NCBI RefSeq assembly: GCF_940670685.1
Contig: NZ_OW711693.1
Span: forward strand, 2,542,001 to 2,606,000
Length of the DNA stretch: 64,000 nt
Source: Anaeropeptidivorans aminofermentans
GTDB taxonomy: Bacteria > Bacillota > Clostridia > Lachnospirales > UBA5962
Direction of reading: 5' to 3'
The translations under genes and the position numbers were made by a program. Shown piece by piece: positions 1 to 64,000 of this stretch. Positions within the stretch are counted from its first letter, which is position 1. Each line of letters opens with the position of its first letter. The notes beneath the pieces were generated by a model. That model worked only from the letters and a program-made list of their open reading frames with translations. It ran no database searches and was not told the DNA's origin.

Positions 1-231
1 TTAACTCGTTTAAAGGATTACATTGCTCCTCGGCGATGCTTTTGTTTTTTAGATACTTAATGAGGAATATAAAGTTAGCTTACAATAAAAACCTTAAAAA
101 ATTATATTAATCTTATATTTTATTCCGCTATGTTTAAGCCGTTATAATTTATTTGTGAAAAAGTCCTTATTCCAAGGCTTTTTTACATATATATTTTGCA
201 AAGTAAAATATATAATAGAACGACAAAATTG

Positions 232-275
232 TGGTATAATGTAAAGCAAATTAAGCAAATCTTAATTTGCTTTAC
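232..275 (+). promoter_or_regulatory. Candidate extended -10 promoter followed by a 15-bp hairpin
   Basis: TGGTATAAT at 232-240 fits an extended -10 (TGnTATAAT). No convincing -35 is seen. A perfect 15-bp inverted repeat (241-255 with 261-275, 5-nt loop) begins at the expected transcription start, so a guaB transcript from here would carry a hairpin at its 5' end. The promoter is inferred from sequence only. Confidence 0.4.
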
Positions 276-388
276 GAATATATTTCCGAAGGGAATATAT
301 GACGAAAAACTTATATTTATAAAATAATAAATTAAGTCAAGCTTCGCTTGATTTGGTTTACGAATACATTTTCCAAAGGAAAATGTAT
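241..388 (+). repeat. Two-unit hairpin repeat, same family as the ftsZ array
   Basis: Two units with a period of 87 bp (tttacgaat at 271 and 358). Each has hairpin B (241-275; 334-354), the linker tttacgaa, then hairpin A (277-300; 364-388, perfect 11-bp stem with loop aaa). The second unit ends in tgagga. Order and linker match the minus-strand reading of the 88-bp array at 43422-44312, although the stem sequences differ. The orientation relative to the downstream gene (guaB) is the same as for ftsZ. Confidence 0.8.
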
Positions 389-490
389 GAGGAATATTTA
401 CTCTTACGAAACAACATAAAAACCAGCCAAATCAATTAAAAATTAACTTTTCATATATTTATGCTTATTAATTTAAAAGGAGGATTTTAG

Positions 491-1945
<1,455 letters not shown>

Positions 1946-1975
1946 AATTTAATTTTCTATTGTTGTCTTCACTGG

Positions 1976-2045
1976 AGCATGCTTGCAAATTGGACTGTCA
2001 GTAATATTTTTCATAAAAATTCCTTTTATCTTTTGCAGGCATGCT
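1976..2045 (+). promoter_or_regulatory. Long inverted repeat between guaB and guaA
   Basis: A 14-bp arm at 1976-1989 (agcatgcttgcaaa) pairs with 2032-2045 with one mismatch, enclosing a 42-nt loop. There is no U-tract after it, so it is not a standard terminator. It may be an attenuator-like or mRNA-processing structure in the guaA leader, or an unrelated palindrome. Confidence 0.35.
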
Positions 2046-2143
2046 ATAGATTTACAGCGTAACCATCATAAGGAATTTATACGATTAATCACCATTTCCA
2101 TAAAAGTAAATTGTTCATGTAAGAAACGGAAGGGAAGGTAAAA

Positions 2144-3679
2144 GTGAATCACGAACTGGTTTTAATTTTAGATTTCGGCGGTCAGTACAATCAGCTTATT
2201 GCAAGACGTGTCCGCGACCTTAATGTTTATTGTGAAGTTATGAGCTACGACACGCCTCTGGAGGAAATAAAGAAAAAAAATCCAAAGGGAATCATCTTTA
2301 CAGGAGGCCCCAGCGTAGTTACGGAAAAAGATGCTCCTATTGTAGAGAAAGAACTTTTTGAGCTTAACATTCCTGTTCTCGGCATTTGTTACGGCTGCCA
2401 GCTGATAGGCCATATATTCGGCGGAGAAATAACGCCTTCCGAAAACAGAGAATACGGCAAAACCGATTTAAAAGTAAACGCTGAAAACATTCTTTTTAGA
2501 GATGTTCCTGAAAACACTTCCTCTTGGATGAGCCATACTTATTATATAAAAACACCTCCTACAGGTTTTGAAATTATTGCATCTACCCCTTCCTGCCCCA
2601 CAGGAGCTATCGCCGACAATAAAAATAAAATCTACGGCGTTCAGTTCCACCCAGAGGTAAACCACACTCCTTACGGAAATCAAATACTTACCAACTTCCT
2701 TTTTGAAATCTGCGGCTGTTCAGGCGACTGGATTATGGCAGACATTGCCACAGAACATGTAAAGGCCCTCAAAGAAAAAATCGGCGATAAAAAGGTTCTC
2801 TGCGCCCTTTCCGGCGGTGTTGACTCAACTGTTGCTGCCGTCATGGTAAATAAAGCCATCGGCAAGAATCTCACCTGTATCTTTGTGGACCACGGCCTTA
2901 TGCGTCTTAATGAAGGTGATGAAGTCGAAGAAATATTCACAAAGCAATTTGACGTAAACTTCATAAGAGTAAATGCAGAAGACAGATTCCTATCTAAGCT
3001 TAAAGGCATTTCTGACCCTGAAACAAAGCGCAAAATCATCGGTGAAGAATTTATCCGTGTTTTTGAAGAAGAAGCTAAAAAAATCGGCTCTGTTGACTTC
3101 CTTGTCCAAGGAACCATCTATGCCGACGTAATCGAAAGCGGAACAAAAAATTCAGCCGTAATAAAAAGCCATCACAACGTAGGCGGCCTTCCCGACGTTA
3201 TCGACTTCGAAGAAATTATTGAACCTTTACGTGATTTATTTAAAGACGAAGTAAGAAAGGTAGGCCTTGCCTTAGGCATTCCCGAAAAGCTTGTTTTCCG
3301 TCAGCCCTTCCCCGGCCCAGGCCTTGCCATAAGAGTCATCGGAGATATTACCAAAGAAAAGCTGGATATTCTTCGTAAAGCTGATTTTATCTTCCGTGAC
3401 GAAATCGCAAAAGCCGGCCTTGACCGTGAAATATGGCAATACTTTGCAGTCCTCACTGGCCTTCGTTCAGTAGGCGTCATGGGAGATGAAAGAACCTACG
3501 GCTACACCATAGCCCTCCGCGGCGTAACAAGCCTCGACGCCATGACCGCTGACTGGGCAAGAATCCCCTATGAAGTATTAGAATCCATCTCTATAAGACT
3601 TGTAAACGAAGTAAAAGAAGTAAATAGAGTCGTTTATGATATTACATCTAAGCCACCGGCAACTATAGAGTGGGAATAA
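2144..3679 (+). CDS. guaA: GMP synthase (glutamine-hydrolysing)
   Basis: Converts XMP, ATP and glutamine to GMP. The 511 residues equal the family length. An N-terminal class I amidotransferase has the nucleophile Cys82 in GICYGCQ and the catalytic His/Glu in VQFHPEV. The ATP-pyrophosphatase domain has the P-loop SGGVDS starting at residue 223, and a C-terminal dimerisation domain ends TIEWE. Translation starts at GTG 2144 after ggaagggaagg. The last codons form the left attachment site of the integrated element. The reading frame and C-terminus are intact after integration, as is typical for elements that use the guaA 3' end. Confidence 0.98.
3668..3678 (+). repeat. attL core (guaA side)
   Basis: gagtgggaata forms the last codons and part of the stop codon of guaA, and is repeated exactly at 19952-19962. 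guaA is a known target for tyrosine-recombinase elements, so this is read as the integration core. Confidence 0.85.
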
Positions 3680-3685
3680 TTAACG

Positions 3686-3725
3686 AAGCCCCAAAAGCCT
3701 TGAAATCTCAGGACTTTTGGGGCTT
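3686..3725 (+). terminator. Rho-independent terminator now serving guaA
   Basis: A perfect 12-bp stem (3686-3697 with 3714-3725, aagccccaaaag and its complement) is followed by gtttt. It lies inside the element, just past attL, so it appears to be supplied by the element in place of the host terminator at 19968-20013. Confidence 0.85.
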
Positions 3726-3732
3726 GTTTTCG

Positions 3733-3758
3733 CCATTTGATAGCAGATTGATAGCAGA
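3733..3758 (+). repeat. Left arm-type integrase/Xis binding repeats (candidate)
   Basis: Two contiguous 11-bp direct repeats (ttgatagcaga at 3737-3747 and 3748-3758). The segment 3733-3743 also recurs inverted at 19894-19904 near the other end. Tyrosine integrases with N-terminal arm-binding domains use such subterminal sites. Function is inferred from position and repetition. Confidence 0.6.
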
Positions 3759-3884
3759 AGCCATTTCCCGATTTACTCTGTTTACTCCCGTATAGCAGGT
3801 GGTTTGCAGGTAAATCTGGATTTATCCTAAATAAAACGGTCTTGCTGACTTTTGAAAGTCGGCAAGACCGTTTTATATTTTTAG

Positions 3885-4118
3885 TTAAAAAAGCTTTCTA
3901 TATGTCCCACGATTATCAACAAACTCAATTTTCCCATAATCTCGTAATAATTGCAGCTGTTGTCTGATCTTTGCCCTAACATTTTTGTTATCCGGGTGCA
4001 GCATAGAGAGATGTGCCTCAAACATGTAGACATCATTCAAAGAAAAAATGTCAGTTTCAATCTTAATTAAGCAATCCAAAACATCCTCGTTCCATGAATC
4101 ATTATCTAGCTTAGACAT
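3885..4118 (-). CDS. Small winged-helix protein resembling the DpnI C-terminal domain
   Basis: 77 residues. The stretch from about residue 20 to the end, with VRAKIRQQLQLLRDYGKIEF and a final YRKLF, resembles the winged-helix domain found at the C-terminus of DpnI and related restriction enzymes. No nuclease domain is present. It could be a free-standing DNA-reading module, a small regulator or an ancient remnant. It lies downstream of the XRE regulator on the same strand (36 bp gap), so the two are probably co-transcribed. The domain resemblance comes from memory of the family and has not been tested by search. Confidence 0.65.
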   Translation of the reverse strand: MSKLDNDSWNEDVLDCLIKIETDIFSLNDVYMFEAHLSMLHPDNKNVRAKIRQQLQLLRDYGKIEFVDNRGTYRKLF

Positions 4119-4154
4119 ATTACTTTCCCTCCAAAAGCAATTAGATATGGTTGC

Positions 4155-4676
4155 CTATTTCTTCTTTTTTGCGGCTTTTACAATGGCATCGCTGAGTTCT
4201 TGAGATGGAACCTTTACCCACCGCTGTGTGGTGTCAAATTCGGGATATCTGTACCGCCACTGGTCGTATTGCTCTTTAGAAATTTCCCCTGCCTCCAGCT
4301 TTGCGGCCTGTTCATGCCAAGCGGAAAGCATTTCGAGCATTCCAACATAAGTCATGCCCTTGGACTTGTCCAGTCGCAGGCACAGCTCACCGTCAAGCTC
4401 CGATACTTTCAGACCGCGCAAATCCTCTAGCGCAAACAGTGTGTGCATCAGGCCAATATCGCTGTCAATGTCGGGTACAGCCAAAGCCTGTGAGCAAACG
4501 CCCAAGACATTCGCGAGATCGGCAGTCATGCTTTCTTTCGGCGTTCGAGCGCCGGATTCATATTGTGCCATGCGAACATCGGCTGTCTTTTCAGTGAAGC
4601 CGATGGCCATTCCAAGATACTTCTGCGTCATGCCGCGCAGATTGCGGATAAACCGGATTCTTTCACCGATTGCCAT
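4155..4676 (-). CDS. XRE-family HTH repressor of the element
   Basis: 173 residues. An N-terminal Cro/CI-type helix-turn-helix (about residues 3-63: IGERIRFIRNLRGMTQKYLG, then MAQYESGARTP) is followed by an uncharacterised C-terminal domain ending in KKKK. It is divergent from xis/int, with the promoter region 4717-4818 between them containing repeated TTAAGGAT and AAACTTAAATAAA motifs. By analogy with phage and ICE switches it probably represses both directions to hold the element in the chromosome. No protease or metallopeptidase domain is visible. Confidence 0.85.
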   Translation of the reverse strand: MAIGERIRFIRNLRGMTQKYLGMAIGFTEKTADVRMAQYESGARTPKESMTADLANVLGVCSQALAVPDIDSDIGLMHTLFALEDLRGLKVSELDGELCLRLDKSKGMTYVGMLEMLSAWHEQAAKLEAGEISKEQYDQWRYRYPEFDTTQRWVKVPSQELSDAIVKAAKKKK

Positions 4677-4716
4677 AGCATCGCCCCCTGTTCATAGTTA
4701 ATTGTCCTATGGCATG

Positions 4717-4836
4717 AGTATAGCATATATGTTTAAGGATAGTCAAGAAAAACTTAAATAAAAAGGTTAAGGATTATCCTGAAAACCGCTTGACTTAACG
4801 GAATAGTGTTAGTATAATGAAAGAAACTTAAATAAA
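4717..4836. promoter_or_regulatory. Divergent promoters and repeated operators of the element switch
   Basis: Plus-strand promoter for xis/int: TTGACT 4790-4795, 17-bp spacer, TATAAT 4813-4818. Minus-strand promoter for the XRE gene: TTGACT (complement of 4741-4746), 18-bp spacer, TATACT (complement of 4717-4722). Direct repeats overlap them: aaacttaaataaa at 4750-4762 and 4824-4836, and ttaaggat at 4733-4740 and 4767-4774. These are likely XRE operators. The 4837-4977 leader before xis is GC-rich and can form hairpins. Confidence 0.7.
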
Positions 4837-4977
4837 TATAGTTAAGTTGAAGCAAAATAACCGTCGCGCGTCACGGTAATGGCGCGTCCGCCCGGGCGAA
4901 TCGGATGGCGGCCAGAAAGTAATTCCGACACTAAAGAAATCACTATGCCCAAAAGGGCAAGAACAGGAGGTATTTAA

Positions 4978-5178
4978 GTGGCAGGACAAATGTTTTTGCG
5001 AGTTGAGGAAGTAGCGGAGGAATTGGGAGTTTCCAAGCCTTACGCCTACAAGCTAATCCGTTCCATGAACGCGGAACTGAAAAAGACCGGCTGCATCACG
5101 ATCTCTGGCCGAATCGACAGAAAGTTCTTCTATGAGAAGTTTTATGGAACCCGCGATCAGCAAGGAAGGAGTATCTGA
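4978..5178 (+). CDS. Excisionase (Xis), MerR-like HTH
   Basis: 66 residues with a winged-helix excisionase fold: the motif EELGVSKPYAYKLIRSMN is near residue 15. It starts at GTG 4978 after aggagg. Its stop overlaps the integrase start (5178), so the pair is translationally coupled. Expected role: bending DNA at the att arms to direct the integrase towards excision. It is transcribed from the promoter at 4790-4818. Confidence 0.88.
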   Translation: MAGQMFLRVEEVAEELGVSKPYAYKLIRSMNAELKKTGCITISGRIDRKFFYEKFYGTRDQQGRSI

Positions 5179-6260
5179 TGGCAGCTTTTAAGAATTACGA
5201 TAATGGCACATGGTATGTGCAATTCCGCTACACTGACTGGAAAGGCGAGCGGCAGCAGAAGTTGAAGCGTGGCTTCACCACCAAGAAGGAGGCCCTGGCG
5301 TGGGAGCGGGAGTTTCTCCAACAAAAGACAGCAGATGTGAATATGACATTTGAGAGCTTTGTTCAGCTTTACGAAAAGGACATTAAGCCCAAGCTCAAAT
5401 TGAACACATGGTTGACCAAGGACAGCATCATCCAAAAGAAAATTCTTCCGTATTTTAGGAAACGTAAGCTATCTGAGATTACGGCAAAGGACATTATCGA
5501 CTGGCAAAATGAAATACGGGAATTGACGGATTCCAAGGGAAAGCATTACTCCCTGACCTATCTAAAAACAGTTCATAACCAGCTTAGCTGCATTTTCAAC
5601 CATGCCATCCGATACTATGGCCTGCAACTCAACCCTGCGCAGAGGGCGGGCAATATGGGGACAGAGGAACGCCGGGAAATGCTCTTTTGGACAAAGGAAG
5701 AATATGAAAGGTTTTCCGATGCCATGATGGATAAACCCATGTCCTACTACGCCTTTGAGATGCTTTACTGGTGTGGAATCCGAGAGGGAGAACTTCTGGC
5801 GCTCACCCCGGCAGACTTCGACTTTGAAAACGAGACGGTGCGCATCAACAAATCCTACCAACGGCTAAAAGGACAGGATGTCATCACAACGCCCAAAACC
5901 AAAAAGAGCAATCGCATCATAACCATGCCGCAGTTCTTGTGCGGTGAAATGCAGGACTATCTCAAGCAGTTTTACAACGTGGAGCCGGATAGCCGAATTT
6001 TTCCCATCAGCAAGCATTATCTTCATCACGAGATGGATAGAGGCACCAAGGAAACCGGAGTAAAGCGGATCAGAATCCATGATTTGAGACACAGCCACAT
6101 AAGTTTGTTGATTGATATGGGCTTTACAGCTCTGGCGATTGCCGATCGCGTGGGACATGAGAGCATCGACATTACGTATCGTTATGCACATTTGTTTCCC
6201 ACGCGGCAGACGGAAATGGCGGAAAAACTGGATGTTCAAAGAACCGGGAAAGGAGTTTGA
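5178..6260 (+). CDS. int: Tyrosine recombinase / integrase of Tn916 type
   Basis: 360 residues. An N-terminal arm-binding domain (about 1-55, YDNGTWYVQFRYTDWKGERQ) is followed by a SAM-like core-binding domain (about 60-160) and a catalytic domain with Arg202 (CGIREGE), His301-x-x-Arg304 (HDLRHSH), His327 (GHES) and nucleophile Tyr336 (RYAHLF). All catalytic residues are present, so it should be active. It recombines the 11-bp core at guaA. It overlaps xis upstream. The downstream RHH gene starts 6 bp after its stop. Confidence 0.95.
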   Translation: MAAFKNYDNGTWYVQFRYTDWKGERQQKLKRGFTTKKEALAWEREFLQQKTADVNMTFESFVQLYEKDIKPKLKLNTWLTKDSIIQKKILPYFRKRKLSEITAKDIIDWQNEIRELTDSKGKHYSLTYLKTVHNQLSCIFNHAIRYYGLQLNPAQRAGNMGTEERREMLFWTKEEYERFSDAMMDKPMSYYAFEMLYWCGIREGELLALTPADFDFENETVRINKSYQRLKGQDVITTPKTKKSNRIITMPQFLCGEMQDYLKQFYNVEPDSRIFPISKHYLHHEMDRGTKETGVKRIRIHDLRHSHISLLIDMGFTALAIADRVGHESIDITYRYAHLFPTRQTEMAEKLDVQRTGKGV

Positions 6261-6265
6261 ATACT

Positions 6266-6589
6266 ATGTCACTAAAAAGTTTAGACAATAAAGGCCGCTG
6301 GCGCAACAAGACTGTGGCGTTCCGCGTATCGCCGGAGGAAGATGAGCGGATTGAGACCGCCGTTCGTCTTTCCGGTCTGACCAAGCAGGATTATATCGTC
6401 CGGCGGCTGCAATGCTTGGATATTGTGGTACAGGGCAATCCCCGCGTGTATAAAGCCCTCCGCAATCAGCTTGCTGCCGTGTTGGAAGAATTGCAGCGCA
6501 TTGCCTCCGGCGAACAGGTTGACGATGACTTGCTGGATACGATCCAGCTTGTCACTAAAACAATGGATGGATTAAAGGAGGAGTGCTGA
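6266..6589 (+). CDS. RHH-type mobilization accessory protein (MobC-like)
   Basis: 107 residues from ATG 6266, chosen because aggag at 6251-6255 is correctly spaced from it; the upstream TTG at 6257 is too close. The N-terminal part (FRVSPEEDERIETAVRLSGL, then TKQDYIVRRL) looks like the ribbon-helix-helix segment of relaxosome accessory proteins. The stop overlaps the next ATG. It lies in the integrase-to-relaxase block, so it probably binds oriT to help the relaxase, though an antisense or copy-control role is possible. Confidence 0.7.
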   Translation: MSLKSLDNKGRWRNKTVAFRVSPEEDERIETAVRLSGLTKQDYIVRRLQCLDIVVQGNPRVYKALRNQLAAVLEELQRIASGEQVDDDLLDTIQLVTKTMDGLKEEC

Positions 6590-7743
6590 TGATCGAAACC
6601 AAAGAAAAAGTGACCGCCCTGTATTCGTCTGCTGTAACAGGCGAAGGGCAATCACCATCGCTAAAACTTGAAACTAGTATACCCGAAGATGAGCCAAAAA
6701 TCAATGATGATTTCGAGGACGATTATATAAATGATTATTTTCGAAAAATGAACAATCCCGATTATCTACACACCGTTTCCCTCACAGAGCTGTATGACAC
6801 AGTTTACCAGCCGAGGGCGCAGGTAATTGATGGACTGTTATGCTCCGGCGCGTACCTGTTCGCCGGAGCGCCCAAGGTCGGAAAATCCTTCTTCATGGCG
6901 CAGCTTGGTTACCATGTGAGCGGGGGTATTCCCTTATGGGAGTACCCCGTTCACAGAGGCACCGTTCTCTATCTCGCGCTGGAGGATGACTATGCACGGC
7001 TGCAAAAGCGGCTGTCGCGGATGTTTGGTATGGACAGCATAGATAATTTCTATTTTGCGACTCACGCCAAAAACGTGAGCGAAGGGTTAGATGGTCAGCT
7101 CATGAAATTCGTCAGCGAGCATCCCGATACGAGGCTCATTATCATCGACACTTTGCAAAAGGTACGTGAGGTTGGCGGCGAAAAATACAGCTACGCCAGC
7201 GACTATGAAATTGTAACCAAACTCAAGCAATTTGCAGACCATCACAATGTCTGCGTTATGCTCGTCCATCACACGCGAAAGCAATCGGCAGACGATTCCT
7301 TTGATACCATATCCGGCACAAACGGTCTGCTTGGCGCAGCGGATGGCGCGTTCATTATGCAGAAGGAAAAACGCACAGAGAACAAGGCCATTTTGGAAAT
7401 CGTCGGCAGAGATCAGCAGGATCAAAAGTTGCATCTTCTCTTTGACCGTGACCGTTGTTTGTGGCAGTTGACCGATAAGGAAACGCAGCTTTGGAAAGAG
7501 CCGTCTGATCCGATACTTGAAGCCGTTGCTCGTCTTGTAACGGATGTCGCTCCGAGTTGGAGCGGCAGCGCAACGGAATTGATTGATGGATTGGATAGGA
7601 TGGATATTCAGCCAAATGTTCTGACACGAAAATTAAATGTCGGGGCAGATAGGCTGTGGAACGAATATGGCATCCGCTATGAGAGCAGCCGTACCCATGC
7701 CGGAAGGACGATCAAGCTGACGCTGGATAATTCCCATGCGTGA
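6589..7743 (+). CDS. RepA-like AAA ATPase (RecA-fold helicase/primase loader family)
   Basis: 384 residues from ATG 6589, which overlaps the previous stop and is 7 nt after aaggagg. Walker A is GAPKVGKS (Gly93-Ser100) and Walker B is LIIIDTLQKV. VMLVHHTRK and the downstream SGTNGLLGAADGAF fit RepA/RSF1010-type hexameric ATPases (AAA_25). The C-terminal part (about 295-384) resembles a DNA-binding region. Such genes are common in mobilizable elements, where they may allow replication of the excised circle before transfer. Confidence 0.85.
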   Translation: MIETKEKVTALYSSAVTGEGQSPSLKLETSIPEDEPKINDDFEDDYINDYFRKMNNPDYLHTVSLTELYDTVYQPRAQVIDGLLCSGAYLFAGAPKVGKSFFMAQLGYHVSGGIPLWEYPVHRGTVLYLALEDDYARLQKRLSRMFGMDSIDNFYFATHAKNVSEGLDGQLMKFVSEHPDTRLIIIDTLQKVREVGGEKYSYASDYEIVTKLKQFADHHNVCVMLVHHTRKQSADDSFDTISGTNGLLGAADGAFIMQKEKRTENKAILEIVGRDQQDQKLHLLFDRDRCLWQLTDKETQLWKEPSDPILEAVARLVTDVAPSWSGSATELIDGLDRMDIQPNVLTRKLNVGADRLWNEYGIRYESSRTHAGRTIKLTLDNSHA

Positions 7744-8177
7744 CGATGGTGACGGTCGTGTCGATATTTCCGAGAGTGGTGACAGTATCAAAAATACCGT
7801 CACAATCGTCACGACCGACACGGGGAGCGGGCGCAAAGTCAAGGGGGCATACCTGAGGGTGGAGATTTGCGTCAGCAAATACAACCCAAACCCCTTGACG
7901 CCGCGCCGCGGACAACACTCGCCAGCGGAGGGAAAGCAACGCTTTTCCTCCTGCCTAACGGCGAGTGACAAAGTTTCGGGAAGCCGTGCGGCCGCCCTTT
8001 TCAAAGGGCGATGAGCACTGGGGAGCCGACCGCAGGCGGCAGGGCAAAGCCCCCTCCACCCCGTAGGGCGCAAGGGCGCTTTTGATACGCAGTGTCAAAA
8101 GTGCTTTTGCGTTACTTTTGAAAAAAGTAACAAAACCCCGGCTTTGCCGGATACCCGCCGAAAAGAAGGAGGATGCA
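7744..8177 (+). other. Candidate oriT / non-coding region before the relaxase
   Basis: No convincing gene. The first 60 bp are full of GTGAC repeats, and a near-perfect 10-bp hairpin (7779-7788 with 7794-7803, one mismatch) is present. A second small palindrome, atttgc-gtca-gcaaat, lies at 7864-7879. The region is GC-rich and directly precedes the MobV relaxase, where oriT is usually found. A frame of 92 codons at 7736-8014 exists but shows no domain or ribosome site. The nick site cannot be placed from sequence alone. Confidence 0.5.
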
Positions 8178-9305
8178 ATGAAGCGCACGATCAGTGTCAT
8201 GCTCGGTAAAGGTTCCGTCAATCACAACAGCCGCCAATTCAAGGCAACCAATATAGATGCCGAGCGTACTCAGCTCAATATTTCATATTGTAACATGCCC
8301 ATCAAAGATGTTTATCATGAGCTTTTCGATGAAGCTCTCCTAAGATATAACGCCAAACAAAAACGCGCCGACCGCTGCATTAATGATTACTACGAAAAAA
8401 TTCGGACGGGCAAACAGGAGAAGCTCTTTTATGAGGTTATATTTCAAGTGGGAAACAAAGAAAATATGGCCGCAGAGAGCGAGGACGGTCAGCTTGCCGC
8501 AAAGGTTCTCGATGACTTCATGCAGAGCTTTCAGGATCGAAATCCGCACCTGAAAGTCTTCTCCGCTCATCTCCACATGGACGAGGCTACACCCCACCTG
8601 CATGTGGATTTTGTGCCATTCATCACAGGCAGTAAACGCGGCCTGGATACCCGCGTGTCACTTAAGCAGGCGTTAGCCGCGCAGGGTTTTATTGGCGGCA
8701 CCCGCGGCGATACCGAATGGAGCCAGTGGGTTAAATCCGAAAAGGAGCAGCTTTCACATGTGATGGAGCGACACGGTATCGAATGGGAACAACTTGGTAC
8801 TCACGATGAGCATTTAAGTGTTATGGATTATAAAAAAGTGCAGCGATCAAAAGAAGTTGCTTCTCTGGAAGAAACCATAGAAAAGCTACAAAATAAGCAG
8901 GTGGATGTTCAGGCTGTTGAACAAATTGAGGCAAAAAATGTTCCTCTTTCCTCAAAGGTAATGCTGGAGAAGGTGGACTATAAAACACTTGTAACAGCGG
9001 CGCAGAAATATGTTGTCCAGGTGAAAAAAGAGCGAAAGCTCGAAAAGCTCTTGCAAGCCGCTGAAAAAACCATCGCCGGATTAAAAGCCAAGGTCGCGGA
9101 GCTGACGGAAACAATATCGTCACTCACGAGGCAGCTTGACCAGTATCGCTCTGTCCGTGGACAACTCAATGTGGGAAGTTTGCAGAAGGAAAATAAGGAG
9201 CTGAAGCAACGCAACAGCTTCTACAAATCAATCATTGAGCAACACGGTCTTGCTCATCTGCTGGGTAGGAACAAGGATCAACGGCAGACGCGGGATGCTC
9301 GTTAA
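8178..9305 (+). CDS. MobV-family relaxase (plasmid recombination enzyme)
   Basis: 375 residues from ATG 8178, the only start with a good site (aaggagg at 8166). The relaxase core has the metal-binding histidine cluster HLHMDEATPHLHVDFVPF and an N-terminal segment starting KRTISVMLGKGS typical of Pre/Mob proteins. The C-terminal half is a long coiled coil (about 225-345). It nicks oriT and pilots the strand into a recipient through another element's mating pore. A bidirectional terminator follows the gene. Confidence 0.9.
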   Translation: MKRTISVMLGKGSVNHNSRQFKATNIDAERTQLNISYCNMPIKDVYHELFDEALLRYNAKQKRADRCINDYYEKIRTGKQEKLFYEVIFQVGNKENMAAESEDGQLAAKVLDDFMQSFQDRNPHLKVFSAHLHMDEATPHLHVDFVPFITGSKRGLDTRVSLKQALAAQGFIGGTRGDTEWSQWVKSEKEQLSHVMERHGIEWEQLGTHDEHLSVMDYKKVQRSKEVASLEETIEKLQNKQVDVQAVEQIEAKNVPLSSKVMLEKVDYKTLVTAAQKYVVQVKKERKLEKLLQAAEKTIAGLKAKVAELTETISSLTRQLDQYRSVRGQLNVGSLQKENKELKQRNSFYKSIIEQHGLAHLLGRNKDQRQTRDAR

Positions 9306-9318
9306 AAAATAAAATCGT

Positions 9319-9359
9319 AAGAAGTAAAGGCTCGCTGTGGTAGCAAGCCTTTACTTCTT
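9319..9359. terminator. Bidirectional terminator between relaxase and RHH gene
   Basis: A perfect 14-bp stem (9319-9332 with 9346-9359). Its right arm contains the last codons and stop of the minus-strand RHH gene. It separates two convergent genes. Confidence 0.7.
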
Positions 9360-9548
9360 CTCAGGTGGTAATTCAATTTTGCCATGCTTTTCTTCAAATT
9401 CCCGTATACAGTTGTTTATTAAAAACATAATTTGGCCGCTGGCTGAGCGATCTTCATATTTAGCCACATAATGAAATTTTTGCAATACATCCTCGTCGAT
9501 ACGGATGCTGATATGCTTATTCTTTTTCAAATTGTCCGCTCCAATCAC
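9351..9548 (-). CDS. Small ribbon-helix-helix (Arc/CopG-like) protein
   Basis: 65 residues. KHISIRIDEDVLQKFHYVAK and the following SASGQIMFLINNCIREFE fit an Arc-type RHH. The start is GTG 9548 because no internal Met exists. It is divergent from the SLOG gene. A 10-bp inverted repeat (9552-9561 / 9578-9587) adjoins the start, and a 12-bp palindrome lies further on, so it likely represses itself and perhaps the SLOG gene. An antitoxin role was considered, but no toxin-like partner is obvious. Confidence 0.7.
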   Translation of the reverse strand: MIGADNLKKNKHISIRIDEDVLQKFHYVAKYEDRSASGQIMFLINNCIREFEEKHGKIELPPEKK

Positions 9549-9551
9549 TTG

Positions 9552-9629
9552 AAATACACTTGTTACACATTTATTTTAAGTGTATTTTGTGATACAATCC
9601 TATTATGCACTAAATGTTAGTGCATAATA
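9552..9629. promoter_or_regulatory. Paired palindromes in the RHH/SLOG divergent promoter region
   Basis: aaatacactt (9552-9561) is inverted at 9578-9587. tattatgcacta (9601-9612) is inverted at 9618-9629 with a 5-nt loop. Both are perfect. Placement between divergent genes, one encoding an RHH protein, suggests operators. Confidence 0.6.
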
Positions 9630-9650
9630 TTTTGAGAGGACTGATTTTGA

Positions 9651-10142
9651 ATGGACAAAGCATCAACCTGTTGCTTTATCGGGCACAGAAAACTTCCTAA
9701 AGAAAAAATCGAGCAAATCATAATACGCTTGGATCAAGAGGTCGAGAATCTTATCAACATGGGGGTAACGGATTTTATCTCGGGCGGTGCATTGGGTTTT
9801 GACCAGATTGCCGCCTCTTTGATTATTGCTAAAAAAGAGATGGGCCGCAAGATTCGATTGATTTTCGCGCTACCCTGCAAAAATCAAGATGAATTTTGGT
9901 CTGATGAGCAAAAACGGTTATACCACAACATCATTGCCGAAGCCGATGAGGTCATCTATGTTTCGGAGGAATACTCTAATGGTTGTATGAAAAAGCGAAA
10001 TCGTTATATGGTGGAGCGGTCTGCGTACTGTATATGTGCTCATCTGCATCCATTCAGCGGGACAGATCAAACCGTAAAATATGCGCGAAAAAAAGGACTT
10101 AAGATACTTAACGTAGCCGAACAGCGAATGCACTTCTTATAA
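9651..10142 (+). CDS. SLOG-superfamily protein (DUF1273/YpsA-like)
   Basis: 163 residues with a Rossmann-like SLOG fold: FIGHRKLP at the N-terminus, the nucleotide-binding SGGALGFDQIAA near residue 45, LIFALPCKNQDEFW, and the NRYMVERSAYCICAHLHPFSG segment of this family. SLOG proteins bind nucleotides or their derivatives. Many are standalone proteins in mobile elements with unknown function, and some act as ligand sensors in conflict systems. No effector domain is fused here. Confidence 0.8.
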   Translation: MDKASTCCFIGHRKLPKEKIEQIIIRLDQEVENLINMGVTDFISGGALGFDQIAASLIIAKKEMGRKIRLIFALPCKNQDEFWSDEQKRLYHNIIAEADEVIYVSEEYSNGCMKKRNRYMVERSAYCICAHLHPFSGTDQTVKYARKKGLKILNVAEQRMHFL

Positions 10143-10224
10143 TATCTTGTCAAAATGGATTGTATAAATTTCGTTTCTGCGATATAATGTCGATAACATA
10201 TCTTTCCAAGGAGATTTAGAAAGA

Positions 10225-10404
10225 ATGAATGGAATGACGACAAAGGAAGCTGCCGAAAAATGGGGCGTTACCCCCAGACAAGTGCAGCTTTTATGCGCTA
10301 CAGGCCGTATACCGGGAGCCGTTCGTTTCGGTAACGCTTGGGTGATTCCTGAGGATGCTCAGAAACCGCAGGATGGCCGCAGCGATAAAACCTCTAAAGA
10401 ATAA
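10225..10404 (+). CDS. Small HTH protein preceding the type I RM genes
   Basis: 59 residues, reading [20 protein letters not shown] and then [21 protein letters not shown], a MerR/excisionase-like DNA-binding helix-turn-helix with a wing. Ribosome site aaggag lies at 10208-10213. A possible promoter (ttgtat, 17 bp, tataat at 10183-10188) precedes it. It lies 37 bp before hsdM and may regulate the RM operon. Confidence 0.75.
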
Positions 10405-10441
10405 GTCTATTTGATGGATGATACATAAAGGATGACTACAA

Positions 10442-11914
10442 ATGATTACAGGCGAGCTGAAAAATAAAGTCGACAGGCTGTGGGAAATGTTTTGGACAGG
10501 GGGCCTCACGAACCCGCTGGACGTCATTGAGCAAATAACATATTTAATGTTTATTCGTGACCTTGACAAGAGCGACCAGGAGCGTCAGCGGGAAAGCGGT
10601 ATGCTGGATATTTCATATACCAGTATGTTTGCGGGAAAAGAGTACTTGAAATGGTCTGCCCTACGAGATAGGCCTGCTGAAACCATGTATCAGATCATGC
10701 AGGGGGAAGTGTTTCCGTTTATCAAGAAATTAAATGGAAAAAGCGGCACTTATGCCAAGTACATGGCGGACGCTATTTTTAAGGTGCCCACTCCCCAGCT
10801 TTTGGAGAAGATCGTAACTGCGCTGGATGAACTGTATGCCTATATTGAAAAGATGCCCGACAAGCAGGATGCCCGGGGCGATTTGTATGAATATATGCTC
10901 TCGAAACTATCTACAGCAGGCACGAACGGCCAATTCCGCACTCCGCGCCACATCATCCGCATGATGGTGGAACTGCTGGATTTGCAGCCGGATGACGTAA
11001 TCTGTGATCCGGCTTGCGGCACCAGTGGTTTTTTGGTAGCAGCGGGCGAATATCTCAAAGAGCATTATTTAGACGAGATTTTTTATAATAAACAGGCCAA
11101 GAAACATTACGATAGCACCATGTTCACCGGCTACGATATGGATCGGACAATGCTGCGTATCGGGGCCATGAACATGATGACCCACGGCATCAGAAACCCT
11201 AACATCGAATATAGGGACAGCCTGTCTGACAAAAACACGGACACCGGACGATACACAAAAATCCTAACGAATCCCCCTTTTAAAGGCAGTCTGGATTATG
11301 ACATTGTTTCCACCGACCTGCTGAAAGTGGCCAAGACGAAAAAGACCGAACTTCTGTTTCTGGCGCTGATTTTGCGGATGCTGAAAAATGGCGGACGCTG
11401 TGCATCCATCGTGCCCGATGGTGTGCTCTTTGGCTCTAGCAAGGCGCACAAGGATATCCGGAAAGATATCGTAGAAAACCACAGGCTGGAAGCGGTTATT
11501 TCCATGCCTTCCGGCGTATTTAAGCCCTACGCCGGGGTTTCTACCGCTGTCATCGTATTTACCAAGACCGGCGCTGGTGGCACCAACAAGGTTTGGTTTT
11601 ATGATATGCAGAGCGACGGTTACAGTTTGGATGACAAGCGCACAGCGCTGAACAGAAGCGATATCCCAGATATCGTGACGCGCTTCCATGCGCAGGATGC
11701 GGAAGAAAATCGCCAGCGTACCGAGCAAAGCTTCCTTGTGCCAAAGGATGAGATTGTGGGCAATGACTACGACCTTTCCATCAACAAGTACAAGCAGAGT
11801 GCCTATGTGGAGGAGGAGTATCCCCACCCGCTGGAGATTTTGACCGAACTCAACGAGCTAGAAATGGAGATTACCGCAGGCCTTGCAGAACTGGAGGCGG
11901 TGCTGCGTGGGTAA
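10442..11914 (+). CDS. hsdM: Type I restriction-modification DNA methyltransferase subunit
   Basis: 490 residues. An N-terminal HsdM helical domain (about 1-150) is followed by the N6-adenine methylase domain with the AdoMet motif DPACGTSGF (from Asp189) and the catalytic NPPF (277-280). Together with HsdS it methylates adenine in the bipartite target, protecting host DNA. Both key motifs are intact. hsdS overlaps its 3' end. It shares one transcription unit with hsdS, a 166-aa unknown and hsdR. Confidence 0.96.
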
Positions 11915-13025
11915 GTGGAAGATAGTTGCTTTTGACGAGGTACTTACCATAATAAATGGAAAAAACCAGAAACAGGTAGAAAATCCATCAGGGAAGTACC
12001 CTATTTACGGAAGCGGCGGAGTAATGGGTTATGCCGATGACTATTTATGTGAAGCCAATACTGTGGTGATAGGACGAAAAGGAACGATTAATCGTCCTAT
12101 ATTTGTCGAAGAACCTTTTTGGAATGTCGATACTGCGTTTGGTCTATGTGCAAAAAACATTCTACATCCTAAATATCTATTTTACTTTTGTGAGCAATTT
12201 GACTTTGAAACGTTAAACACAACTGTTACAATACCAAGCCTGACAAAAGCAAACTTACTAAAAATTAAAATTCCCCTCCCACCGTTGCCCGTGCAGCAAC
12301 AAATTGCCGATGCACTTGACTGCGCCAGCGCCCTCATTGAAAAGCGCAAGGCGCAGATTGAAAAGCTGGATTTGCTGGTCAAATCGCAGTTTATTGAAAT
12401 GTTCGGCGACCCGGTGACAAATCCGATGGGGTGGGGTGTTCAAAGTCTTAAAGATATTTGTACAAAGTTAACTGATGGAACACATTTTTCCCCTGAAAGT
12501 TATCAGAGCGGTGATTATATGTATATTACAGCTAAGAACATAAAGCCTGGAGGTTTAGATTTTTCAAACATAACCTACGTGAAAACTGATGTGCATAATC
12601 AAATCTATGCTCGATGTAACCCAGAGTGTGGTGATGTTCTATATATTAAAGATGGTGTCACGACTGGTATTGCAATAGTTAATACACTTCAGGAACCGTT
12701 TACTATGTTGTCAAGTGTTGCCTTATTAAAGCAAAATCGTTTAATAGTTACTGGTGAATATCTGTGTGGTGTATTAAATAATAAGAATATGTACTCGGCA
12801 ATAAGAGGTAATATGGGAGGAGCAGCCATAACTCGGCTTACAATTGCTAAACTAAACAAAGTTGAATTGCCTATTCCACCCATCACCCTCCAAACTCAAT
12901 TTGCCGACTTTGTCCAGCAAGTCGAAGCCCAAAAATCCTTACTCCAGCAATCCCTTGCCAAACTGGAGAAAAATTACAAATCTCTGATGCAAAAGTGTTT
13001 TAAGGGGGAAATGTTTAATGAATAA
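11907..13025 (+). CDS. hsdS: Type I restriction-modification specificity subunit
   Basis: 372 residues from GTG 11907, preceded by ggagg at 11893-11897 and overlapping the hsdM stop by 8 nt. It has two target-recognition domains (about 1-130 and 180-325), each followed by a conserved helical spacer: LPPLPVQQQIADAL with IEKRKAQIEKLD, and LPIPPITLQTQFADFV with LLQQSLAKLEKNY. Full length with both halves, so it should define a bipartite DNA target. The variable domains are more AT-rich than the flanking spacers, which fits domain shuffling. Confidence 0.93.
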   Translation: MGKWKIVAFDEVLTIINGKNQKQVENPSGKYPIYGSGGVMGYADDYLCEANTVVIGRKGTINRPIFVEEPFWNVDTAFGLCAKNILHPKYLFYFCEQFDFETLNTTVTIPSLTKANLLKIKIPLPPLPVQQQIADALDCASALIEKRKAQIEKLDLLVKSQFIEMFGDPVTNPMGWGVQSLKDICTKLTDGTHFSPESYQSGDYMYITAKNIKPGGLDFSNITYVKTDVHNQIYARCNPECGDVLYIKDGVTTGIAIVNTLQEPFTMLSSVALLKQNRLIVTGEYLCGVLNNKNMYSAIRGNMGGAAITRLTIAKLNKVELPIPPITLQTQFADFVQQVEAQKSLLQQSLAKLEKNYKSLMQKCFKGEMFNE

Positions 13026-13518
13026 TCTTAACACGGCAATGGTAGACCTTGCAGTCCAACTGTCAACCTTAGCGGTAAAAGGTACAGCAACCGCGGTAAC
13101 GACTAAAATCAAAGCTGCAAAAGAGATAAAAGACAATGAAAAGCTTCGGAATGTATATGATGAAATGGTAAATGAGCTTCTGAATGAGCGTGATGAAGCT
13201 GTGCGAATCGCACAGGCATATAAGTCGGAACTTGATAGGATTATTATAAGTGATGAGGATATTCATCATTTAGAATTTACTGTATCAAACGTGTTAGAAA
13301 TATTAAGAAGCTTTTCACCTGATATACCTGTGGATACATTTGAACAGTTTAAGAGCTTAATTAGTGTAGATACGCTAAAAACAATGCAATTGCTGGGGTT
13401 TAACTACAAAGTCGCCATTGGAGAACCATTGACAAATATTTGTGCTGATACTATACGTTCATGGGGAAACAAGAAGTCCTCCCAAGGAGGAAATGCTTCT
13501 CAGAATCGCAAAAAATGA
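13018..13518 (+). CDS. Unknown protein inserted between hsdS and hsdR
   Basis: 166 residues, no recognised family. The N-terminus (MNNLNTAMVDLAVQLSTLAV) is a mildly hydrophobic helix, residues about 25-75 are charged and helical, and the tail is polar (NKKSSQGGNASQNRKK). It overlaps the hsdS stop by 8 nt and ends 27 bp before hsdR, so it is translated within the RM operon. It is AT-richer than hsdR. It may modulate the RM complex or be an independent cargo gene. No catalytic motif is visible. Confidence 0.75.
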   Translation: MNNLNTAMVDLAVQLSTLAVKGTATAVTTKIKAAKEIKDNEKLRNVYDEMVNELLNERDEAVRIAQAYKSELDRIIISDEDIHHLEFTVSNVLEILRSFSPDIPVDTFEQFKSLISVDTLKTMQLLGFNYKVAIGEPLTNICADTIRSWGNKKSSQGGNASQNRKK

Positions 13519-13545
13519 TATTCCAATCAATATCGAGGTGCCGCC

Positions 13546-16500
13546 ATGCAGACCAACTTTGATTTTCTACTAAAAGACCCACAATTTGAGCCATTTGCCG
13601 AGGCTGCGGTTTCGGCGGAACGTGTTCTGCCCATTTCTCCGGCTCTGTGCGCTACAGCTTGCCGCACGGCGCTGGAGTTTGCGGTGAAGTGGGTCTACAG
13701 CGTGGATGGCTCTCTCACGATGCCTTACGAGGACAAGCTGGTCACTCTCATCAGTACCGAGAATTTTAAAGATTTGATTCCGTCCGGCATGAGCACAAAG
13801 CTGAACTATTTGCGCAAGGTGGGCAACAACGCCACCCACAACCCCAAGGGGGTCAGCCGTGATCAGGCGGTACTGGCGCTGCAAAATCTACATAGTTTTC
13901 TGGATTTTGTCGCCTATTGCTACGGAACGGACTATAAAGAAATTGCCTTTGACAAATCCCTATTGGATGTGTTGACGCATACCGCAGCGCCTGTTACACC
14001 GGAACCACCGGAAGAATTGGATTTCGCTGCTTTGCTGGACGAGAACTTTCCCAAGAGAGAAAAGCTCACCGCCAAGCGTGTAGCACAGCTCAAACAGGGC
14101 TATACCGTCAAGCCCATGGATATGACCGAGGCCGAAACCCGCAAGGCATATATTGACGTAATGCTGCAGGACGCAGGCTGGCAGCGCGGCCCCCATTGGG
14201 TGGAGGAATATCCCATTGATGAGATGCCCAATAAAGCAGGCAAAGGCAAAGCCGATTATGTGCTGCTGGGGGATAACGGCCTGCCTTTGGCGGTCATCGA
14301 GGCCAAGCGCACCAGTGTCAACGTAGAAAAGGGCCGCCAGCAGGCCAAGCTTTATGCCGATTTTCTGGAAAAGAAAACCGGTCAGCGCCCTGTTATCTTC
14401 CTAACCAATGGCTATGAAACCCGCATCTGGAGCGACAAATATTATCCGGAGCGGCAGGTTTCTGGCATCTACTCCAAGCGTGACTTGGAAAAAGAGTTTA
14501 ATAAAATGCACGATCGTACCTCTCTTAAAGGTGTGCGGGTCAGCGACGAAATATCCAACCGCTATTATCAAAAAGAAGCCATTCAGGCGGTCTGCGATGC
14601 ATTTGGTGAGCGGAACCGGCGCAAAGCTCTGCTGGTCATGGCCACTGGAAGTGGAAAAACAAGAACGGTCATTTCCCTGGTAGACGTACTCATCCGGCAT
14701 GGCTGGGTGAAAAACGTGTTGTTTTTAGCAGATCGAAACGCTTTGGTCACGCAGGCAAAGCGTGCCTTTCACAACCAGCTTCCGAACCTTTCCCTGTGCA
14801 ACCTCACCGAGGGCAAGGAAGAGGCAAGCGCCCGCGCGGTGTTCTCCACTTACCAGACGATGATGAACTGTATTGACGCAACCTGTGATGAAAAGGGGGA
14901 TCGGCTGTTTACTCCGGGGCATTTTGACCTCATCATTGTAGATGAGGCCCACCGCAGCATTTACAATAAATATAAGGATATTTTCACTTACTTTGACGCG
15001 CTTCTGGTTGGCCTGACGGCTACGCCCAAGGACGAGATTGATAAAAACACCTATGGCATTTTCGACCTGGAAAGCGGGGTGCCGACCTATGGGTACGAGC
15101 TTTCCCGAGCGGTGAAGGACGGTTATCTGGTAGACTTTGTTTCCATTGAGACCGAACTGAAATTCATGACCGAAGGCATTACCTATGCGGATCTTTCTCC
15201 GGAAGAACAGGAAGAGTATGAAAACACCTTTGCCGATGAAGACGGCAACATTCCAGACAGCATTGATTCCAGCGCACTCAATGAGTGGATTTTCAATCAG
15301 GATACTATTAAAAAGGCACTGCATGTTCTCATGCAGCACGGTCAGCGCGTGAAATATGGTGAGAAAATCGGAAAGACCATCGTTTTTGCAAAAAACCATA
15401 AGCATGCGGAGAAAATTCTTGAGGTGTGGAATAAGGAGTTTCCGGGCTATCCAACACACTACGCTCGTGTGATCGACAACTACGCCAATTACGCACAAAG
15501 CTTAATTGACGATTTTTCGGATAAGAGCAAGTTTCCGCAGATCGCTATTTCTGTGGATATGTTGGACACCGGCGTTGATGTGCCGGAGATATTAAATCTT
15601 GTCTTTTTTAAAAAGGTACTTAGCCGCGCGAAGTTTTGGCAAATGATTGGGCGCGGTACACGCATCTGTGAAGGGTTGATTGACGGCAAAGACAAGCAGC
15701 AGTTTTATATCTTTGATTTGTGCGGAAATTTTGATTTCTTTCGGTTACACACCAAGGGACGAGAAGCCGGAACGGTTGCCACTTTGCAGGAGCGCACCTT
15801 CAATACAAAAGTGGAAATGGTGTATAAGCTGCAAGAACTCCCCTTCCAAACGGAGCGGATGCAAAGCTATCGTAAAGAACTGGTTCGAAATTTGGTAACG
15901 CAGATAAAAGCGCTACCAAGAGAAAATTTTGCCGTTAAGCAGCATTTGCGTATCATTGACAAATACCAGGGCGAAGATGATTTTTCTACGTTGACCTATG
16001 AAAACACGCTGCAGATTGCGGAGCACGTCGCGCCGCTGATTTTGCCGTCAGGCGACGATGTTTCTGCCGCTCGTTTCGACCAGCTTATTTACCAGATTGA
16101 GCTTGCGATGCTGACTGAAAAGAGTTACAAACGGGCAAAAAACGATGTGCTCCGCAAGGCGGATGAACTTTCCAAATACGGTACGATTCCGGCTATTGCA
16201 GCGCAAAAAGACTTGCTGGAGCAGATACTGCATAACAATTTTTTGGAACGAGCAGGGATATCGGATTACGAGGATATTCGTGTCAAATTACGTGATTTGA
16301 TCAAATTTGTTCCTGAAAGCGATCGGGTGCGTTACGATACTGACTTTACCGACGACATTCTTACTATGGAATGGAACGAATCGCAGTTGGATAACGATGA
16401 TCTGGCTCAGTATAAGAAAAAAGTGAATTATTATATTTTGCAGCATCAAGACATTCCCGCTATTGCCAAGCTAAAAGGTAATCGACCTTTGACGCCGGTG

Positions 16501-16866
16501 GACGTGCACGCACTGGAACATATTCTTTGGAATGAATTAGGCACGAAGGAGCAGTATGATGCACAGTATGGTAAAACACCACTAGGTGAGCTTGTGCGCT
16601 CTATCGTTGGCCTTGACCAAAAGGCGGCAAACGAGGCATTCTCCCGCTTTCTCAACGATGCGGAGCTGGACAGCAGACAGATGTACTTTGTTCGGCAGGT
16701 CGTGAACTACATCGTAAAAAACGGTATGCTGAAGGACTTGTCTGTGCTACAGGAAAGTCCATTTACGGATCAGGGCAGTGTCAGCGAACTGTTTGATGAT
16801 GTGGCGGTGTTTATGGATTTGCGGGCTGTGATTGAGGGGATTAATCGGAATGCAGTGGCGGCGTAG
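13546..16866 (+). CDS. hsdR: Type I restriction enzyme endonuclease/translocase subunit
   Basis: 1106 residues. It opens with a DUF4145-like domain (about 1-130), then the HSDR_N nuclease region (about 190-330; DYVLLGDNGLPLAVIEAKR carries the D...ExK nuclease residues). The SF2 motor has Walker A ATGSGKT (366-372), DEAH at 466-469, GLTATP, and the helicase VI region MIGRGTRI. An EcoEI-type C-terminal domain ends the protein. It translocates and cuts unmethylated DNA. All motifs are intact, so the RM system appears functional. The start at ATG 13546 has gaggtg upstream. Confidence 0.96.
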   Translation: MQTNFDFLLKDPQFEPFAEAAVSAERVLPISPALCATACRTALEFAVKWVYSVDGSLTMPYEDKLVTLISTENFKDLIPSGMSTKLNYLRKVGNNATHNPKGVSRDQAVLALQNLHSFLDFVAYCYGTDYKEIAFDKSLLDVLTHTAAPVTPEPPEELDFAALLDENFPKREKLTAKRVAQLKQGYTVKPMDMTEAETRKAYIDVMLQDAGWQRGPHWVEEYPIDEMPNKAGKGKADYVLLGDNGLPLAVIEAKRTSVNVEKGRQQAKLYADFLEKKTGQRPVIFLTNGYETRIWSDKYYPERQVSGIYSKRDLEKEFNKMHDRTSLKGVRVSDEISNRYYQKEAIQAVCDAFGERNRRKALLVMATGSGKTRTVISLVDVLIRHGWVKNVLFLADRNALVTQAKRAFHNQLPNLSLCNLTEGKEEASARAVFSTYQTMMNCIDATCDEKGDRLFTPGHFDLIIVDEAHRSIYNKYKDIFTYFDALLVGLTATPKDEIDKNTYGIFDLESGVPTYGYELSRAVKDGYLVDFVSIETELKFMTEGITYADLSPEEQEEYENTFADEDGNIPDSIDSSALNEWIFNQDTIKKALHVLMQHGQRVKYGEKIGKTIVFAKNHKHAEKILEVWNKEFPGYPTHYARVIDNYANYAQSLIDDFSDKSKFPQIAISVDMLDTGVDVPEILNLVFFKKVLSRAKFWQMIGRGTRICEGLIDGKDKQQFYIFDLCGNFDFFRLHTKGREAGTVATLQERTFNTKVEMVYKLQELPFQTERMQSYRKELVRNLVTQIKALPRENFAVKQHLRIIDKYQGEDDFSTLTYENTLQIAEHVAPLILPSGDDVSAARFDQLIYQIELAMLTEKSYKRAKNDVLRKADELSKYGTIPAIAAQKDLLEQILHNNFLERAGISDYEDIRVKLRDLIKFVPESDRVRYDTDFTDDILTMEWNESQLDNDDLAQYKKKVNYYILQHQDIPAIAKLKGNRPLTPVDVHALEHILWNELGTKEQYDAQYGKTPLGELVRSIVGLDQKAANEAFSRFLNDAELDSRQMYFVRQVVNYIVKNGMLKDLSVLQESPFTDQGSVSELFDDVAVFMDLRAVIEGINRNAVAA

Positions 16867-16906
16867 ACCAAACATAATGAAAGAAAGTAGCAAAGAGGGT
16901 GTTTTG

Positions 16907-19240
16907 GTGAAGAACGTACTAAATTCGATTATAAAGTTTGATTTACATATTCACTCGAAAGCAAGTGAATACAAAGAGAGTGCAGGCATTGTTGACCAAT
17001 CCACTAAAGAAAACCTCGGGGTGCTTCTCGCTCAACTTAACCGGCACAATGTTGCACTTTTTTCAATAACAGACCATAACCGCTTTGACCCAGAGCTTTA
17101 TGCGGAAATCAACAGTATTTTGACGCAAAGCGACCATCCCTATCCTAATGTCAGGGCTGTATTAGCTGGAGTAGAGTTTGATGTTATTATCGATGAGGGA
17201 ATGGGTAAATGTCACATTATAGCAATATTTGATGCAAACAATGAAGCTGATAAGTTTAACAGAATTAATGCTGGTCTACAAACAAATTTATTGACGGATA
17301 CCCAAGAAGCATATGCTAAGAAAGATTTTGAGGATATTCTAAAAGCTACTGGTCTTGATACAATTTTAATTGCATCACAGAGGAAAAATATCCATAATCA
17401 AAGCGGCAATCATAACTCGCTAAGCGACTCGGCAATCAATGTAGAAGAAATCATTAGGGTTGGCTATATAAATGCCCTTGAATTTCAAAAGCCTAAGGTT
17501 GAAGGGATATTGCTTAATAACCTAAAAGAGTTGCAGCTGCCAATTTCCCTTTTTTCGGGGAGTGACTGCCATGATTGGTCTTGTTATCCATATCATGATT
17601 CCAGAAATCAAAACAAAGACTTCTATCATTCTAAGGCTAAAGTATTGCCTACCTTCAAAGGACTGCTTATGGCTGTTACTTCGCCAGAGACAAGATTTAA
17701 CTGTAGCGAGAATAACAGCACAAGCATTATTGACAGCATAGAAATAAAAGATCAGCTGCTTCCCCTTGTAAATGGCATAAATGCAATTATAGGCGAAAAT
17801 GGATCTGGCAAAACCACATTGCTGAAATTACTCAATGGGAAAACATCAGAAGCGCATGTAAAAAAACTTGTACGTGATAATGCTCTCAAAGCAAATAATG
17901 CTATTGATCCTCAAAAGATAAGGTATATTGAGCAAGGGCAAATAATAAGAAAATTCAATGAAAAAACCTTGTTTTCGGCTGGTGGTGAGACCAACTTCAA
18001 AGAGTTGGATTGTTTGCCATTCAAAGAAGCGTATTCTACATATTCTGATGCCTTGAAAAAAGGGATTGAAACGCTTATTGCGAAGCAAGACGCATTGAGT
18101 TCTCTTTCTAAGCACATCATCACCTATGAAGATGGAATGATTGCAAAAAACTACTACATTGATATTACGGGCAATGAAAGCTTCGAAAGCACAGACAACC
18201 CACACGAAAAAGCGCATAAAGATATTGATAACCTACTGAAAAAAGCAAATGCCTTATTAAGTGATGCCTACTTTGAACAGTATAAAAAACAGTTAGAACG
18301 AGTTGTTAGTGAATTAAAATCTATAAGTGATGATGTTGACCGCAAGTGGAAAACAGTAAACTATGAAGCAAATGTCAAGAATATTATACATGGCTCCATA
18401 GATGATTATTTGCGAAAAGTAAAGGAAAACTCATCAACAAAGGATCGAGAGATTAAGGAATATGGAAAGAAAAAGCGGCAGTTGATTGATGCTGTCACTG
18501 CGGCTATCAAAGCTTCTGTGATGGATATTGAGTGGACTGCTACCCCACCTATTTTGGAAGGAGCAACTAAAAATCCGAAGCAAGGATTTTACTTTAACCG
18601 TGAGGCTGCATATAACGGGGTTTCTATGTTGGATAGCTTTTATACGAAAATGTTTGTAAAGGAATATAGGGATCCCCAAAAGCTTCAAGAGATCAAGACA
18701 TTTGAATTGTTTTCAACAGCAATCATGGGGTGTACTTCTACTACAGATATCAGCACAAAGTGGACAGAGAATTTCGAAAAATTTATCGCAGATGCTACAA
18801 AGACAAATGATTATATAATGGATGGGGCTGACCAACAAGTAGGAAACACACTTGGAGAAATGTCGCTATCTTATTATAAATTCTTCACGCAGGACGATCA
18901 GGACTGGAGTGTCTTAATAATAGACCAGCCTGAAGATAATATATCTAATAATAATATCAGCCAAAAGCTGATTGGATATTTTAACGCTATACGAGATAGA
19001 AAGCAAATTATTTTTGTGACTCATAATCCTCTATTAGTTGTCAACTTGGATGTAGATAACGTAATCTTTGTTAAGAATAATAATGGTGAAATTTCAACCT
19101 ATAATGGATGTTTAGAGTATGAAGATGAACAAACCGATATCCTTGACCTCATTGCAAAGAACATGGATGGCGGAAAGGAAACTATAGAAAAGAGGCTAAA
19201 GGTCTATGGAAAAAGTCATAAAACTGATCATGAACGCTGA
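16907..19240 (+). CDS. PHP-domain / ABC-type ATPase fusion (TrlF-like), probable defence effector
   Basis: 777 residues from GTG 16907, chosen for the aaagaggg site 7 nt upstream; an ATG at 16877 is possible but lacks one. The N-terminal PHP phosphoesterase domain (about 10-260) keeps its metal ligands: HIH (14/16), ITDHN, CHIIAIF and SGSDCHDW. An SMC/RecF-like ATPase follows: Walker A GENGSGKT (from Gly296), a coiled-coil middle (about 350-590), Walker B LIIDQPED (Asp673, Glu676) and the switch FVTHN. PHP domains hydrolyse phosphoester bonds. Its place after hsdR recalls PrrC/RloC nucleases guarded by type I RM, so an ATP-gated nuclease role is inferred, not shown. Confidence 0.82.
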   Translation: MKNVLNSIIKFDLHIHSKASEYKESAGIVDQSTKENLGVLLAQLNRHNVALFSITDHNRFDPELYAEINSILTQSDHPYPNVRAVLAGVEFDVIIDEGMGKCHIIAIFDANNEADKFNRINAGLQTNLLTDTQEAYAKKDFEDILKATGLDTILIASQRKNIHNQSGNHNSLSDSAINVEEIIRVGYINALEFQKPKVEGILLNNLKELQLPISLFSGSDCHDWSCYPYHDSRNQNKDFYHSKAKVLPTFKGLLMAVTSPETRFNCSENNSTSIIDSIEIKDQLLPLVNGINAIIGENGSGKTTLLKLLNGKTSEAHVKKLVRDNALKANNAIDPQKIRYIEQGQIIRKFNEKTLFSAGGETNFKELDCLPFKEAYSTYSDALKKGIETLIAKQDALSSLSKHIITYEDGMIAKNYYIDITGNESFESTDNPHEKAHKDIDNLLKKANALLSDAYFEQYKKQLERVVSELKSISDDVDRKWKTVNYEANVKNIIHGSIDDYLRKVKENSSTKDREIKEYGKKKRQLIDAVTAAIKASVMDIEWTATPPILEGATKNPKQGFYFNREAAYNGVSMLDSFYTKMFVKEYRDPQKLQEIKTFELFSTAIMGCTSTTDISTKWTENFEKFIADATKTNDYIMDGADQQVGNTLGEMSLSYYKFFTQDDQDWSVLIIDQPEDNISNNNISQKLIGYFNAIRDRKQIIFVTHNPLLVVNLDVDNVIFVKNNNGEISTYNGCLEYEDEQTDILDLIAKNMDGGKETIEKRLKVYGKSHKTDHER

Positions 19241-19487
19241 TAAATCCATAAAAATTCTTGTCAACGATGAGGAAAAACACATTATTGATGCACAAAATAG
19301 AAGCATCTCTGCTGACAAAATCTATGAAATAATTGGATTTGCGGTTGGTGATCAATATTCCGTTGTATCTGAAAATGTATTAGGTGTCGATAAACAAGTT
19401 TTGGAGTTTTTTGTCGAGTTGCTCACAGATGTGTCAAAAAAGGTGAATGCGATCATTGTGCCCTCAAACAGTTCTCCGACTGTTTGA
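19206..19487 (+). CDS. Small unknown protein coupled to the PHP-ATPase
   Basis: 93 residues, starting at ATG 19206 inside the last codons of the PHP-ATPase gene (35-nt overlap). An alternative ATG lies at 19230. Sequence: MEKVIKLIMNADKSIKILVN at the start, then mixed alpha/beta with the acidic segment LEFFVELLTDVSKKVNA. No family recognised. The overlap implies co-translation and suggests a partner or inhibitor of the ATPase. Confidence 0.65.
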   Translation: MEKVIKLIMNADKSIKILVNDEEKHIIDAQNRSISADKIYEIIGFAVGDQYSVVSENVLGVDKQVLEFFVELLTDVSKKVNAIIVPSNSSPTV

Positions 19488-19515
19488 ACAGACGTAATAA
19501 ACGATTGTTTTTTAG

Positions 19516-19743
19516 GTTGTCTGTGTAGAAGTTCGACAAAAAAGCAATCTTTGTTATATGAGGTTGAACCTCGATAATTTTCCCGAAGAGCAATCAAAAG
19601 GTATTTTGCACGATGTTCGCAATGTGGGGCACTGGGGAACTGGAGAAGCGGAAGCAACGATAAAAAACGCAAAAGATTTTGAAAGCATTAAATATCTTGT
19701 TGATATATGCTATAATGAGAATTGGCAATTAGCATGGAAATAA
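19516..19743 (+). pseudogene. C-terminal fragment of a DUF5655-type protein
   Basis: The frame is open from 19516 (after a stop at 19513), and an ATG at 19558 gives 61 residues. LNLDNFPEEQ, then HDVRNVGHWGTGEAEATIK and YLVDICYNENW resemble the C-terminus of DUF5655 proteins, where the motif is usually DVSNIGHWGNGDY. The upstream part is missing or frameshifted. Read as a degraded end of a larger cargo gene close to the element's right end. Confidence 0.55.
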
Positions 19744-19813
19744 TTGCGCCGATGATCGTTGAAACATATTTGCTTAACCCGCAAACCTATTGCAAGGCCA
19801 CAGTGAATGCGAC

Positions 19814-19904
19814 CTGCGATAGCGAGCAACTGATAGATTTTTGATAGCAAAAGTTCGGCAACCCGTTAGGATAAGGATAACTGAAATCATATACTATCAA
19901 ATGG
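19814..19904 (+). repeat. Right arm-type integrase/Xis binding repeats (candidate)
   Basis: Three GATAG-centred motifs (19818, 19832 and 19843) include ttgatagcaaa at 19841-19851, matching the left-end repeats at 3737-3758. ctatcaaatgg at 19894-19904 is the exact inverse of 3733-3743. Spacing of 11 bp between the last two equals the left-end spacing. Confidence 0.55.
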
Positions 19905-19951
19905 AATTAAAATATCTAAACGAAAAAGTTTAGAAACGAGATTAACTCGGC

Positions 19952-19962
19952 GAGTGGGAATA
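19952..19962 (+). repeat. attR core
   Basis: gagtgggaata, an exact copy of the guaA 3' end at 3668-3678. Host sequence resumes right after it with a terminator. Confidence 0.85.
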
Positions 19963-19967
19963 GAAAC

Positions 19968-20013
19968 AATAACCCCGTCAAACCTTGTAAATTCAGGGCT
20001 TATCGGGGTTATT
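19968..20013 (+). terminator. Probable original guaA terminator, displaced by the element
   Basis: A perfect 10-bp stem (19968-19977 with 20004-20013, aataaccccg) is followed by tttg. It starts 6 bp after attR, at the same place relative to the core as a guaA terminator would be without the element. Confidence 0.75.
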
Positions 20014-20864
20014 TTTGTTCCTCACCACACTTTTGATACGAGTTTATATTTTTGCAATTAAAATTATATTATTTATAATCGGGGAAAGCTAAAATATAGG
20101 TTTGAAATTCAGATAACTTTTTCTTAATCTTACTGTATTGTGGCTTCTGTTGGCCTATTCCCAAAGTCTTAGTTTTCCTATTATAAATTGACTTTTTATA
20201 TTGATGCAATAGGTATAATTAAATTTTCTCTATTAAAAGTTCTGGCTTTCAGCTATACAAATCTTAGTGTCACGCCTCTTCCAAAAGAATGATTTCTCAA
20301 TTATATTGAAGAAATTCAATCAAAATGTTTGCTAAGTATTTTGTGATGCTTTCTAACCCTTATTCAATCTATGGTTTACCGGCCTCTATCTTTAAAGCTT
20401 TAGACAAAACTTATTTTCTTATGAAGCTTAGCCACCGCAAAATATAGTTAAGCAAAATAATGTAGCCGCAAAAGCCTATCCCCATAGTTCAAAAACATGG
20501 ATTTCCGCAAAGAACCGTACATTTTTGAACTATTTTGAATATAAGGCTTTTGTGGCATTTATTTACTTGTTTTACTATACTTCGGTGATTGAAATTATAA
20601 AAAAATATAACGTGCTTCTTCGAAGCAAAGCTTACAGGCAATATGTCTAACAGCTTATTTGCATATGCTTATATCCTTCTGCAAATAATTCAGTTTTAAT
20701 TAATCTATTATAATTTGAGATATGTATAATTAGCTTATTAAATTAATAAACATAATTATAGCCTACTTGTCTTAATTATTTTTATATAAGATTTAAAGGG
20801 ATTGTTTTTGATAGAATTGTAACTCGTCTAAAATTTATTAACTATTTTTATAAAGGAGAATACT
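20014..20864. other. Intergenic region after the element
   Basis: About 850 bp with no supported gene. It is AT-rich in all frames. It contains the MITE-like element at 20443-20579 and a small hairpin near 20613-20630 (gcttcttcgaagc). The last 45 bp are the leader of the G3E GTPase gene with aaaggaga before its ATG. Confidence 0.6.
20443..20579. repeat. MITE-like inverted-repeat element, copy 1
   Basis: Imperfect long hairpin. Outer ends tatagttaagcaaaataa (left) and, inverted, tatagtaaaacaagtaaata (right). Inner perfect 12-bp arms atagttcaaaaa (20484-20495) and its complement (20522-20533) enclose a tip with gatttccgcaaag. The same architecture and end sequences recur at 38251-38369 and 41894-42026. 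No transposase inside. Confidence 0.7.
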
Positions 20865-21842
20865 ATGGCTGAAATATATATCATTTCAGGGTTTTTAGGA
20901 GCAGGAAAAACCACTTTGATTCAGAAACTGCTTAAAGAGGGCTTTCAAGATAAGAAGATAGCTCTTATAGAAAATGATTTTGGGGATATAAGCGTTGATG
21001 CTGCGCTTTTGAAATCTGGCAATGTTGAAGTTACCGAAATAAATTCAGGCTGTATATGCTGCAATCTTTCAGGCAATTTTATAAAAGCATTGCAGGAGCT
21101 GTTAAGACGATTCAAGCCCGATGCCATATTCATTGAACCTTCAGGCGTCGGAAAATTGTCGGATATTATAAAGTCCTGTTCTGATAAAAGTATCAGGCCT
21201 CTTGCTAAAGTTACAGCGAAAATAACCGTTGCCGATGTTAAAAGGTTCAAAATATATCTTAATAATTTCGGTGAATTTTTTGAAGACCAGATTCAAAATG
21301 CGGATACGATCCTTTTAAGGCATTCAGAAGATTTTCACCATAAAGTAAACGAAGTAATTGAGCTCATTAAGGAACTTAATAAAAATGCCGCTATTCTATC
21401 CAGGCCATGGGATAAAATCTCTGTAGAAGAAATTCTTCCTCCCAAATATAATACTAATACTCCCACACTCTTACATAAACATGTTAAAAAATGCAGCAGC
21501 AATCATCATAACTGCAATCACGTTCACCATAATGAGATAAGCTCTTATGCTTGCAATCATTCCCACTCAGCCGAAGAAGTATTTGACACTGTTACTATAA
21601 GGACTTCAAAGGCTTTTACTGCAGAAGATTTAAAGTCACGGATATCTTATATGGAACGGAACGCAGAAGGAACTATTCTACGGGCAAAGGGCATTTTAAA
21701 AGGAATAAACGGATATATTCATTTGCAATATCTTCCCGAAAACTTTGAAATAACAAATTGCCCTGTCAACGGAGATATGCTCTGTATTATAGGTCAGGGG
21801 CTTAACCGCCAGGAGCTTATAAATCTCTTTGATGGGGAGTGA
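20865..21842 (+). CDS. G3E-family GTPase, probable metal chaperone (COG0523)
   Basis: 325 residues. Walker A GFLGAGKTT, ENDFGDIS, and the metal-binding GCICCN motif (near residue 64) are intact, with IFIEPSGVG as Walker B-like. The canonical NKxD guanine motif is replaced by RHSED. A histidine/cysteine-rich stretch (about 205-235, including HHNCNHVHH) can hold Zn, Ni or Co. The C-terminal CobW_C domain follows. COG0523 proteins insert or traffic transition metals. First of three tightly linked genes with a permease and a YcgQ-like protein. No Zur box was seen upstream. Confidence 0.9.
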   Translation: MAEIYIISGFLGAGKTTLIQKLLKEGFQDKKIALIENDFGDISVDAALLKSGNVEVTEINSGCICCNLSGNFIKALQELLRRFKPDAIFIEPSGVGKLSDIIKSCSDKSIRPLAKVTAKITVADVKRFKIYLNNFGEFFEDQIQNADTILLRHSEDFHHKVNEVIELIKELNKNAAILSRPWDKISVEEILPPKYNTNTPTLLHKHVKKCSSNHHNCNHVHHNEISSYACNHSHSAEEVFDTVTIRTSKAFTAEDLKSRISYMERNAEGTILRAKGILKGINGYIHLQYLPENFEITNCPVNGDMLCIIGQGLNRQELINLFDGE

Positions 21843-21847
21843 ACATA

Positions 21848-23425
21848 ATGAAGATACCCGTTTATGCTATCACCGGTTTTCTGGATTCCGGAAAAACTTC
21901 ATTTTTAAATAATATGCTGAATAGACGTGACTGCCGGGAGCTTCAATTGCTTGTAATTCAATTTGAAGCCGGTGAAGAAGAGTTTTTCAGCCGGTATGAA
22001 AATTGTGGAAATCTTATGTTTACTAAAAGGCAGTTAGAAAATAATCCTGAAAAAATAATAAAAGATATGCTGCATTATATAAGCAGCAATAAAATCGATG
22101 AAATCTGGGTTGAATGGAACTGCATGGTTCCTGTATCCCAATTGCAGGACTTGCTTTTAAACAATGCCTTGCAAACTCGATGCAAAATACAAAAGGTATT
22201 TCATATTGCAGACTGCAGGAATATAGAAAATTTTCTTGGAAGAACAGGAAGCGCACTTCCGGGTCAGATTTCCGACAGTGATTTTATTGTTCTCCGCTCT
22301 TCCTTTGAATATTCTTCCGATAAAATACGCCGTCTTATAAAAGGGATAAACCCCAAAGCAAATATCTATGAAACGAAGGGTATGAATATAAGCGAGGAGA
22401 TATATAACGAAATCTTTAGCAGAAAAATACACCCTTTAAATTCATTTTTATTAACTTCTATATTTATTATTTTTATATACCTTTTTGGTAAGCCGGTTCT
22501 TGAAGGCCTTAACATACCGGTAAATAGGGTTATAAATGTTTTTCTGGGCATTATCCTTCAAGCTGTGCCCTTTTTGCTGATTGGTGTATTGCTGTCCTCT
22601 GCAATTCAGGTTTTTATACCTAAAACCTTTATAGAAAAACACTTTCCAAAATCACCGGAGCTTGGAATGGCTGTTGCCATATTGGCTGGTTTTTGCCTTC
22701 CTGTGTGTGACTGCGCCTCTATTCCAATCTTTCGGAGTCTGGTAAGAAAAGGCGTCCCTCTTCCCGCCGCAGTAACATTTATGACAGTAACCCCCATTAT
22801 AAACCCCGTAGTTATTTTATCCACTTACTATGCCTTTGGAAGCCTGAATGTCGTATTAGAACGTATTTGTTTAGGCATAGTTTCGGCAATTATTATTGGT
22901 CTTGTTTTTTCCCTGAAGTCTTATAAAGAGGATATCTTATCGGGGGGAAGCTTTGACCGCATTATGTGCAGCTGCGGATTTTATGAAGATACTGAGTCTA
23001 TTAATTCCCTGCCGGGGAAAATAGGGCTTTTTATACGCCACTCCCAAGCCGAATTTTTTGATGTAGGAAAATATTTAATGATTGGCTCTTTCGTAGCCTC
23101 TGCCTTTCAAATCATGGGTACGAATCTGTTTATCTCAATGGAAAGCGGTACTGGATTGGCAATCTCTATTATAATTATGATGGCAATGGCATTTGTTCTT
23201 TCTTTATGCTCCTCATCGGATGCAATTGTCGCCCGAAGCTTTGCCCGGCAGTTTCCCATGGGAGCCGTTATGGCCTTTCTTATATTCGGGCCGATGATGG
23301 ACATAAAAAATATAATGATGCTCTCTTCCGGATTTTCAAAGAGTTTTATTTTAAAATTACTTTTTACGGCATTTACCGTATGCTTTTTGGTTGTTTTCCT
23401 GCTGTATGGAATGGGAGGAGTTTAA
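21848..23425 (+). CDS. Fusion of a G3E-like GTPase domain and a DUF318/ArsP-type permease
   Basis: 525 residues from ATG 21848 (ggggag 9 nt upstream). Residues about 1-190 form a second CobW-like nucleotide-binding domain with GFLDSGKTS and WVEWNCM, but no CxCC motif. From about 200 on there are 8-9 membrane segments of the COG0701 permease family with the signature PVCDCASIPIFRSLVRKGVP and FMTVTPIINPVVI. The Cys pair in CDC is conserved in this family. The upstream stop lies 6 nt before this start. A GTPase physically tied to the channel suggests nucleotide-gated metal transport; substrate unknown. Confidence 0.85.
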   Translation: MKIPVYAITGFLDSGKTSFLNNMLNRRDCRELQLLVIQFEAGEEEFFSRYENCGNLMFTKRQLENNPEKIIKDMLHYISSNKIDEIWVEWNCMVPVSQLQDLLLNNALQTRCKIQKVFHIADCRNIENFLGRTGSALPGQISDSDFIVLRSSFEYSSDKIRRLIKGINPKANIYETKGMNISEEIYNEIFSRKIHPLNSFLLTSIFIIFIYLFGKPVLEGLNIPVNRVINVFLGIILQAVPFLLIGVLLSSAIQVFIPKTFIEKHFPKSPELGMAVAILAGFCLPVCDCASIPIFRSLVRKGVPLPAAVTFMTVTPIINPVVILSTYYAFGSLNVVLERICLGIVSAIIIGLVFSLKSYKEDILSGGSFDRIMCSCGFYEDTESINSLPGKIGLFIRHSQAEFFDVGKYLMIGSFVASAFQIMGTNLFISMESGTGLAISIIIMMAMAFVLSLCSSSDAIVARSFARQFPMGAVMAFLIFGPMMDIKNIMMLSSGFSKSFILKLLFTAFTVCFLVVFLLYGMGGV

Positions 23426-24250
23426 ATGGAAATTAAATTAAGAGCATTTAATCCTCAAATTTTTCTAGAAATCTTATGTTACAGTATTTTCGGCGGGCTA
23501 ATGATTTATCTCGTTAAAAGCGGAAAATACCTTAACTATGTTACGCCTAAAATGGCTCCTTATCTTTATTTTTCAGCTTTCATTATGGCAATATGGTCAT
23601 TTTCAAGCATTAGACGGCTGTTTCTTACTAAATATAAAATAAGGTCTATGCACTGTATGGTACTTGCTATTCCGGCATTGCTGATACTCCTCCCCCATCA
23701 GGCCTTGGGCGCATCGGACTTTTTGGGAAATTATATCAGTGTAGCTTCTTTTTTAAGTAATCAGGGAGAAAATATATTCAAAAAAGTGGAATTATTGGGA
23801 AATACCCTATCAAGCACACAGCCCGATATTTATGAAAATGAACCCTCCGGCGCTCTTCCCGGTCTGGACCCGGAAAATAAAAGAATCACCTTATCCGATG
23901 ATAACTTTTTCCTGTGGATGAATGTATTATACGCGGATATGAAAACCTATGAGGGATATACCTTAATTACAACAGGTTTTATATACAAAGACCCTAAAAT
24001 CGTAAAAGAAAATGAATTCGTACCTGCCCGCCTTGCAATGACTTGCTGTGTCGCAGATTTAGTCCCTATGGGGCTGATTTGCCGATATAACAAGGCATCT
24101 GAGCTTAACCCAGAGGAATGGGTTACTGTCGAAGGGATTATTTTTACCGGAACTTATGAGTTTGGCGGCAAAATATATGAAGAACCTCAGCTAGAGGTCA
24201 TTCGTATTACCCCCGCAAAGCCTTTGGAAGGATATGTCTATCCCTATTGA
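23426..24250 (+). CDS. YcgQ/TIGR03943-family membrane protein
   Basis: 274 residues. Two N-terminal membrane helices (about 15-32 and 45-65) plus one near 80-100, then an extracytoplasmic domain with ARLAMTCCVADLVPMGLICR, typical of the YcgQ/DUF1980 family. It starts directly after the permease stop. YcgR (COG0701) and YcgQ are commonly paired, which supports a joint transport complex. The CC pair in the outer domain could bind metal. Confidence 0.87.
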   Translation: MEIKLRAFNPQIFLEILCYSIFGGLMIYLVKSGKYLNYVTPKMAPYLYFSAFIMAIWSFSSIRRLFLTKYKIRSMHCMVLAIPALLILLPHQALGASDFLGNYISVASFLSNQGENIFKKVELLGNTLSSTQPDIYENEPSGALPGLDPENKRITLSDDNFFLWMNVLYADMKTYEGYTLITTGFIYKDPKIVKENEFVPARLAMTCCVADLVPMGLICRYNKASELNPEEWVTVEGIIFTGTYEFGGKIYEEPQLEVIRITPAKPLEGYVYPY

Positions 24251-24425
24251 TATTAAAGGTTTTATAAATTCTAAAATCATAAAAACTACTTGAGCTTTAT
24301 TCCACTTTTGACATTTAAAAATTAATATTTCCCTGGCTGCATACAAAAATATAAAAAATATAAGGCAAAAACGGTTAAGCCCATTGGTTTATCGTAAGAA
24401 TTGTAGAGATTTAAGTGATATTATT

Positions 24426-24698
24426 ATGGCCATCGACACAAATAAATCCTTTAATATGCCAGGGCTTCACTGCTCTAACGTGGTTATTTCGAACGACAGC
24501 TCCTATTTTTGTCTGCTTGTAAAGAATCTCAGTATGCAGATGATAAATCCTTTTACTGTAGGAGCAGGATATAATGAAGTAAATATGACACTGCAAGACG
24601 GCACAATACACGACCCTGAGGCTGGAGCGGTTTCCAGCAAACGTGTATTTCATCCCTTAAAACATGGCAGAAACTTATTTATGAAGGAAAAAGTCTGA
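24426..24698 (+). CDS. Uncertain small ORF, no recognised family
   Basis: 90 residues from ATG 24426 (a TTG at 24384 would extend it). No clear ribosome site. The sequence NPFTVGAGYNEVNMTLQDGT does not match a family I know. It ends at a strong terminator (24717-24754), which slightly supports a real transcript. It may instead be a fragment of a lost gene. Confidence 0.35.
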   Translation: MAIDTNKSFNMPGLHCSNVVISNDSSYFCLLVKNLSMQMINPFTVGAGYNEVNMTLQDGTIHDPEAGAVSSKRVFHPLKHGRNLFMKEKV

Positions 24699-24716
24699 AT
24701 AATATCCCTATCCTAA

Positions 24717-24754
24717 AAAAGAGGTGGTGTGAAAAATTTTGTACCACCTCTTTT
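24717..24754. terminator. Bidirectional terminator between convergent genes
   Basis: A perfect 12-bp stem (24717-24728 with 24743-24754, aaaagaggtggt) with A and T tracts on both sides. It serves the + strand metal operon and the - strand ABC operon. Confidence 0.85.
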
Positions 24755-24850
24755 TATTGTTATGATAGGCCTTATTATATTTCTTGGCTATACAGCCTTG
24801 CAAATCCTTTCTCGCAAGTACAGAATAAGCCAAAAATAACTTTCTTCAAA

Positions 24851-26596
24851 TCAAGCTATGCGGCCGCCCAGTTTCCAGCCAATGGATTTTTCACGCATAC
24901 GGATAAAATCGGCATATAAACCGCCTGCCTGCATAAGCTCCCGATGGGTTCCCCGCTGGGTTATCTTACCTTGATCCAGTACAAGAATTTGGTCGGCATT
25001 CTGGACAGTTTTCAAGCGGTGGGCAATCATAATAATAGTTTTGCCATAAGTAAGTTCGGCAATTGCTTCCTGAAGCAAAGCCTCGTTTTCCGGGTCCACA
25101 TTGGCGGTGGCCTCGTCAAGGATTATGATGGGCGCATCCTTTAAGAGGGCACGGGCAATGGAAATACGCTGTTTTTCACCTCCGGAAATAGTAGCGCCGC
25201 CTTCACCGATTATCGTATCGTAGCCCTCGGGCAAAGCACTGATAAAGTCGTGGCAGCATGCCTTTCTTGCCGCTTCTTCTACCTCTGCCATAGTTGCATT
25301 AGGCTTTCCGAACTTGATATTGTTGGCAATGGTATCATTAAAGAGATAAACATTTTGAAATACCATACTGAAATTACTCAGCAGGCTATCCAAGGTATAC
25401 TCCCGAACATCAATGCCGCCAAGGGTGATACTGCCACTGTCTACGTCCCAAAAGCGAGCCATAAGGCTGGTTAGCGTGGTTTTGCCGCCGCCTGAGGGAC
25501 CCACGATGGCAGTGGTACTTCCTTCGGGTATCTCAAAGGAAACCTTGTCGATTACCTTTTTATTTTCGTAGCGGAATGTCACCTGCTCCCCTTTTATAGT
25601 GCAGGATTTGGGCTTTATGGCTTTTCCGTCTATATCCATCACGGGAGTTTCAAATACCTTATTAATTTTATCCATAGAAAGGTCAAGCACACGCAAAAGT
25701 GCGCTGTAATTGCCTGCGGTATCCAGCTGGGCATACACCATAAAGGAGGAAATAACCAGAAGCAAACAATTAATCAGCTCTATAGAACCTCTTACATACA
25801 GCAGCACAGAAAGAAAAATCATAGCAATGCCAAAGAGCTTAAGTACAAAGCTCTGCGTACCGGTATAAGGTACAAAGGTTTTTTCAAGCTTAACATTGAT
25901 TTCCTCATTCTCTTTGATAGCTTGATCAACGGTTTTATTGGCTTCTTGATCGAGGTTATAAGAGCGGACTACCCCAATCCCCTGCACATATTCTAAAACT
26001 GATCCTACCAGGCGGGTATCAGATGCTGTTTTTAGAGGTGAAACCTGATGGGATTTTTTCTGCATGAGGGCATTGATACCGAAAAATGCAGAAATTCCTA
26101 CAAGGAGAAGAAGCCCAATACGCCAATCATAAAGCAGAATAACAAAAGTGAACATGGCAGTGGTCAAAAGTCCTTGGGTAGTGAGCATAATCACTCTTGT
26201 TGCAACATCTTGGAGATTTTCCGCAGTGTTCGTGGTGATGGAAGTAATGTCACCGAGGCTGTTGTCGTTAAAATAGCCCATAGGCATGTATTTGAGCCTT
26301 TCGCCAATTTCTACGCGCTTGTTGGTAGCGACCGTATATCCGCCGACGGTCTGCTTCATGGTAAGGCTTCGCCGGGTCAGCATACAGCCTATAACGCTCA
26401 CCAACATAATACCAAAGGATATCCACACCGTTTGCACGCTTACACGCTCATTCATAAGCGCAGTCAGCACGACGGCAATGGCAGGGATACGCAGCGACTC
26501 AAACAAGGCATGAATCAAGGAAAGGCCAAGCGACTGATAAAACAGACGGCGCTGATTACCGCTGAATTGGAAGAACTTTTTGAATATGGCTATCAT
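24851..26596 (-). CDS. ABC exporter half-transporter (MdlB type), second of a pair
   Basis: 581 residues from ATG 26596, chosen because aaggaggtga lies just upstream; a longer frame exists but lacks one. A six-helix type I exporter domain (about 1-310) is followed by an ATPase with Walker A GPSGGGKTT, signature ISGGEKQR, Walker B IIILDEATANVD and switch IAHR. It overlaps the preceding ABC gene by ATGA, so the two likely form a heterodimer. Both ATP sites look complete. Substrate is unknown; the TetR neighbour suggests drugs, peptides or another toxic ligand. Confidence 0.9.
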   Translation of the reverse strand: MIAIFKKFFQFSGNQRRLFYQSLGLSLIHALFESLRIPAIAVVLTALMNERVSVQTVWISFGIMLVSVIGCMLTRRSLTMKQTVGGYTVATNKRVEIGERLKYMPMGYFNDNSLGDITSITTNTAENLQDVATRVIMLTTQGLLTTAMFTFVILLYDWRIGLLLLVGISAFFGINALMQKKSHQVSPLKTASDTRLVGSVLEYVQGIGVVRSYNLDQEANKTVDQAIKENEEINVKLEKTFVPYTGTQSFVLKLFGIAMIFLSVLLYVRGSIELINCLLLVISSFMVYAQLDTAGNYSALLRVLDLSMDKINKVFETPVMDIDGKAIKPKSCTIKGEQVTFRYENKKVIDKVSFEIPEGSTTAIVGPSGGGKTTLTSLMARFWDVDSGSITLGGIDVREYTLDSLLSNFSMVFQNVYLFNDTIANNIKFGKPNATMAEVEEAARKACCHDFISALPEGYDTIIGEGGATISGGEKQRISIARALLKDAPIIILDEATANVDPENEALLQEAIAELTYGKTIIMIAHRLKTVQNADQILVLDQGKITQRGTHRELMQAGGLYADFIRMREKSIGWKLGGRIA

Positions 26597-28359
26597 GCAA
26601 TCACCTCCTTTGATGTAATTTCCACGCCGTCCTTGGCAGATGTATGAGCCTTCCACATACTCTTATAAAGAGGTGAGGAGGTCAACAAAACGCTGTGAGT
26701 GCCTTGGGCCGCAACCTGTCCTTTTTCTATGACAACGATACTGTCGGAATCGGTAATGGTAGAAAGCCTATGAGCAATAACAATGAGAGTTTTACCCTCC
26801 ACCAGCCTAGATACCGCCGCCTGTATGACCGCCTCGTTTTCCGGGTCGGTATAGGCTGTTGCTTCGTCAAGAATGATAATAGGGGCGTCTTTAAGCATGG
26901 CTCGTGCTATGGTAATGCGTTGCCGCTCTCCTCCCGAAAGATGCCCGCCGGCACCGCCGGCACGGGTTTCATAGCCTTTCTCCAGCTGCATAATAAAGTC
27001 GTGGCAGCCGCTTTTACGGGCTACCTCTTCCACTTCTTCATCGCTTGCATTAGACTTACCCATGCGGATATTTTCCCGTATGCTTTCGTCGAAAAGATAA
27101 TTATCCTGTGCCACATAAGCAATCATGCTATTCAGCTGAGCAAGCGGTATTTGACGTATATCGGTTCCGCCGATGGTGATTTGCCCATCGCCTGTGTCCC
27201 ACAAAGAAGCTATTAGTTTGGCAATGGTGGATTTTCCGCCGCCTGAAGGTCCAACCAACGCCGTCACGCTGCCTGCCGGTATCGAGAGGTTTACCCCTTG
27301 AAGCACCGGCTTTTCCTCATAAGCAAAGCTAACATCTTCTAATCGAATGTCATAGCCCTTTACTGTCGCGGGAGCCGTAGGGCGAACAAGGTCGGGCTGG
27401 GTTAACACGTCGGTTACTTCGCCCACGATGGTGTGTATTTTACCTACGTCATCTGAATAACTCATCGTTGTAATAAGAGGGCCCATAATGCCCAGTGATA
27501 AAATTATAGACACGATAAAGGTTTCAATAGGTAAACTGCCCTTCATATACAGCATAGTTCCGATGGGCAGTACGCTAACCAGAACCGCTGGAAATACCGA
27601 CATAGCCAGAGAAAAAAAGGGCAAAGTCGAACGCATCCAGTCAATAGCAGAGTAAGCGGCTTCTTTTGCTGCGGTTGTAAATTTTTCATAAGAGGAAGCC
27701 GACTGGTTAAAAGCCTTAATGACCTCAATACCGCCGATATATTCCACCGCCACATCATTGAGACGCTTATTTTTAATAACATAATTCTTAAAACGCGCCT
27801 CATAGCTACCCATCATGCCCATATAGCATAAAATCCCCAGCGGCAGAGGTATAATCGCCGCCAGTGCCATACGCCAGTCCAAAACAAAAAGATACACCAC
27901 AGTGACAATGGAAATCAAAATATTGCCTCCCATTTCCGGCACAACATGAGCAAGAGTGGTTTCCATACTGTCTACCCGTTCCACTATGATGTTTTTAAGC
28001 CTTCCTGAAGGAGTATCCAGCAGATAGCCCATCGGTAACCGAGTAAGCTTTTGGGTTAGCTTTAAACGCACCTCTGAGAGCACTGCAAAGGTGGATTTAT
28101 GAGAAAGCGACGTGGAAATACCATGGAACAGATACCGAAGCATCCAAAATCCTGCGGCAAGCAGGCAGTAAAAACCATAAATGCCCATATCGGTTTCTCC
28201 CCGAAGCAGTGCAAGTACTATTTGCGCCACTAAAAAATAAGGCACCATGCTGCAGGCTACCCCCAAAGTGGCAAAAATTAACGAGGCAATATACCCGCCT
28301 TTGTGGGGGTAAGCAAACTCCCACAGCCACGAAACAACACCTCTTGAATCTTGATTCAT
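26593..28359 (-). CDS. ABC exporter half-transporter, first of a pair
   Basis: 588 residues. Membrane domain about 1-320 with six predicted helices, then an ATPase with Walker A GPSGGGKST, signature LSGGERQR, Walker B IIILDEATAYTD and switch IAHR. The usual D-loop pattern (EATAxxD) is kept. The stop overlaps the next start. It follows the TetR gene by 70 bp on the same strand. RBS aaggagg lies before the ATG. Confidence 0.92.
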   Translation of the reverse strand: MNQDSRGVVSWLWEFAYPHKGGYIASLIFATLGVACSMVPYFLVAQIVLALLRGETDMGIYGFYCLLAAGFWMLRYLFHGISTSLSHKSTFAVLSEVRLKLTQKLTRLPMGYLLDTPSGRLKNIIVERVDSMETTLAHVVPEMGGNILISIVTVVYLFVLDWRMALAAIIPLPLGILCYMGMMGSYEARFKNYVIKNKRLNDVAVEYIGGIEVIKAFNQSASSYEKFTTAAKEAAYSAIDWMRSTLPFFSLAMSVFPAVLVSVLPIGTMLYMKGSLPIETFIVSIILSLGIMGPLITTMSYSDDVGKIHTIVGEVTDVLTQPDLVRPTAPATVKGYDIRLEDVSFAYEEKPVLQGVNLSIPAGSVTALVGPSGGGKSTIAKLIASLWDTGDGQITIGGTDIRQIPLAQLNSMIAYVAQDNYLFDESIRENIRMGKSNASDEEVEEVARKSGCHDFIMQLEKGYETRAGGAGGHLSGGERQRITIARAMLKDAPIIILDEATAYTDPENEAVIQAAVSRLVEGKTLIVIAHRLSTITDSDSIVVIEKGQVAAQGTHSVLLTSSPLYKSMWKAHTSAKDGVEITSKEVIA

Positions 28360-28429
28360 TTTGACTCCTCCTTATATAAATTAGATATATTTATTAGCCT
28401 AAGTTAACTAACGCCTAAAAATTTTAGGG

Positions 28430-29044
28430 CTATTTCAGCCCTAAAATGGTATCCCAACCGGCACTATAAAATTTATTTAACGTACGAATATATTCCAACG
28501 CTCGTTCCTTAGGCATATCGTGGGCAACAGTCTCAAAAATGCCGTAGTAAAAGGCACTGGAAAGAATATGGTTCATATCGTCGTCAATATTGGGAATATC
28601 ATGCCCCAAATTACGCAGCGCATTGATAAACCGCCGGGTATGCTCTATTTCTATTTCAAGCAAACTGTCAATGTAATGCTCATATTCCGTACCGGCAGAG
28701 CAGCACACCACAAGTTTGAAAGCATCAAAATGGAGGTATACATAGCTGATAAATTCCTCCAAGGCATGGCTTGAGTAGCTGTGCACCTGCTTTTCCTTAT
28801 AATCGGCAGGGAATGCGTCAAATTTACTCTGTACTGAAAAATACCAATCCCGAAGATAATTCGCCGGCTCTGAAACGAGAGCATCAAATAAAGCTGCTTT
28901 GTCGGGGTAATAGCCATAGATTGCCCCTGTAGTAACCCCTGCCTCTCGGGCAATGCTCCGTAAAGAGGCATTTTTATATCCCTTTTGCAAAAATTCAGCC
29001 TTGCCTGCCTCCAGTATACGGTTTTGAGTGGATTCGCCTGCCAT
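28430..29044 (-). CDS. TetR-family repressor of the ABC exporter
   Basis: 204 residues. N-terminal HTH (about 8-50) with the family pattern ILEAGKAEFLQKGYKNASLR, SIAREAGVTTGAIYGYYPDK and ALFDAL; the C-terminal part is the divergent ligand-binding helical domain. It is first in the operon with the two ABC genes. The promoter at 29077-29105 contains a palindrome over the -10, so it probably represses its own operon until a ligand binds. Confidence 0.92.
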   Translation of the reverse strand: MAGESTQNRILEAGKAEFLQKGYKNASLRSIAREAGVTTGAIYGYYPDKAALFDALVSEPANYLRDWYFSVQSKFDAFPADYKEKQVHSYSSHALEEFISYVYLHFDAFKLVVCCSAGTEYEHYIDSLLEIEIEHTRRFINALRNLGHDIPNIDDDMNHILSSAFYYGIFETVAHDMPKERALEYIRTLNKFYSAGWDTILGLK

Positions 29045-29067
29045 GTAAGCCCTCCCTTCAGGATATT

Positions 29068-29105
29068 TATAACAGTGTTATATCATAGCTTTATCTTTTT
29101 GTCAA
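29068..29105 (-). promoter_or_regulatory. Promoter and palindromic operator of the TetR-ABC operon
   Basis: On the minus strand: TTGACA (complement of 29100-29105), 17-bp spacer, TATAAC (complement of 29077-29082). A perfect 7-bp inverted repeat tataaca-g-tgttata (29068-29082) covers the -10, as expected for an autorepressing TetR protein. Confidence 0.8.
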
Positions 29106-29270
29106 CATTTTTTGGTGGGAAAATCGACCTGCTTTCTCAGCATCTATTAAATATTTTAAGTAATGACTTAATTTTACAAAGCTCAATGGCGGTACTCCTG
29201 CCCTGCAATTCTCTATAGAATTATATCTAATTCTGTAAAACAATGATAGTTATTACATATGTTAGCAGAG
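29106..29270. other. Intergenic region upstream of the TetR operon
   Basis: No feature seen except AT-rich sequence leading into the degraded transposase. Confidence 0.5.
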
Positions 29271-29548
29271 ACACCCCCAAGTTTAAGTATTGGGCAGTTT
29301 GTGGGTTTTTTAAAAGGAAAAAGCAGACTAATAATATTTAATAGGCATGCGAATTTAAAGTATAAATATGGAAACCGGCATTTTGGATACAAAAGGTATT
29401 ATGTAGATACAGTAGGATGAAATACAGGTGTAATAAGAGAGTATATCTGGAATCAGCTACAGGAAGGTATAAAGGTATAATAGAAGATCAAATATCAATA
29501 AAAGAATATATAGACCCATTTGCGGGTGATAAGAATAAAAAGGAATAA
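29271..29548 (+). pseudogene. Decayed IS200-type transposase (TnpA) C-terminal remnant
   Basis: Reading across at least two frameshifts and a stop, one finds PPKF, QFVGFLKGK, FNRHANLKYKYGNRHF, YYVDTVG and a tail EDQISIKEYIDPFAGDKNKK ending at 29546-29548. This is the C-terminal half of an IS200/IS605 Y1 transposase. The HUH active-site half is missing. Non-functional. Confidence 0.8.
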
Positions 29549-29553
29549 AAAGA

Positions 29554-29668
29554 AGCCGCTTTAGCGGCTCCCTGAAAAAGTAATAAGGTTGATGGAATAA
29601 TTGAATACATCTTAAGGCACTACGTCAGTAGCTAGTGCAAACCACCCGTTAAACAGGTGGTTTGCACC
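29554..29668. repeat. Hairpins at the end of the IS200-type remnant
   Basis: A 7-bp stem (29554-29560 with 29563-29569) follows the remnant stop. A perfect 12-bp stem gtgcaaaccacc (29635-29646 with 29657-29668, 9-nt loop) resembles the subterminal hairpins recognised by Y1 transposases. The right boundary of the IS is not certain. Confidence 0.55.
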
Positions 29669-29699
29669 ATAGCCTTTAATCTTTGCTATGATAATCAGA

Positions 29700-31061
29700 T
29701 TATTTGTTTTGTGATTCCTCTAATTCTTTTAAATCCGGCTCTGCATAGAACTTCTTTAAAATATAGAAGCTTATAAGGCCAAGAACTACCATTACGATAC
29801 CTATAATGAAGTTTTTCTCAAGGAATCCGAATAATCCCCATACTACAGGTGATGTTTTAAGCCATGTTATCTCTGCTGCTCCGGCAGGCATTTCGTAGCC
29901 TACGCTTTGGGCTAATTGGGTAAACGGCGTGGCAACAGCGCTTGCGCCCATAAGGGCAATAGCTAAAATAGGAATACCCATGATAAGGGTTTTTCTTAAA
30001 TCACCTTTGGAGATAACCGCAGCACCCATTAATATGGAGGCAAAGTTTGCAACGTCTCCGAAAGGAAGAGTTTTGTTTCCGGGAATAATGAATGCAAGAA
30101 GAACTAATACAGGAATCAATATGATAGATGATGTAATAACGGATTCGTTTCCTGCAAGCACAGGCCAGTCAAGGCCGATATATACCTTTTTGCCGGGGAA
30201 TCTGCGCTTCATAAACTCTGCCGCCGCTTCTGATATAGGCTGAAGGGCTTCACTGAATATGGAAGCAAGCCTTGGAAGAACCAGCATAACTGTGGCAACA
30301 GTAATGCTCAGTTTAAGGGTAGCTGTAATACCGGAGCCTGAAATCAATCCAAGTAATATACCCATAATAGCGCCTAAAATCATAGGGTCACCGATAAAAC
30401 CGAACTTTCTACGGAGAGCCGCTGCATCAAGGGGGCTTTTATTTAAAGCCGGTATCCTGTCAAGAAGATAGGCCAAAGGCATAATCGGAAGAAGGAACAT
30501 CATCCCAAGGTGGGGCACTGTAATATCCGGTATCCCTGAAGTCTTCTGAACGCGTATGGCTACGTAATCGCCAAGCTTAAGCTCTATGATTACAACTAAA
30601 ATTGCCACTAAGTATGAAAGAATCAAATTGCCTGTAAAGAAATATGTTACTGCGGCGGCGAAAATCTTTGACCACACATTCCATAAATCAACATTTAAAG
30701 TGCTTGTAAAGCCTATGGCAAGCATTAAAATATTGACAGCTATCTGAATGGGAAACATCGTTGCCGCATAGGGCCATGCCCAGCTTATCATAGAAGCGGC
30801 AGACCAGCCTACATCAAGGGCTGTAAGCTCAAGGCCGGATTGGGTTACGGCTTCTTTTGCAATAGGTGCAATCTGCCCTACCAGCAGTTGAGAGATGAAA
30901 ATATTCACCGCAGTAAAGGCAACACCAAACATAATACCTGACCTTAGTGCCCTGCCCGGCTTAAGCCCGAAAAGAAGGCCGAGACCAAACATTATTATGG
31001 GAAGAAAAACAGCGGCTCCAAGCCCGATGATATAATTAACTGAATTTAATAATGCTTCCAT
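29700..31061 (-). CDS. PTS galactitol-type transporter, IIC component
   Basis: 453 residues with about 10-12 membrane segments, matching the PTS galactitol/GatC family in length and in motifs such as LDVGWSAASMISWAWPYAA and PHLGMMFLLPIMPLAYLLDR. It carries substrate through the membrane while IIB phosphorylates it. It starts at the last base of the IIB gene. No IIA or IIB is fused. The rest of the operon suggests a hexonate or hexitol substrate, not necessarily galactitol. Confidence 0.9.
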   Translation of the reverse strand: MEALLNSVNYIIGLGAAVFLPIIMFGLGLLFGLKPGRALRSGIMFGVAFTAVNIFISQLLVGQIAPIAKEAVTQSGLELTALDVGWSAASMISWAWPYAATMFPIQIAVNILMLAIGFTSTLNVDLWNVWSKIFAAAVTYFFTGNLILSYLVAILVVIIELKLGDYVAIRVQKTSGIPDITVPHLGMMFLLPIMPLAYLLDRIPALNKSPLDAAALRRKFGFIGDPMILGAIMGILLGLISGSGITATLKLSITVATVMLVLPRLASIFSEALQPISEAAAEFMKRRFPGKKVYIGLDWPVLAGNESVITSSIILIPVLVLLAFIIPGNKTLPFGDVANFASILMGAAVISKGDLRKTLIMGIPILAIALMGASAVATPFTQLAQSVGYEMPAGAAEITWLKTSPVVWGLFGFLEKNFIIGIVMVVLGLISFYILKKFYAEPDLKELEESQNK

Positions 31062-31351
31062 TATTTAGCCCCTCTCTTAAGAACATCTACAACAGACTGC
31101 AGGGTCTGTTCCTGTCCCATGCCTGTTAAAAGGGAAACCCCGCTGATAACAGGGACATCTACATCAATAGATAAGTTTGGATTCACTGATACGATACAGT
31201 CAGCATCTACGCTTTTAGGGTCAAGCTGACCGAAGGATATTGCCTTTACTTCGACATCAATACCGTTTTTCTCGCAAAACTGTTTTATTTTGTTGGCACA
31301 CATAACACTTGTGGCAACGCCTGAACCGCAAATTGTTAAAACCTTCTTCAT
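31061..31351 (-). CDS. PTS IIB component (galactitol type)
   Basis: 96 residues, the usual size. The phosphorylated cysteine lies in the N-terminal loop TICGSGVATS (Cys8). It passes phosphate from IIA (35488-35946) to the incoming sugar at IIC. The stop and the IIC start overlap by one base. A 202-bp gap containing a possible hairpin separates it from the upstream dehydrogenase gene. Confidence 0.9.
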   Translation of the reverse strand: MKKVLTICGSGVATSVMCANKIKQFCEKNGIDVEVKAISFGQLDPKSVDADCIVSVNPNLSIDVDVPVISGVSLLTGMGQEQTLQSVVDVLKRGAK

Positions 31352-31380
31352 AAATAAATTCCCTCCCTATTTTTGTTGAA

Positions 31381-31424
31381 AGCAGATACGCCTTTTATGA
31401 AAGCTGTAAAAATCAGCTCTGCTT
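31381..31424 (-). promoter_or_regulatory. Stem-loop in the dehydrogenase-IIB gap
   Basis: agcaga at 31381 pairs with tctgct near 31419, and inside it agctg/cagct can pair. There is no long U-tract. It could be an mRNA processing or stabilising structure that separates transporter expression from enzyme expression. Weak evidence. Confidence 0.3.
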
Positions 31425-31553
31425 TTTATATATAGCTAATTTACTTTTATGAGGCATAAAAGAAACTTAAAAAGGCTAAGTTTATTTGCTATGCGCTTAA
31501 GAAAAGCCATGAAGCTTTAAATAAAGATTTGTTTTAAAGTTTTATAAGTATCA

Positions 31554-32612
31554 CTAAAATTTATCAATAACTATCTTTACCCCTTCTCCGTCTATCATCT
31601 TTTGGAAGCCTTCGTTTATTTCTTCAAGCGGTATGCGGTGGGTAATCATAATATTGCCGTTTATCTTGTTCGTAAAAAGCATCTTCTCTGCAAGCTGATA
31701 CTGCCTTGGGGTAGAGCCTAAAGCGCCCATAACATTTAACTGGTTATAGTGGATAAGATTGCCGTCAACGCCAAGCTCAGGCGCATCCTTTGGAAATCCT
31801 GCAAAGAGCAGCACCTTTCCGTTTTTAGCTGCAAGCTGCACAGCCTGACGGGCCGATTCCGTAGAGGTATTGGCAACGATAACAACTTCTGCACCTCTGC
31901 CTTCTGTCATGGAATTTATGTAATCTCTGAAAGGTTTAATGTCTTTTGCGTCTCTGCCTATGCAGTAGTAATTATCTGCAATGTTATGCTCTTTTGCATA
32001 ATCCAGACGTCCCTGAGACCTGTTGGCAAGAATAATATTACCTGCGCCCTTAAGTCTAGCAAGCATAGCATGGAAATATCCGATGGGGCCTGCACCTAAA
32101 ATAAGCACCGTGTCACCGTATTGAACATTCAGTATTTCCTGTCCGTTAAGGGCAGATACGAGCGGGTCCCCTAAGGTAGCTATTTCAAAGCTGCATTCCT
32201 CTGGAATATGAACAACGGTCCCTACTTCTATGCATTTTCCGGGAATGTTAACATATTCAGCAAAAGCTCCGGGATACTGGCCGCCGATTTGCTTTCTGGT
32301 TTCGCACATGTTCTGCTGGCCTCTGTCACAGTAATAACAATGGCCGCAGGGAACGCCGGGATGAACTGCAACTCTGTCGCCCACCTTTACAAAAGTAACA
32401 TTTTCCCCTACGGATTCTACAACACCTGCAAATTCATGACCAAGAACATGGGGAGTCTTAATTTTAGGGTGCCCATGAAGATAAGTTCTTAAATCAGAAC
32501 CGCAAAGAGCGGCTGCCTTTACTTTTAATACAAAATCATCAGGCCCCGGCATGGGCTTTTCTATCTCCTCTATGGTAATATCTCTGATACCGTTAAATAC
32601 TGCTGCTTTCAT
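31554..32612 (-). CDS. Zinc-dependent medium-chain alcohol dehydrogenase (polyol type)
   Basis: 352 residues. Catalytic zinc ligands in CGSDLRTY and GHEFAG; the structural zinc cysteines are in CGHCYYCDRGQQNMC. The Rossmann motif is GAGPIGYF. Closest in type to sorbitol or galactitol-1-phosphate dehydrogenases. In this operon it probably oxidises an alditol(-phosphate) or a hydroxyl of the sugar acid. Substrate cannot be assigned from sequence. Confidence 0.9.
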   Translation of the reverse strand: MKAAVFNGIRDITIEEIEKPMPGPDDFVLKVKAAALCGSDLRTYLHGHPKIKTPHVLGHEFAGVVESVGENVTFVKVGDRVAVHPGVPCGHCYYCDRGQQNMCETRKQIGGQYPGAFAEYVNIPGKCIEVGTVVHIPEECSFEIATLGDPLVSALNGQEILNVQYGDTVLILGAGPIGYFHAMLARLKGAGNIILANRSQGRLDYAKEHNIADNYYCIGRDAKDIKPFRDYINSMTEGRGAEVVIVANTSTESARQAVQLAAKNGKVLLFAGFPKDAPELGVDGNLIHYNQLNVMGALGSTPRQYQLAEKMLFTNKINGNIMITHRIPLEEINEGFQKMIDGEGVKIVIDKF

Positions 32613-32650
32613 ATTTCTGCCTCCTTTATAATGTTTTTATGTATGGCTTG

Positions 32651-33298
32651 CTATTTATAACGTGCTTCTTTAAAAAGAGCTGTAAAACGCTTGGCTCTTT
32701 CTGTTATTTCTGAAAATTTATCCGCTTCTATAAGCTTGTTGTTCACTAAATCGCTTCCGATTCCTGCACAGTCGGCTCCTGATTTTATAAAATCCTGAAT
32801 ATTGTCAAGGCCTATGCCCCCTACCACCATAATACTGATGTGATCCAAAGGCCCTTTAACCTGTTTGATATATTCGGGACCGTAAATTTTAGCAGGAAAT
32901 ACCTTTACGATTCTTGCCCCGCTTTCCCACGCCGCAAGCATCTCTGTAGGGGTCGCTACCCCCGGAACGCAGAGGATATTATATTTCTGGCATATTTTAA
33001 TTACCCCTGTATTTAAAGTCGGAGAAAGGGCAAATTGGGCCCCTGCAAGCATTGCCTCTCTGGCGGTTTCCGTATCGAGCACGGTTCCCGCCCCTATAGT
33101 AAGGTCTCCTGCAAACTCACGGCTTAACTCCTTAATGATTTCACTTGCATCTTGGGTGTTATAGGCAACTTCTATAGAGCTTATTCCTCCCTTAATCAAT
33201 GCCTCAGCCGTTTTGCATGCCTTTCCTTTAGGGATTCCTCTAACAATTGCACATATTCCCTCTTCTTTTAAGCCAGTGAGTATTTTTAAATCATTCAT
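32651..33298 (-). CDS. KDPG/KDPGal-type aldolase
   Basis: 215 residues from ATG 33298, placed 6 nt after aaggagt; the frame reads further upstream without a ribosome site. Class I aldolase of the Eda family: VRGIPKGKA, Glu in SIEVAYNT, GAGTVLD, PGVATPTE and the Schiff-base lysine in VKVFPAKIYG. It should cleave 2-keto-3-deoxy-6-phospho-sugar acid to pyruvate and glyceraldehyde 3-phosphate. Its neighbour dgoD makes a 2-keto-3-deoxy acid. Confidence 0.92.
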   Translation of the reverse strand: MNDLKILTGLKEEGICAIVRGIPKGKACKTAEALIKGGISSIEVAYNTQDASEIIKELSREFAGDLTIGAGTVLDTETAREAMLAGAQFALSPTLNTGVIKICQKYNILCVPGVATPTEMLAAWESGARIVKVFPAKIYGPEYIKQVKGPLDHISIMVVGGIGLDNIQDFIKSGADCAGIGSDLVNNKLIEADKFSEITERAKRFTALFKEARYK

Positions 33299-33315
33299 TT
33301 CAATACTCCTTTCTT

Positions 33316-34461
33316 TTACCATTCTGCCATGGTACCGTCATGGTTTTTCCACTTGGGATTGCGCCAATTAAGGTCCTGTGTGCTTACTTCCTTTACCTTT
33401 TCTTCGTCTATTTCAACGCCGAGCCCCGGCCCCTTGGGAATATCTACGTACCCGTCATGATACTGGAACATCTCTTTATTCTTTACAAAGTCCAAAAGGT
33501 CAAATCCTCTGTTATAGTGAATGCCTAAGCTCTGCTCCTGAATAAACACATTGGGCGTACATACGTCAACCTGAATGCTTGCTGCAAGGGCAATAGGACC
33601 GTAAGGCGCATGAGGAGCCACGGCAATGTCAAAAGCTTCAGCCATGGCGGCAATCTTTTTGGTTTCAAGGATGCCCCCTGAAAGGGCAACGTCTGGCTGT
33701 ATAATATCTACAATCCCTGCCGAAAGAAGATGCTTGAAATCCCATCTGGTGGAAAGCCGTTCCCCTGTTGCAATCGGAATACTGGTATGGGCCGCTATAT
33801 GTTTTAAGGCTTCTTCATTTTCAGGAAGCACAGGCTCTTCTATGAACATTGGCTTAAAAGCCTCAAGCTCCTTTACTAAAACCTTTGCCATAGCCTTGTG
33901 GACCCTTCCGTGAAAATCAATCCCCACTTCAAGCTCGTATCCCACGGCAGTTCTGATGGCCTGCATATTTTCAAGAACAGCATCGATTTTCTTATGGGAA
34001 TCTATGTAATGCATTTCCGCAAGGGCATTCAGCTTTACTGCTTTAAATCCTTTTTCTTTTCTGTCAAGGGCTTCCTTTCCGGTGTCGCAGGGCCTGTCTC
34101 CCCCAATCCATGAATACACCATTATTTTCTCTCTTGCCTTGCCTCCAAGAAAATCATAAACCGGCATATTATGATATTTCCCTTTAATATCCCAAAGGGC
34201 TGTTTCTAACCCCGAAACCGCCGTCATATGAATAGGGCCGCCTCTGAAAAAGAACCGGTACATCAGCTGAAAATGAGCTTCTATATCAAGAGGGTTTTTT
34301 CCGATTAAATAGTCTGCTGTTTCCTTTATGCAGTTTACGACGGTTTCCGTTCTTGTCCCGCCGACGCATTCTCCCCAGCCGGATATACCCTCATCTGTGT
34401 TCACTTTTAGAAAAATCCACCGGGGCTTTACTTTATAAACCTCTACAGATGTAATAACCAT
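33316..34461 (-). CDS. dgoD: D-galactonate dehydratase family protein
   Basis: 381 residues, as in E. coli DgoD, and similar along its whole length: PRWIFLKVNTDEGISGWGE, ALWDIKGK, AYSW-like VYSWIGGDRP, DFHGRVHKAMAKVL, FIEEPVLPEN, ATGERL, APHAPYGPIALAA and the end WRNPKWKNHDGTMAEW. Mandelate-racemase fold enzyme with the Asp, Glu and Glu metal ligands and the catalytic His in place. It removes water from a hexonate to give 2-keto-3-deoxy acid. Its start overlaps the stop of the upstream gene. Whether it acts on the free or phosphorylated acid is open. Confidence 0.9.
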   Translation of the reverse strand: MVITSVEVYKVKPRWIFLKVNTDEGISGWGECVGGTRTETVVNCIKETADYLIGKNPLDIEAHFQLMYRFFFRGGPIHMTAVSGLETALWDIKGKYHNMPVYDFLGGKAREKIMVYSWIGGDRPCDTGKEALDRKEKGFKAVKLNALAEMHYIDSHKKIDAVLENMQAIRTAVGYELEVGIDFHGRVHKAMAKVLVKELEAFKPMFIEEPVLPENEEALKHIAAHTSIPIATGERLSTRWDFKHLLSAGIVDIIQPDVALSGGILETKKIAAMAEAFDIAVAPHAPYGPIALAASIQVDVCTPNVFIQEQSLGIHYNRGFDLLDFVKNKEMFQYHDGYVDIPKGPGLGVEIDEEKVKEVSTQDLNWRNPKWKNHDGTMAEW

Positions 34462-35453
34462 TAATCTTCCTGCCTTCCCTTTGCTTTATTTGGATTTTCC
34501 CTTATTAAATTCGGCGGTGTCTCTCCCTGTAAAACTGCTATGACATTATCAACGGCGGTATTTCCCATTCTTTTGTTGGAATCAAAGGTAGTACCTGCCT
34601 CATGGGGGGTAAGATATACATTAGGCAAATCAAATAAGGGGAGCCATTCCGGCGGCTCATAATCAAAAACATCTGTAGCATAGCCTAAAACCGTACCATC
34701 TGTTAAAGCCTCATAAAGGGCATCGGTATCGATAATCTGGCTTCTTGCGGTATTGGCTAAAATCACGCCCTTTTTCATCAGCTGAAACTGCTCTTTTCCT
34801 ATCATTTTCCTTGTTCCGTCATTTAAAGGAACATGAAGGCTTATGTAATCAGATTTTTTCAGAAGCTCTTGAAGGCCTACATAATTGATGCCCAAATCAA
34901 GGCCTTCCTGCTTCTCTGCAATGTCATATCCGAGGATATTCATATCAAAGCCTGTGGCTCTTTTGGCCATGGCAAGACCGATATTGCCAACCCCTATAAT
35001 GCCGATGGTCTTTTGATGCATGCTCTGTCCCGGGCGTTTAAGCCATTTTTTTGCCTTTGTTTCTTCCACTGTCTTACAGAAATCTCTGCCTATGAGGAGC
35101 AAAAAACCCATGGCGCAGTCGGCGACCTCTTCTTTATTTGTTCCCGGGGCATTGGTTACAATAATATTATTTTTATGGGCGGCATCAATATCAATACCGT
35201 CAACGCCTACGCCGTGCTTGGCTATGATTTTTAAATTCCTAAGCTTTTCAATGACTTCGCCTTTCACCTTGTCGTTTCCCACAATCATGGCATCGGCATC
35301 TGAAATATGTTCTATCATTTCCGCATCGGTAAAAGGCCTGCCGTAAGGATTGATCATAACTTCACAGCCGATTGCCTTAAGCCTTTCCACCGGTTCGCTT
35401 ACAAATCTGCCAAAGGTTACCGCTGTAGAAACTACTTTAAACTTTTTGTCCAT
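34461..35453 (-). CDS. D-2-hydroxyacid dehydrogenase (phosphoglycerate dehydrogenase type)
   Basis: 330 residues. Substrate domain with KHGVGVDGID, NAD-binding motif GVGNIGLAMAKR, catalytic Arg in NTARSQIID and His in LTPHEAGTT. It probably oxidises or reduces a 2-hydroxy acid related to the pathway. Downstream, its stop shares a base with the dgoD start. It may feed 2-ketogalactonate-type compounds into the pathway, but this is inference. Confidence 0.9.
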   Translation of the reverse strand: MDKKFKVVSTAVTFGRFVSEPVERLKAIGCEVMINPYGRPFTDAEMIEHISDADAMIVGNDKVKGEVIEKLRNLKIIAKHGVGVDGIDIDAAHKNNIIVTNAPGTNKEEVADCAMGFLLLIGRDFCKTVEETKAKKWLKRPGQSMHQKTIGIIGVGNIGLAMAKRATGFDMNILGYDIAEKQEGLDLGINYVGLQELLKKSDYISLHVPLNDGTRKMIGKEQFQLMKKGVILANTARSQIIDTDALYEALTDGTVLGYATDVFDYEPPEWLPLFDLPNVYLTPHEAGTTFDSNKRMGNTAVDNVIAVLQGETPPNLIRENPNKAKGRQED

Positions 35454-35487
35454 AACTTCCTCCTTAACCCTGAAACTATAAAATTCA

Positions 35488-35946
35488 CTAGATATTTTTA
35501 TTTAGAAAATCGGTTAATTCATCTTTATCCTTTGCCGCCATTAAACCCTCTACATAGGCTTTATCCGTAAACTTACTCATTAAAATCTGCAAAAGCTCAA
35601 TTTGGCTTCCATTATGCTGAAAAAAGCCCAGAAGGAAAATAATCGAAATATTCAAGCGCCTGTCGTCTGTACCCATCTCTACGAATTGAACAGGCTTTTT
35701 CAATCTGAAAACGGATATAAATGGCTTTAAAATATGCTTTGAATCGCAATGGGGTATGGCGATACCCCAGGGCTCTATAGGGAGCCCTGTAGGAAAAAAT
35801 ACTTCTCTTTCTTTAATTGCGGCAAGAAAGGATTCCTCTACATATTCACCTTCAAGCTCCTTTGCAGCAAATTCAAAGAATTCCTCTGTGTCCTTAAATT
35901 CTTTGTCAATATAGACAATATTTTTGTCAAACGATATTTTGTCCAT
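35488..35946 (-). CDS. PTS IIA component (fructose/galactitol type)
   Basis: 152 residues of the EIIA-2 fold. The phosphohistidine lies in PWGIAIPHCDSKHI. It takes phosphate from HPr and donates it to IIB (31061-31351). Stand-alone IIA, IIB and IIC is the galactitol arrangement. It lies 32 bp after the activator gene and may also signal transport activity to its PRD/EIIA domains. Confidence 0.92.
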   Translation of the reverse strand: MDKISFDKNIVYIDKEFKDTEEFFEFAAKELEGEYVEESFLAAIKEREVFFPTGLPIEPWGIAIPHCDSKHILKPFISVFRLKKPVQFVEMGTDDRRLNISIIFLLGFFQHNGSQIELLQILMSKFTDKAYVEGLMAAKDKDELTDFLNKNI

Positions 35947-35977
35947 CTATTAATTTCTTCCCTTCATTTTCTAATGC

Positions 35978-38104
35978 CTAGAATTCCACGGCATTATTTT
36001 GATGTATTCTGATAAGCTTGCGAATCTCTTCAGGGCTGTCTATTTCAAGTATTTGCTTTACAATGGTTCTGTTGCCTGAAATATTCAGAAGCTGGAACAT
36101 TGCGTTAATATGCTTTTCTTTATCGATGGCCGATACAGAGGCAACAAGATATATTTTTTTATCTTTATAAGAGAGGCCTTCTTTAATTTTTAAAAGGCTG
36201 AAGCCCACATCTCTTGCCCCGTCTTCCGGCCTTGCATGGGGTATTAGGATATTGCCCGAAAAATCAATGCATAAATCCGCATAAGGGTAAAGATTTTTCA
36301 TGGCTTCAATATATTCTGTGCCAATTTTCCCGCTTTTTATAAGGGGAAGGCTTACGGTATCCAAGACTTCTTCCCATGAAAGAGAATCTTTTATCTGTAT
36401 AAAACCCTCTTCCAGAAAGTCCGAAAGGTCTCTTTTTTCAGCGGCAGTAGTATTTTCGTTGTAAAAGGGGACATTTTCCCTTAGGCTGTGTCCCAAGGTG
36501 ATTAAATCAACTTTTATTTTTTCATATGCCTCTTCTTCAAGCGCAACATGGCTGTTTACAATATTCATTATTTTATTGACGCTAAATCCTTTAAACTTTC
36601 CGTTATCAACAACGGCAGATACGGAATTTATAATGCTTTCCTTCTCTATTTTCCCTATGTTTTCATCAATGATAATGACTTTGCCGTTACTTTTAAGGGG
36701 AATGGTAGAAAAAATAATGGTATTATCAAGGTTTCCCCCTACTTTTTCATATATTTCAAATTCCCTGATAGACATGGTATTTAGAAAGCATATATTTGGA
36801 AATATATCTTCAAGCTTTTTCTCCAGAAGATTTGAAGTAATGACACCGCTTGGGCATACAATAATGGCATTTGCCACATAATCTTCCGCCTCAATTTTCT
36901 GCTTCGCTTTCGTCGATGAAAGCTGGGCGCCTATAAACATGGAAATCATGAGGATTTCATTTTCTGGAAAGCTTTTTCCTACAAATTTTTCAAGAGGCTC
37001 CAAAGCTTCTTTCACAAGATGAAAAACAGATTCAAATTCCTGATAAAACTTTTCAATATTAAAATATCTTATGGTAAGATCGTATTTAATTCTGTAATAG
37101 GCAGGTTTCAAATGCAAAAACAGCTTGCTGGCAAGCTCATCTCTGTTTTTAAGCTCAATGGCCGCCTTTTTTTCAAATAAATCAAGAAATTCTCTGATGG
37201 CAAGCATTAAATCCGTCACATTGACGCTGTCTTCATTGCCTTGAGAAAGCTTATTCATGCTTATGGATAAAAGCTTTAAAGTGAGATATATCTTTTCCTC
37301 ATCGGGGATTTTACTGATATCTTCAATGATGATGTTTAATACTTCATATTCCTTTGTGTCTGAAAGCTCTCTTGCCCTGATGTCATAATTTTTTTCGATT
37401 ATCTGCTCCCGTTCAATCCTTCTTAAAATAAGGACTAAGGCATAGCAAGCCGTCCATAGCTTCGTATCGCTGTACTGGACCTCCAGATACGCTTCAACGT
37501 TTTCAAGCTTTTTAAGCATCAGCCTGATGTCTTCCGGCTTTATCTCACCGTATTTTTGAAGAAATTTTTCTCCGTAGGGCATTTTATAAATATTTGCCGC
37601 CGTATCATTTAAAAGCTTTCTGATATTAGTTTCGTGGCCTTGTAAATAATATCCGCTATTTCTGGAGTAGCTGAGCTTTAAATCATAGTTTTTAAGCAAT
37701 GTCTTTACATTCCTCAAATCACGCAAAACCGTATTTTTGCTTACCTGTAAATCTGCAATGAAATGAAATAACGAGAGGCTCTCTTTGGATGATAGGAGGA
37801 TTAAAATGATAAGCTGGGCACGCTCGTCCTGATTGGGAATATAATCAATCTTATCCCTATCTTCGTTAAGAAAATTCTGTAAATGGTAATTCCTTAAGGA
37901 TTCGTCTATTTGAATGCTTCCTGTTTTTAATCTCTTTACTTTTTCTTCGAAAGAATTCAGCTTGAGCCAATCATTAATCTTTTTTATGCCGTAATCAATC
38001 TGGCTTCTTGATAAATTAAGCTTTTTACCAAGCTGTTTAGTAGTAATACCGGGATGAAGCACTATTTCTTTAAATATTCGTGAGCTTCTCTCATCAAGTA
38101 GCAT
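35978..38104 (-). CDS. PRD-containing transcriptional activator (BglG/MtlR type)
   Basis: 708 residues from ATG 38104, with aaaggg upstream; a GTG at 38113 sits directly on that site. Order: N-terminal helix-turn-helix pair (about 1-160, LGKKLNLSRSQIDYGI), two PRDs (about 180-400), an EIIB-like domain with phospho-Cys in IIVCPSGVITS (about 410-500), and an EIIA-like domain with phospho-His in ILIPHARPE (about 560-705). Activity is thus set by HPr- and EII-dependent phosphorylation. First gene of the PTS operon, so it likely activates it. Confidence 0.93.
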   Translation of the reverse strand: MLLDERSSRIFKEIVLHPGITTKQLGKKLNLSRSQIDYGIKKINDWLKLNSFEEKVKRLKTGSIQIDESLRNYHLQNFLNEDRDKIDYIPNQDERAQLIILILLSSKESLSLFHFIADLQVSKNTVLRDLRNVKTLLKNYDLKLSYSRNSGYYLQGHETNIRKLLNDTAANIYKMPYGEKFLQKYGEIKPEDIRLMLKKLENVEAYLEVQYSDTKLWTACYALVLILRRIEREQIIEKNYDIRARELSDTKEYEVLNIIIEDISKIPDEEKIYLTLKLLSISMNKLSQGNEDSVNVTDLMLAIREFLDLFEKKAAIELKNRDELASKLFLHLKPAYYRIKYDLTIRYFNIEKFYQEFESVFHLVKEALEPLEKFVGKSFPENEILMISMFIGAQLSSTKAKQKIEAEDYVANAIIVCPSGVITSNLLEKKLEDIFPNICFLNTMSIREFEIYEKVGGNLDNTIIFSTIPLKSNGKVIIIDENIGKIEKESIINSVSAVVDNGKFKGFSVNKIMNIVNSHVALEEEAYEKIKVDLITLGHSLRENVPFYNENTTAAEKRDLSDFLEEGFIQIKDSLSWEEVLDTVSLPLIKSGKIGTEYIEAMKNLYPYADLCIDFSGNILIPHARPEDGARDVGFSLLKIKEGLSYKDKKIYLVASVSAIDKEKHINAMFQLLNISGNRTIVKQILEIDSPEEIRKLIRIHQNNAVEF

Positions 38105-38250
38105 ACCTACCACCCTTTCTGGCTTTATTATAAGGCAGCCCCCTTGTATATTAAAGTTCTATTGGGTATCAAAAATACACACACCGTTTCTTAACATGGG
38201 TCTAACATTTTTTGAAGCTTTCACTTTCTATTGATTCAATTTTTATATTC

Positions 38251-38369
38251 ATAGTAACTTTCTTATAAAGAAGGAAGAAAAGCCTATTTACTTAAAGATT
38301 CAAAAATATGGGTTTCCTTCGAAAACCGTATATTTTTGAATCCTCGCAAATATACGGTTTTGTTACTAT
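38251..38369. repeat. MITE-like inverted-repeat element, copy 2
   Basis: Outer arms atagtaac (38251-38258) and gttactat (38362-38369). Inner perfect 13-bp arms gattcaaaaatat (38297-38309 and 38330-38342) around a tip ggtttccttcgaaaacc. Same inner motif (TTCAAAAA) and end motif (ATAGTAA) as copies 1 and 3. Confidence 0.65.
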
Positions 38370-38462
38370 TTAATTTTAAATTTACGATATCTAAAAGTAT
38401 TACCCTGAATATCCATTAAAATCCTCTAAAGCTTTGTAAGGCGCAAGGAATTTTACAAATAA

Positions 38463-38499
38463 AAAAGCCCCAGTACTTTTCAGTAATACTGCGGCTTTT
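38463..38499 (-). terminator. Terminator of ptsH
   Basis: A 13-bp stem with one mismatch (38463-38475 with 38487-38499). On the minus strand it runs aaaagccgcagta...tactggggcttttttat, ending in a T-run. It lies 72 bp after the ptsH stop. Confidence 0.75.
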
Positions 38500-38571
38500 A
38501 CTTATTAATTTAATATTGCATTAATTATATTTAAAGCAAATAAACCTTTTTGAAGTTATTTACTTATTATA

Positions 38572-38835
38572 CTATTCTCCAAGGCCTGATGCTACTGCTT
38601 CGGCTATGGCGTCAAGGGCGGCGTTCTCGTCTTCTCCGTCTGCAATGAACTCAACTTCTTCTCCTGATTCTATGCAGGCACTCATTATCCCTAATATGCT
38701 CTTGGCATTGTATTCCTTATCCTTAAACTTCATTTTTACATTGCATTTAAAAGGCTGAATCGCCTTTACAAGACAGCCTGCCGGCCTTACATGCAAACCA
38801 GCTTTATTGTTTATAGTAAATACTTTGCTCGTCAT
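38572..38835 (-). CDS. ptsH: HPr phosphocarrier protein
   Basis: 87 residues. His15 in GLHVRPAG is phosphorylated by enzyme I, and Ser46 in NAKSILGIMSA is the HPr-kinase site used in Gram-positive carbon catabolite control. It supplies phosphate to PTS IIA proteins such as the one at 35488-35946. It is transcribed alone, with no ptsI nearby, from a strong promoter at 39029-39058 through a structured 190-nt leader. RBS aaggggg precedes the ATG. A Crh-like role is unlikely because His15 is present. Confidence 0.93.
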   Translation of the reverse strand: MTSKVFTINNKAGLHVRPAGCLVKAIQPFKCNVKMKFKDKEYNAKSILGIMSACIESGEEVEFIADGEDENAALDAIAEAVASGLGE

Positions 38836-39058
38836 AGATAATCCCCCTTATCTTTCTTCTCAGTATAAATTAATAAGAATTAGACGGAATTAAAATTCCA
38901 TCAAACTTATGATACTATTCGTACAAATTTGCAGAAAAACACTGAAAATTTATACTCATAATGTGAAAAGCCCTCCTGACTTTCCCTTGATAAACCAAGG
39001 GGGTCCGACTTCGTCGTCCTCACGTTAAATTATATCCTCTTTATAATTTATATGTCAA
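38836..39058 (-). promoter_or_regulatory. ptsH promoter and structured 5' leader
   Basis: On the minus strand TTGACA (complement of 39053-39058), 18-bp spacer and TATAAT (complement of 39029-39034) put the start near 39023. The RNA would then begin with a compact fold: GUGA pairs with UCAC (39020-39023 with 38963-38966), enclosing hairpins CGAC-GAA-GUCG (39006-39016) and CCCUUG/CAAGGG (38984-39001), a three-way junction. A further hairpin ggaatt/aattcc lies near 38885-38900. No named riboswitch was recognised. Confidence 0.6.
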
Positions 39059-39130
39059 TTAGTTTGGGGATAAGCCGTCATATTCACTATATTTCCATCA
39101 TGATTTTACAATAAAGCGCACATAAAGCTA

Positions 39131-40315
39131 TTATTCAAACCATCTTTTGGAGAGTTTTTTAACCATATGGCCTATGTTGGCCTTATGAACGTCATCGGCG
39201 CATACTAAATCGCTTCTGCCGGCTTCTTTGCCGTCACTCAAATAAATTATTTCTCCGACTTTTGTTCCGGCGGTAACCGGTGCATTTATAGAATCTAAAA
39301 CGTCAATCTGGCTTTCAAGCTCTATATGGTTTCCTTTATCCATAAGAACATTAACCTGATCTTTTACGACGATTTTTACGCTGTCAAGTTCCCCTTTGTT
39401 AACCTTTATCTGGCCTTTATCAGTACCTGCAGGGTCACCTACGCTTAAGGTATAATTGGCAAATCCATAGTCTAAAAGCTTCCTTGCCTCATTAAATCTT
39501 ATAGGGCCGCTGTCTGAACCCATAATAACCGCTATAAGCATCATATCGTCTCTTTTGGCAGTTGCGGATACACAGTATCCGGCTTTTCCCGTGGAGCCTG
39601 TTTTAAGGCCGTTGGCGCCGGAATATGCCTTAAGAAGCTTATTGGTATTCGTAAGGCCAAATTCACTTTCTCCTCTTGCGGTTTTATGAACGATGCTATC
39701 CATCCATATGCTTGTAAGCTCCAAAACCTCAGGATACTTATTTATAAGCTCTTTACTCATGATGGCTATATCCTTTGCACTTGTTAAATGGCCTTCGGCA
39801 TCAAGACCGCAGGCATTTACAAAATGGGTGGACTGCATGCCCAATTCTTCTGCCCTCTTATTCATGCTCATTACGAAGGCTTCTTCGCTTCCTGCTACAT
39901 ATTCCGCCATAGCAACGGCGGCATCGTTTGCCGAAGGGATTGCTATACATTTGATTAAATCCCTTACTGTCTGCTGCTCTCCCGGTTCAAGATATACCTG
40001 AGAGCCGCCCATTCCTGCGGCATATTCACTGATTGTCACGATTTCGTCAAGGCCTATTTTTCCCTGCTCCAAGGCTTCGTAAACAAGCAGAAGCGTCATT
40101 ACCTTCGTAACACTTGCAGGGGGAAGCTTTTCATCAGGGTTAAACTCGTATACGATTTTTCCCGTTGAAGGCTCCATAAGCACGGCAGACTTTGCCTTTA
40201 CACTTAATCCCGATACATTTTCTCCGGTGGTTTTTGTTTCCTGGGCGAAGGCAACGGAAGCCGCAGATAAAATAAAAGAAAATGCCAGAATCATAGAAAT
40301 TTTCCTTATATGCAT
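39131..40315 (-). CDS. D-alanyl-D-alanine carboxypeptidase (DacF/PBP5 type)
   Basis: 394 residues from ATG 40315, 5 nt after aaggagga. Signal peptide about 1-24 (MHIRKISMILAFSFILSAAS). Penicillin-binding S11 motifs are complete: SVTK (active Ser), SAN and KTG. A C-terminal beta domain follows. It trims the terminal D-Ala of peptidoglycan stem peptides outside the membrane. No spore-specific context here, so a vegetative or sporulation role cannot be decided. Confidence 0.93.
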   Translation of the reverse strand: MHIRKISMILAFSFILSAASVAFAQETKTTGENVSGLSVKAKSAVLMEPSTGKIVYEFNPDEKLPPASVTKVMTLLLVYEALEQGKIGLDEIVTISEYAAGMGGSQVYLEPGEQQTVRDLIKCIAIPSANDAAVAMAEYVAGSEEAFVMSMNKRAEELGMQSTHFVNACGLDAEGHLTSAKDIAIMSKELINKYPEVLELTSIWMDSIVHKTARGESEFGLTNTNKLLKAYSGANGLKTGSTGKAGYCVSATAKRDDMMLIAVIMGSDSGPIRFNEARKLLDYGFANYTLSVGDPAGTDKGQIKVNKGELDSVKIVVKDQVNVLMDKGNHIELESQIDVLDSINAPVTAGTKVGEIIYLSDGKEAGRSDLVCADDVHKANIGHMVKKLSKRWFE

Positions 40316-40529
40316 GTTTTTCCTCCTTAAATTCAAAGCTTACGGTGCTCAACTTTCTATGTGGGCAGCATACTAAATAAAAGATAAAAGAAGCAAAAAC
40401 TTTCGAAAAATTCCTTAAAATATGGAATTCTCACTGCAAAGTTCTTAGCCCTATTAAAATTTATTTATTATAATCAAACGATATAAAGCTGAATACCATA
40501 GCCGTTAATCAAACAGCCAAAAGCATGTT

Positions 40530-40573
40530 TTTGAAATTTAGATTATGGAAATAAGTACAATATAAATTTCAAA
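40530..40573. repeat. Perfect 11-bp inverted repeat in the dacF-sfsA gap
   Basis: tttgaaattta (40530-40540) is inverted at 40563-40573. Otherwise the 318-bp gap (40316-40633) holds only AT-rich sequence. It could be a weak terminator for sfsA or part of a worn small element. Confidence 0.4.
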
Positions 40574-40633
40574 ACAATCTCTAATTCTATATTGAACTTA
40601 TTTTCAAAAATTATGCATATATGGAAACTAAAT

Positions 40634-41320
40634 TTATTTAAAAACCAATTGAATACTTTCTCCTATGGATATACTGTCTGTGGATACTTTGCTGTTATAG
40701 CAGAGTATCTGAACACCTTTTTTATAAGCCTCTTCCAAGGCCTCGCTAAAGATAGCATCTCTTTCATAATTAGGCCCGAAAACATTTATTTTATCCATTT
40801 GTATAAGGAAAAATATATAGGCACCGTAGCCTTCTTCCTTCGCCTTAATCAGCTCCTTAAGATGTTTGGCCCCCCTTTGGGTAGGCGCATCTGGGAACAT
40901 GGCAAAGCCGTTTTCCTCAAGGGTTACACCTTTAACCTCCATGAAAGATTCTTTCCCTGAACTTTTAAAATATATATCAAATCTTGAATTATCGTATTGA
41001 ACCTCTTTTTTTATAGCCTCGGCATTTATCCCATGAATTTTATTTTCTTGAAGGGCCTCATATACAACGTAATTCGGTATCTGGGAATCCATATTGATAA
41101 GCATATTGTTTTTAACTACGCTTATAAGGGAATATTTTGTCTTTCTGGCGGGATTCGTCTCATGGCGCAAATATACCGTAACGCCTTTTATTAAAAGCTC
41201 TCTGCATCTGCCTGTATTTTTCACATGGACAGTTTCTTCTTTTCCGTTTATAAGCACTATGGCAATAAACCTATTCGGCCTTTCTAAAAAAATGCCTTCT
41301 ATCATATTTTCATATTTCAT
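40634..41320 (-). CDS. sfsA: SfsA family protein (sugar fermentation stimulation)
   Basis: 228 residues, matching SfsA over its length: FLERPNRFIAIVLINGKEE near the start, HVKNTGRCRELL, an OB-fold N-terminal part and a PD-(D/E)XK-like C-terminal part with SRFDIYFKS and FMEVKGVTLEE. It is widespread and once called a DNA-binding regulator in E. coli; the exact function is unresolved. Single gene, with its own spacers on both sides. Confidence 0.93.
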   Translation of the reverse strand: MKYENMIEGIFLERPNRFIAIVLINGKEETVHVKNTGRCRELLIKGVTVYLRHETNPARKTKYSLISVVKNNMLINMDSQIPNYVVYEALQENKIHGINAEAIKKEVQYDNSRFDIYFKSSGKESFMEVKGVTLEENGFAMFPDAPTQRGAKHLKELIKAKEEGYGAYIFFLIQMDKINVFGPNYERDAIFSEALEEAYKKGVQILCYNSKVSTDSISIGESIQLVFK

Positions 41321-41392
41321 ATCATCACCTGAAAAAGCCGGATAAAATATGCTTCAAAAGGAAAGCATCATTCTTCCGGCTGAATAATTTTA

Positions 41393-41770
41393 TTAATTTG
41401 CATTTTTTGCTTTTTCTCTTTCTATTTCTTCCATTTGTTTAAGATAAGTGATTTGTGTCTCCGTCTTTCCGGCATATTTATCATGGGTAGCTGTATATTC
41501 CGGCTGATGCATGTTAATGCCCTCCAGACCGTTACCCTGTAAAATAGCGTCAAATTCGCTTTTTGAAATCCTCGTTCCGCCTTTGCATATGGGGCAGACC
41601 ACAAGATATTCCTTCTTATATGGAATGATAGGAATGAAAAATAAAGTAAACCACGACGTAACTCTTACAATGCCCATTTCCACATTGTTATGGCAATTTT
41701 GGCAGCCGGTGGGCGGCAGGGTCGTAAATATTTTAACAGTCCTGTGGCCGAATCCGAAAATAAAGAACAT
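41393..41770 (-). CDS. Zinc-ribbon membrane-associated small protein
   Basis: 125 residues. Two CxxC pairs (CQNCH near residue 23, CPICK near 59) flank a hydrophobic segment (VTSWFTLFFIPIIPYKKEY). The zinc-ribbon/hydrophobic pattern is common in small Clostridia proteins of unknown role. The tail from about 75 is charged and helical. No partner gene is adjacent. Confidence 0.85.
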   Translation of the reverse strand: MFFIFGFGHRTVKIFTTLPPTGCQNCHNNVEMGIVRVTSWFTLFFIPIIPYKKEYLVVCPICKGGTRISKSEFDAILQGNGLEGINMHQPEYTATHDKYAGKTETQITYLKQMEEIEREKAKNAN

Positions 41771-41893
41771 TTAAGCACTTCCTTATAGCCGTATATTTAA
41801 GAAACTTACTGTAGAGAGACGCTTACTTAAAAACCATTTATACTTGAATAATCCCATTGTCAATTTGCTTTTATTTCATGCGCTCTGCAAACG

Positions 41894-42026
41894 ATAGTAA
41901 AACAAATAAATAAGATAAAAGGCGTATCTTCAAAATAATTCAAAAATATACCATTTCCAAAGGAAAGCCGTGTTTTTAAATTATTTTGAAACGTCTTTTA
42001 TATTTTCTTTACTTTTATTTTACTAT
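41894..42026. repeat. MITE-like inverted-repeat element, copy 3
   Basis: Ends atagtaaaacaaataaataa (left) and, inverted, atagtaaaataaaagtaaag (right). Inner perfect 12-bp arms ttcaaaataatt (41929-41940 with 41979-41990). The tip contains catttccaaaggaaagcc. The left end matches the right end of copy 1 in almost all of 20 positions. Confidence 0.7.
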
Positions 42027-42106
42027 AATACTTATAACGAAAAAAAGCAAATTAACAATACAATTTGAACCTTGTATCATTTTTAAAGTTCGCTTAACAT
42101 ATATTA

Positions 42107-42129
42107 AGCCGGCTAAAATACAGCCGGCT
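42107..42129 (-). terminator. Probable ftsZ terminator
   Basis: An 8-bp stem formed by two copies of the self-complementary agccggct (42107-42114 and 42122-42129), 13 bp after the ftsZ stop. The U-tract is weak, so efficiency is uncertain. Confidence 0.55.
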
Positions 42130-42141
42130 GTAAATAACAAT

Positions 42142-43329
42142 CTATGGCCTTTTCTTCTCTTGAAGAAAATCGGGAATAACAAATTTTGCATCTTTCTTCA
42201 TATCTCTTATGGGCCTAAGCTCCTGATGGTCTGGGGCTTTTGGCTGTTCCTCAGGCTGCTGGGGCTGTTCATTATGTATATGAGCCTGGGATTGGGGCTG
42301 AGGCTGCTGTGTTCTAACAGGATTTTCCTGAGACTGGGCCGCACCGAAAACAGGAATGGAAGGAAGGTCTTCATTTTCAAGACCTGTAGCAATTACCGTT
42401 ATAACTACTTCATCTTCCAAATCATTATTTATAGATGTACCTAATATGATTTCGGCCTCAACGTCTGTATCTGTGTTGATAATTCCAGCTGCAAGCTCCG
42501 TATCCGTAAGAGTAAGGTTTTCATCGCCTGAAATGGAAATAAGCACATTTTTAGCGCCCTTCATGGATGTTTCAAGAAGGGGGCTGTTAATAGCGGCTTT
42601 TGCGGCGGCCTCGGCTTTGTTTTTGCCGGAAGCCCGTCCAACACCCATATGGGCAACACCCTTATTCTGCATCGTTGTTCTCACATCGGCAAAGTCAAGA
42701 TTAATAACGCCTGGCTTGGAAATAAGGCTTGCAATGCCTTCAACACCCTGGCGAAGAACCTCGTCAGCCTTTTTGAAAGAATCCTTTAAGGAGGTATCTT
42801 TTTCTATTATATCAAGAAGTCTCTGGTTTGGTATTATGATAAGCGTATCAACACTTTTCTTAAGCTCTTCTATTCCCTTAACGGCATTATCCATACGCTT
42901 TTTGCCTTCAAAGGCGAAAGGCTTTGTAACTACCCCTACGGTAAGAATGCCCTGCTCTTTTGCAAGCTTTGCAACAATAGGAGCTGCACCCGTGCCTGTT
43001 CCGCCGCCCATGCCAGCAGTTACGAAAACCATATCTGCTCCGCTTAAAGTCTGATTTATGTCGTCTGTAGATTCTTCCGCAGCCTTCATGCCAATTTCAG
43101 GCCTTCCGCCTGCGCCAAGACCTCTTGTAAGTTTTTCACCAATCTGTATTCTTATAGGAGCCTTGCTCATTTCGAGCACCTGATGGTCCGTATTTACAGC
43201 AATAAAGTCAATAAATTCAACATTATCCTCTATCATTCTATCGACAGCGTTGCAGCCGCCTCCGCCTACGCCTATCACAACTATTTTAGCGTTGCCACTC
43301 TGGTTAGAAGCTATATCTATCAAAACCAT
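42142..43329 (-). CDS. ftsZ: Cell division GTPase FtsZ
   Basis: 395 residues. N-terminal GTPase domain with [13 protein letters not shown] and the tubulin signature [10 protein letters not shown] (near residue 105), T7 catalytic loop [11 protein letters not shown], and a Gln/Pro-rich linker (about 315-375) ending in the conserved C-terminal peptide [13 protein letters not shown] that binds FtsA/SepF-type partners. It forms the division ring. It has its own leader region, an array of 88-bp hairpin repeats, between it and the divIB gene. Confidence 0.97.
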
Positions 43330-43421
43330 TACCTCCTGTTAATATGGTTACTTATCCTTTGGCGTTATATTTTTCGAATATAACAATCAATTCACAAATT
43401 TACGCATATTCATTATATTAT

Positions 43422-44312
43422 ATCATAAGTCCAAGTTTTCCTCATACATTTCCCTTCGTGAAATGTATTCGTGGATAAAATCAAGTAAAACTTGATTTTA
43501 TCGTATTGTATCATATGCTAAAGTTTTCCTCATACATTTCTCTTCAAGAAATGTATTCGCGGATAAAACTAAGTAAAGCTTGATTTTATCGTATTGTATC
43601 ATATGCTAAAGTTTTCCTCATACATTTCTCTTCAAGAAATGTATTCGTGAATAAAATCAAGTAAAACTTGATTTTATCGTATTGTATCATATGCTAAAGT
43701 TTTCCTCATACATTTCTCTTCAAGAAATGTATTCGTGGATAAAATCAAGTAAAACTTGATTTTATCGTATTGTATCATATGCTAAAGTTTTCCTCATACA
43801 TTTCTTTTCGTGAAATGTATTCGTGGATAAAATCAAGTAAAACTTGATTTTATCCATATTATATCATAATTAAAATACTTGTTCACATATTTTGAGAGTC
43901 AAAATATATTTATAAATGAAATTAAGCAAAGCTTAATTTTGTTCGCATTTCCGTATCATAATCTCAGGCTTTCCTCATACATTTCTCTTCAAGAAATGTA
44001 TTCGTGAATAAAATCAAGTAAAACTTGATTTTATCGTATTGTATCATAAGCTAAAGTTTTCCTCATACATTTCTCTTCAAGAAATGTATTCGTGAATAAA
44101 ATCAAGTAAAACTTGATTTTATCGTATTGTATCATATGCTAAAGTTTTCCTCATACATTTCTCTTCAAGAAATGTATTCGTGAATAAAATCAAGTAAAAC
44201 TTGATTTTATCGTATTGTATCATATGCTAAAGTTTTCCTCATACATTTCTCTTCAAGAAATGTATTCGTAAATAAAATCAAGTAAAACTTGATTTTATTC
44301 ATATTATACCTT
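43422..44312 (-). repeat. Tandem array of 88-bp two-hairpin units upstream of ftsZ
   Basis: Units begin (ctcatacatt) at 43441, 43529, 43617, 43705, 43793, 43974, 44062, 44150 and 44238: exact 88-bp steps, with one diverged unit at about 43881-43973. Each unit has hairpin A (atacatttct/agaaatgtat, loop about 5 nt) and hairpin B (ataaaatcaagt-aaa-acttgattttat, 12-13 bp). The diverged unit keeps both hairpins with different sequence (43887-43907 and 43919-43939). The rest of 43330-44387 holds no gene. Two related units sit before guaB. Confidence 0.9.
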
Positions 44313-44387
44313 ATTATCTGCTCTTATGCCACAGTAAATTTGCTTTAAGAATTGCCAGTTTACGGCATTTATACAAAATACTTCAAG

Positions 44388-45107
44388 CTATCTTAATTTA
44401 AGCCTTGGATAACGGGAATCATCTACATATAAATATCCCCCTATATCCTTCATATCTTCAATTTCAGGAATAATCGCCCGAACAGTTCGTACCTTTAAGT
44501 CTAAATCCTTGGAATTACCAAGAATAATATCGATTTTCCCGTAATAAAAGTGAATATTATCTTTGTCGAATACGTCTATGCTTATGATATCATTGGCTAT
44601 CTCAAATTTCTCAAAAAGGTGGGAAAGATTAACCATGGTTCTAAAGGCTTCACTGTTTTCAACTTCTATTATTTCCCCTACTACAAAGCTTGTAAATTCA
44701 AGACCTTCTACAATAGGATGCCTTTCTGTAAAGAAAGAATTAACCTCAAGAACCCTTCCGTCCTTATCAACGTAGAGGTAATTTATATTATCGAATTTTA
44801 CGTATCCGCTTACTTTTCTTTCTTCTACATTTATGTATATGGTTTTATTTAAAAAATCCTTATTAATTTCCACATTTTTTATATAAGGGTTTACCATCAT
44901 GCTTTCTATAGCATTGGCTTTGGAAAACAGAAAGATATTATTCTCCGTTTTAAGCTTCGCCATAGTAAGAATATCCTCTTTTGTAAATTTACTATTGCCC
45001 TCTACTTCAACAGTTTTAATATTCATCGCTGGAGACATCAGAATAAGGATAATCCCTGCGGCAATAAGAGCAATATAATATTTTAACCTGCTCTTTTTCA
45101 TCATCAC
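44388..45107 (-). CDS. divIB: Cell division protein FtsQ/DivIB
   Basis: 239 residues. Short cytoplasmic tail, one membrane helix (about 9-25, YYIALIAAGIILILMSP), then a POTRA domain (about 27-95, VEVEGNSKFTKEDILTMAKL) and the FtsQ/DivIB beta domain. It links the division ring with septal wall enzymes outside the membrane. It lies upstream of ftsZ on the same strand, separated by the 88-bp repeat array. The usual mur genes are absent between them. Confidence 0.9.
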   Translation of the reverse strand: MMMKKSRLKYYIALIAAGIILILMSPAMNIKTVEVEGNSKFTKEDILTMAKLKTENNIFLFSKANAIESMMVNPYIKNVEINKDFLNKTIYINVEERKVSGYVKFDNINYLYVDKDGRVLEVNSFFTERHPIVEGLEFTSFVVGEIIEVENSEAFRTMVNLSHLFEKFEIANDIISIDVFDKDNIHFYYGKIDIILGNSKDLDLKVRTVRAIIPEIEDMKDIGGYLYVDDSRYPRLKLR

Positions 45108-45318
45108 AGTCTCCCATTCAATTTGATAATTACGCCTGATTCGATACCGCGTTTAAAGCCTACAAATCATGCAGAAAAATGTCTTCTATCATTTTGATAA
45201 GAATATTACCGCCATATACGTAATATACTATATATTCTACTTTTATAATTATTCCATGTCAACTATTTATCGTCTAAACATGACGCCATAATAATTTATC
45301 AAAATGCAAATTTTTATT

Positions 45319-46899
45319 CTAAACCCCATTTATTACCATCTCGGCGCATTTTATTCCGTCAACCGCCGCAGACATGATGCCCCCTGCGTATCCAGCCCCT
45401 TCTCCGGCAGGATAAAGACCTGTGATATTTGACTGATGGCTTTCATTTCTCAAAATGCGAACAGGGGACGAACTCCTGCTTTCTATGCCTGTAAGAAGGG
45501 AATCATATTTTGCAAATCCTTTAAGTCTTTTATCCATATCCTTAATCGCGGTTTTAATGCCGAAAGATACAAACTCAGGAAGCCATAAATTAAAATTACC
45601 TAAAGTAACCCCCGGCTTATAAGTAGGCAAAACTTCATAAATTTCAGTAGATTTTATATTATTTAAAAAATCCCCCGTAAGCTGACACGGAGCCTTATAA
45701 TTTTCTCCGCCGTAAATAAAAGCTTCTTTTTCAAGCTTTTGCTGAAATAAAACTCCCGCAAGAGGATTGTTATCTGAAAAGTCGCCGGGACCTACGTTCA
45801 CAAGCAATGCGCTGTTTGAATTTTCCAAATCTCTTTTATAATAGCTCATGCCGTTAGTAACCACACTGTTTTTTTCGCTGGCAGCGGCAACTACAACGCC
45901 TCCCGGACACATACAGAAGGTGTAGGCACCTCTGCCTCTGGGAATTTTTGTGTTAAGCTTGTAATCTGCCGCAGGGAGGTCTTTATGGAATTTTCCATAC
46001 TGGCTTTTATCAATATCAATCCTTTTATGCTCTATACGAAGGCCTACGGAAAAAACCTTCTGCTCCATAAAAATACCTTTATCGTAAAGCATTTTAAACG
46101 TGTCTCTTGCGCTGTGACCTATTGCCAATATACATATATTTGTTTCAATTATATATTTTTCTAATCGAATTAAATCTTCAATCTCCAGAGCCTTAAGCTT
46201 ATTTTCTTCGGTAATTATTTCAGAAAGCCTGCTGGAAAATCGATATTCTCCTCCAAGGCTCTCAATTTCTTTCCGCATATTTTCCATGACAAAATAAAGC
46301 CTGTCTGTACCAATATGGGGCTTTGCATCATAGAGTATTTCTTCCGGAGCTGAAAATCTCACAAACTCCTTTAATACCTTATTTATTCTAGGGTCATTTA
46401 TACCCGTTGTAAGCTTTCCGTCGGAAAAGGTTCCGGCTCCCCCTTCTCCAAATTGGACATTGCTGTTCTCGTTAAGGCTTCCCGTTTGAAAAAAATCATC
46501 TACATCTTTTTTTCTTTCGGATACCTTTTTTCCTCTTTCGATAATAATAGGCCTCAGTCCTGCCTGAGCAAGTATCAATGCCGCAAAAAGACCACAGGGG
46601 CCGCTGCCGACAATGACGGGGCGTTTTTTCGGAAGCTTTTGGGGGCTTTCTAAAACATAAATATTCTTTTCCATTATCTTTACGTTTTTTATATCTTTAA
46701 ATCGGTCTTCGTTTTCGATTTCTAAATCAACGGAATAGATGTAAAAAATATCTTCTTTATTTCTCGCGTCAATGGATTTTTTACTTATGGAAAAGCTTCT
46801 AATATCCTTTTTAGAAATTTTAAGTATTCTACATACTTTTTCTGTCAAGCTTTCTTCCTTTAGGCCTATATGAAGCTTAATATTACTGATTCTAAGCAT
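45319..46899 (-). CDS. FAD-dependent dehydrogenase (COG2509 type)
   Basis: 526 residues from ATG 46899, 5 nt after aaaggaga. An N-terminal alpha/beta domain (about 1-80) precedes an FAD-binding Rossmann motif PVIVGSGPCGLFAAL, then FGEGGAGTFSDGKLTTG, YTFCMCPGGVVVAA and a C-terminal GLYPAGEGAGYAGGIMSAA. Function is unknown across the family; it is widely conserved in Clostridia. It overlaps the previous flavoprotein gene, so both are probably expressed together. Confidence 0.9.
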   Translation of the reverse strand: MLRISNIKLHIGLKEESLTEKVCRILKISKKDIRSFSISKKSIDARNKEDIFYIYSVDLEIENEDRFKDIKNVKIMEKNIYVLESPQKLPKKRPVIVGSGPCGLFAALILAQAGLRPIIIERGKKVSERKKDVDDFFQTGSLNENSNVQFGEGGAGTFSDGKLTTGINDPRINKVLKEFVRFSAPEEILYDAKPHIGTDRLYFVMENMRKEIESLGGEYRFSSRLSEIITEENKLKALEIEDLIRLEKYIIETNICILAIGHSARDTFKMLYDKGIFMEQKVFSVGLRIEHKRIDIDKSQYGKFHKDLPAADYKLNTKIPRGRGAYTFCMCPGGVVVAAASEKNSVVTNGMSYYKRDLENSNSALLVNVGPGDFSDNNPLAGVLFQQKLEKEAFIYGGENYKAPCQLTGDFLNNIKSTEIYEVLPTYKPGVTLGNFNLWLPEFVSFGIKTAIKDMDKRLKGFAKYDSLLTGIESRSSSPVRILRNESHQSNITGLYPAGEGAGYAGGIMSAAVDGIKCAEMVINGV

Positions 46900-48109
46900 T
46901 GTTTTCTCCTTTGATGGCAAGGCCTGCGATTCTACCCGTAAGCCATGCAAAATGAAGGTTAAACCCTCCGCATAATCCGTTTACATCAAGGGCCTCGCCC
47001 CCTGCGTAAAGGCCTTTTACGTAGTTTGACTCCATGGTCTTTATATTAAATTCCGAAAGCCTTGCCCCGCCTTTAGATACTTGGGCATTTTTAAAACCTG
47101 ATGTATCTAAGACGGTTAATTTAAACTTCTTTAAATTGCTTCCTATTTGCTTTAGCTGCTGGGGGCTAAGCTCCTCTGCCTTCATTGAAAGCTTCTCTAT
47201 TCCCGAATGCTTTAAAATTGCCTGAGCGAGCTTTTTATTAATCGTTCCCGTTAGAAATTCTTCAAGGTTTTCATTTTTATAGGCTTCTTTTCTTTTATGA
47301 AGCATTAAAAGCAGTTCTTCGTATGAAATTTCCGGAAAGAAGTCAAGCTCCAACGTAATGTCGGCATTCTTTTCATAAAGGCTTGAAAGCTGCATTATGG
47401 CTATTCCTGAAAGACCGTAATCTGTAAAGAGGATTTCCCCTTCTTCTTTTTTCAAGGGCTTTGAATTTTTTAATATTGTTGCGCTTCCTTTAAATTTTAT
47501 ACCTGCCATGCTTTTGCAAAAGCCTTCTTTTATTTTTAACGGCACAAGGGCCGGTGAAATTTCCGTTATTTCGTGATTGAATTTTCTAAGGAGATGATAT
47601 CCTGAAAAGCTTGCCGATGGTTCTCCTGCCGGTCCGCCTGTTGATATAAGGACGTTTCTGGCTTTAATTATTTCTCCTTTATGAGAGGAAATCTTAAATA
47701 AACCTTTATCCTTTGAAATATCCAAAGCTTCAAATTCCGTCTTTATTTCCACATGATTTCTTAAAGCCTCATTTCGAAGGCAATCTAAAACAGAAGATGC
47801 CTGATTGGAATAAGGGTATATTCTTCCGTCATCTTCATACCGTAAGAGAAGGCCCATTCCTTTAAAGAAATCCGCTATATCCTTTACGCTGCAGCTTTTT
47901 AGAACATCAGAAAGCTCTTTTCTGTCTTTCGTATCATAAAAATCTTCAGATGCATTCAAGTTTGAAATATTGCATCTTCCGTTTCCCGTGGCAAGTATTT
48001 TTTTTCCTACTCTTTGATTTTTTTCAAGTATTACAGTATTATCAGGGCAGGATACAGCCGCGGCCAGACCGCAGGCCCCTCCCCCTATTATTGCCGTATT
48101 GTATATCAT
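46892..48109 (-). CDS. HI0933/BaiN-type NAD(P)/FAD oxidoreductase
   Basis: 405 residues. FAD motif IIGGGACGLAAAVS, NGRCNISN, STGGPAGEPSASFSGY and the C-terminal GLYAGEALDVNG-type motif (LYAGGEALDVNGLCGGFNL). The family reduces unsaturated ring systems in some gut Clostridia (BaiN), but most members have unknown substrates. Its 3' end overlaps the next flavoprotein start by 8 bp. Confidence 0.9.
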   Translation of the reverse strand: MIYNTAIIGGGACGLAAAVSCPDNTVILEKNQRVGKKILATGNGRCNISNLNASEDFYDTKDRKELSDVLKSCSVKDIADFFKGMGLLLRYEDDGRIYPYSNQASSVLDCLRNEALRNHVEIKTEFEALDISKDKGLFKISSHKGEIIKARNVLISTGGPAGEPSASFSGYHLLRKFNHEITEISPALVPLKIKEGFCKSMAGIKFKGSATILKNSKPLKKEEGEILFTDYGLSGIAIMQLSSLYEKNADITLELDFFPEISYEELLLMLHKRKEAYKNENLEEFLTGTINKKLAQAILKHSGIEKLSMKAEELSPQQLKQIGSNLKKFKLTVLDTSGFKNAQVSKGGARLSEFNIKTMESNYVKGLYAGGEALDVNGLCGGFNLHFAWLTGRIAGLAIKGENNA

Positions 48110-48293
48110 AGGGTCTCCTTTTACCGTTTTATTAAAAGCCGCTGTTTATAGCAAATTGCAAATAGAGAGCAATAAAAACCGTATTTTTGAGATAATCTCC
48201 AGTAGGTTTTCTTACTTCTTTAAGACAATTTACTTTGGCAGCGGCCTAACAAAGATTTATGTTTATAAATTTTTCGTAAAAGTTCTGATAAAT

Positions 48294-50432
48294 CTATTTA
48301 TTGGACGGTACGCTCATTGCAGGCTCCATATGAAAATTCCATACTTTATTTGAGTATTCACCTTTTAAAAGATAATTTTCTATTTGGTCCGCTCTTAAAG
48401 TTCTGAAAACGCCTTCAAAGCTGTTGGCCTCTCTTGAGTAAAATATATTTTCAGCCTGCTCAAATCCTTTTTCCTTTAAAAATACAATACCGCTTTCAAT
48501 AGCATCTTCAGACTTCATATCATTGCTTCCTGCTATGCTGGAAAGGTCAACCTTTCTTGATATATCCTCAACTTTAATCTTAGTGCTTTTAATATTAAGA
48601 GAGGTAATATTGGAAATATCAAGGCCCTTGTCGGCATACGCTTTTGAATCGAAAATAATATCCGTTCCTAAATTACCGTAATTATTCATACCGGGTATAC
48701 TTATTTTTTCACCGGAATCCGTGATAAAATTAAGCTCTGATTCAATTTGTACTTCTGTTCTTTCTCCGTCTTCATCTTCTCCGTAGAGTACCAGAACGAA
48801 ATAAGGGCCCATTTTCCCTAATCTTTCTAATATGACGGTATAGTCTCCAGAGATATAGGTTATTTCATTTTCACCGTTTTCAATAAAAAGCTGAGACGGA
48901 TTTATTGTAGCTGAAGTCTCTGTTATTCTATATATATTTTCAAAATTTATATTTACCGTTCCGCTTAAGCTTCCCATAGGAGCTATTTTAGCATTGCCCA
49001 CGATGGTATCGTCGCCAATATAAAAACGAGTATCTTCTTCGGAAATCTTTTTATTCGTCCCTGAATCGACGGTTATTCTTTCAAAATTATAATAATCCTC
49101 TCCGCCCATATATATTTTATAATTAACTGATGAGCCGGAAAAATTAAAGGATGCGTTTTCCATTCTTATTCCAGATTCCCCTTCGGAAACCATATTGCTT
49201 TTTGTATTTAAATATATTTGGGGAACAAGATATATAGAGCTTTCAAAACGGATAGGAAATAGCATTACCTCTTCTGTATTCTTATCTGTAAGCTCTAAAA
49301 CAATACCTTTCGTATGAGAATTAATTGGTTTAAACCTTATTCTATCTGAAGTATAAGCCTTATCTTTAGCCCTAATCTCAGTGTCGTAAGTATTGTTATC
49401 ATCGTCGTATAATTTTATATTATAATTACCCCAATTAATTTTCTGGTTAAAATAAAAGACGGTTTCTTCGTTTCCTGCATAAAACTTCACGATCTTAAAG
49501 GGATAATCGCTTTTATTTTCAACATCAGATTCATCAAGATAAATGAAATTAGCTCTGTCACTGGAATAAGAAGACTGAACTGCAATAGGAGCGCCTAATA
49601 GAATTTCGCTGTTAGGCAAATAAGCACTCTTAAGCTTATTTATAATATACACTCCGCCTATGATAGACACAATAAGCACCATCGTAAGAGCATAGGACAT
49701 AATTAAAGGGGCGCTCATTCCTCTGATAATGCCAAAAATTCGTTTTTTCCCTTTTTCTTCCTCCTGAAAATCAAGCTCTTCTTCCTCGTCTTCGTCATCA
49801 TCTTCTATAAGGTCAGATATGGTATCTATAGACAGCTCATTTACGTCTGAATGGTTTATTAGCCTGTCTTCTTCTCTTTTAACGATTTTGACAAAAGGGT
49901 CCTGCCTTTCAACATTATCATAAACAGAGACATCATTAATAAACTCAAGGTCCATATCCTCAAGCTCGCTCAGGTCGAAGTCAAAATCTTCATCAAACCC
50001 CAAATCTTCTAAAGTTATATTTTCCTGATCAGTTTCATTTAAAGACTTGGACATCATAGGCCCATCAGAAGCCTCCTCATTAATCAATTGAGAATGTAAT
50101 TCATTTTTATCCAAATCAACCGTTAAAACCTCGTCAAGGGCATCGCTTTCAAGCAGACTCTGAAATTCGTCTAAATTCATTCCGCTCATGCTTTCAAAGC
50201 TGAGCTTATTTTTTATATCTTCAATCTTTTTAAATTCAGAAGAACCGTCTATATTTAATAAAATATCGTCTATTTCACTATAGGATAAAGCTGATTCATC
50301 TATATCAAGGACTTCTGCATCGGCGCTTAGACCCTCATTATCAGATTTTAAAGGCGCACCAATAAGCTCTGATATTTCATCATCGCTTAAAATCGCATCT
50401 TCAAAAATGCCGTCCTTGCTTTTGCTATCCAC
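48294..50432 (-). CDS. Unknown bitopic membrane protein with acidic cytoplasmic domain
   Basis: 712 residues. Residues 1-235 are strongly acidic and predicted cytoplasmic (DDEISELIGAP, LEDMDLEFIND, and the DDDEDEEEELDFQEEEKGKK run). One membrane helix at about 243-268. The remaining 440 residues are extracytoplasmic and beta-rich, with no recognised domain. Last gene of the surface cluster; starts 4 bp after the VWA gene. The acidic tail might recruit a cytoplasmic partner. No homologue is known to me. Confidence 0.85.
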   Translation of the reverse strand: MDSKSKDGIFEDAILSDDEISELIGAPLKSDNEGLSADAEVLDIDESALSYSEIDDILLNIDGSSEFKKIEDIKNKLSFESMSGMNLDEFQSLLESDALDEVLTVDLDKNELHSQLINEEASDGPMMSKSLNETDQENITLEDLGFDEDFDFDLSELEDMDLEFINDVSVYDNVERQDPFVKIVKREEDRLINHSDVNELSIDTISDLIEDDDEDEEEELDFQEEEKGKKRIFGIIRGMSAPLIMSYALTMVLIVSIIGGVYIINKLKSAYLPNSEILLGAPIAVQSSYSSDRANFIYLDESDVENKSDYPFKIVKFYAGNEETVFYFNQKINWGNYNIKLYDDDNNTYDTEIRAKDKAYTSDRIRFKPINSHTKGIVLELTDKNTEEVMLFPIRFESSIYLVPQIYLNTKSNMVSEGESGIRMENASFNFSGSSVNYKIYMGGEDYYNFERITVDSGTNKKISEEDTRFYIGDDTIVGNAKIAPMGSLSGTVNINFENIYRITETSATINPSQLFIENGENEITYISGDYTVILERLGKMGPYFVLVLYGEDEDGERTEVQIESELNFITDSGEKISIPGMNNYGNLGTDIIFDSKAYADKGLDISNITSLNIKSTKIKVEDISRKVDLSSIAGSNDMKSEDAIESGIVFLKEKGFEQAENIFYSREANSFEGVFRTLRADQIENYLLKGEYSNKVWNFHMEPAMSVPSNK

Positions 50433-50436
50433 ATAA

Positions 50437-53400
50437 TCACCTGCCTGAACGTTTTTGCTTGCTCTTTAGTAATAAATCAGCAGTTTTATTTTTTTGAAGA
50501 TTATTTATTTCTGCTGCTTTCTCAACGTTCTTATTTTTACCTTCTTTCCTATTTGCCCCATCAAGGAGAATAGATACATCATTATCTAATTCGGCAGTTT
50601 TACCAATTTTATTAATAGTCTCTTTGTTTTTAATAAATTTTCTCTTTATAAACGGGAATCTTCTGCTGGCGATATCCATAAGAAGAAGTATTATGGCAAG
50701 GATTAATATGATTCCGCCTATATTATAAGACTCATAAACTCTTTGGGGAAGAGGCTCGAATACATCGTCCATATTTTCTATAAATCTTCCCCCTGTAAGC
50801 TCCGCTATTTTCATAAGCTTAGCCTTACCCTGAGCGATATTTCTTATATCATATTCCGGAGAATAAGGTATGTTAAATCCTGTTACAATAACGCCTTCCT
50901 CTTGATTAACTAAGGTTTCAAGGTTCATAATATATGCGCCGGTATCACTAACAGGGATTTCCCCTTCATATTTACCGGGAGAAACTATTTTAAGCTGTGC
51001 ATCTGTCTGTGTCATATCAGGAGAGATTATTTTTGCCTCTATGGTTTTTTCTTCGCTTAAATAAGGAAGGCCTACTAAAATACGGCTTTTATCTCCCATA
51101 GGCTCTACGGCCACCGTAATGTCTGAGCCTACCTGCTTTCTTAAAGCATAGCTCATCATATTTCTAAAAAGCCTTACTCCTTCATCGGTATTGATAAGCT
51201 TTGACGACCAGTGGCCGTTATAATCGCTTAAATAAGCGATACTTCTGCCAAGGCCGTATTGCCATGAAGCAAGAAGAGGGGCTTTGTCCTTGGCATAAAG
51301 GATAACATCTGCTCTTGGCTTTCCTGTGGAGTTAATAAATCCGCCGATGGAAGGAAGCTCGGAAATTCCCTGTAAAATACTGCCCCCTGAACCTATAATG
51401 GGATAAAACTCTTCATCATTAATATATTTCTTCCCTGCCATGAAGGTCTCTTTTGTAAATATTTTAGGTAAGTCGGTAAATTCATCACTATAATAATACC
51501 TTCCGCCGGAATCTTCTGCAAGCCTTTTCAGCAGAACTTTATCCGAATCCTGCCCCACAGAAACGGCAGAAAGGGTAATTCCCTCCGCTTTCATTTTGTT
51601 TATAATCTCATTATATCCCCTGCCGTCGTCCTGCCCGTCTGTAAGCAAAATAATATGCTTAAGCTTTGTATCGGAATTTTTCAAAACATTGTATGCTTCT
51701 GTAACGGCAGGAAGTATGGAGGTTCCGCCCCCGGGGGAAATATTTGCTATTTTGTTTTTTACATCTTCTTTTTTAGAGCCTAAAATATTATAATCGGAAA
51801 CCCAGATATTTTGCGTATCAAAGGCTATTACACCGAAATAATCCTTTTCGCTTAATGCGTCTACGGAGCGTATTGCCGCCTCCTTGGCAAGCTCCAGCTT
51901 ACTTATGCCATATGCTCCGCCGGACATACTGCCTGAACGGTCAAGCACAAGAATCATGCCTTGATTAGGGAGCTTCCCTTCGTCTTCAAGCTCCATAGAA
52001 ACAGGGAGGGCTTCTTCAATCTTTGTACCGTAATAGCCTCCAAGGGCAAAGGAATTTTCGCCCCCTGTAACCACAAGGCCCCCTCCTGATTTAACATATG
52101 CTTCAAGGACCCCATCGGCCCCCTCCGGCATATCCTCTAAAGATATATCTGCCAAAACAATGCTGTCGTACATATTAAGGCTCTCTATATCTTCGGGAAT
52201 CTCCATAGGGTCATAAACATCATAATATACTCTGGAATTTTCTATAATCGATGTTATTTCATCTCCTGAGCCGTCTTTTGACAGAATAAGAACTCTTGCC
52301 ATGTCTTCAACATAGCTGTAGGCGTAGGAAGTATTGTTTTCATATATAGCGTCTTTTAAAGGGGCAAGCTCTGCTCTGTATATGATATTTCCTCCGTCTT
52401 CCATAACATCGGAAAACACAAGCCTGTTTTCCCCTTCTTTAAGCTCTATTTCTTCTTTAACTATAAGTTTATCATTCCTATATATCAATAGGTTTCCCGA
52501 ATTTTCAGAAAGGCTGTAAATATTTACGTCTATTTGATAGCCTGAATTTTTATTTATGGCCTTAGGCACATTAACAGATGTTATTTGCGCCTCATCTGTA
52601 ATATCAGAAGCAGTATAGTATACGTCTACAGGAATTGAAAGAGCGGAAAGGCTCCTTGCTGATTTTTGGGCATCGCCAATATTTTCGTTTCCGTCGGAAA
52701 TAAGCACGATTCTTTTCTTGGTTTTTTCATCTATAATTGTGCTTCCTAGAGTAAGGCCGTCGGATATATTTGTATGAGAGCTGTTAACATAGGAATTAAA
52801 GTCAAAATAACTTACTTCCTCCGAAGGATAGGAATTAATTACCGCCCTTTCCCCAAAAGCAACAGAACCCACAATATCCTTTGCGTCTTTTTTATTGAAT
52901 GCCTTATTTATCTTATCTATGGTTTCCTCCATATTTAATGAAACGCTTGATGACATATCCAGCGCAAATATGGTGGTGGTTTTCTCGGCGGACCTTTTTA
53001 TATTAATATCAAGTAACGATACTATGATGAGGAATATAAGAAATCCTCTTATAATATCAGGCCGTTTTATTTTAAAGCCGTTTAAAACATACCATTCCGC
53101 CAGTATTACAATGAGCGCAATAATAATAAAGGGGTTTTTAAGCTCTATGCTTTTAAAGGCCTCTCTCAGCCCTTCGTTTAATGAAGAATCATAGGCCGTT
53201 TCTTTAAGGAGATTGCTTTCGTCCCCTTCCGGCGAAAGATTTATGGCAAAATCTGAATATATGGATTTTCCGTCAACTATCTGCTCCATAGTGTATATTC
53301 CGGGAACCTTCCCGTCAAGGAATCTCCCTGCCGGAAAGGGCGGAGCCAGCGTATAGGTTTTTTTATCGGGAGATATGATTTTTACGCTTTCGCTTCCGGG

Positions 53401-54867
53401 ATAAATATTAAATTCTATGCTGCTATCCGTATAGAGCTTCTCTTCTTTTGATATTTTTTCAGGGACAAACCAGCCCATAAGATTATACATGAAAATAGGG
53501 AACTCTTTTTTAAGCGGAAAATCCGAATGATGCAAGTCAAAAGAAAATATAACGGTTTTACTCCCCTGCCGTTCCCCGGCCATTACAAGAGGCCCTTTAT
53601 CAGAAGAAATAAGGGTGTTTGCCCAATCAGGCTCTTTTATAATTTTAGATTTTGAGATATCAAAATCGATATCTTCAATAAAATTAAGCAGCTCATTGTT
53701 ATTTTTAAATACCTTATCTATTTCTTCTTCTCCCGAAACCTCAATAAATCCATTTTCCGCAGGAGGATTAAATATGAGCACATGGCCGTCTTCCGGCATT
53801 TTTTCAGGCAGTACACCGTCAAAAATATATAAATGATATCCGGATATATCTTCCATATTGCTTATATCTCCCTTATAAAGCTCCACGGAAGGAATAAGCC
53901 CTATCACATTTTCAAGGAAAATATTTTTTTGAGAAAATACGATAGTTTTCTCTGCATCTCTTTCTTCTATGACATCGTAATATACATTATCCGTTTCCAG
54001 AATATCCCCTTCCGAAAGCTTCGCCATAAGCCTTCTTTCTTCCAAGGGAACATCTGTAAAAAATATGCTTACTTCTTCTCCCGGCTCTGCCTGAAAATCC
54101 TTAATGTCAATAAGCCTTGTATCTCCATACAAGGCGATGCTGTCTTTTATTGTTTTGCTTCCGTAATTTTTAACCTTTACTAAAGAAACAATCCTGTCAC
54201 TGTCAACAGAATGGGACATCAAAGTAATGGCAGAGTTATCCCCGGATGAACCTATGGGAAAATTTGAAACGGGAAGGTCTTTTAAATCAAAGCCGTAATC
54301 GGAAAAAACAAGAATCTGAGCTTCTTTATTATTGTAAAGAGCCTCTAAAATGTGAATAAGCCCTTCTTCGTCAACAGTTGAACCGGTAATATCTATGGTG
54401 TTCAGTTTATTTAATATATCCTTTTTATTATCTGTAAAATTTACCGCAACATAGGGCTCCTTCTGAGCCGATACAAGGGCAAATTCCCCGTTGGGAGAAA
54501 GCTCTTCCAAGGTTTTTTCAAGGGCTTTTTTGGCGCTTTCAAATCTGCTGGGAGATATGTCCTTCGCCTGCATACTTAAGGAAGCGTCTAAAACAAGGAT
54601 ATAGTTTTGAGACTCTCCTTTGCTCTTTATAAAAGGCCCTGCCAAAGCAAAAACCAAAAGCAGCGCAGCCAAAATCTGCAAAAGCATAAGAAGCTCTTTC
54701 TTTAGCTTTTGCCATGGCTTTTGAGAAAGGGTCCTTGATACCGCCCTTTCCCAAAGAATATTGCTGGAGCTTTTTATTTCTCTGTAGTTTTGTTTAAGCA
54801 AGTACATGGCAATAATAGCCGGTATGCTTATAAGGCCCATAAATGCCAAAGGATATAAAAAATTCAT
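50437..54867 (-). CDS. Giant BatA-like membrane protein with three VWA domains
   Basis: 1476 residues. N-terminal BatA segment with two helices (about 4-24, 59-80), VWA1 with D94-A-S-L-S98, two more helices (about 577-622), VWA2 with D637-M-S-S-S641, an amidotransferase-like segment (GGGLVVTGGENSFALGGYYG), VWA3 with a complete MIDAS D976-R-S-G-S980 and a C-terminal helix (about 1377-1397) followed by a basic tail. VWA domains bind proteins through a metal site. It looks like two or three Bat-type proteins merged. Neighbours are a Q/N-rich membrane protein and an ABC transporter. Confidence 0.9.
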   Translation of the reverse strand: MNFLYPLAFMGLISIPAIIAMYLLKQNYREIKSSSNILWERAVSRTLSQKPWQKLKKELLMLLQILAALLLVFALAGPFIKSKGESQNYILVLDASLSMQAKDISPSRFESAKKALEKTLEELSPNGEFALVSAQKEPYVAVNFTDNKKDILNKLNTIDITGSTVDEEGLIHILEALYNNKEAQILVFSDYGFDLKDLPVSNFPIGSSGDNSAITLMSHSVDSDRIVSLVKVKNYGSKTIKDSIALYGDTRLIDIKDFQAEPGEEVSIFFTDVPLEERRLMAKLSEGDILETDNVYYDVIEERDAEKTIVFSQKNIFLENVIGLIPSVELYKGDISNMEDISGYHLYIFDGVLPEKMPEDGHVLIFNPPAENGFIEVSGEEEIDKVFKNNNELLNFIEDIDFDISKSKIIKEPDWANTLISSDKGPLVMAGERQGSKTVIFSFDLHHSDFPLKKEFPIFMYNLMGWFVPEKISKEEKLYTDSSIEFNIYPGSESVKIISPDKKTYTLAPPFPAGRFLDGKVPGIYTMEQIVDGKSIYSDFAINLSPEGDESNLLKETAYDSSLNEGLREAFKSIELKNPFIIIALIVILAEWYVLNGFKIKRPDIIRGFLIFLIIVSLLDINIKRSAEKTTTIFALDMSSSVSLNMEETIDKINKAFNKKDAKDIVGSVAFGERAVINSYPSEEVSYFDFNSYVNSSHTNISDGLTLGSTIIDEKTKKRIVLISDGNENIGDAQKSARSLSALSIPVDVYYTASDITDEAQITSVNVPKAINKNSGYQIDVNIYSLSENSGNLLIYRNDKLIVKEEIELKEGENRLVFSDVMEDGGNIIYRAELAPLKDAIYENNTSYAYSYVEDMARVLILSKDGSGDEITSIIENSRVYYDVYDPMEIPEDIESLNMYDSIVLADISLEDMPEGADGVLEAYVKSGGGLVVTGGENSFALGGYYGTKIEEALPVSMELEDEGKLPNQGMILVLDRSGSMSGGAYGISKLELAKEAAIRSVDALSEKDYFGVIAFDTQNIWVSDYNILGSKKEDVKNKIANISPGGGTSILPAVTEAYNVLKNSDTKLKHIILLTDGQDDGRGYNEIINKMKAEGITLSAVSVGQDSDKVLLKRLAEDSGGRYYYSDEFTDLPKIFTKETFMAGKKYINDEEFYPIIGSGGSILQGISELPSIGGFINSTGKPRADVILYAKDKAPLLASWQYGLGRSIAYLSDYNGHWSSKLINTDEGVRLFRNMMSYALRKQVGSDITVAVEPMGDKSRILVGLPYLSEEKTIEAKIISPDMTQTDAQLKIVSPGKYEGEIPVSDTGAYIMNLETLVNQEEGVIVTGFNIPYSPEYDIRNIAQGKAKLMKIAELTGGRFIENMDDVFEPLPQRVYESYNIGGIILILAIILLLMDIASRRFPFIKRKFIKNKETINKIGKTAELDNDVSILLDGANRKEGKNKNVEKAAEINNLQKNKTADLLLKSKQKRSGR

Positions 54868-54904
54868 TTAACCACCCATTGCTCTTATAATATTACAGCC
54901 TGTT

Positions 54905-56437
54905 TTATTCAAGGCTTGTGAAATAGTCTTTTACAATTTCCTTCATTCCATAGGGGATATCATAATCTTCAAGGGTGTTTAAGGCTTCCTCTTTGTAATT
55001 GCCGTAGACCTGATCATATGGAAGCATTTCTCCCTTTTCTCCTATGGTCTGCTGAGTTTGCTCTTCGTATTGCCCGCTTTCTCCCACAGTACCTTCTATA
55101 TTAATATCTGTATGGGCTTTATCCTGAAAGCCTCTTGAATATATTTCTTCATTTTCTTTATGGCCCTTGCCTGAGCCTTGGCCGGAAGAATTCCCTTGGC
55201 CTTGACTTTGGCCTTGACCGTTTCCGTTTTGACCGCTTTGGCTGTTTCCGTTTTGGCCGTTTTGACCGCTCTGGCTATTTTGGCCATTTTCACCTAAATT
55301 TTCGCCTTCTCCGGAATTACTTTCCTGCCCCTCATTGTTTTCTTTGTTTTCATTCTGGCTTTGGCTGCCGGAGACTGTCTGGTTAAATTTATCTACGGCT
55401 TTTTTAAATTCGGGATTATCCTGGGAAAGCTGATTCATAATTTCTCCGTATTCCGACCAAGCATCATTTAAATCGCTGATGCTTCCGCTATTCAAAGCAT
55501 TGCTTAAGTTTTTGACATTTTCTCGAAGGGCATTGTCTTTCGATAAGTTTTCGGCTGCTTCATTAAAGGCCTCTGCAATCTCTTTAAGGTCTTCCGGTGA
55601 GGCATTTTTTAAAAGCTCATTAAGTGCTTCCATTTCTTCTCTTATTTCTTCCGTATTGCCGTTTTCCAAGGCTTCTCCAAGGCTTTTTGTAGCCTCGTGG
55701 CTCTTAAGGCTTTCTGCAAGTTCCTTTAAGTCTTTTTGCTCCGGTTTTTCTGCAAGCTTTTTAAGGCTTTCCTGGGCCTTTTGGGAAGCTTTCAGAGCTT
55801 CCGCTTCGGTTTTAGCGCTTTTAAGCTCTTTTTTAAGCTCTTTTATGATTTTTTCTGTGTCCTTAGCCTGTTTCGGATTGGCTTCTTTAAGAAGCTCCTC
55901 TTTATTTTCATCAATCTCTTTTATTTTTTCCAAAACCTTTTCCTTAAGGACCTTTCTTTCTTCCAAAACATTTGCTTTGGGACTTGGTACAAAGCCGCAA
56001 ATAAATAATGCCGCCAAAGACAGTAAAAGGATTTTGATATAACTCCTTTTTATGGTGAGCCTGTATTTTTTTGTAAGGGCTCCGCTTTTTGCCTTATGAA
56101 CAGCGTCCTTCATGACAAGGTCATACACATCTGTACCTTCTTTTACATAAAAGGCTGTGATAAATCTTTCCTTATAGCCGAGACTGTCTCCGGCAGCTGC
56201 GGCATCCAAAAAGCTTGGATATTTAAATAAAGCATAGAAAAGACTGACAGCAGCGCTTATGGTAATTATCCCCGCTATAATAAGTGCCCTGTCGGAAATG
56301 TATACAAACTTTGACAGCAGCAGAAGCAAAGCGGAAATAAATAATCCGCCGCTTACCCCCACAAGAAAAATATTAAAGGCTTTTTCTAAAAAAAGCTTTC
56401 GTCTTAAAGGCTTTAAAATACTTTTAAGCTCTTTCAT
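54905..56437 (-). CDS. Membrane protein with coiled coil and Gln/Asn/Gly-rich repeat (DUF4175-like)
   Basis: 510 residues. Three membrane helices (about 21-47, 51-71, 133-150), a long Lys/Glu/Ala-rich coiled coil (about 155-340), then a low-complexity stretch (about 379-431) of Gln, Asn, Gly and Ser built from short repeats such as GQNGQNGNSQSGQ. The last 70 residues are more complex and include the end YDIPYGMKEIVKDYFTSLE. Resembles DUF4175-type proteins that accompany Bat/VWA genes. Starts 13 bp after the permease stop. Confidence 0.85.
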   Translation of the reverse strand: MKELKSILKPLRRKLFLEKAFNIFLVGVSGGLFISALLLLLSKFVYISDRALIIAGIITISAAVSLFYALFKYPSFLDAAAAGDSLGYKERFITAFYVKEGTDVYDLVMKDAVHKAKSGALTKKYRLTIKRSYIKILLLSLAALFICGFVPSPKANVLEERKVLKEKVLEKIKEIDENKEELLKEANPKQAKDTEKIIKELKKELKSAKTEAEALKASQKAQESLKKLAEKPEQKDLKELAESLKSHEATKSLGEALENGNTEEIREEMEALNELLKNASPEDLKEIAEAFNEAAENLSKDNALRENVKNLSNALNSGSISDLNDAWSEYGEIMNQLSQDNPEFKKAVDKFNQTVSGSQSQNENKENNEGQESNSGEGENLGENGQNSQSGQNGQNGNSQSGQNGNGQGQSQGQGNSSGQGSGKGHKENEEIYSRGFQDKAHTDINIEGTVGESGQYEEQTQQTIGEKGEMLPYDQVYGNYKEEALNTLEDYDIPYGMKEIVKDYFTSLE

Positions 56438-56449
56438 ATAATCACCTGA

Positions 56450-57391
56450 CTATTTATATCGTTTTGACTTTTTTACAGGCATAAGGCTTCTCGATGTAAG
56501 ATATATCATTAAGGCAATAATTCCGATATAGGCAAAAATACTGTAAACGTATATATTTAAAGGCCCCGTATTTGATGAATAATAATCTACGCTTGTAATG
56601 CCGTATATGATTTCCGTAGAATATGCCGTTCCAAACTGGCTGTCCATAAGAGAAAAAAATGAAAGGGCAGGGTTTAATACAATGAAAGGCATTCCTGCGA
56701 TAAGCTGTATCGACAGATTGTTTGAAGCGAGATTATCATTAATTTTTCTAATACTTTCCGCAAAAAGGTAGAAGTCCCCATTTCCGTAAAGCATGCCTTC
56801 AAATATAACATAAGATATTGCTAAAAGGAAAAATGTGCCCGCTGTAAAGGCTAAAATAATAATATACGTTAATACAGTAGCCCCTATGGTCTTTTTAATA
56901 AAACTTGAAAAGAATATTGCTATGCTTCCTATGGTTGCCGAAACAAGCATGGTATAGCCCATCATGGCAAGAAGATTCATAAAAGAAAGCCCTCCGTAAT
57001 AAAAAATAATGGCATATACAGGCATGGAAGCAACCATCATAAGAAGTATTGTAATGAGAGAGCTTGAAAGCTTCCCAAGGGCAATGCTTAAAGGCGACAT
57101 CTTTGTTATCAGCAGGAGGTTCAAGGTCTGCTTCTCTCTTTCACCGCTTATGGCCCCTGCCGTAAGCGCGGGGGTTATCAAAAGTGCAAGACCGAATTGA
57201 AACCCGGAAAGAAAAGCATATATATATTTTGTATCCGACACTCTGAAAGAATAGGACGTTCCTGAGCTTGTGGCAAAAAGCGAAAGACCGGCAACCAAAG
57301 CAAGGACCAGAACGTAAAGCATAATTGAAATATAGGATTTTAAGCTTCTGAGAGAAGTCATTATTTCTCTTCTGAATACCGGGTTAAGCAT
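56450..57391 (-). CDS. ABC-2 type permease of the surface cluster
   Basis: 313 residues with about 6 membrane helices and the typical GAISGEREKQTLNLLLITKM motif of ABC-2 permeases. Its start overlaps the ATPase gene by 8 bp. It forms a transporter with the 317-aa ATPase. The substrate may be a surface protein, polysaccharide or lipid involved in the cluster; this is inference from gene order. Confidence 0.9.
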   Translation of the reverse strand: MLNPVFRREIMTSLRSLKSYISIMLYVLVLALVAGLSLFATSSGTSYSFRVSDTKYIYAFLSGFQFGLALLITPALTAGAISGEREKQTLNLLLITKMSPLSIALGKLSSSLITILLMMVASMPVYAIIFYYGGLSFMNLLAMMGYTMLVSATIGSIAIFFSSFIKKTIGATVLTYIIILAFTAGTFFLLAISYVIFEGMLYGNGDFYLFAESIRKINDNLASNNLSIQLIAGMPFIVLNPALSFFSLMDSQFGTAYSTEIIYGITSVDYYSSNTGPLNIYVYSIFAYIGIIALMIYLTSRSLMPVKKSKRYK

Positions 57392-58337
57392 TTGCGTTCT
57401 CTCCTTCCGTAAAAGCCTTTCCTGAGCCTGTTACTTCCATAAATATCTGCTCAAGATTTCCTTCCTTTTCCTTTATGTTGATTATGGGAATGTCTTTTAA
57501 TATGATTTCTTTTACTAAAAGAGCAAAATCTTCGTCTTTTCCTTTGTAGGAAAATTCCACATTGTCTGTGCTTTCATAGATGTCTGATACGTCTGGCTTT
57601 TCTTCCAAAAGGGAAATAAGCTCCTGTATCTTTTCAAGAGGGCGTATATTAAATATTCTGTTTACAGAAAGGCTTCGCATGACGTCTGCCATGCTTCCGC
57701 TGATCATGATCTTCCCTCTGTCTATGATGGCAACATGCGTACACATTTCCGAAAGCTCCGATAATATATGAGAGCTTATAATTATGGTTTTCCCCATTTG
57801 ACGAAGCTGCTTTAATATTTCCTTAAGCTCTATTCTCGCCCTTGGGTCAAGGCCGGAAGCAGGCTCGTCGAGAATTACTACCTTAGGGTCATGAATCAGG
57901 CATCTTGCAACGCAGAGTCTCTGTTTCATTCCTCTGGAAAGAGAATCTACATACTCTTCCTTCTTTTCCGAAAGGTCTACAAGCTCTAAAAGGCTTTCCG
58001 TAAGCTCTTTTCTCTCATTATAAGGAATATAATAAGCTCCTTCGTAAAAGTCCATATATTCCGAAACCTTAAGATTATCATAAACCCCGAAAAAGTCAGG
58101 CATATATCCTATTTTTTCCTTCAAGGCCAGGGGATTTTTAACCACGTCAGTATTGTCTATAAAAACTTCTCCCCCTGTAGCCGTAAGAAGACCGGACATT
58201 ATTTTCATGGTAGTTGTCTTTCCTGCACCGTTTGGCCCTACAAATCCATATATGGCCCCTTCGGGAATGTTTAAGTTTAGATTATCTACCGCTGTAAACT
58301 TTCCGTACATTTTTATAAGATTTTTTATTTCAACCAT
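57384..58337 (-). CDS. ABC transporter ATPase of the surface cluster
   Basis: 317 residues. Walker A GPNGAGKTT, signature LSRGMKQRL, Walker B VVILDEPASGLDPRAR, switch SSHIL. The C-terminal part is the usual ABC-2 ATPase extension. Its ATG shares one base with the stop of the 857-aa gene and its end overlaps the permease gene, so all three are translationally coupled. Confidence 0.93.
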   Translation of the reverse strand: MVEIKNLIKMYGKFTAVDNLNLNIPEGAIYGFVGPNGAGKTTTMKIMSGLLTATGGEVFIDNTDVVKNPLALKEKIGYMPDFFGVYDNLKVSEYMDFYEGAYYIPYNERKELTESLLELVDLSEKKEEYVDSLSRGMKQRLCVARCLIHDPKVVILDEPASGLDPRARIELKEILKQLRQMGKTIIISSHILSELSEMCTHVAIIDRGKIMISGSMADVMRSLSVNRIFNIRPLEKIQELISLLEEKPDVSDIYESTDNVEFSYKGKDEDFALLVKEIILKDIPIINIKEKEGNLEQIFMEVTGSGKAFTEGENANA

Positions 58338-60910
58338 TATTGTTCACTGCTCCCTTCAATCCTTATTTTAGGAAGCCCGACATTTTCAGCCCCTTGATTT
58401 ACGATTCTTATTTTGATATATCCGTCTTCGTCAAAATAATCCGTGGCTGAATCTTCATATGGGGTAAACTTCAGTTCTTCCCACAGGTCGGCAGATACGT
58501 TATATATTTTAAACTCAAGCCTTTCCGGCGCTTCTGAAAGCATATTAAATTCCGAGAAAGTAAATTTCTTTATATACTCTCTTTCAGCAAAATGGAATAT
58601 AATATCCGCCTGTTTGCTGTCATAAATATAGAGCATTTCTCCGTCATCATTATAATAATTATCAGCCTCTATATGGTCTATGGGAATCATTCCGTAATCA
58701 AGGGTAAAATCCCCTGTATATACTTCAAAAAACGGAAGCTCTGCCGTAATCATACTGGAGGTATATTTTATAGGGTTTTTCTTGTTGATATTTCCGGAAA
58801 ATCCGCTTAAATCCGCACTTGTAAAGGCATAAATATGAGCCTTTATTTTGTCCTCCGTCTGATTGCCCGGAACAGAAGTATAGGTATAGTTCTTTCCTCC
58901 GTAATAATCCATTAATGTTGAACGCATATTGTCCTGCCATTTTTCAGAATTTGTTTTCTGCTCCCAGCCCATATAGCGATTTAACGCTTCATAATAATGG
59001 CTTTGAAATTCATAATTTAAATCGGGAGAATCTTTTCCTAGAATTTTCGTTTCGCCGGCTTTTATGGCCCCTGTTTTTATATAGCCCATATTGGATATTT
59101 CAACAATGGAATCTTCAATATCTATATTGGTATTGTTTTTAATTTCGCCTTCAATAGCACCGTTTATGAAATTAATATAGCCTTCCAAGGTACCGCCTAA
59201 ATCAATATTTGACGAAAAGGATATAAGATTTGGGCTCCAGCTTGGATTATCATAATAAACGATTTCAGGCCTTGCCCCGAAAAGAGCCTTTGCGGAAAGC
59301 CTTTCCTTATCGTCTGTTTGGCCTATGCTTGTTCCCCTGTAATACCCATATTCATCTCCCATAAGAGAAGGCATATTCATTCCCTCTGCCATACTAAGCC
59401 TGATTTCTCCCTTTTCAGGAGTTAATAAAGCAATGTTTGAACGCACCAAGGCCCTGTCTATACCAGCAGAAGCCTCCACTACATTTGCTATATTAAGGAT
59501 TGGCTTTTTATATACGGTTCCAAGGCTTATTAAGGATATGAATATGGTCAAAGAAACAGAAAATACAGGAATGATAATAAAGCCCTTTTCTCTTTTATCC
59601 TTTTTTCTTAATATGGCATAAAGAAAGGGACCTATGAATATAGAATAAATAATGATAGCTATATAAATATACCATATGGTAGGCCTGTCTTCGCTTGGAA
59701 TCTGCTGAAGACTGTAAGCACCTATAATATAATCTGTATTTCTTGAAACATCTTCTTTAAGCACACCTTTTCTTTCTGCATATAAAACATAAGAAAGAGC
59801 CTTTGAAAGAAGCTTTTCTCCGCTTCCTCCCTGGAGGGCAAAGTCATAGGCGGAAAGTATAACGCCTCCCTTTCCTTTGCTTAATCCGTAAAAAATATCG
59901 CCGTAATTTCTGTAGTCGGATTTTAATATGCCTTCAAATTCTATTGCAGTAGTATCTATGGGATTATTAAGAGTAAGGTCTTCGTTTAAGATTTCTTTGT
60001 CAAAAAACTCCGTCATTTCCTCAGGGACAGTTTTATAGGAATATCCGTAGGAAGGGCCTAAAGGTTTCGGCTCCCCGCTTTCCAGTATAACAGAGATATC
60101 TGTAAAAAGGCCTTCAAGCTCGTTTATGGTTTTTTCTTGGGCAGGCTTTATATTTAAATATCCATTCATGCCTTTTAATGTCTTACTAAAGTTTTTCCCA
60201 GTTCCTATTATAAGATAACCGCCGTTTTCAACCCATCTGAATATGGCGCTGATTTGGTCTTCTGAAAGCCTCGCCGTATCAAAATTACTGATAAATAAAT
60301 AATCTAAATTTGAAAGAAGGCCATCGGAGGAGGGCATATCCTCAGGCTCAAGGAAGATAAAGCTGTTGCCGAAGCTGTCGGTTTCATAAGCATAACTAAG
60401 CTCTATATTTCTTAAATAGGAAAGGTTTTTACTTGTGTCGCTTACGGCTGCCCCCATATACTTTTCAGGGTTTACAGCAGTAGAGGTAAAAGCCTTTTCC
60501 GTAATTTTCTTATTTTTATCATTGTAAAGATGGGCTTTTACGGCCCCTGCCCCTATGGTGCCGATATTAATTTCCATTTCCACAAGCTTTGCCCCATTTT
60601 CAGGAAGCTCAACCGTATGGGCATAGGCAATGGCTCCCCTGCCGCTATTCATTCCCGAATTGGTCCTTATTTGAAGCTCACCTTTAAAGGGAGCGCCGTT
60701 ATTTGTAAGTTTCACTTTTACAAGTGTAGGGTACCCGACCCTGTAAAGGCCGGAATACCCTAACTCTAACTCCATCTGAATCTGTGAAGAAGCGTCTTCC
60801 TGCGCTCCGTAAATAAAAGGCGCAATGGAGCCAAGTACCATGAGAAGTGCAAGAAAAATAGCAATGACTGCGGCAGCTATCCTCTTTTTTTCCTTTTTCT
60901 TATTATTCAT
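58337..60910 (-). CDS. Large secreted/membrane protein, first gene of the surface cluster
   Basis: 857 residues. N-terminal signal/anchor (about 11-34), a long extracytoplasmic part (about 35-405) with Ig-like beta domains and an amidotransferase-like segment (YLIIGTGKN), two membrane helices (about 410-435 and 440-465), then a second extracytoplasmic part with a discoidin-like end. The layout resembles the proteins beside Bat/VWA genes in other bacteria. Starts the six-gene unit; its stop overlaps the ABC ATPase start. Confidence 0.85.
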   Translation of the reverse strand: MNNKKKEKKRIAAAVIAIFLALLMVLGSIAPFIYGAQEDASSQIQMELELGYSGLYRVGYPTLVKVKLTNNGAPFKGELQIRTNSGMNSGRGAIAYAHTVELPENGAKLVEMEINIGTIGAGAVKAHLYNDKNKKITEKAFTSTAVNPEKYMGAAVSDTSKNLSYLRNIELSYAYETDSFGNSFIFLEPEDMPSSDGLLSNLDYLFISNFDTARLSEDQISAIFRWVENGGYLIIGTGKNFSKTLKGMNGYLNIKPAQEKTINELEGLFTDISVILESGEPKPLGPSYGYSYKTVPEEMTEFFDKEILNEDLTLNNPIDTTAIEFEGILKSDYRNYGDIFYGLSKGKGGVILSAYDFALQGGSGEKLLSKALSYVLYAERKGVLKEDVSRNTDYIIGAYSLQQIPSEDRPTIWYIYIAIIIYSIFIGPFLYAILRKKDKREKGFIIIPVFSVSLTIFISLISLGTVYKKPILNIANVVEASAGIDRALVRSNIALLTPEKGEIRLSMAEGMNMPSLMGDEYGYYRGTSIGQTDDKERLSAKALFGARPEIVYYDNPSWSPNLISFSSNIDLGGTLEGYINFINGAIEGEIKNNTNIDIEDSIVEISNMGYIKTGAIKAGETKILGKDSPDLNYEFQSHYYEALNRYMGWEQKTNSEKWQDNMRSTLMDYYGGKNYTYTSVPGNQTEDKIKAHIYAFTSADLSGFSGNINKKNPIKYTSSMITAELPFFEVYTGDFTLDYGMIPIDHIEADNYYNDDGEMLYIYDSKQADIIFHFAEREYIKKFTFSEFNMLSEAPERLEFKIYNVSADLWEELKFTPYEDSATDYFDEDGYIKIRIVNQGAENVGLPKIRIEGSSEQ

Positions 60911-60988
60911 TGTAACACTCCCTGTTTATCTATATTCAAGGCCGTTAAAACCCGTAAGCACTGAAACGCCCCTGTTATATTCGTGTAT

Positions 60989-62824
60989 TTATTTGCTTTT
61001 AAGCTCCTCTAGGAATCTGCTTAGCTTCACATCGTTTCCATGGCGCTTTTCGATGGCAGAGATATAGAGATTTCTTTTGGCCCTCGTGACTGCAACGTAT
61101 AAAAGCCTTCTTTCTTCTTCTATTTCGTAAGGCAGCCTGCTTTTTTCATAAGGTATCAGACCTTCTACACAGCCTGCAATAAAAACCGTATGATATTCAA
61201 GGCCCTTGGCCGAATGGATTGTGCTTAAGCTGACGCCATCCTTATTTAAGTCCTTAAAGTTTTCTTTTGTTTCTTCTACAATAGTCTCTACATGATTAAG
61301 ATACGATAAAAAGTCATTATGGTTTTTTGAAGACTCGGTAATTTCGTTTATTATTTCAAAAAGCCCCTTGGGGTCTATTTTTCTGTATTCTGCAAAGCTT
61401 TTTATATATTCGTCATATCCTATGACATATCTTATGTATTTTATGGCGTCACAAGAGCTTTTTTCCTTAAGTACATTAAGGTGATACATAAGCTCCTCTA
61501 CACGGCTAAGGATAAAGCTTTGAAGTATTCCCGGGGTATAAAGATAATCCATTAAAGGTATTTTCTTTGAAAGAGCATTTTTTATATGGCTTCTGCTTAT
61601 AAATCTATTAGGCTTATTGATAATTCTTATAAAATCCTCGTTGCTTCTTCTATCCATGGCAAGAATAAAATAAGAGCGGATATCCTTAAATATCCAATGT
61701 TCATAAACAAGGGAAAAACCGTCTTTTATCTTAAAGGGAATATTCATATCCATAAATGCATCTGCAAAGGCTCTTGCCTGAATATTCGTTCTGTAAAGGA
61801 CTGCAATATCATGATAGGAAATATTTTTAAAGGCTTTAATGATTTTTCCGATATTAAAGGCTTCTTCCTCTATATCTATAGACATAATAAGCCGCGGTTT
61901 TGTTCCATTGATTCCTGTTCCTTTAATGGATTTTTCAAATCTGTTTTTATTGTTTTCTATTATTTTATTTGAAAAAGCGATAATTTCGTCGGTGGAACGG
62001 TAATTTGTGCTTAGTATTATTTTTTCGGCGTTTTCATAATCCTTTGAAAAATTAAGCATAAATTCAGGCCTTGCGCCTCTGAATCTGTAGATGCTCTGGT
62101 CATCGTCGCCTACTGCAAAAATATTTTTGTGATTTGCCGAAATAAGCTTTATAAGGTTATATTGGGCTTTATTAATATCCTGAAATTCGTCTATAAGCAC
62201 ATATTGATATCGCTTTGACCATAAATCAAGTACAGAAGGATTGTCCCTTAAAAGAACATAGGCCTTTTCCAGCATATCGTCAAAGTCCAGCTTCCCTGCC
62301 ACTTTTTTATATTCCTCATAGGCTGAAAATATGCTTTTAAAATAGTCGTTTGAGATAATCATGGAATTATAATAATCCAAATCAAGCAAATCATTTTTTA
62401 TAAGGGAAATTTCTTCTTCAAGGCTTTCCATAAAGTCATCGCCTGCATAGGCATTTAGTTTAAGCTTATTTAAAATAGAAGAAAGAATATGCCGCTTTTC
62501 ATTCTCTGTAAGAACGTCTTCAACTTTTACGAAGCTGTGGGCCCGTAAAATTTTAAAGAAAAAGGAATGGAAAGTAGAAATTTCAGCCTTTTCATAAGAG
62601 CCTATAAGCTCGTTAATCCGCTCCTTCATTTCAATGGCAGAGGCCTTTGAGAAGGTGATTACAAGAATATCGCTTCCGCTTACATTAAGCTCCTCTATTA
62701 AATATTTTACCCTGTGAGAAATGACTGTGGTTTTTCCGCTTCCCGGACCGGAAATAACCATTGCCGGACCGGTCACATGTTTCACAGCTTCCGATTGACT
62801 TTCATTAAGCTTAAGCCTCAGCAT
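60989..62824 (-). CDS. UvrD/PcrA-type superfamily 1 DNA helicase
   Basis: 611 residues, about 100 shorter than typical UvrD/PcrA. Motif I GPGSGKT, motif II VLIDEFQDI, motif III GDDDQSIYRFRGA, motif V STIHSAKGLEYHTVF and motif VI VAVTRAKRNL. It unwinds DNA with 3'-5' polarity and probably acts in repair or replication restart. It lacks the C-terminal extension of PcrA. Located upstream of the surface cluster with a 78-bp gap, so read-through is possible. Confidence 0.94.
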   Translation of the reverse strand: MLRLKLNESQSEAVKHVTGPAMVISGPGSGKTTVISHRVKYLIEELNVSGSDILVITFSKASAIEMKERINELIGSYEKAEISTFHSFFFKILRAHSFVKVEDVLTENEKRHILSSILNKLKLNAYAGDDFMESLEEEISLIKNDLLDLDYYNSMIISNDYFKSIFSAYEEYKKVAGKLDFDDMLEKAYVLLRDNPSVLDLWSKRYQYVLIDEFQDINKAQYNLIKLISANHKNIFAVGDDDQSIYRFRGARPEFMLNFSKDYENAEKIILSTNYRSTDEIIAFSNKIIENNKNRFEKSIKGTGINGTKPRLIMSIDIEEEAFNIGKIIKAFKNISYHDIAVLYRTNIQARAFADAFMDMNIPFKIKDGFSLVYEHWIFKDIRSYFILAMDRRSNEDFIRIINKPNRFISRSHIKNALSKKIPLMDYLYTPGILQSFILSRVEELMYHLNVLKEKSSCDAIKYIRYVIGYDEYIKSFAEYRKIDPKGLFEIINEITESSKNHNDFLSYLNHVETIVEETKENFKDLNKDGVSLSTIHSAKGLEYHTVFIAGCVEGLIPYEKSRLPYEIEEERRLLYVAVTRAKRNLYISAIEKRHGNDVKLSRFLEELKSK

Positions 62825-63003
62825 AATAACCTCCCTTAAAACGCAATAATTATAACATATATAGGCCTATAATTGAATGAACTTAATGAAAATTTAAGGG
62901 CTTAACAAAAGATGCCTTTAAAAAGGCCATAAAGGAGCTATACTTTTTCGATAGACTATTCAAATTAATTACTATATAATTATGATAGAAAGGGTGGTTT
63001 AAT

Positions 63004-63663
63004 ATGAGTGAAATAATAGATATAATACGGCCGTTTGCTATGTTTTGTGCCGTACTTCTTATAATACATTCCATACTGAAATTTAGAGGGCGAAAATACG
63101 GCAAGAGCTTTGAAGATTTTTTTGAAGAAGAGCGAAGAGCAAATTCCGTGAGAAAAAAGGAGATTCCTGAAAATATCTTTTACCTTCCTGAAAATTCCTT
63201 TCTTCAGGAACTTATGAATGAACCCTCTCTAAACGAACGTATTCTAAAGGCATTAAATGATTCCTATAAAAAATCCCAGAGAAAGATGCTCCAATTTGAT
63301 CAGCCGCTTACCAATAATGAAATTAAATATGCCTACGGCACAGCCAATCTGGAAAAAATCATTTCTTACGAGCAAAACTATGAAAATTATTTAAGGGCCC
63401 TGAATGTTCTTGCAAGGGAATTAAAAGAATCTGGCAATTTAGATGCGGCTGAAAAAGTTTTATTAAATGTTCTCCATATGAAGCCTATGTTTTTTGAGCC
63501 TTACGGGCTTATAATAAGTATTTATTCAGAAAAAAATGAAAAAAGCAAACTTATTGAGCTTCAAAGACGTACTAATGACATGGAATCTATTTCTCGAGAG
63601 GACTTCCTTAAAAATAAAATTGAAAAATCTATTGAAAATGCCTTGGCAGATATGTATAGTTAA
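63004..63663 (+). CDS. Unknown membrane-anchored protein with TPR-like C-terminus
   Basis: 219 residues. One N-terminal helix (about 8-25), then a charged linker and an alpha-helical region with possible tetratricopeptide repeats (about 130-185, including NLDAAEKVLLNVLHMKPMF). Function unknown. It is divergent from the helicase gene; a promoter with TATAAT at 62975-62980 and TAGACT 17 bp upstream is plausible. RBS aaagggtgg. Confidence 0.8.
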   Translation: MSEIIDIIRPFAMFCAVLLIIHSILKFRGRKYGKSFEDFFEEERRANSVRKKEIPENIFYLPENSFLQELMNEPSLNERILKALNDSYKKSQRKMLQFDQPLTNNEIKYAYGTANLEKIISYEQNYENYLRALNVLARELKESGNLDAAEKVLLNVLHMKPMFFEPYGLIISIYSEKNEKSKLIELQRRTNDMESISREDFLKNKIEKSIENALADMYS

Positions 63664-63749
63664 TAAGCCCTGATTAGATTTCGGAGTTTTCTAACTGGCT
63701 TTCCGCATAGTTTTTCAAAACATGCTTAAAACCCATGGAGGAGAATAAT

Positions 63750-64000
63750 ATGAATATAGGTTTATTTACAGATACTTATTATCCGCAAATAAACGGCGTG
63801 GCAACATCTACCCGCATACTTGCAAAGGAGCTTAACGGCCTCGGTCACAAGGTTTATATCTTTACCACAACAGACCCTAAGGCAGAAGAAGCGGTCCCTT
63901 ATGTTTTCAGGCTTCCCAGTATGCCCTTTGTGTTTTTAACAACTCACAGAGTAACCATGCTCTACCCCCCTAAGCTTCTGATAAATATGAAAAAATTCAA
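63750..64000 (+). CDS. Glycosyltransferase family 4, N-terminal part (truncated by window end)
   Basis: ATG 63750 after ggagga. 83 residues are visible: MNIGLFTDTYYPQINGVATS followed by an N-terminal Rossmann half typical of GT4 glycosyltransferases that glycosylate diacylglycerol or make surface glycans. The stop lies beyond the window. With the preceding anchored protein it may belong to envelope synthesis. Confidence 0.88.
   Translation, partial: MNIGLFTDTYYPQINGVATSTRILAKELNGLGHKVYIFTTTDPKAEEAVPYVFRLPSMPFVFLTTHRVTMLYPPKLLINMKKF

Follow-up and report, generated by a model that had tools for sequence, protein, structure and literature searches.

Tandem hairpin pairs upstream of ftsZ in Anaeropeptidivorans aminofermentans probably belong to a promoter-anchored, MITE/REP-like repeat family

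Small interspersed repeats are common. BIME-2 carry gyrase sites, BOX repeats are built of boxA, boxB and boxC modules, and the mycobacterial MIRUs are interspersed 50–100 bp units whose tandem copy number varies from locus to locus. As far as the excerpts of the sources cited here describe them, REP sequences (tags GTAG/CGTC) are dispersed short palindromes whose large clusters are often reiterated in tandem with segments of flanking DNA (PMC3733652), and the pneumococcal BOX is a small, modular, highly folded Gram-positive repeat with a module that can be multi-copy, presumed past proliferation and over-representation between convergent genes (PMC3049150). Correia elements, about 100–200 bp long and often just upstream of genes, have terminal inverted repeats and TA termini and bring promoter sequence and mRNA-leader hairpins (PMC10969869, PMC2229807). 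The Caulobacter CIR consists of two stem-loop arms and a linker and is marked by GANTC at the loop (PMC2229807). The TnGBS, ISLre2 and ISKra4 p-MULT elements, which possess inverted repeats and a transposase, insert in an oriented manner at a fixed place relative to σA promoters, 15–17 bp upstream of the −35 box (PMC3942029).

The repeat described here is a non-coding unit that measures ~88 bp from core to core, contains two hairpins (A and B) and is dispersed as single copies and head-to-tail arrays. It probably represents a MITE/REP-like family that is specific to this lineage, is anchored in promoters and has been amplified locally at ftsZ. It shares interspersed tandem-copy loci with MIRUs, which are not known to be hairpin pairs at −10 boxes. 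As in REP/BIME-2, short dispersed palindromes form tandem clusters, but here no GTAG/CGTC tag abuts the palindrome (in many single-copy linkers GTAG lies ~9 nt from hairpin A), two different hairpins follow head to tail, linker length is near-constant and placement is at gene starts. Like BOX it is a small, modular, highly folded Gram-positive repeat, but the description of BOX as a repeat between convergent genes sets it apart from a family found at gene starts, mostly in one orientation. A similar size, a place just upstream of genes, promoter sequence and hairpins recall the Correia elements, but Correia-type terminal inverted repeats and TA termini are absent by inspection; instead the −10 box, TGnTATAAT, forms the direct repeat, and tandem arrays occur. 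Two stem-loop arms and a linker are common to CIR and this repeat. The CIR mark GANTC was found in 1 of 44 hairpin-A loops (that of the variant unit in the window) and 0 of 44 hairpin-B loops, and the excerpt of PMC2229807 makes no mention for CIR of the tandem arrays and promoter anchoring seen here. Oriented placement relative to promoters is shared with the p-MULT elements; in these the junction lies upstream of the −35 box, whereas here it lies at the −10 box. The repeat is short, non-coding and present in many copies (~88 bp at at least 67 places), as a MITE would be; inspection of single copies showed no terminal inverted repeats, and no parent element with the same ends emerged from searches for Y1, Transposase_mut and the B-end pattern. 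As terminal inverted repeats, a parent element (within those searches) and an abutting REP tag are all lacking, we class the repeat as a distinct form among the small interspersed repeats, which by analogy may work like MITE/REP-type repeats that place hairpins in mRNA leaders. Its unusual features are the mostly one-way placement at the −10 box of housekeeping genes, stems that stay paired through changes of sequence, and arrays of near-constant period whose linkers are unrelated. The excerpted report on A. aminofermentans M3/9 (PMC9682168) contains no description of such a repeat, and none was found in the open-access literature searched. The same paper reports five metagenome samples that cover this genome with at least 95% coverage and identity.

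In the window (the whole 64,000-nucleotide stretch analyzed), Tandem Repeats Finder detected a tandem repeat at 43433–44298 with a period of 88 and 9.8 copies, and a covariance model resolved ten units at 43439–44310 on the − strand (every unit E ≤ 4.6e-9), with hairpin B preceding hairpin A in the ftsZ-ward direction. Each unit is made up of hairpin A (ATACATTTC..GAAATGTAT) and hairpin B (GTGAATAAAATCAAG..CTTGATTTTATTCAT). The array lies between divIB/ftsQ upstream (44388–45107, −; Pfam POTRA_1 and FtsQ_DivIB_C, the latter match barely above the cut-off) and ftsZ on the hairpin-A side (42142–43329, −; Pfam Tubulin and FtsZ_C). An earlier sequence-only reading had proposed a ten-unit, two-hairpin array in this place, read toward ftsZ, and both repeat searches, RNA folding (z-scores between −5.1 and −7.6 for two ordinary units, three folds in all since one was folded on both strands) and the Pfam-named, − strand flanks bear this out. 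Its "exact 88-bp spacing" holds for 7 of the 9 spacings (88, 88, 88, 88, 89, 92, 88, 88 and 88 bp), the others being 89 and 92. As it also stated, a variant unit (43880–43957, −; fold z-score −3.2) retains both stems with different bases in the alignment. On the alignment and covariance model, this unit is more aptly seen as a diverged element in its own right, with a sub-array on either side of it on the − strand, one of five units (43439–43865, at 43439–43512, 43527–43600, 43615–43688, 43703–43776 and 43791–43865) with the end CATATTATATCATAA, and one of four (43972–44310, at 43972–44045, 44060–44133, 44148–44221 and 44236–44310), each closed by its own ATTATA-containing tail. No Rfam family reached its gathering score anywhere in the window.

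A search of the organism's own genome (one contig, 3,757,330 bp) found the family strewn over the whole chromosome. The covariance model, built from 44 promoter-side or single units (alignment A1), gave at least 134 matches at E ≤ 0.01; the scan scored the best 150 of 7676 candidates, so that all copy numbers are lower bounds. Grouping excluded ten of the 134 matches, namely eight that overlapped others on the opposite strand and two short ones close to 2.2 Mb, which leaves 124 units in at least 67 places, namely 48 singles and 19 groups of 2–10. Three extra units, in loci L027, L032 and L043, stand outside the 124. The window contains a second member of two units (233–393, +, by covariance model), 98 bp before the IMP dehydrogenase gene guaB (491–1945, +; NCBIfam TIGR01302), its A-side gene; the A-to-B model matches the − strand there, so the member runs from B to A on the + strand.

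Placement relative to genes is strongly oriented. With gene starts taken from a simple open-reading-frame caller, 55 of 67 groups have a hairpin-A-side gene that points away from the element, with its start nearest to it (p = 1e-7); they comprise 37/48 singles and 18/19 arrays. The bias holds where the A-side gene lies within 300 bp and the element is free of any frame (40/45) and is not significant beyond 300 bp (11/17). The B side is neutral (31/67), and another repeat family from this DNA, treated by the same method for comparison, had 44 of 80 sides pointing away (40 of 55 pieces usable). The bias could also come from selection after random insertion. Among the loci considered, 34 A-side proteins had complete frames; 20 of these were searched against NCBIfam, and 16 passed a curated cut-off; the genes named include YggS, proS (proline tRNA ligase), glnS (glutamine tRNA ligase), Dxs, LexA, a GGDEF protein, IMP dehydrogenase, DnaX, AhpC, IspF, rubrerythrin, PurH, an ECF sigma factor, ClpP and MTA/SAH nucleosidase. 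No common function is apparent among these 20. A division- or ftsZ-specific role, which the sequence-only reading had entertained, is not supported by a family that precedes 55 genes, diverse among the 20 searched, and a division-specific array is rejected on the dispersal of the element over at least 67 places. Palindromic units that are dispersed, and tandem with near-constant period, might instead form a DNA-binding array organizing the chromosome, with sites for a nucleoid or division protein or BIME-2-like gyrase sites. We consider this improbable, as the placement of the element follows the starts and orientation of genes, and stem sequence varies with pairing kept (stem B at genome 2129063 is of unrelated sequence and perfectly paired), which is ill-suited to a sequence-specific protein.

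The hairpin-B end usually abuts a −10 box, mostly TGnTATAAT. In the B-end alignment TRTGRTATAAT is the commonest sequence adjoining stem B, and the DNA upstream of it is unique. A modest −35-like signal accompanies the box: at 47 of the 67 ends, those with poorer −10 boxes being left out, the best TTGACA-like score at spacers of 16–18 was 2.70 versus 2.29 ± 0.11 in shuffled sequence (0/2000 as high), and windows centered on 16 and 17 ranked top of 38 offsets (2.71 and 2.70). A full TTG at 16–18 bp is present at only 8/47 ends, and non-overlapping windows reach 6. The core may recur on the gene side of the element, where a good copy is kept in only 17/48 singles and 6/19 arrays. Among the 20 of 67 loci with both cores, the middle N agrees within a locus more often than expected (0.75 vs 0.47, p = 0.003), as does the whole core 9-mer (0.911 vs 0.866, 0/1000), and the 12 bases upstream of the cores show no excess in the same comparison (0.442 vs 0.441). 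This agreement, which depends on few G/G loci, suits a target-site duplication of the extended −10 box, and subfamily structure could mimic it.

These features suggest how a promoter-anchored repeat might operate. A mobile or formerly mobile MITE/REP-like element would enter, or be tolerated only at, σA-type promoters at the −10 box, where the host −35 box and the upstream −10 copy would preserve promoter function. Transcription would start within stem B, pass the hairpins and enter the gene, and some copies would later expand in tandem. Our more specific version is tentative and less likely: the element would enter extended −10 boxes one way, duplicate the box and capture the starts of dozens of housekeeping genes without silencing them, and arrays would grow in a start-site-linked manner, each unit from +1, giving leader hairpin arrays, a near-fixed period and freely changing linkers. 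The family offers a natural test of promoter invasion by a repeat without loss of expression.

At the ftsZ array itself, the promoter scan and B-end alignment place a −10-like TATAAT at the promoter-side end (44303–44308, −); it is preceded by AAGG, so it is not of the TG form, and the scan finds a weak −35-like GTGGCA (44327–44332, −) at a spacer of 18. The scan also finds an internal extended −10, TGATATAAT (43858–43863, −), with a −35-like TGAACA at a spacer of 16, which separates the sub-arrays, and the sequence reads TGATATAAT again at the ftsZ end of the array (43417–43422, −), the second copy of the core. Promoter-like matches near the array are not in excess (7 vs 8.4 in shuffles). If transcription begins at the seventh nucleotide past the promoter-side box, the predicted +1 of ftsZ is ~44296 and the leader is 967 nt long; this leader of almost 1 kb would probably contain about twenty hairpins. 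The likely effect on ftsZ would be that of a long structured 5′ leader altering mRNA stability or translation, in either direction. Of the earlier proposal that a promoter-proximal repeat tunes ftsZ, the position stands, with a far-end −10-like box that reads into the array, and the ftsZ-specific role is not supported. We find it scarcely credible that the hairpins are transcription terminators or 3′-end elements. Two terminator-like matches lie in the array on the + strand versus 0.3 in shuffles, but they are weak (3 G-C pairs of 13), none lies on the strand reading into ftsZ, and the side on which a bias would be expected is the neutral B side.

Array anatomy is regular over the family. Across the 19 groups the period is 82–90 bp in 54 of 57 spacings (the others 92, 96 and 129), and the linkers of ~28 nt have an identity of 0.87 inside one array and 0.47 across arrays (shuffled 0.45), with 0.77 for the hairpins across arrays (shuffled 0.47). 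Stem B scores higher in the promoter-side unit than in internal units (means 14.7 vs 9.6, paired p = 1e-4; at ftsZ, 13 vs an internal mean of 11.3). Followed in the B-to-A direction, internal units resemble the promoter-side one across the 10 nt beside the loop (identity 0.63–0.89), the outermost of which is the 7th base past TATAAT and hence the predicted +1; identity is then 0.26–0.53 at positions 11–17, 0.74 and 0.58 at 18–19 and 0.16–0.53 farther out, and the other arm of stem B retains 0.63–0.95 all along, with all identities lowered by an apex misplaced in a few of the 19 arrays. This inward match from +1, together with a period that holds although linkers are unrelated, is what would be seen if array units were copies of leader RNA, made by RNA-templated or start-site-linked copying of the first ~88 nt from +1. 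Such an origin is nonetheless highly improbable. Reverse transcriptase RVT_1 has no match in the genome, identity climbs again at positions 18–19, the unit boundary is located to ~2 nt against a +1 that is itself predicted, and some arrays have a gene-side end unlike their internal linkers. At ftsZ the internal junctions retain the TGATACAAT core, as simple core-to-core duplication predicts, and such duplication explains this array for that reason. Several of the other arrays have no recognizable −10 at their internal junctions, and the array at genome 2902110 is without a terminal hairpin B. Near genome 2176592 (L024), the repeated linker of an array reads ATGTCAAAAGTGATTGCAATAGCC on the gene-reading strand, which is protein-start-like; growth of arrays of this type may copy or supply the first codons of the gene.

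Pairing is maintained despite sequence change. In A1, whose 44 units come from the window and from 36 further stretches, 93.3% of cells pair and both sides have changed in 17 of 25 pairs (105 cells). None of 500 shuffles reached these values on any measure, and the signal is lost when the pairing partners are slid. These counts come from the 44 rows of A1 alone, which also shaped the structure, and Watson–Crick cells amount to 89.3% in A1 versus 81.5% in 22 later loci. RNA-level selection would be expected to favor wobbles that only the transcribed strand can tolerate (written C-A) over those of the other strand (G-T). For the transcribed versus the other strand, the 44 model rows had raw counts of 42 v 47, and a further 80 rows had 116 v 110; without the outermost B pair the counts were 66 v 47 (p = 0.09) over 66 rows from 59 sources, or 33 v 21 in hairpin A (p = 0.13) and 33 v 26 in hairpin B (p = 0.44). 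In the 58 remaining rows, mostly related and so non-independent units of the same arrays, hairpin A had 25 v 4, and hairpin B had 45 v 53. The lean toward the transcribed strand is thus slight and not significant over 66 rows. Loops are also found inverted (CAAAG in 13 and CTTTG in 4, ACGAAGT in 3 and ACTTCGT in 2, and others). Template switching between palindrome arms homogenizes arms and inverts loops, as described in excerpts of PMC8794818 and PMC8604942, and such switching in the DNA would maintain the perfect stems at least in part. Because the wobble lean is not significant and loops are inverted, the covariation may reflect upkeep of a DNA palindrome more than RNA selection. The sequence-only reading was right that paired substitutions exceed chance; its suggestion of selection on RNA structure keeps the real covariation and is weakened by the wobble counts and the loops. 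Covariation by itself is no proof of a functional RNA, and this family can test how far it stems from DNA template switching versus RNA selection.

The same data bear on a structured cis-regulatory RNA, a leader regulator or 5′-end mRNA stabilizer selected as RNA, whose arrays would add hairpins to genes such as ftsZ. The sense leader position at 55/67 genes, very stable hairpins with strong paired substitutions, the stronger promoter-side stem B and the wobble lean, pronounced in hairpin A of the further array units, all speak for it. We nevertheless regard it as doubtful, since that lean is not significant over 66 rows, the 20 genes searched share no function and relatives possessing ftsZ were found not to have the repeat. 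Rfam gave no match in the window and, at E ≤ 0.1, none inside the element at four further loci (one sub-threshold match lies outside it), and the predicted +1 puts ~six bp of the full stem upstream of the transcript, outside the RNA.

Returning to the preferred reading of a lineage-specific repeat, its distribution appears narrow. With blastn the repeat was found in 0 of 38 other genomes among the relatives, which include no second genome of the genus and so no empty site to compare. Covariance-model scans covered 115 further genomes from the order and 390 from the class, under stricter filters and with the number of candidates scored in each genome kept low (41 and 12). They gave only one match (E = 2.9e-5), in G021 (L076) from another family of the order. 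It shares the stem core AATCAAGC..GCTTGATT and not the remainder, lies in a different hairpin setting adjoining a TTACTTTCTTGAAAGAAAGTAAC-type repeat, and is probably due to chance or convergence. The ftsZ loci of 11 relatives contain no unit at E ≤ 1; ten include the full upstream stretch, and G003 (L116) covers only 117 bp before ftsZ. By reading, G001, G002, G004 and G005 have a short divIB–ftsZ gap free of the repeat. The sequence-only reading had named absence at ftsZ in relatives, joined to paired substitutions no more frequent than chance, as evidence against it; the absence was found in ten relatives, but the substitutions exceed chance. An exact 21-base core had two single matches in a genome-contig collection, in unrelated bacteria by title, and none in viral contigs, and blastn found none in plasmids or phages; records of the organism's own genome may be absent from these four collections, so those scans speak for other genomes. 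On these searches, the repeat is lineage-specific. By inspection, G006 (L115) carries a different long inverted repeat between divIB and ftsZ, and this gap may tolerate repeats.

We infer that the repeat is mobile or was so formerly because it is dispersed in one orientation. The ends of single copies read ATGAATAAAATC... past the B core and TAAGCGTAGTTT... past the A core (the latter on the opposite strand), and are not mutually inverse. PF01797 (Y1) has 26 matches in the genome, made up of sets of like length and score and of three with stops, with no intact single-copy RAYT recognized among the 26; Transposase_mut has one match, truncated. An IS200 origin was rejected on reading two Y1 copies, whose hairpins CCACCTGC..GCAGGTGG and ACTACCGG..CCGGTAGT are unrelated to the repeat. 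The B-end pattern (≤2 mismatches) has 43 matches, 4 of them away from known members: an apparent deletion relic with both ends (L126), one that may be a degenerate member (L123) and two with nothing recognizable. An autonomous partner was rejected on reading these four, which include no split element with a gene. Searches with Y1, Transposase_mut, RVT_1 and the B-end pattern thus found no matching transposase, and the mobilizing enzyme may be lost or unrecognized.

Three further observations concern other traces of repeats in this genome. At genome 1188294 (L126), both −10 cores and the element ends are present and the two hairpins absent, possibly as a deletion product. Window positions 29253–29456 hold a broken fragment of a Y1 (IS200-type) transposase with an in-frame TGA. 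A second dispersed repeat, commoner and intergenic (TATAGTAAATTTAAAGTTAAACAGTAACAAAA...), occurs at window 38219–38400 and at genome 245755, 623648 and 39801, and comprises 55 pieces of 90–350 bp, each matching at least 8 of the compared genome stretches.
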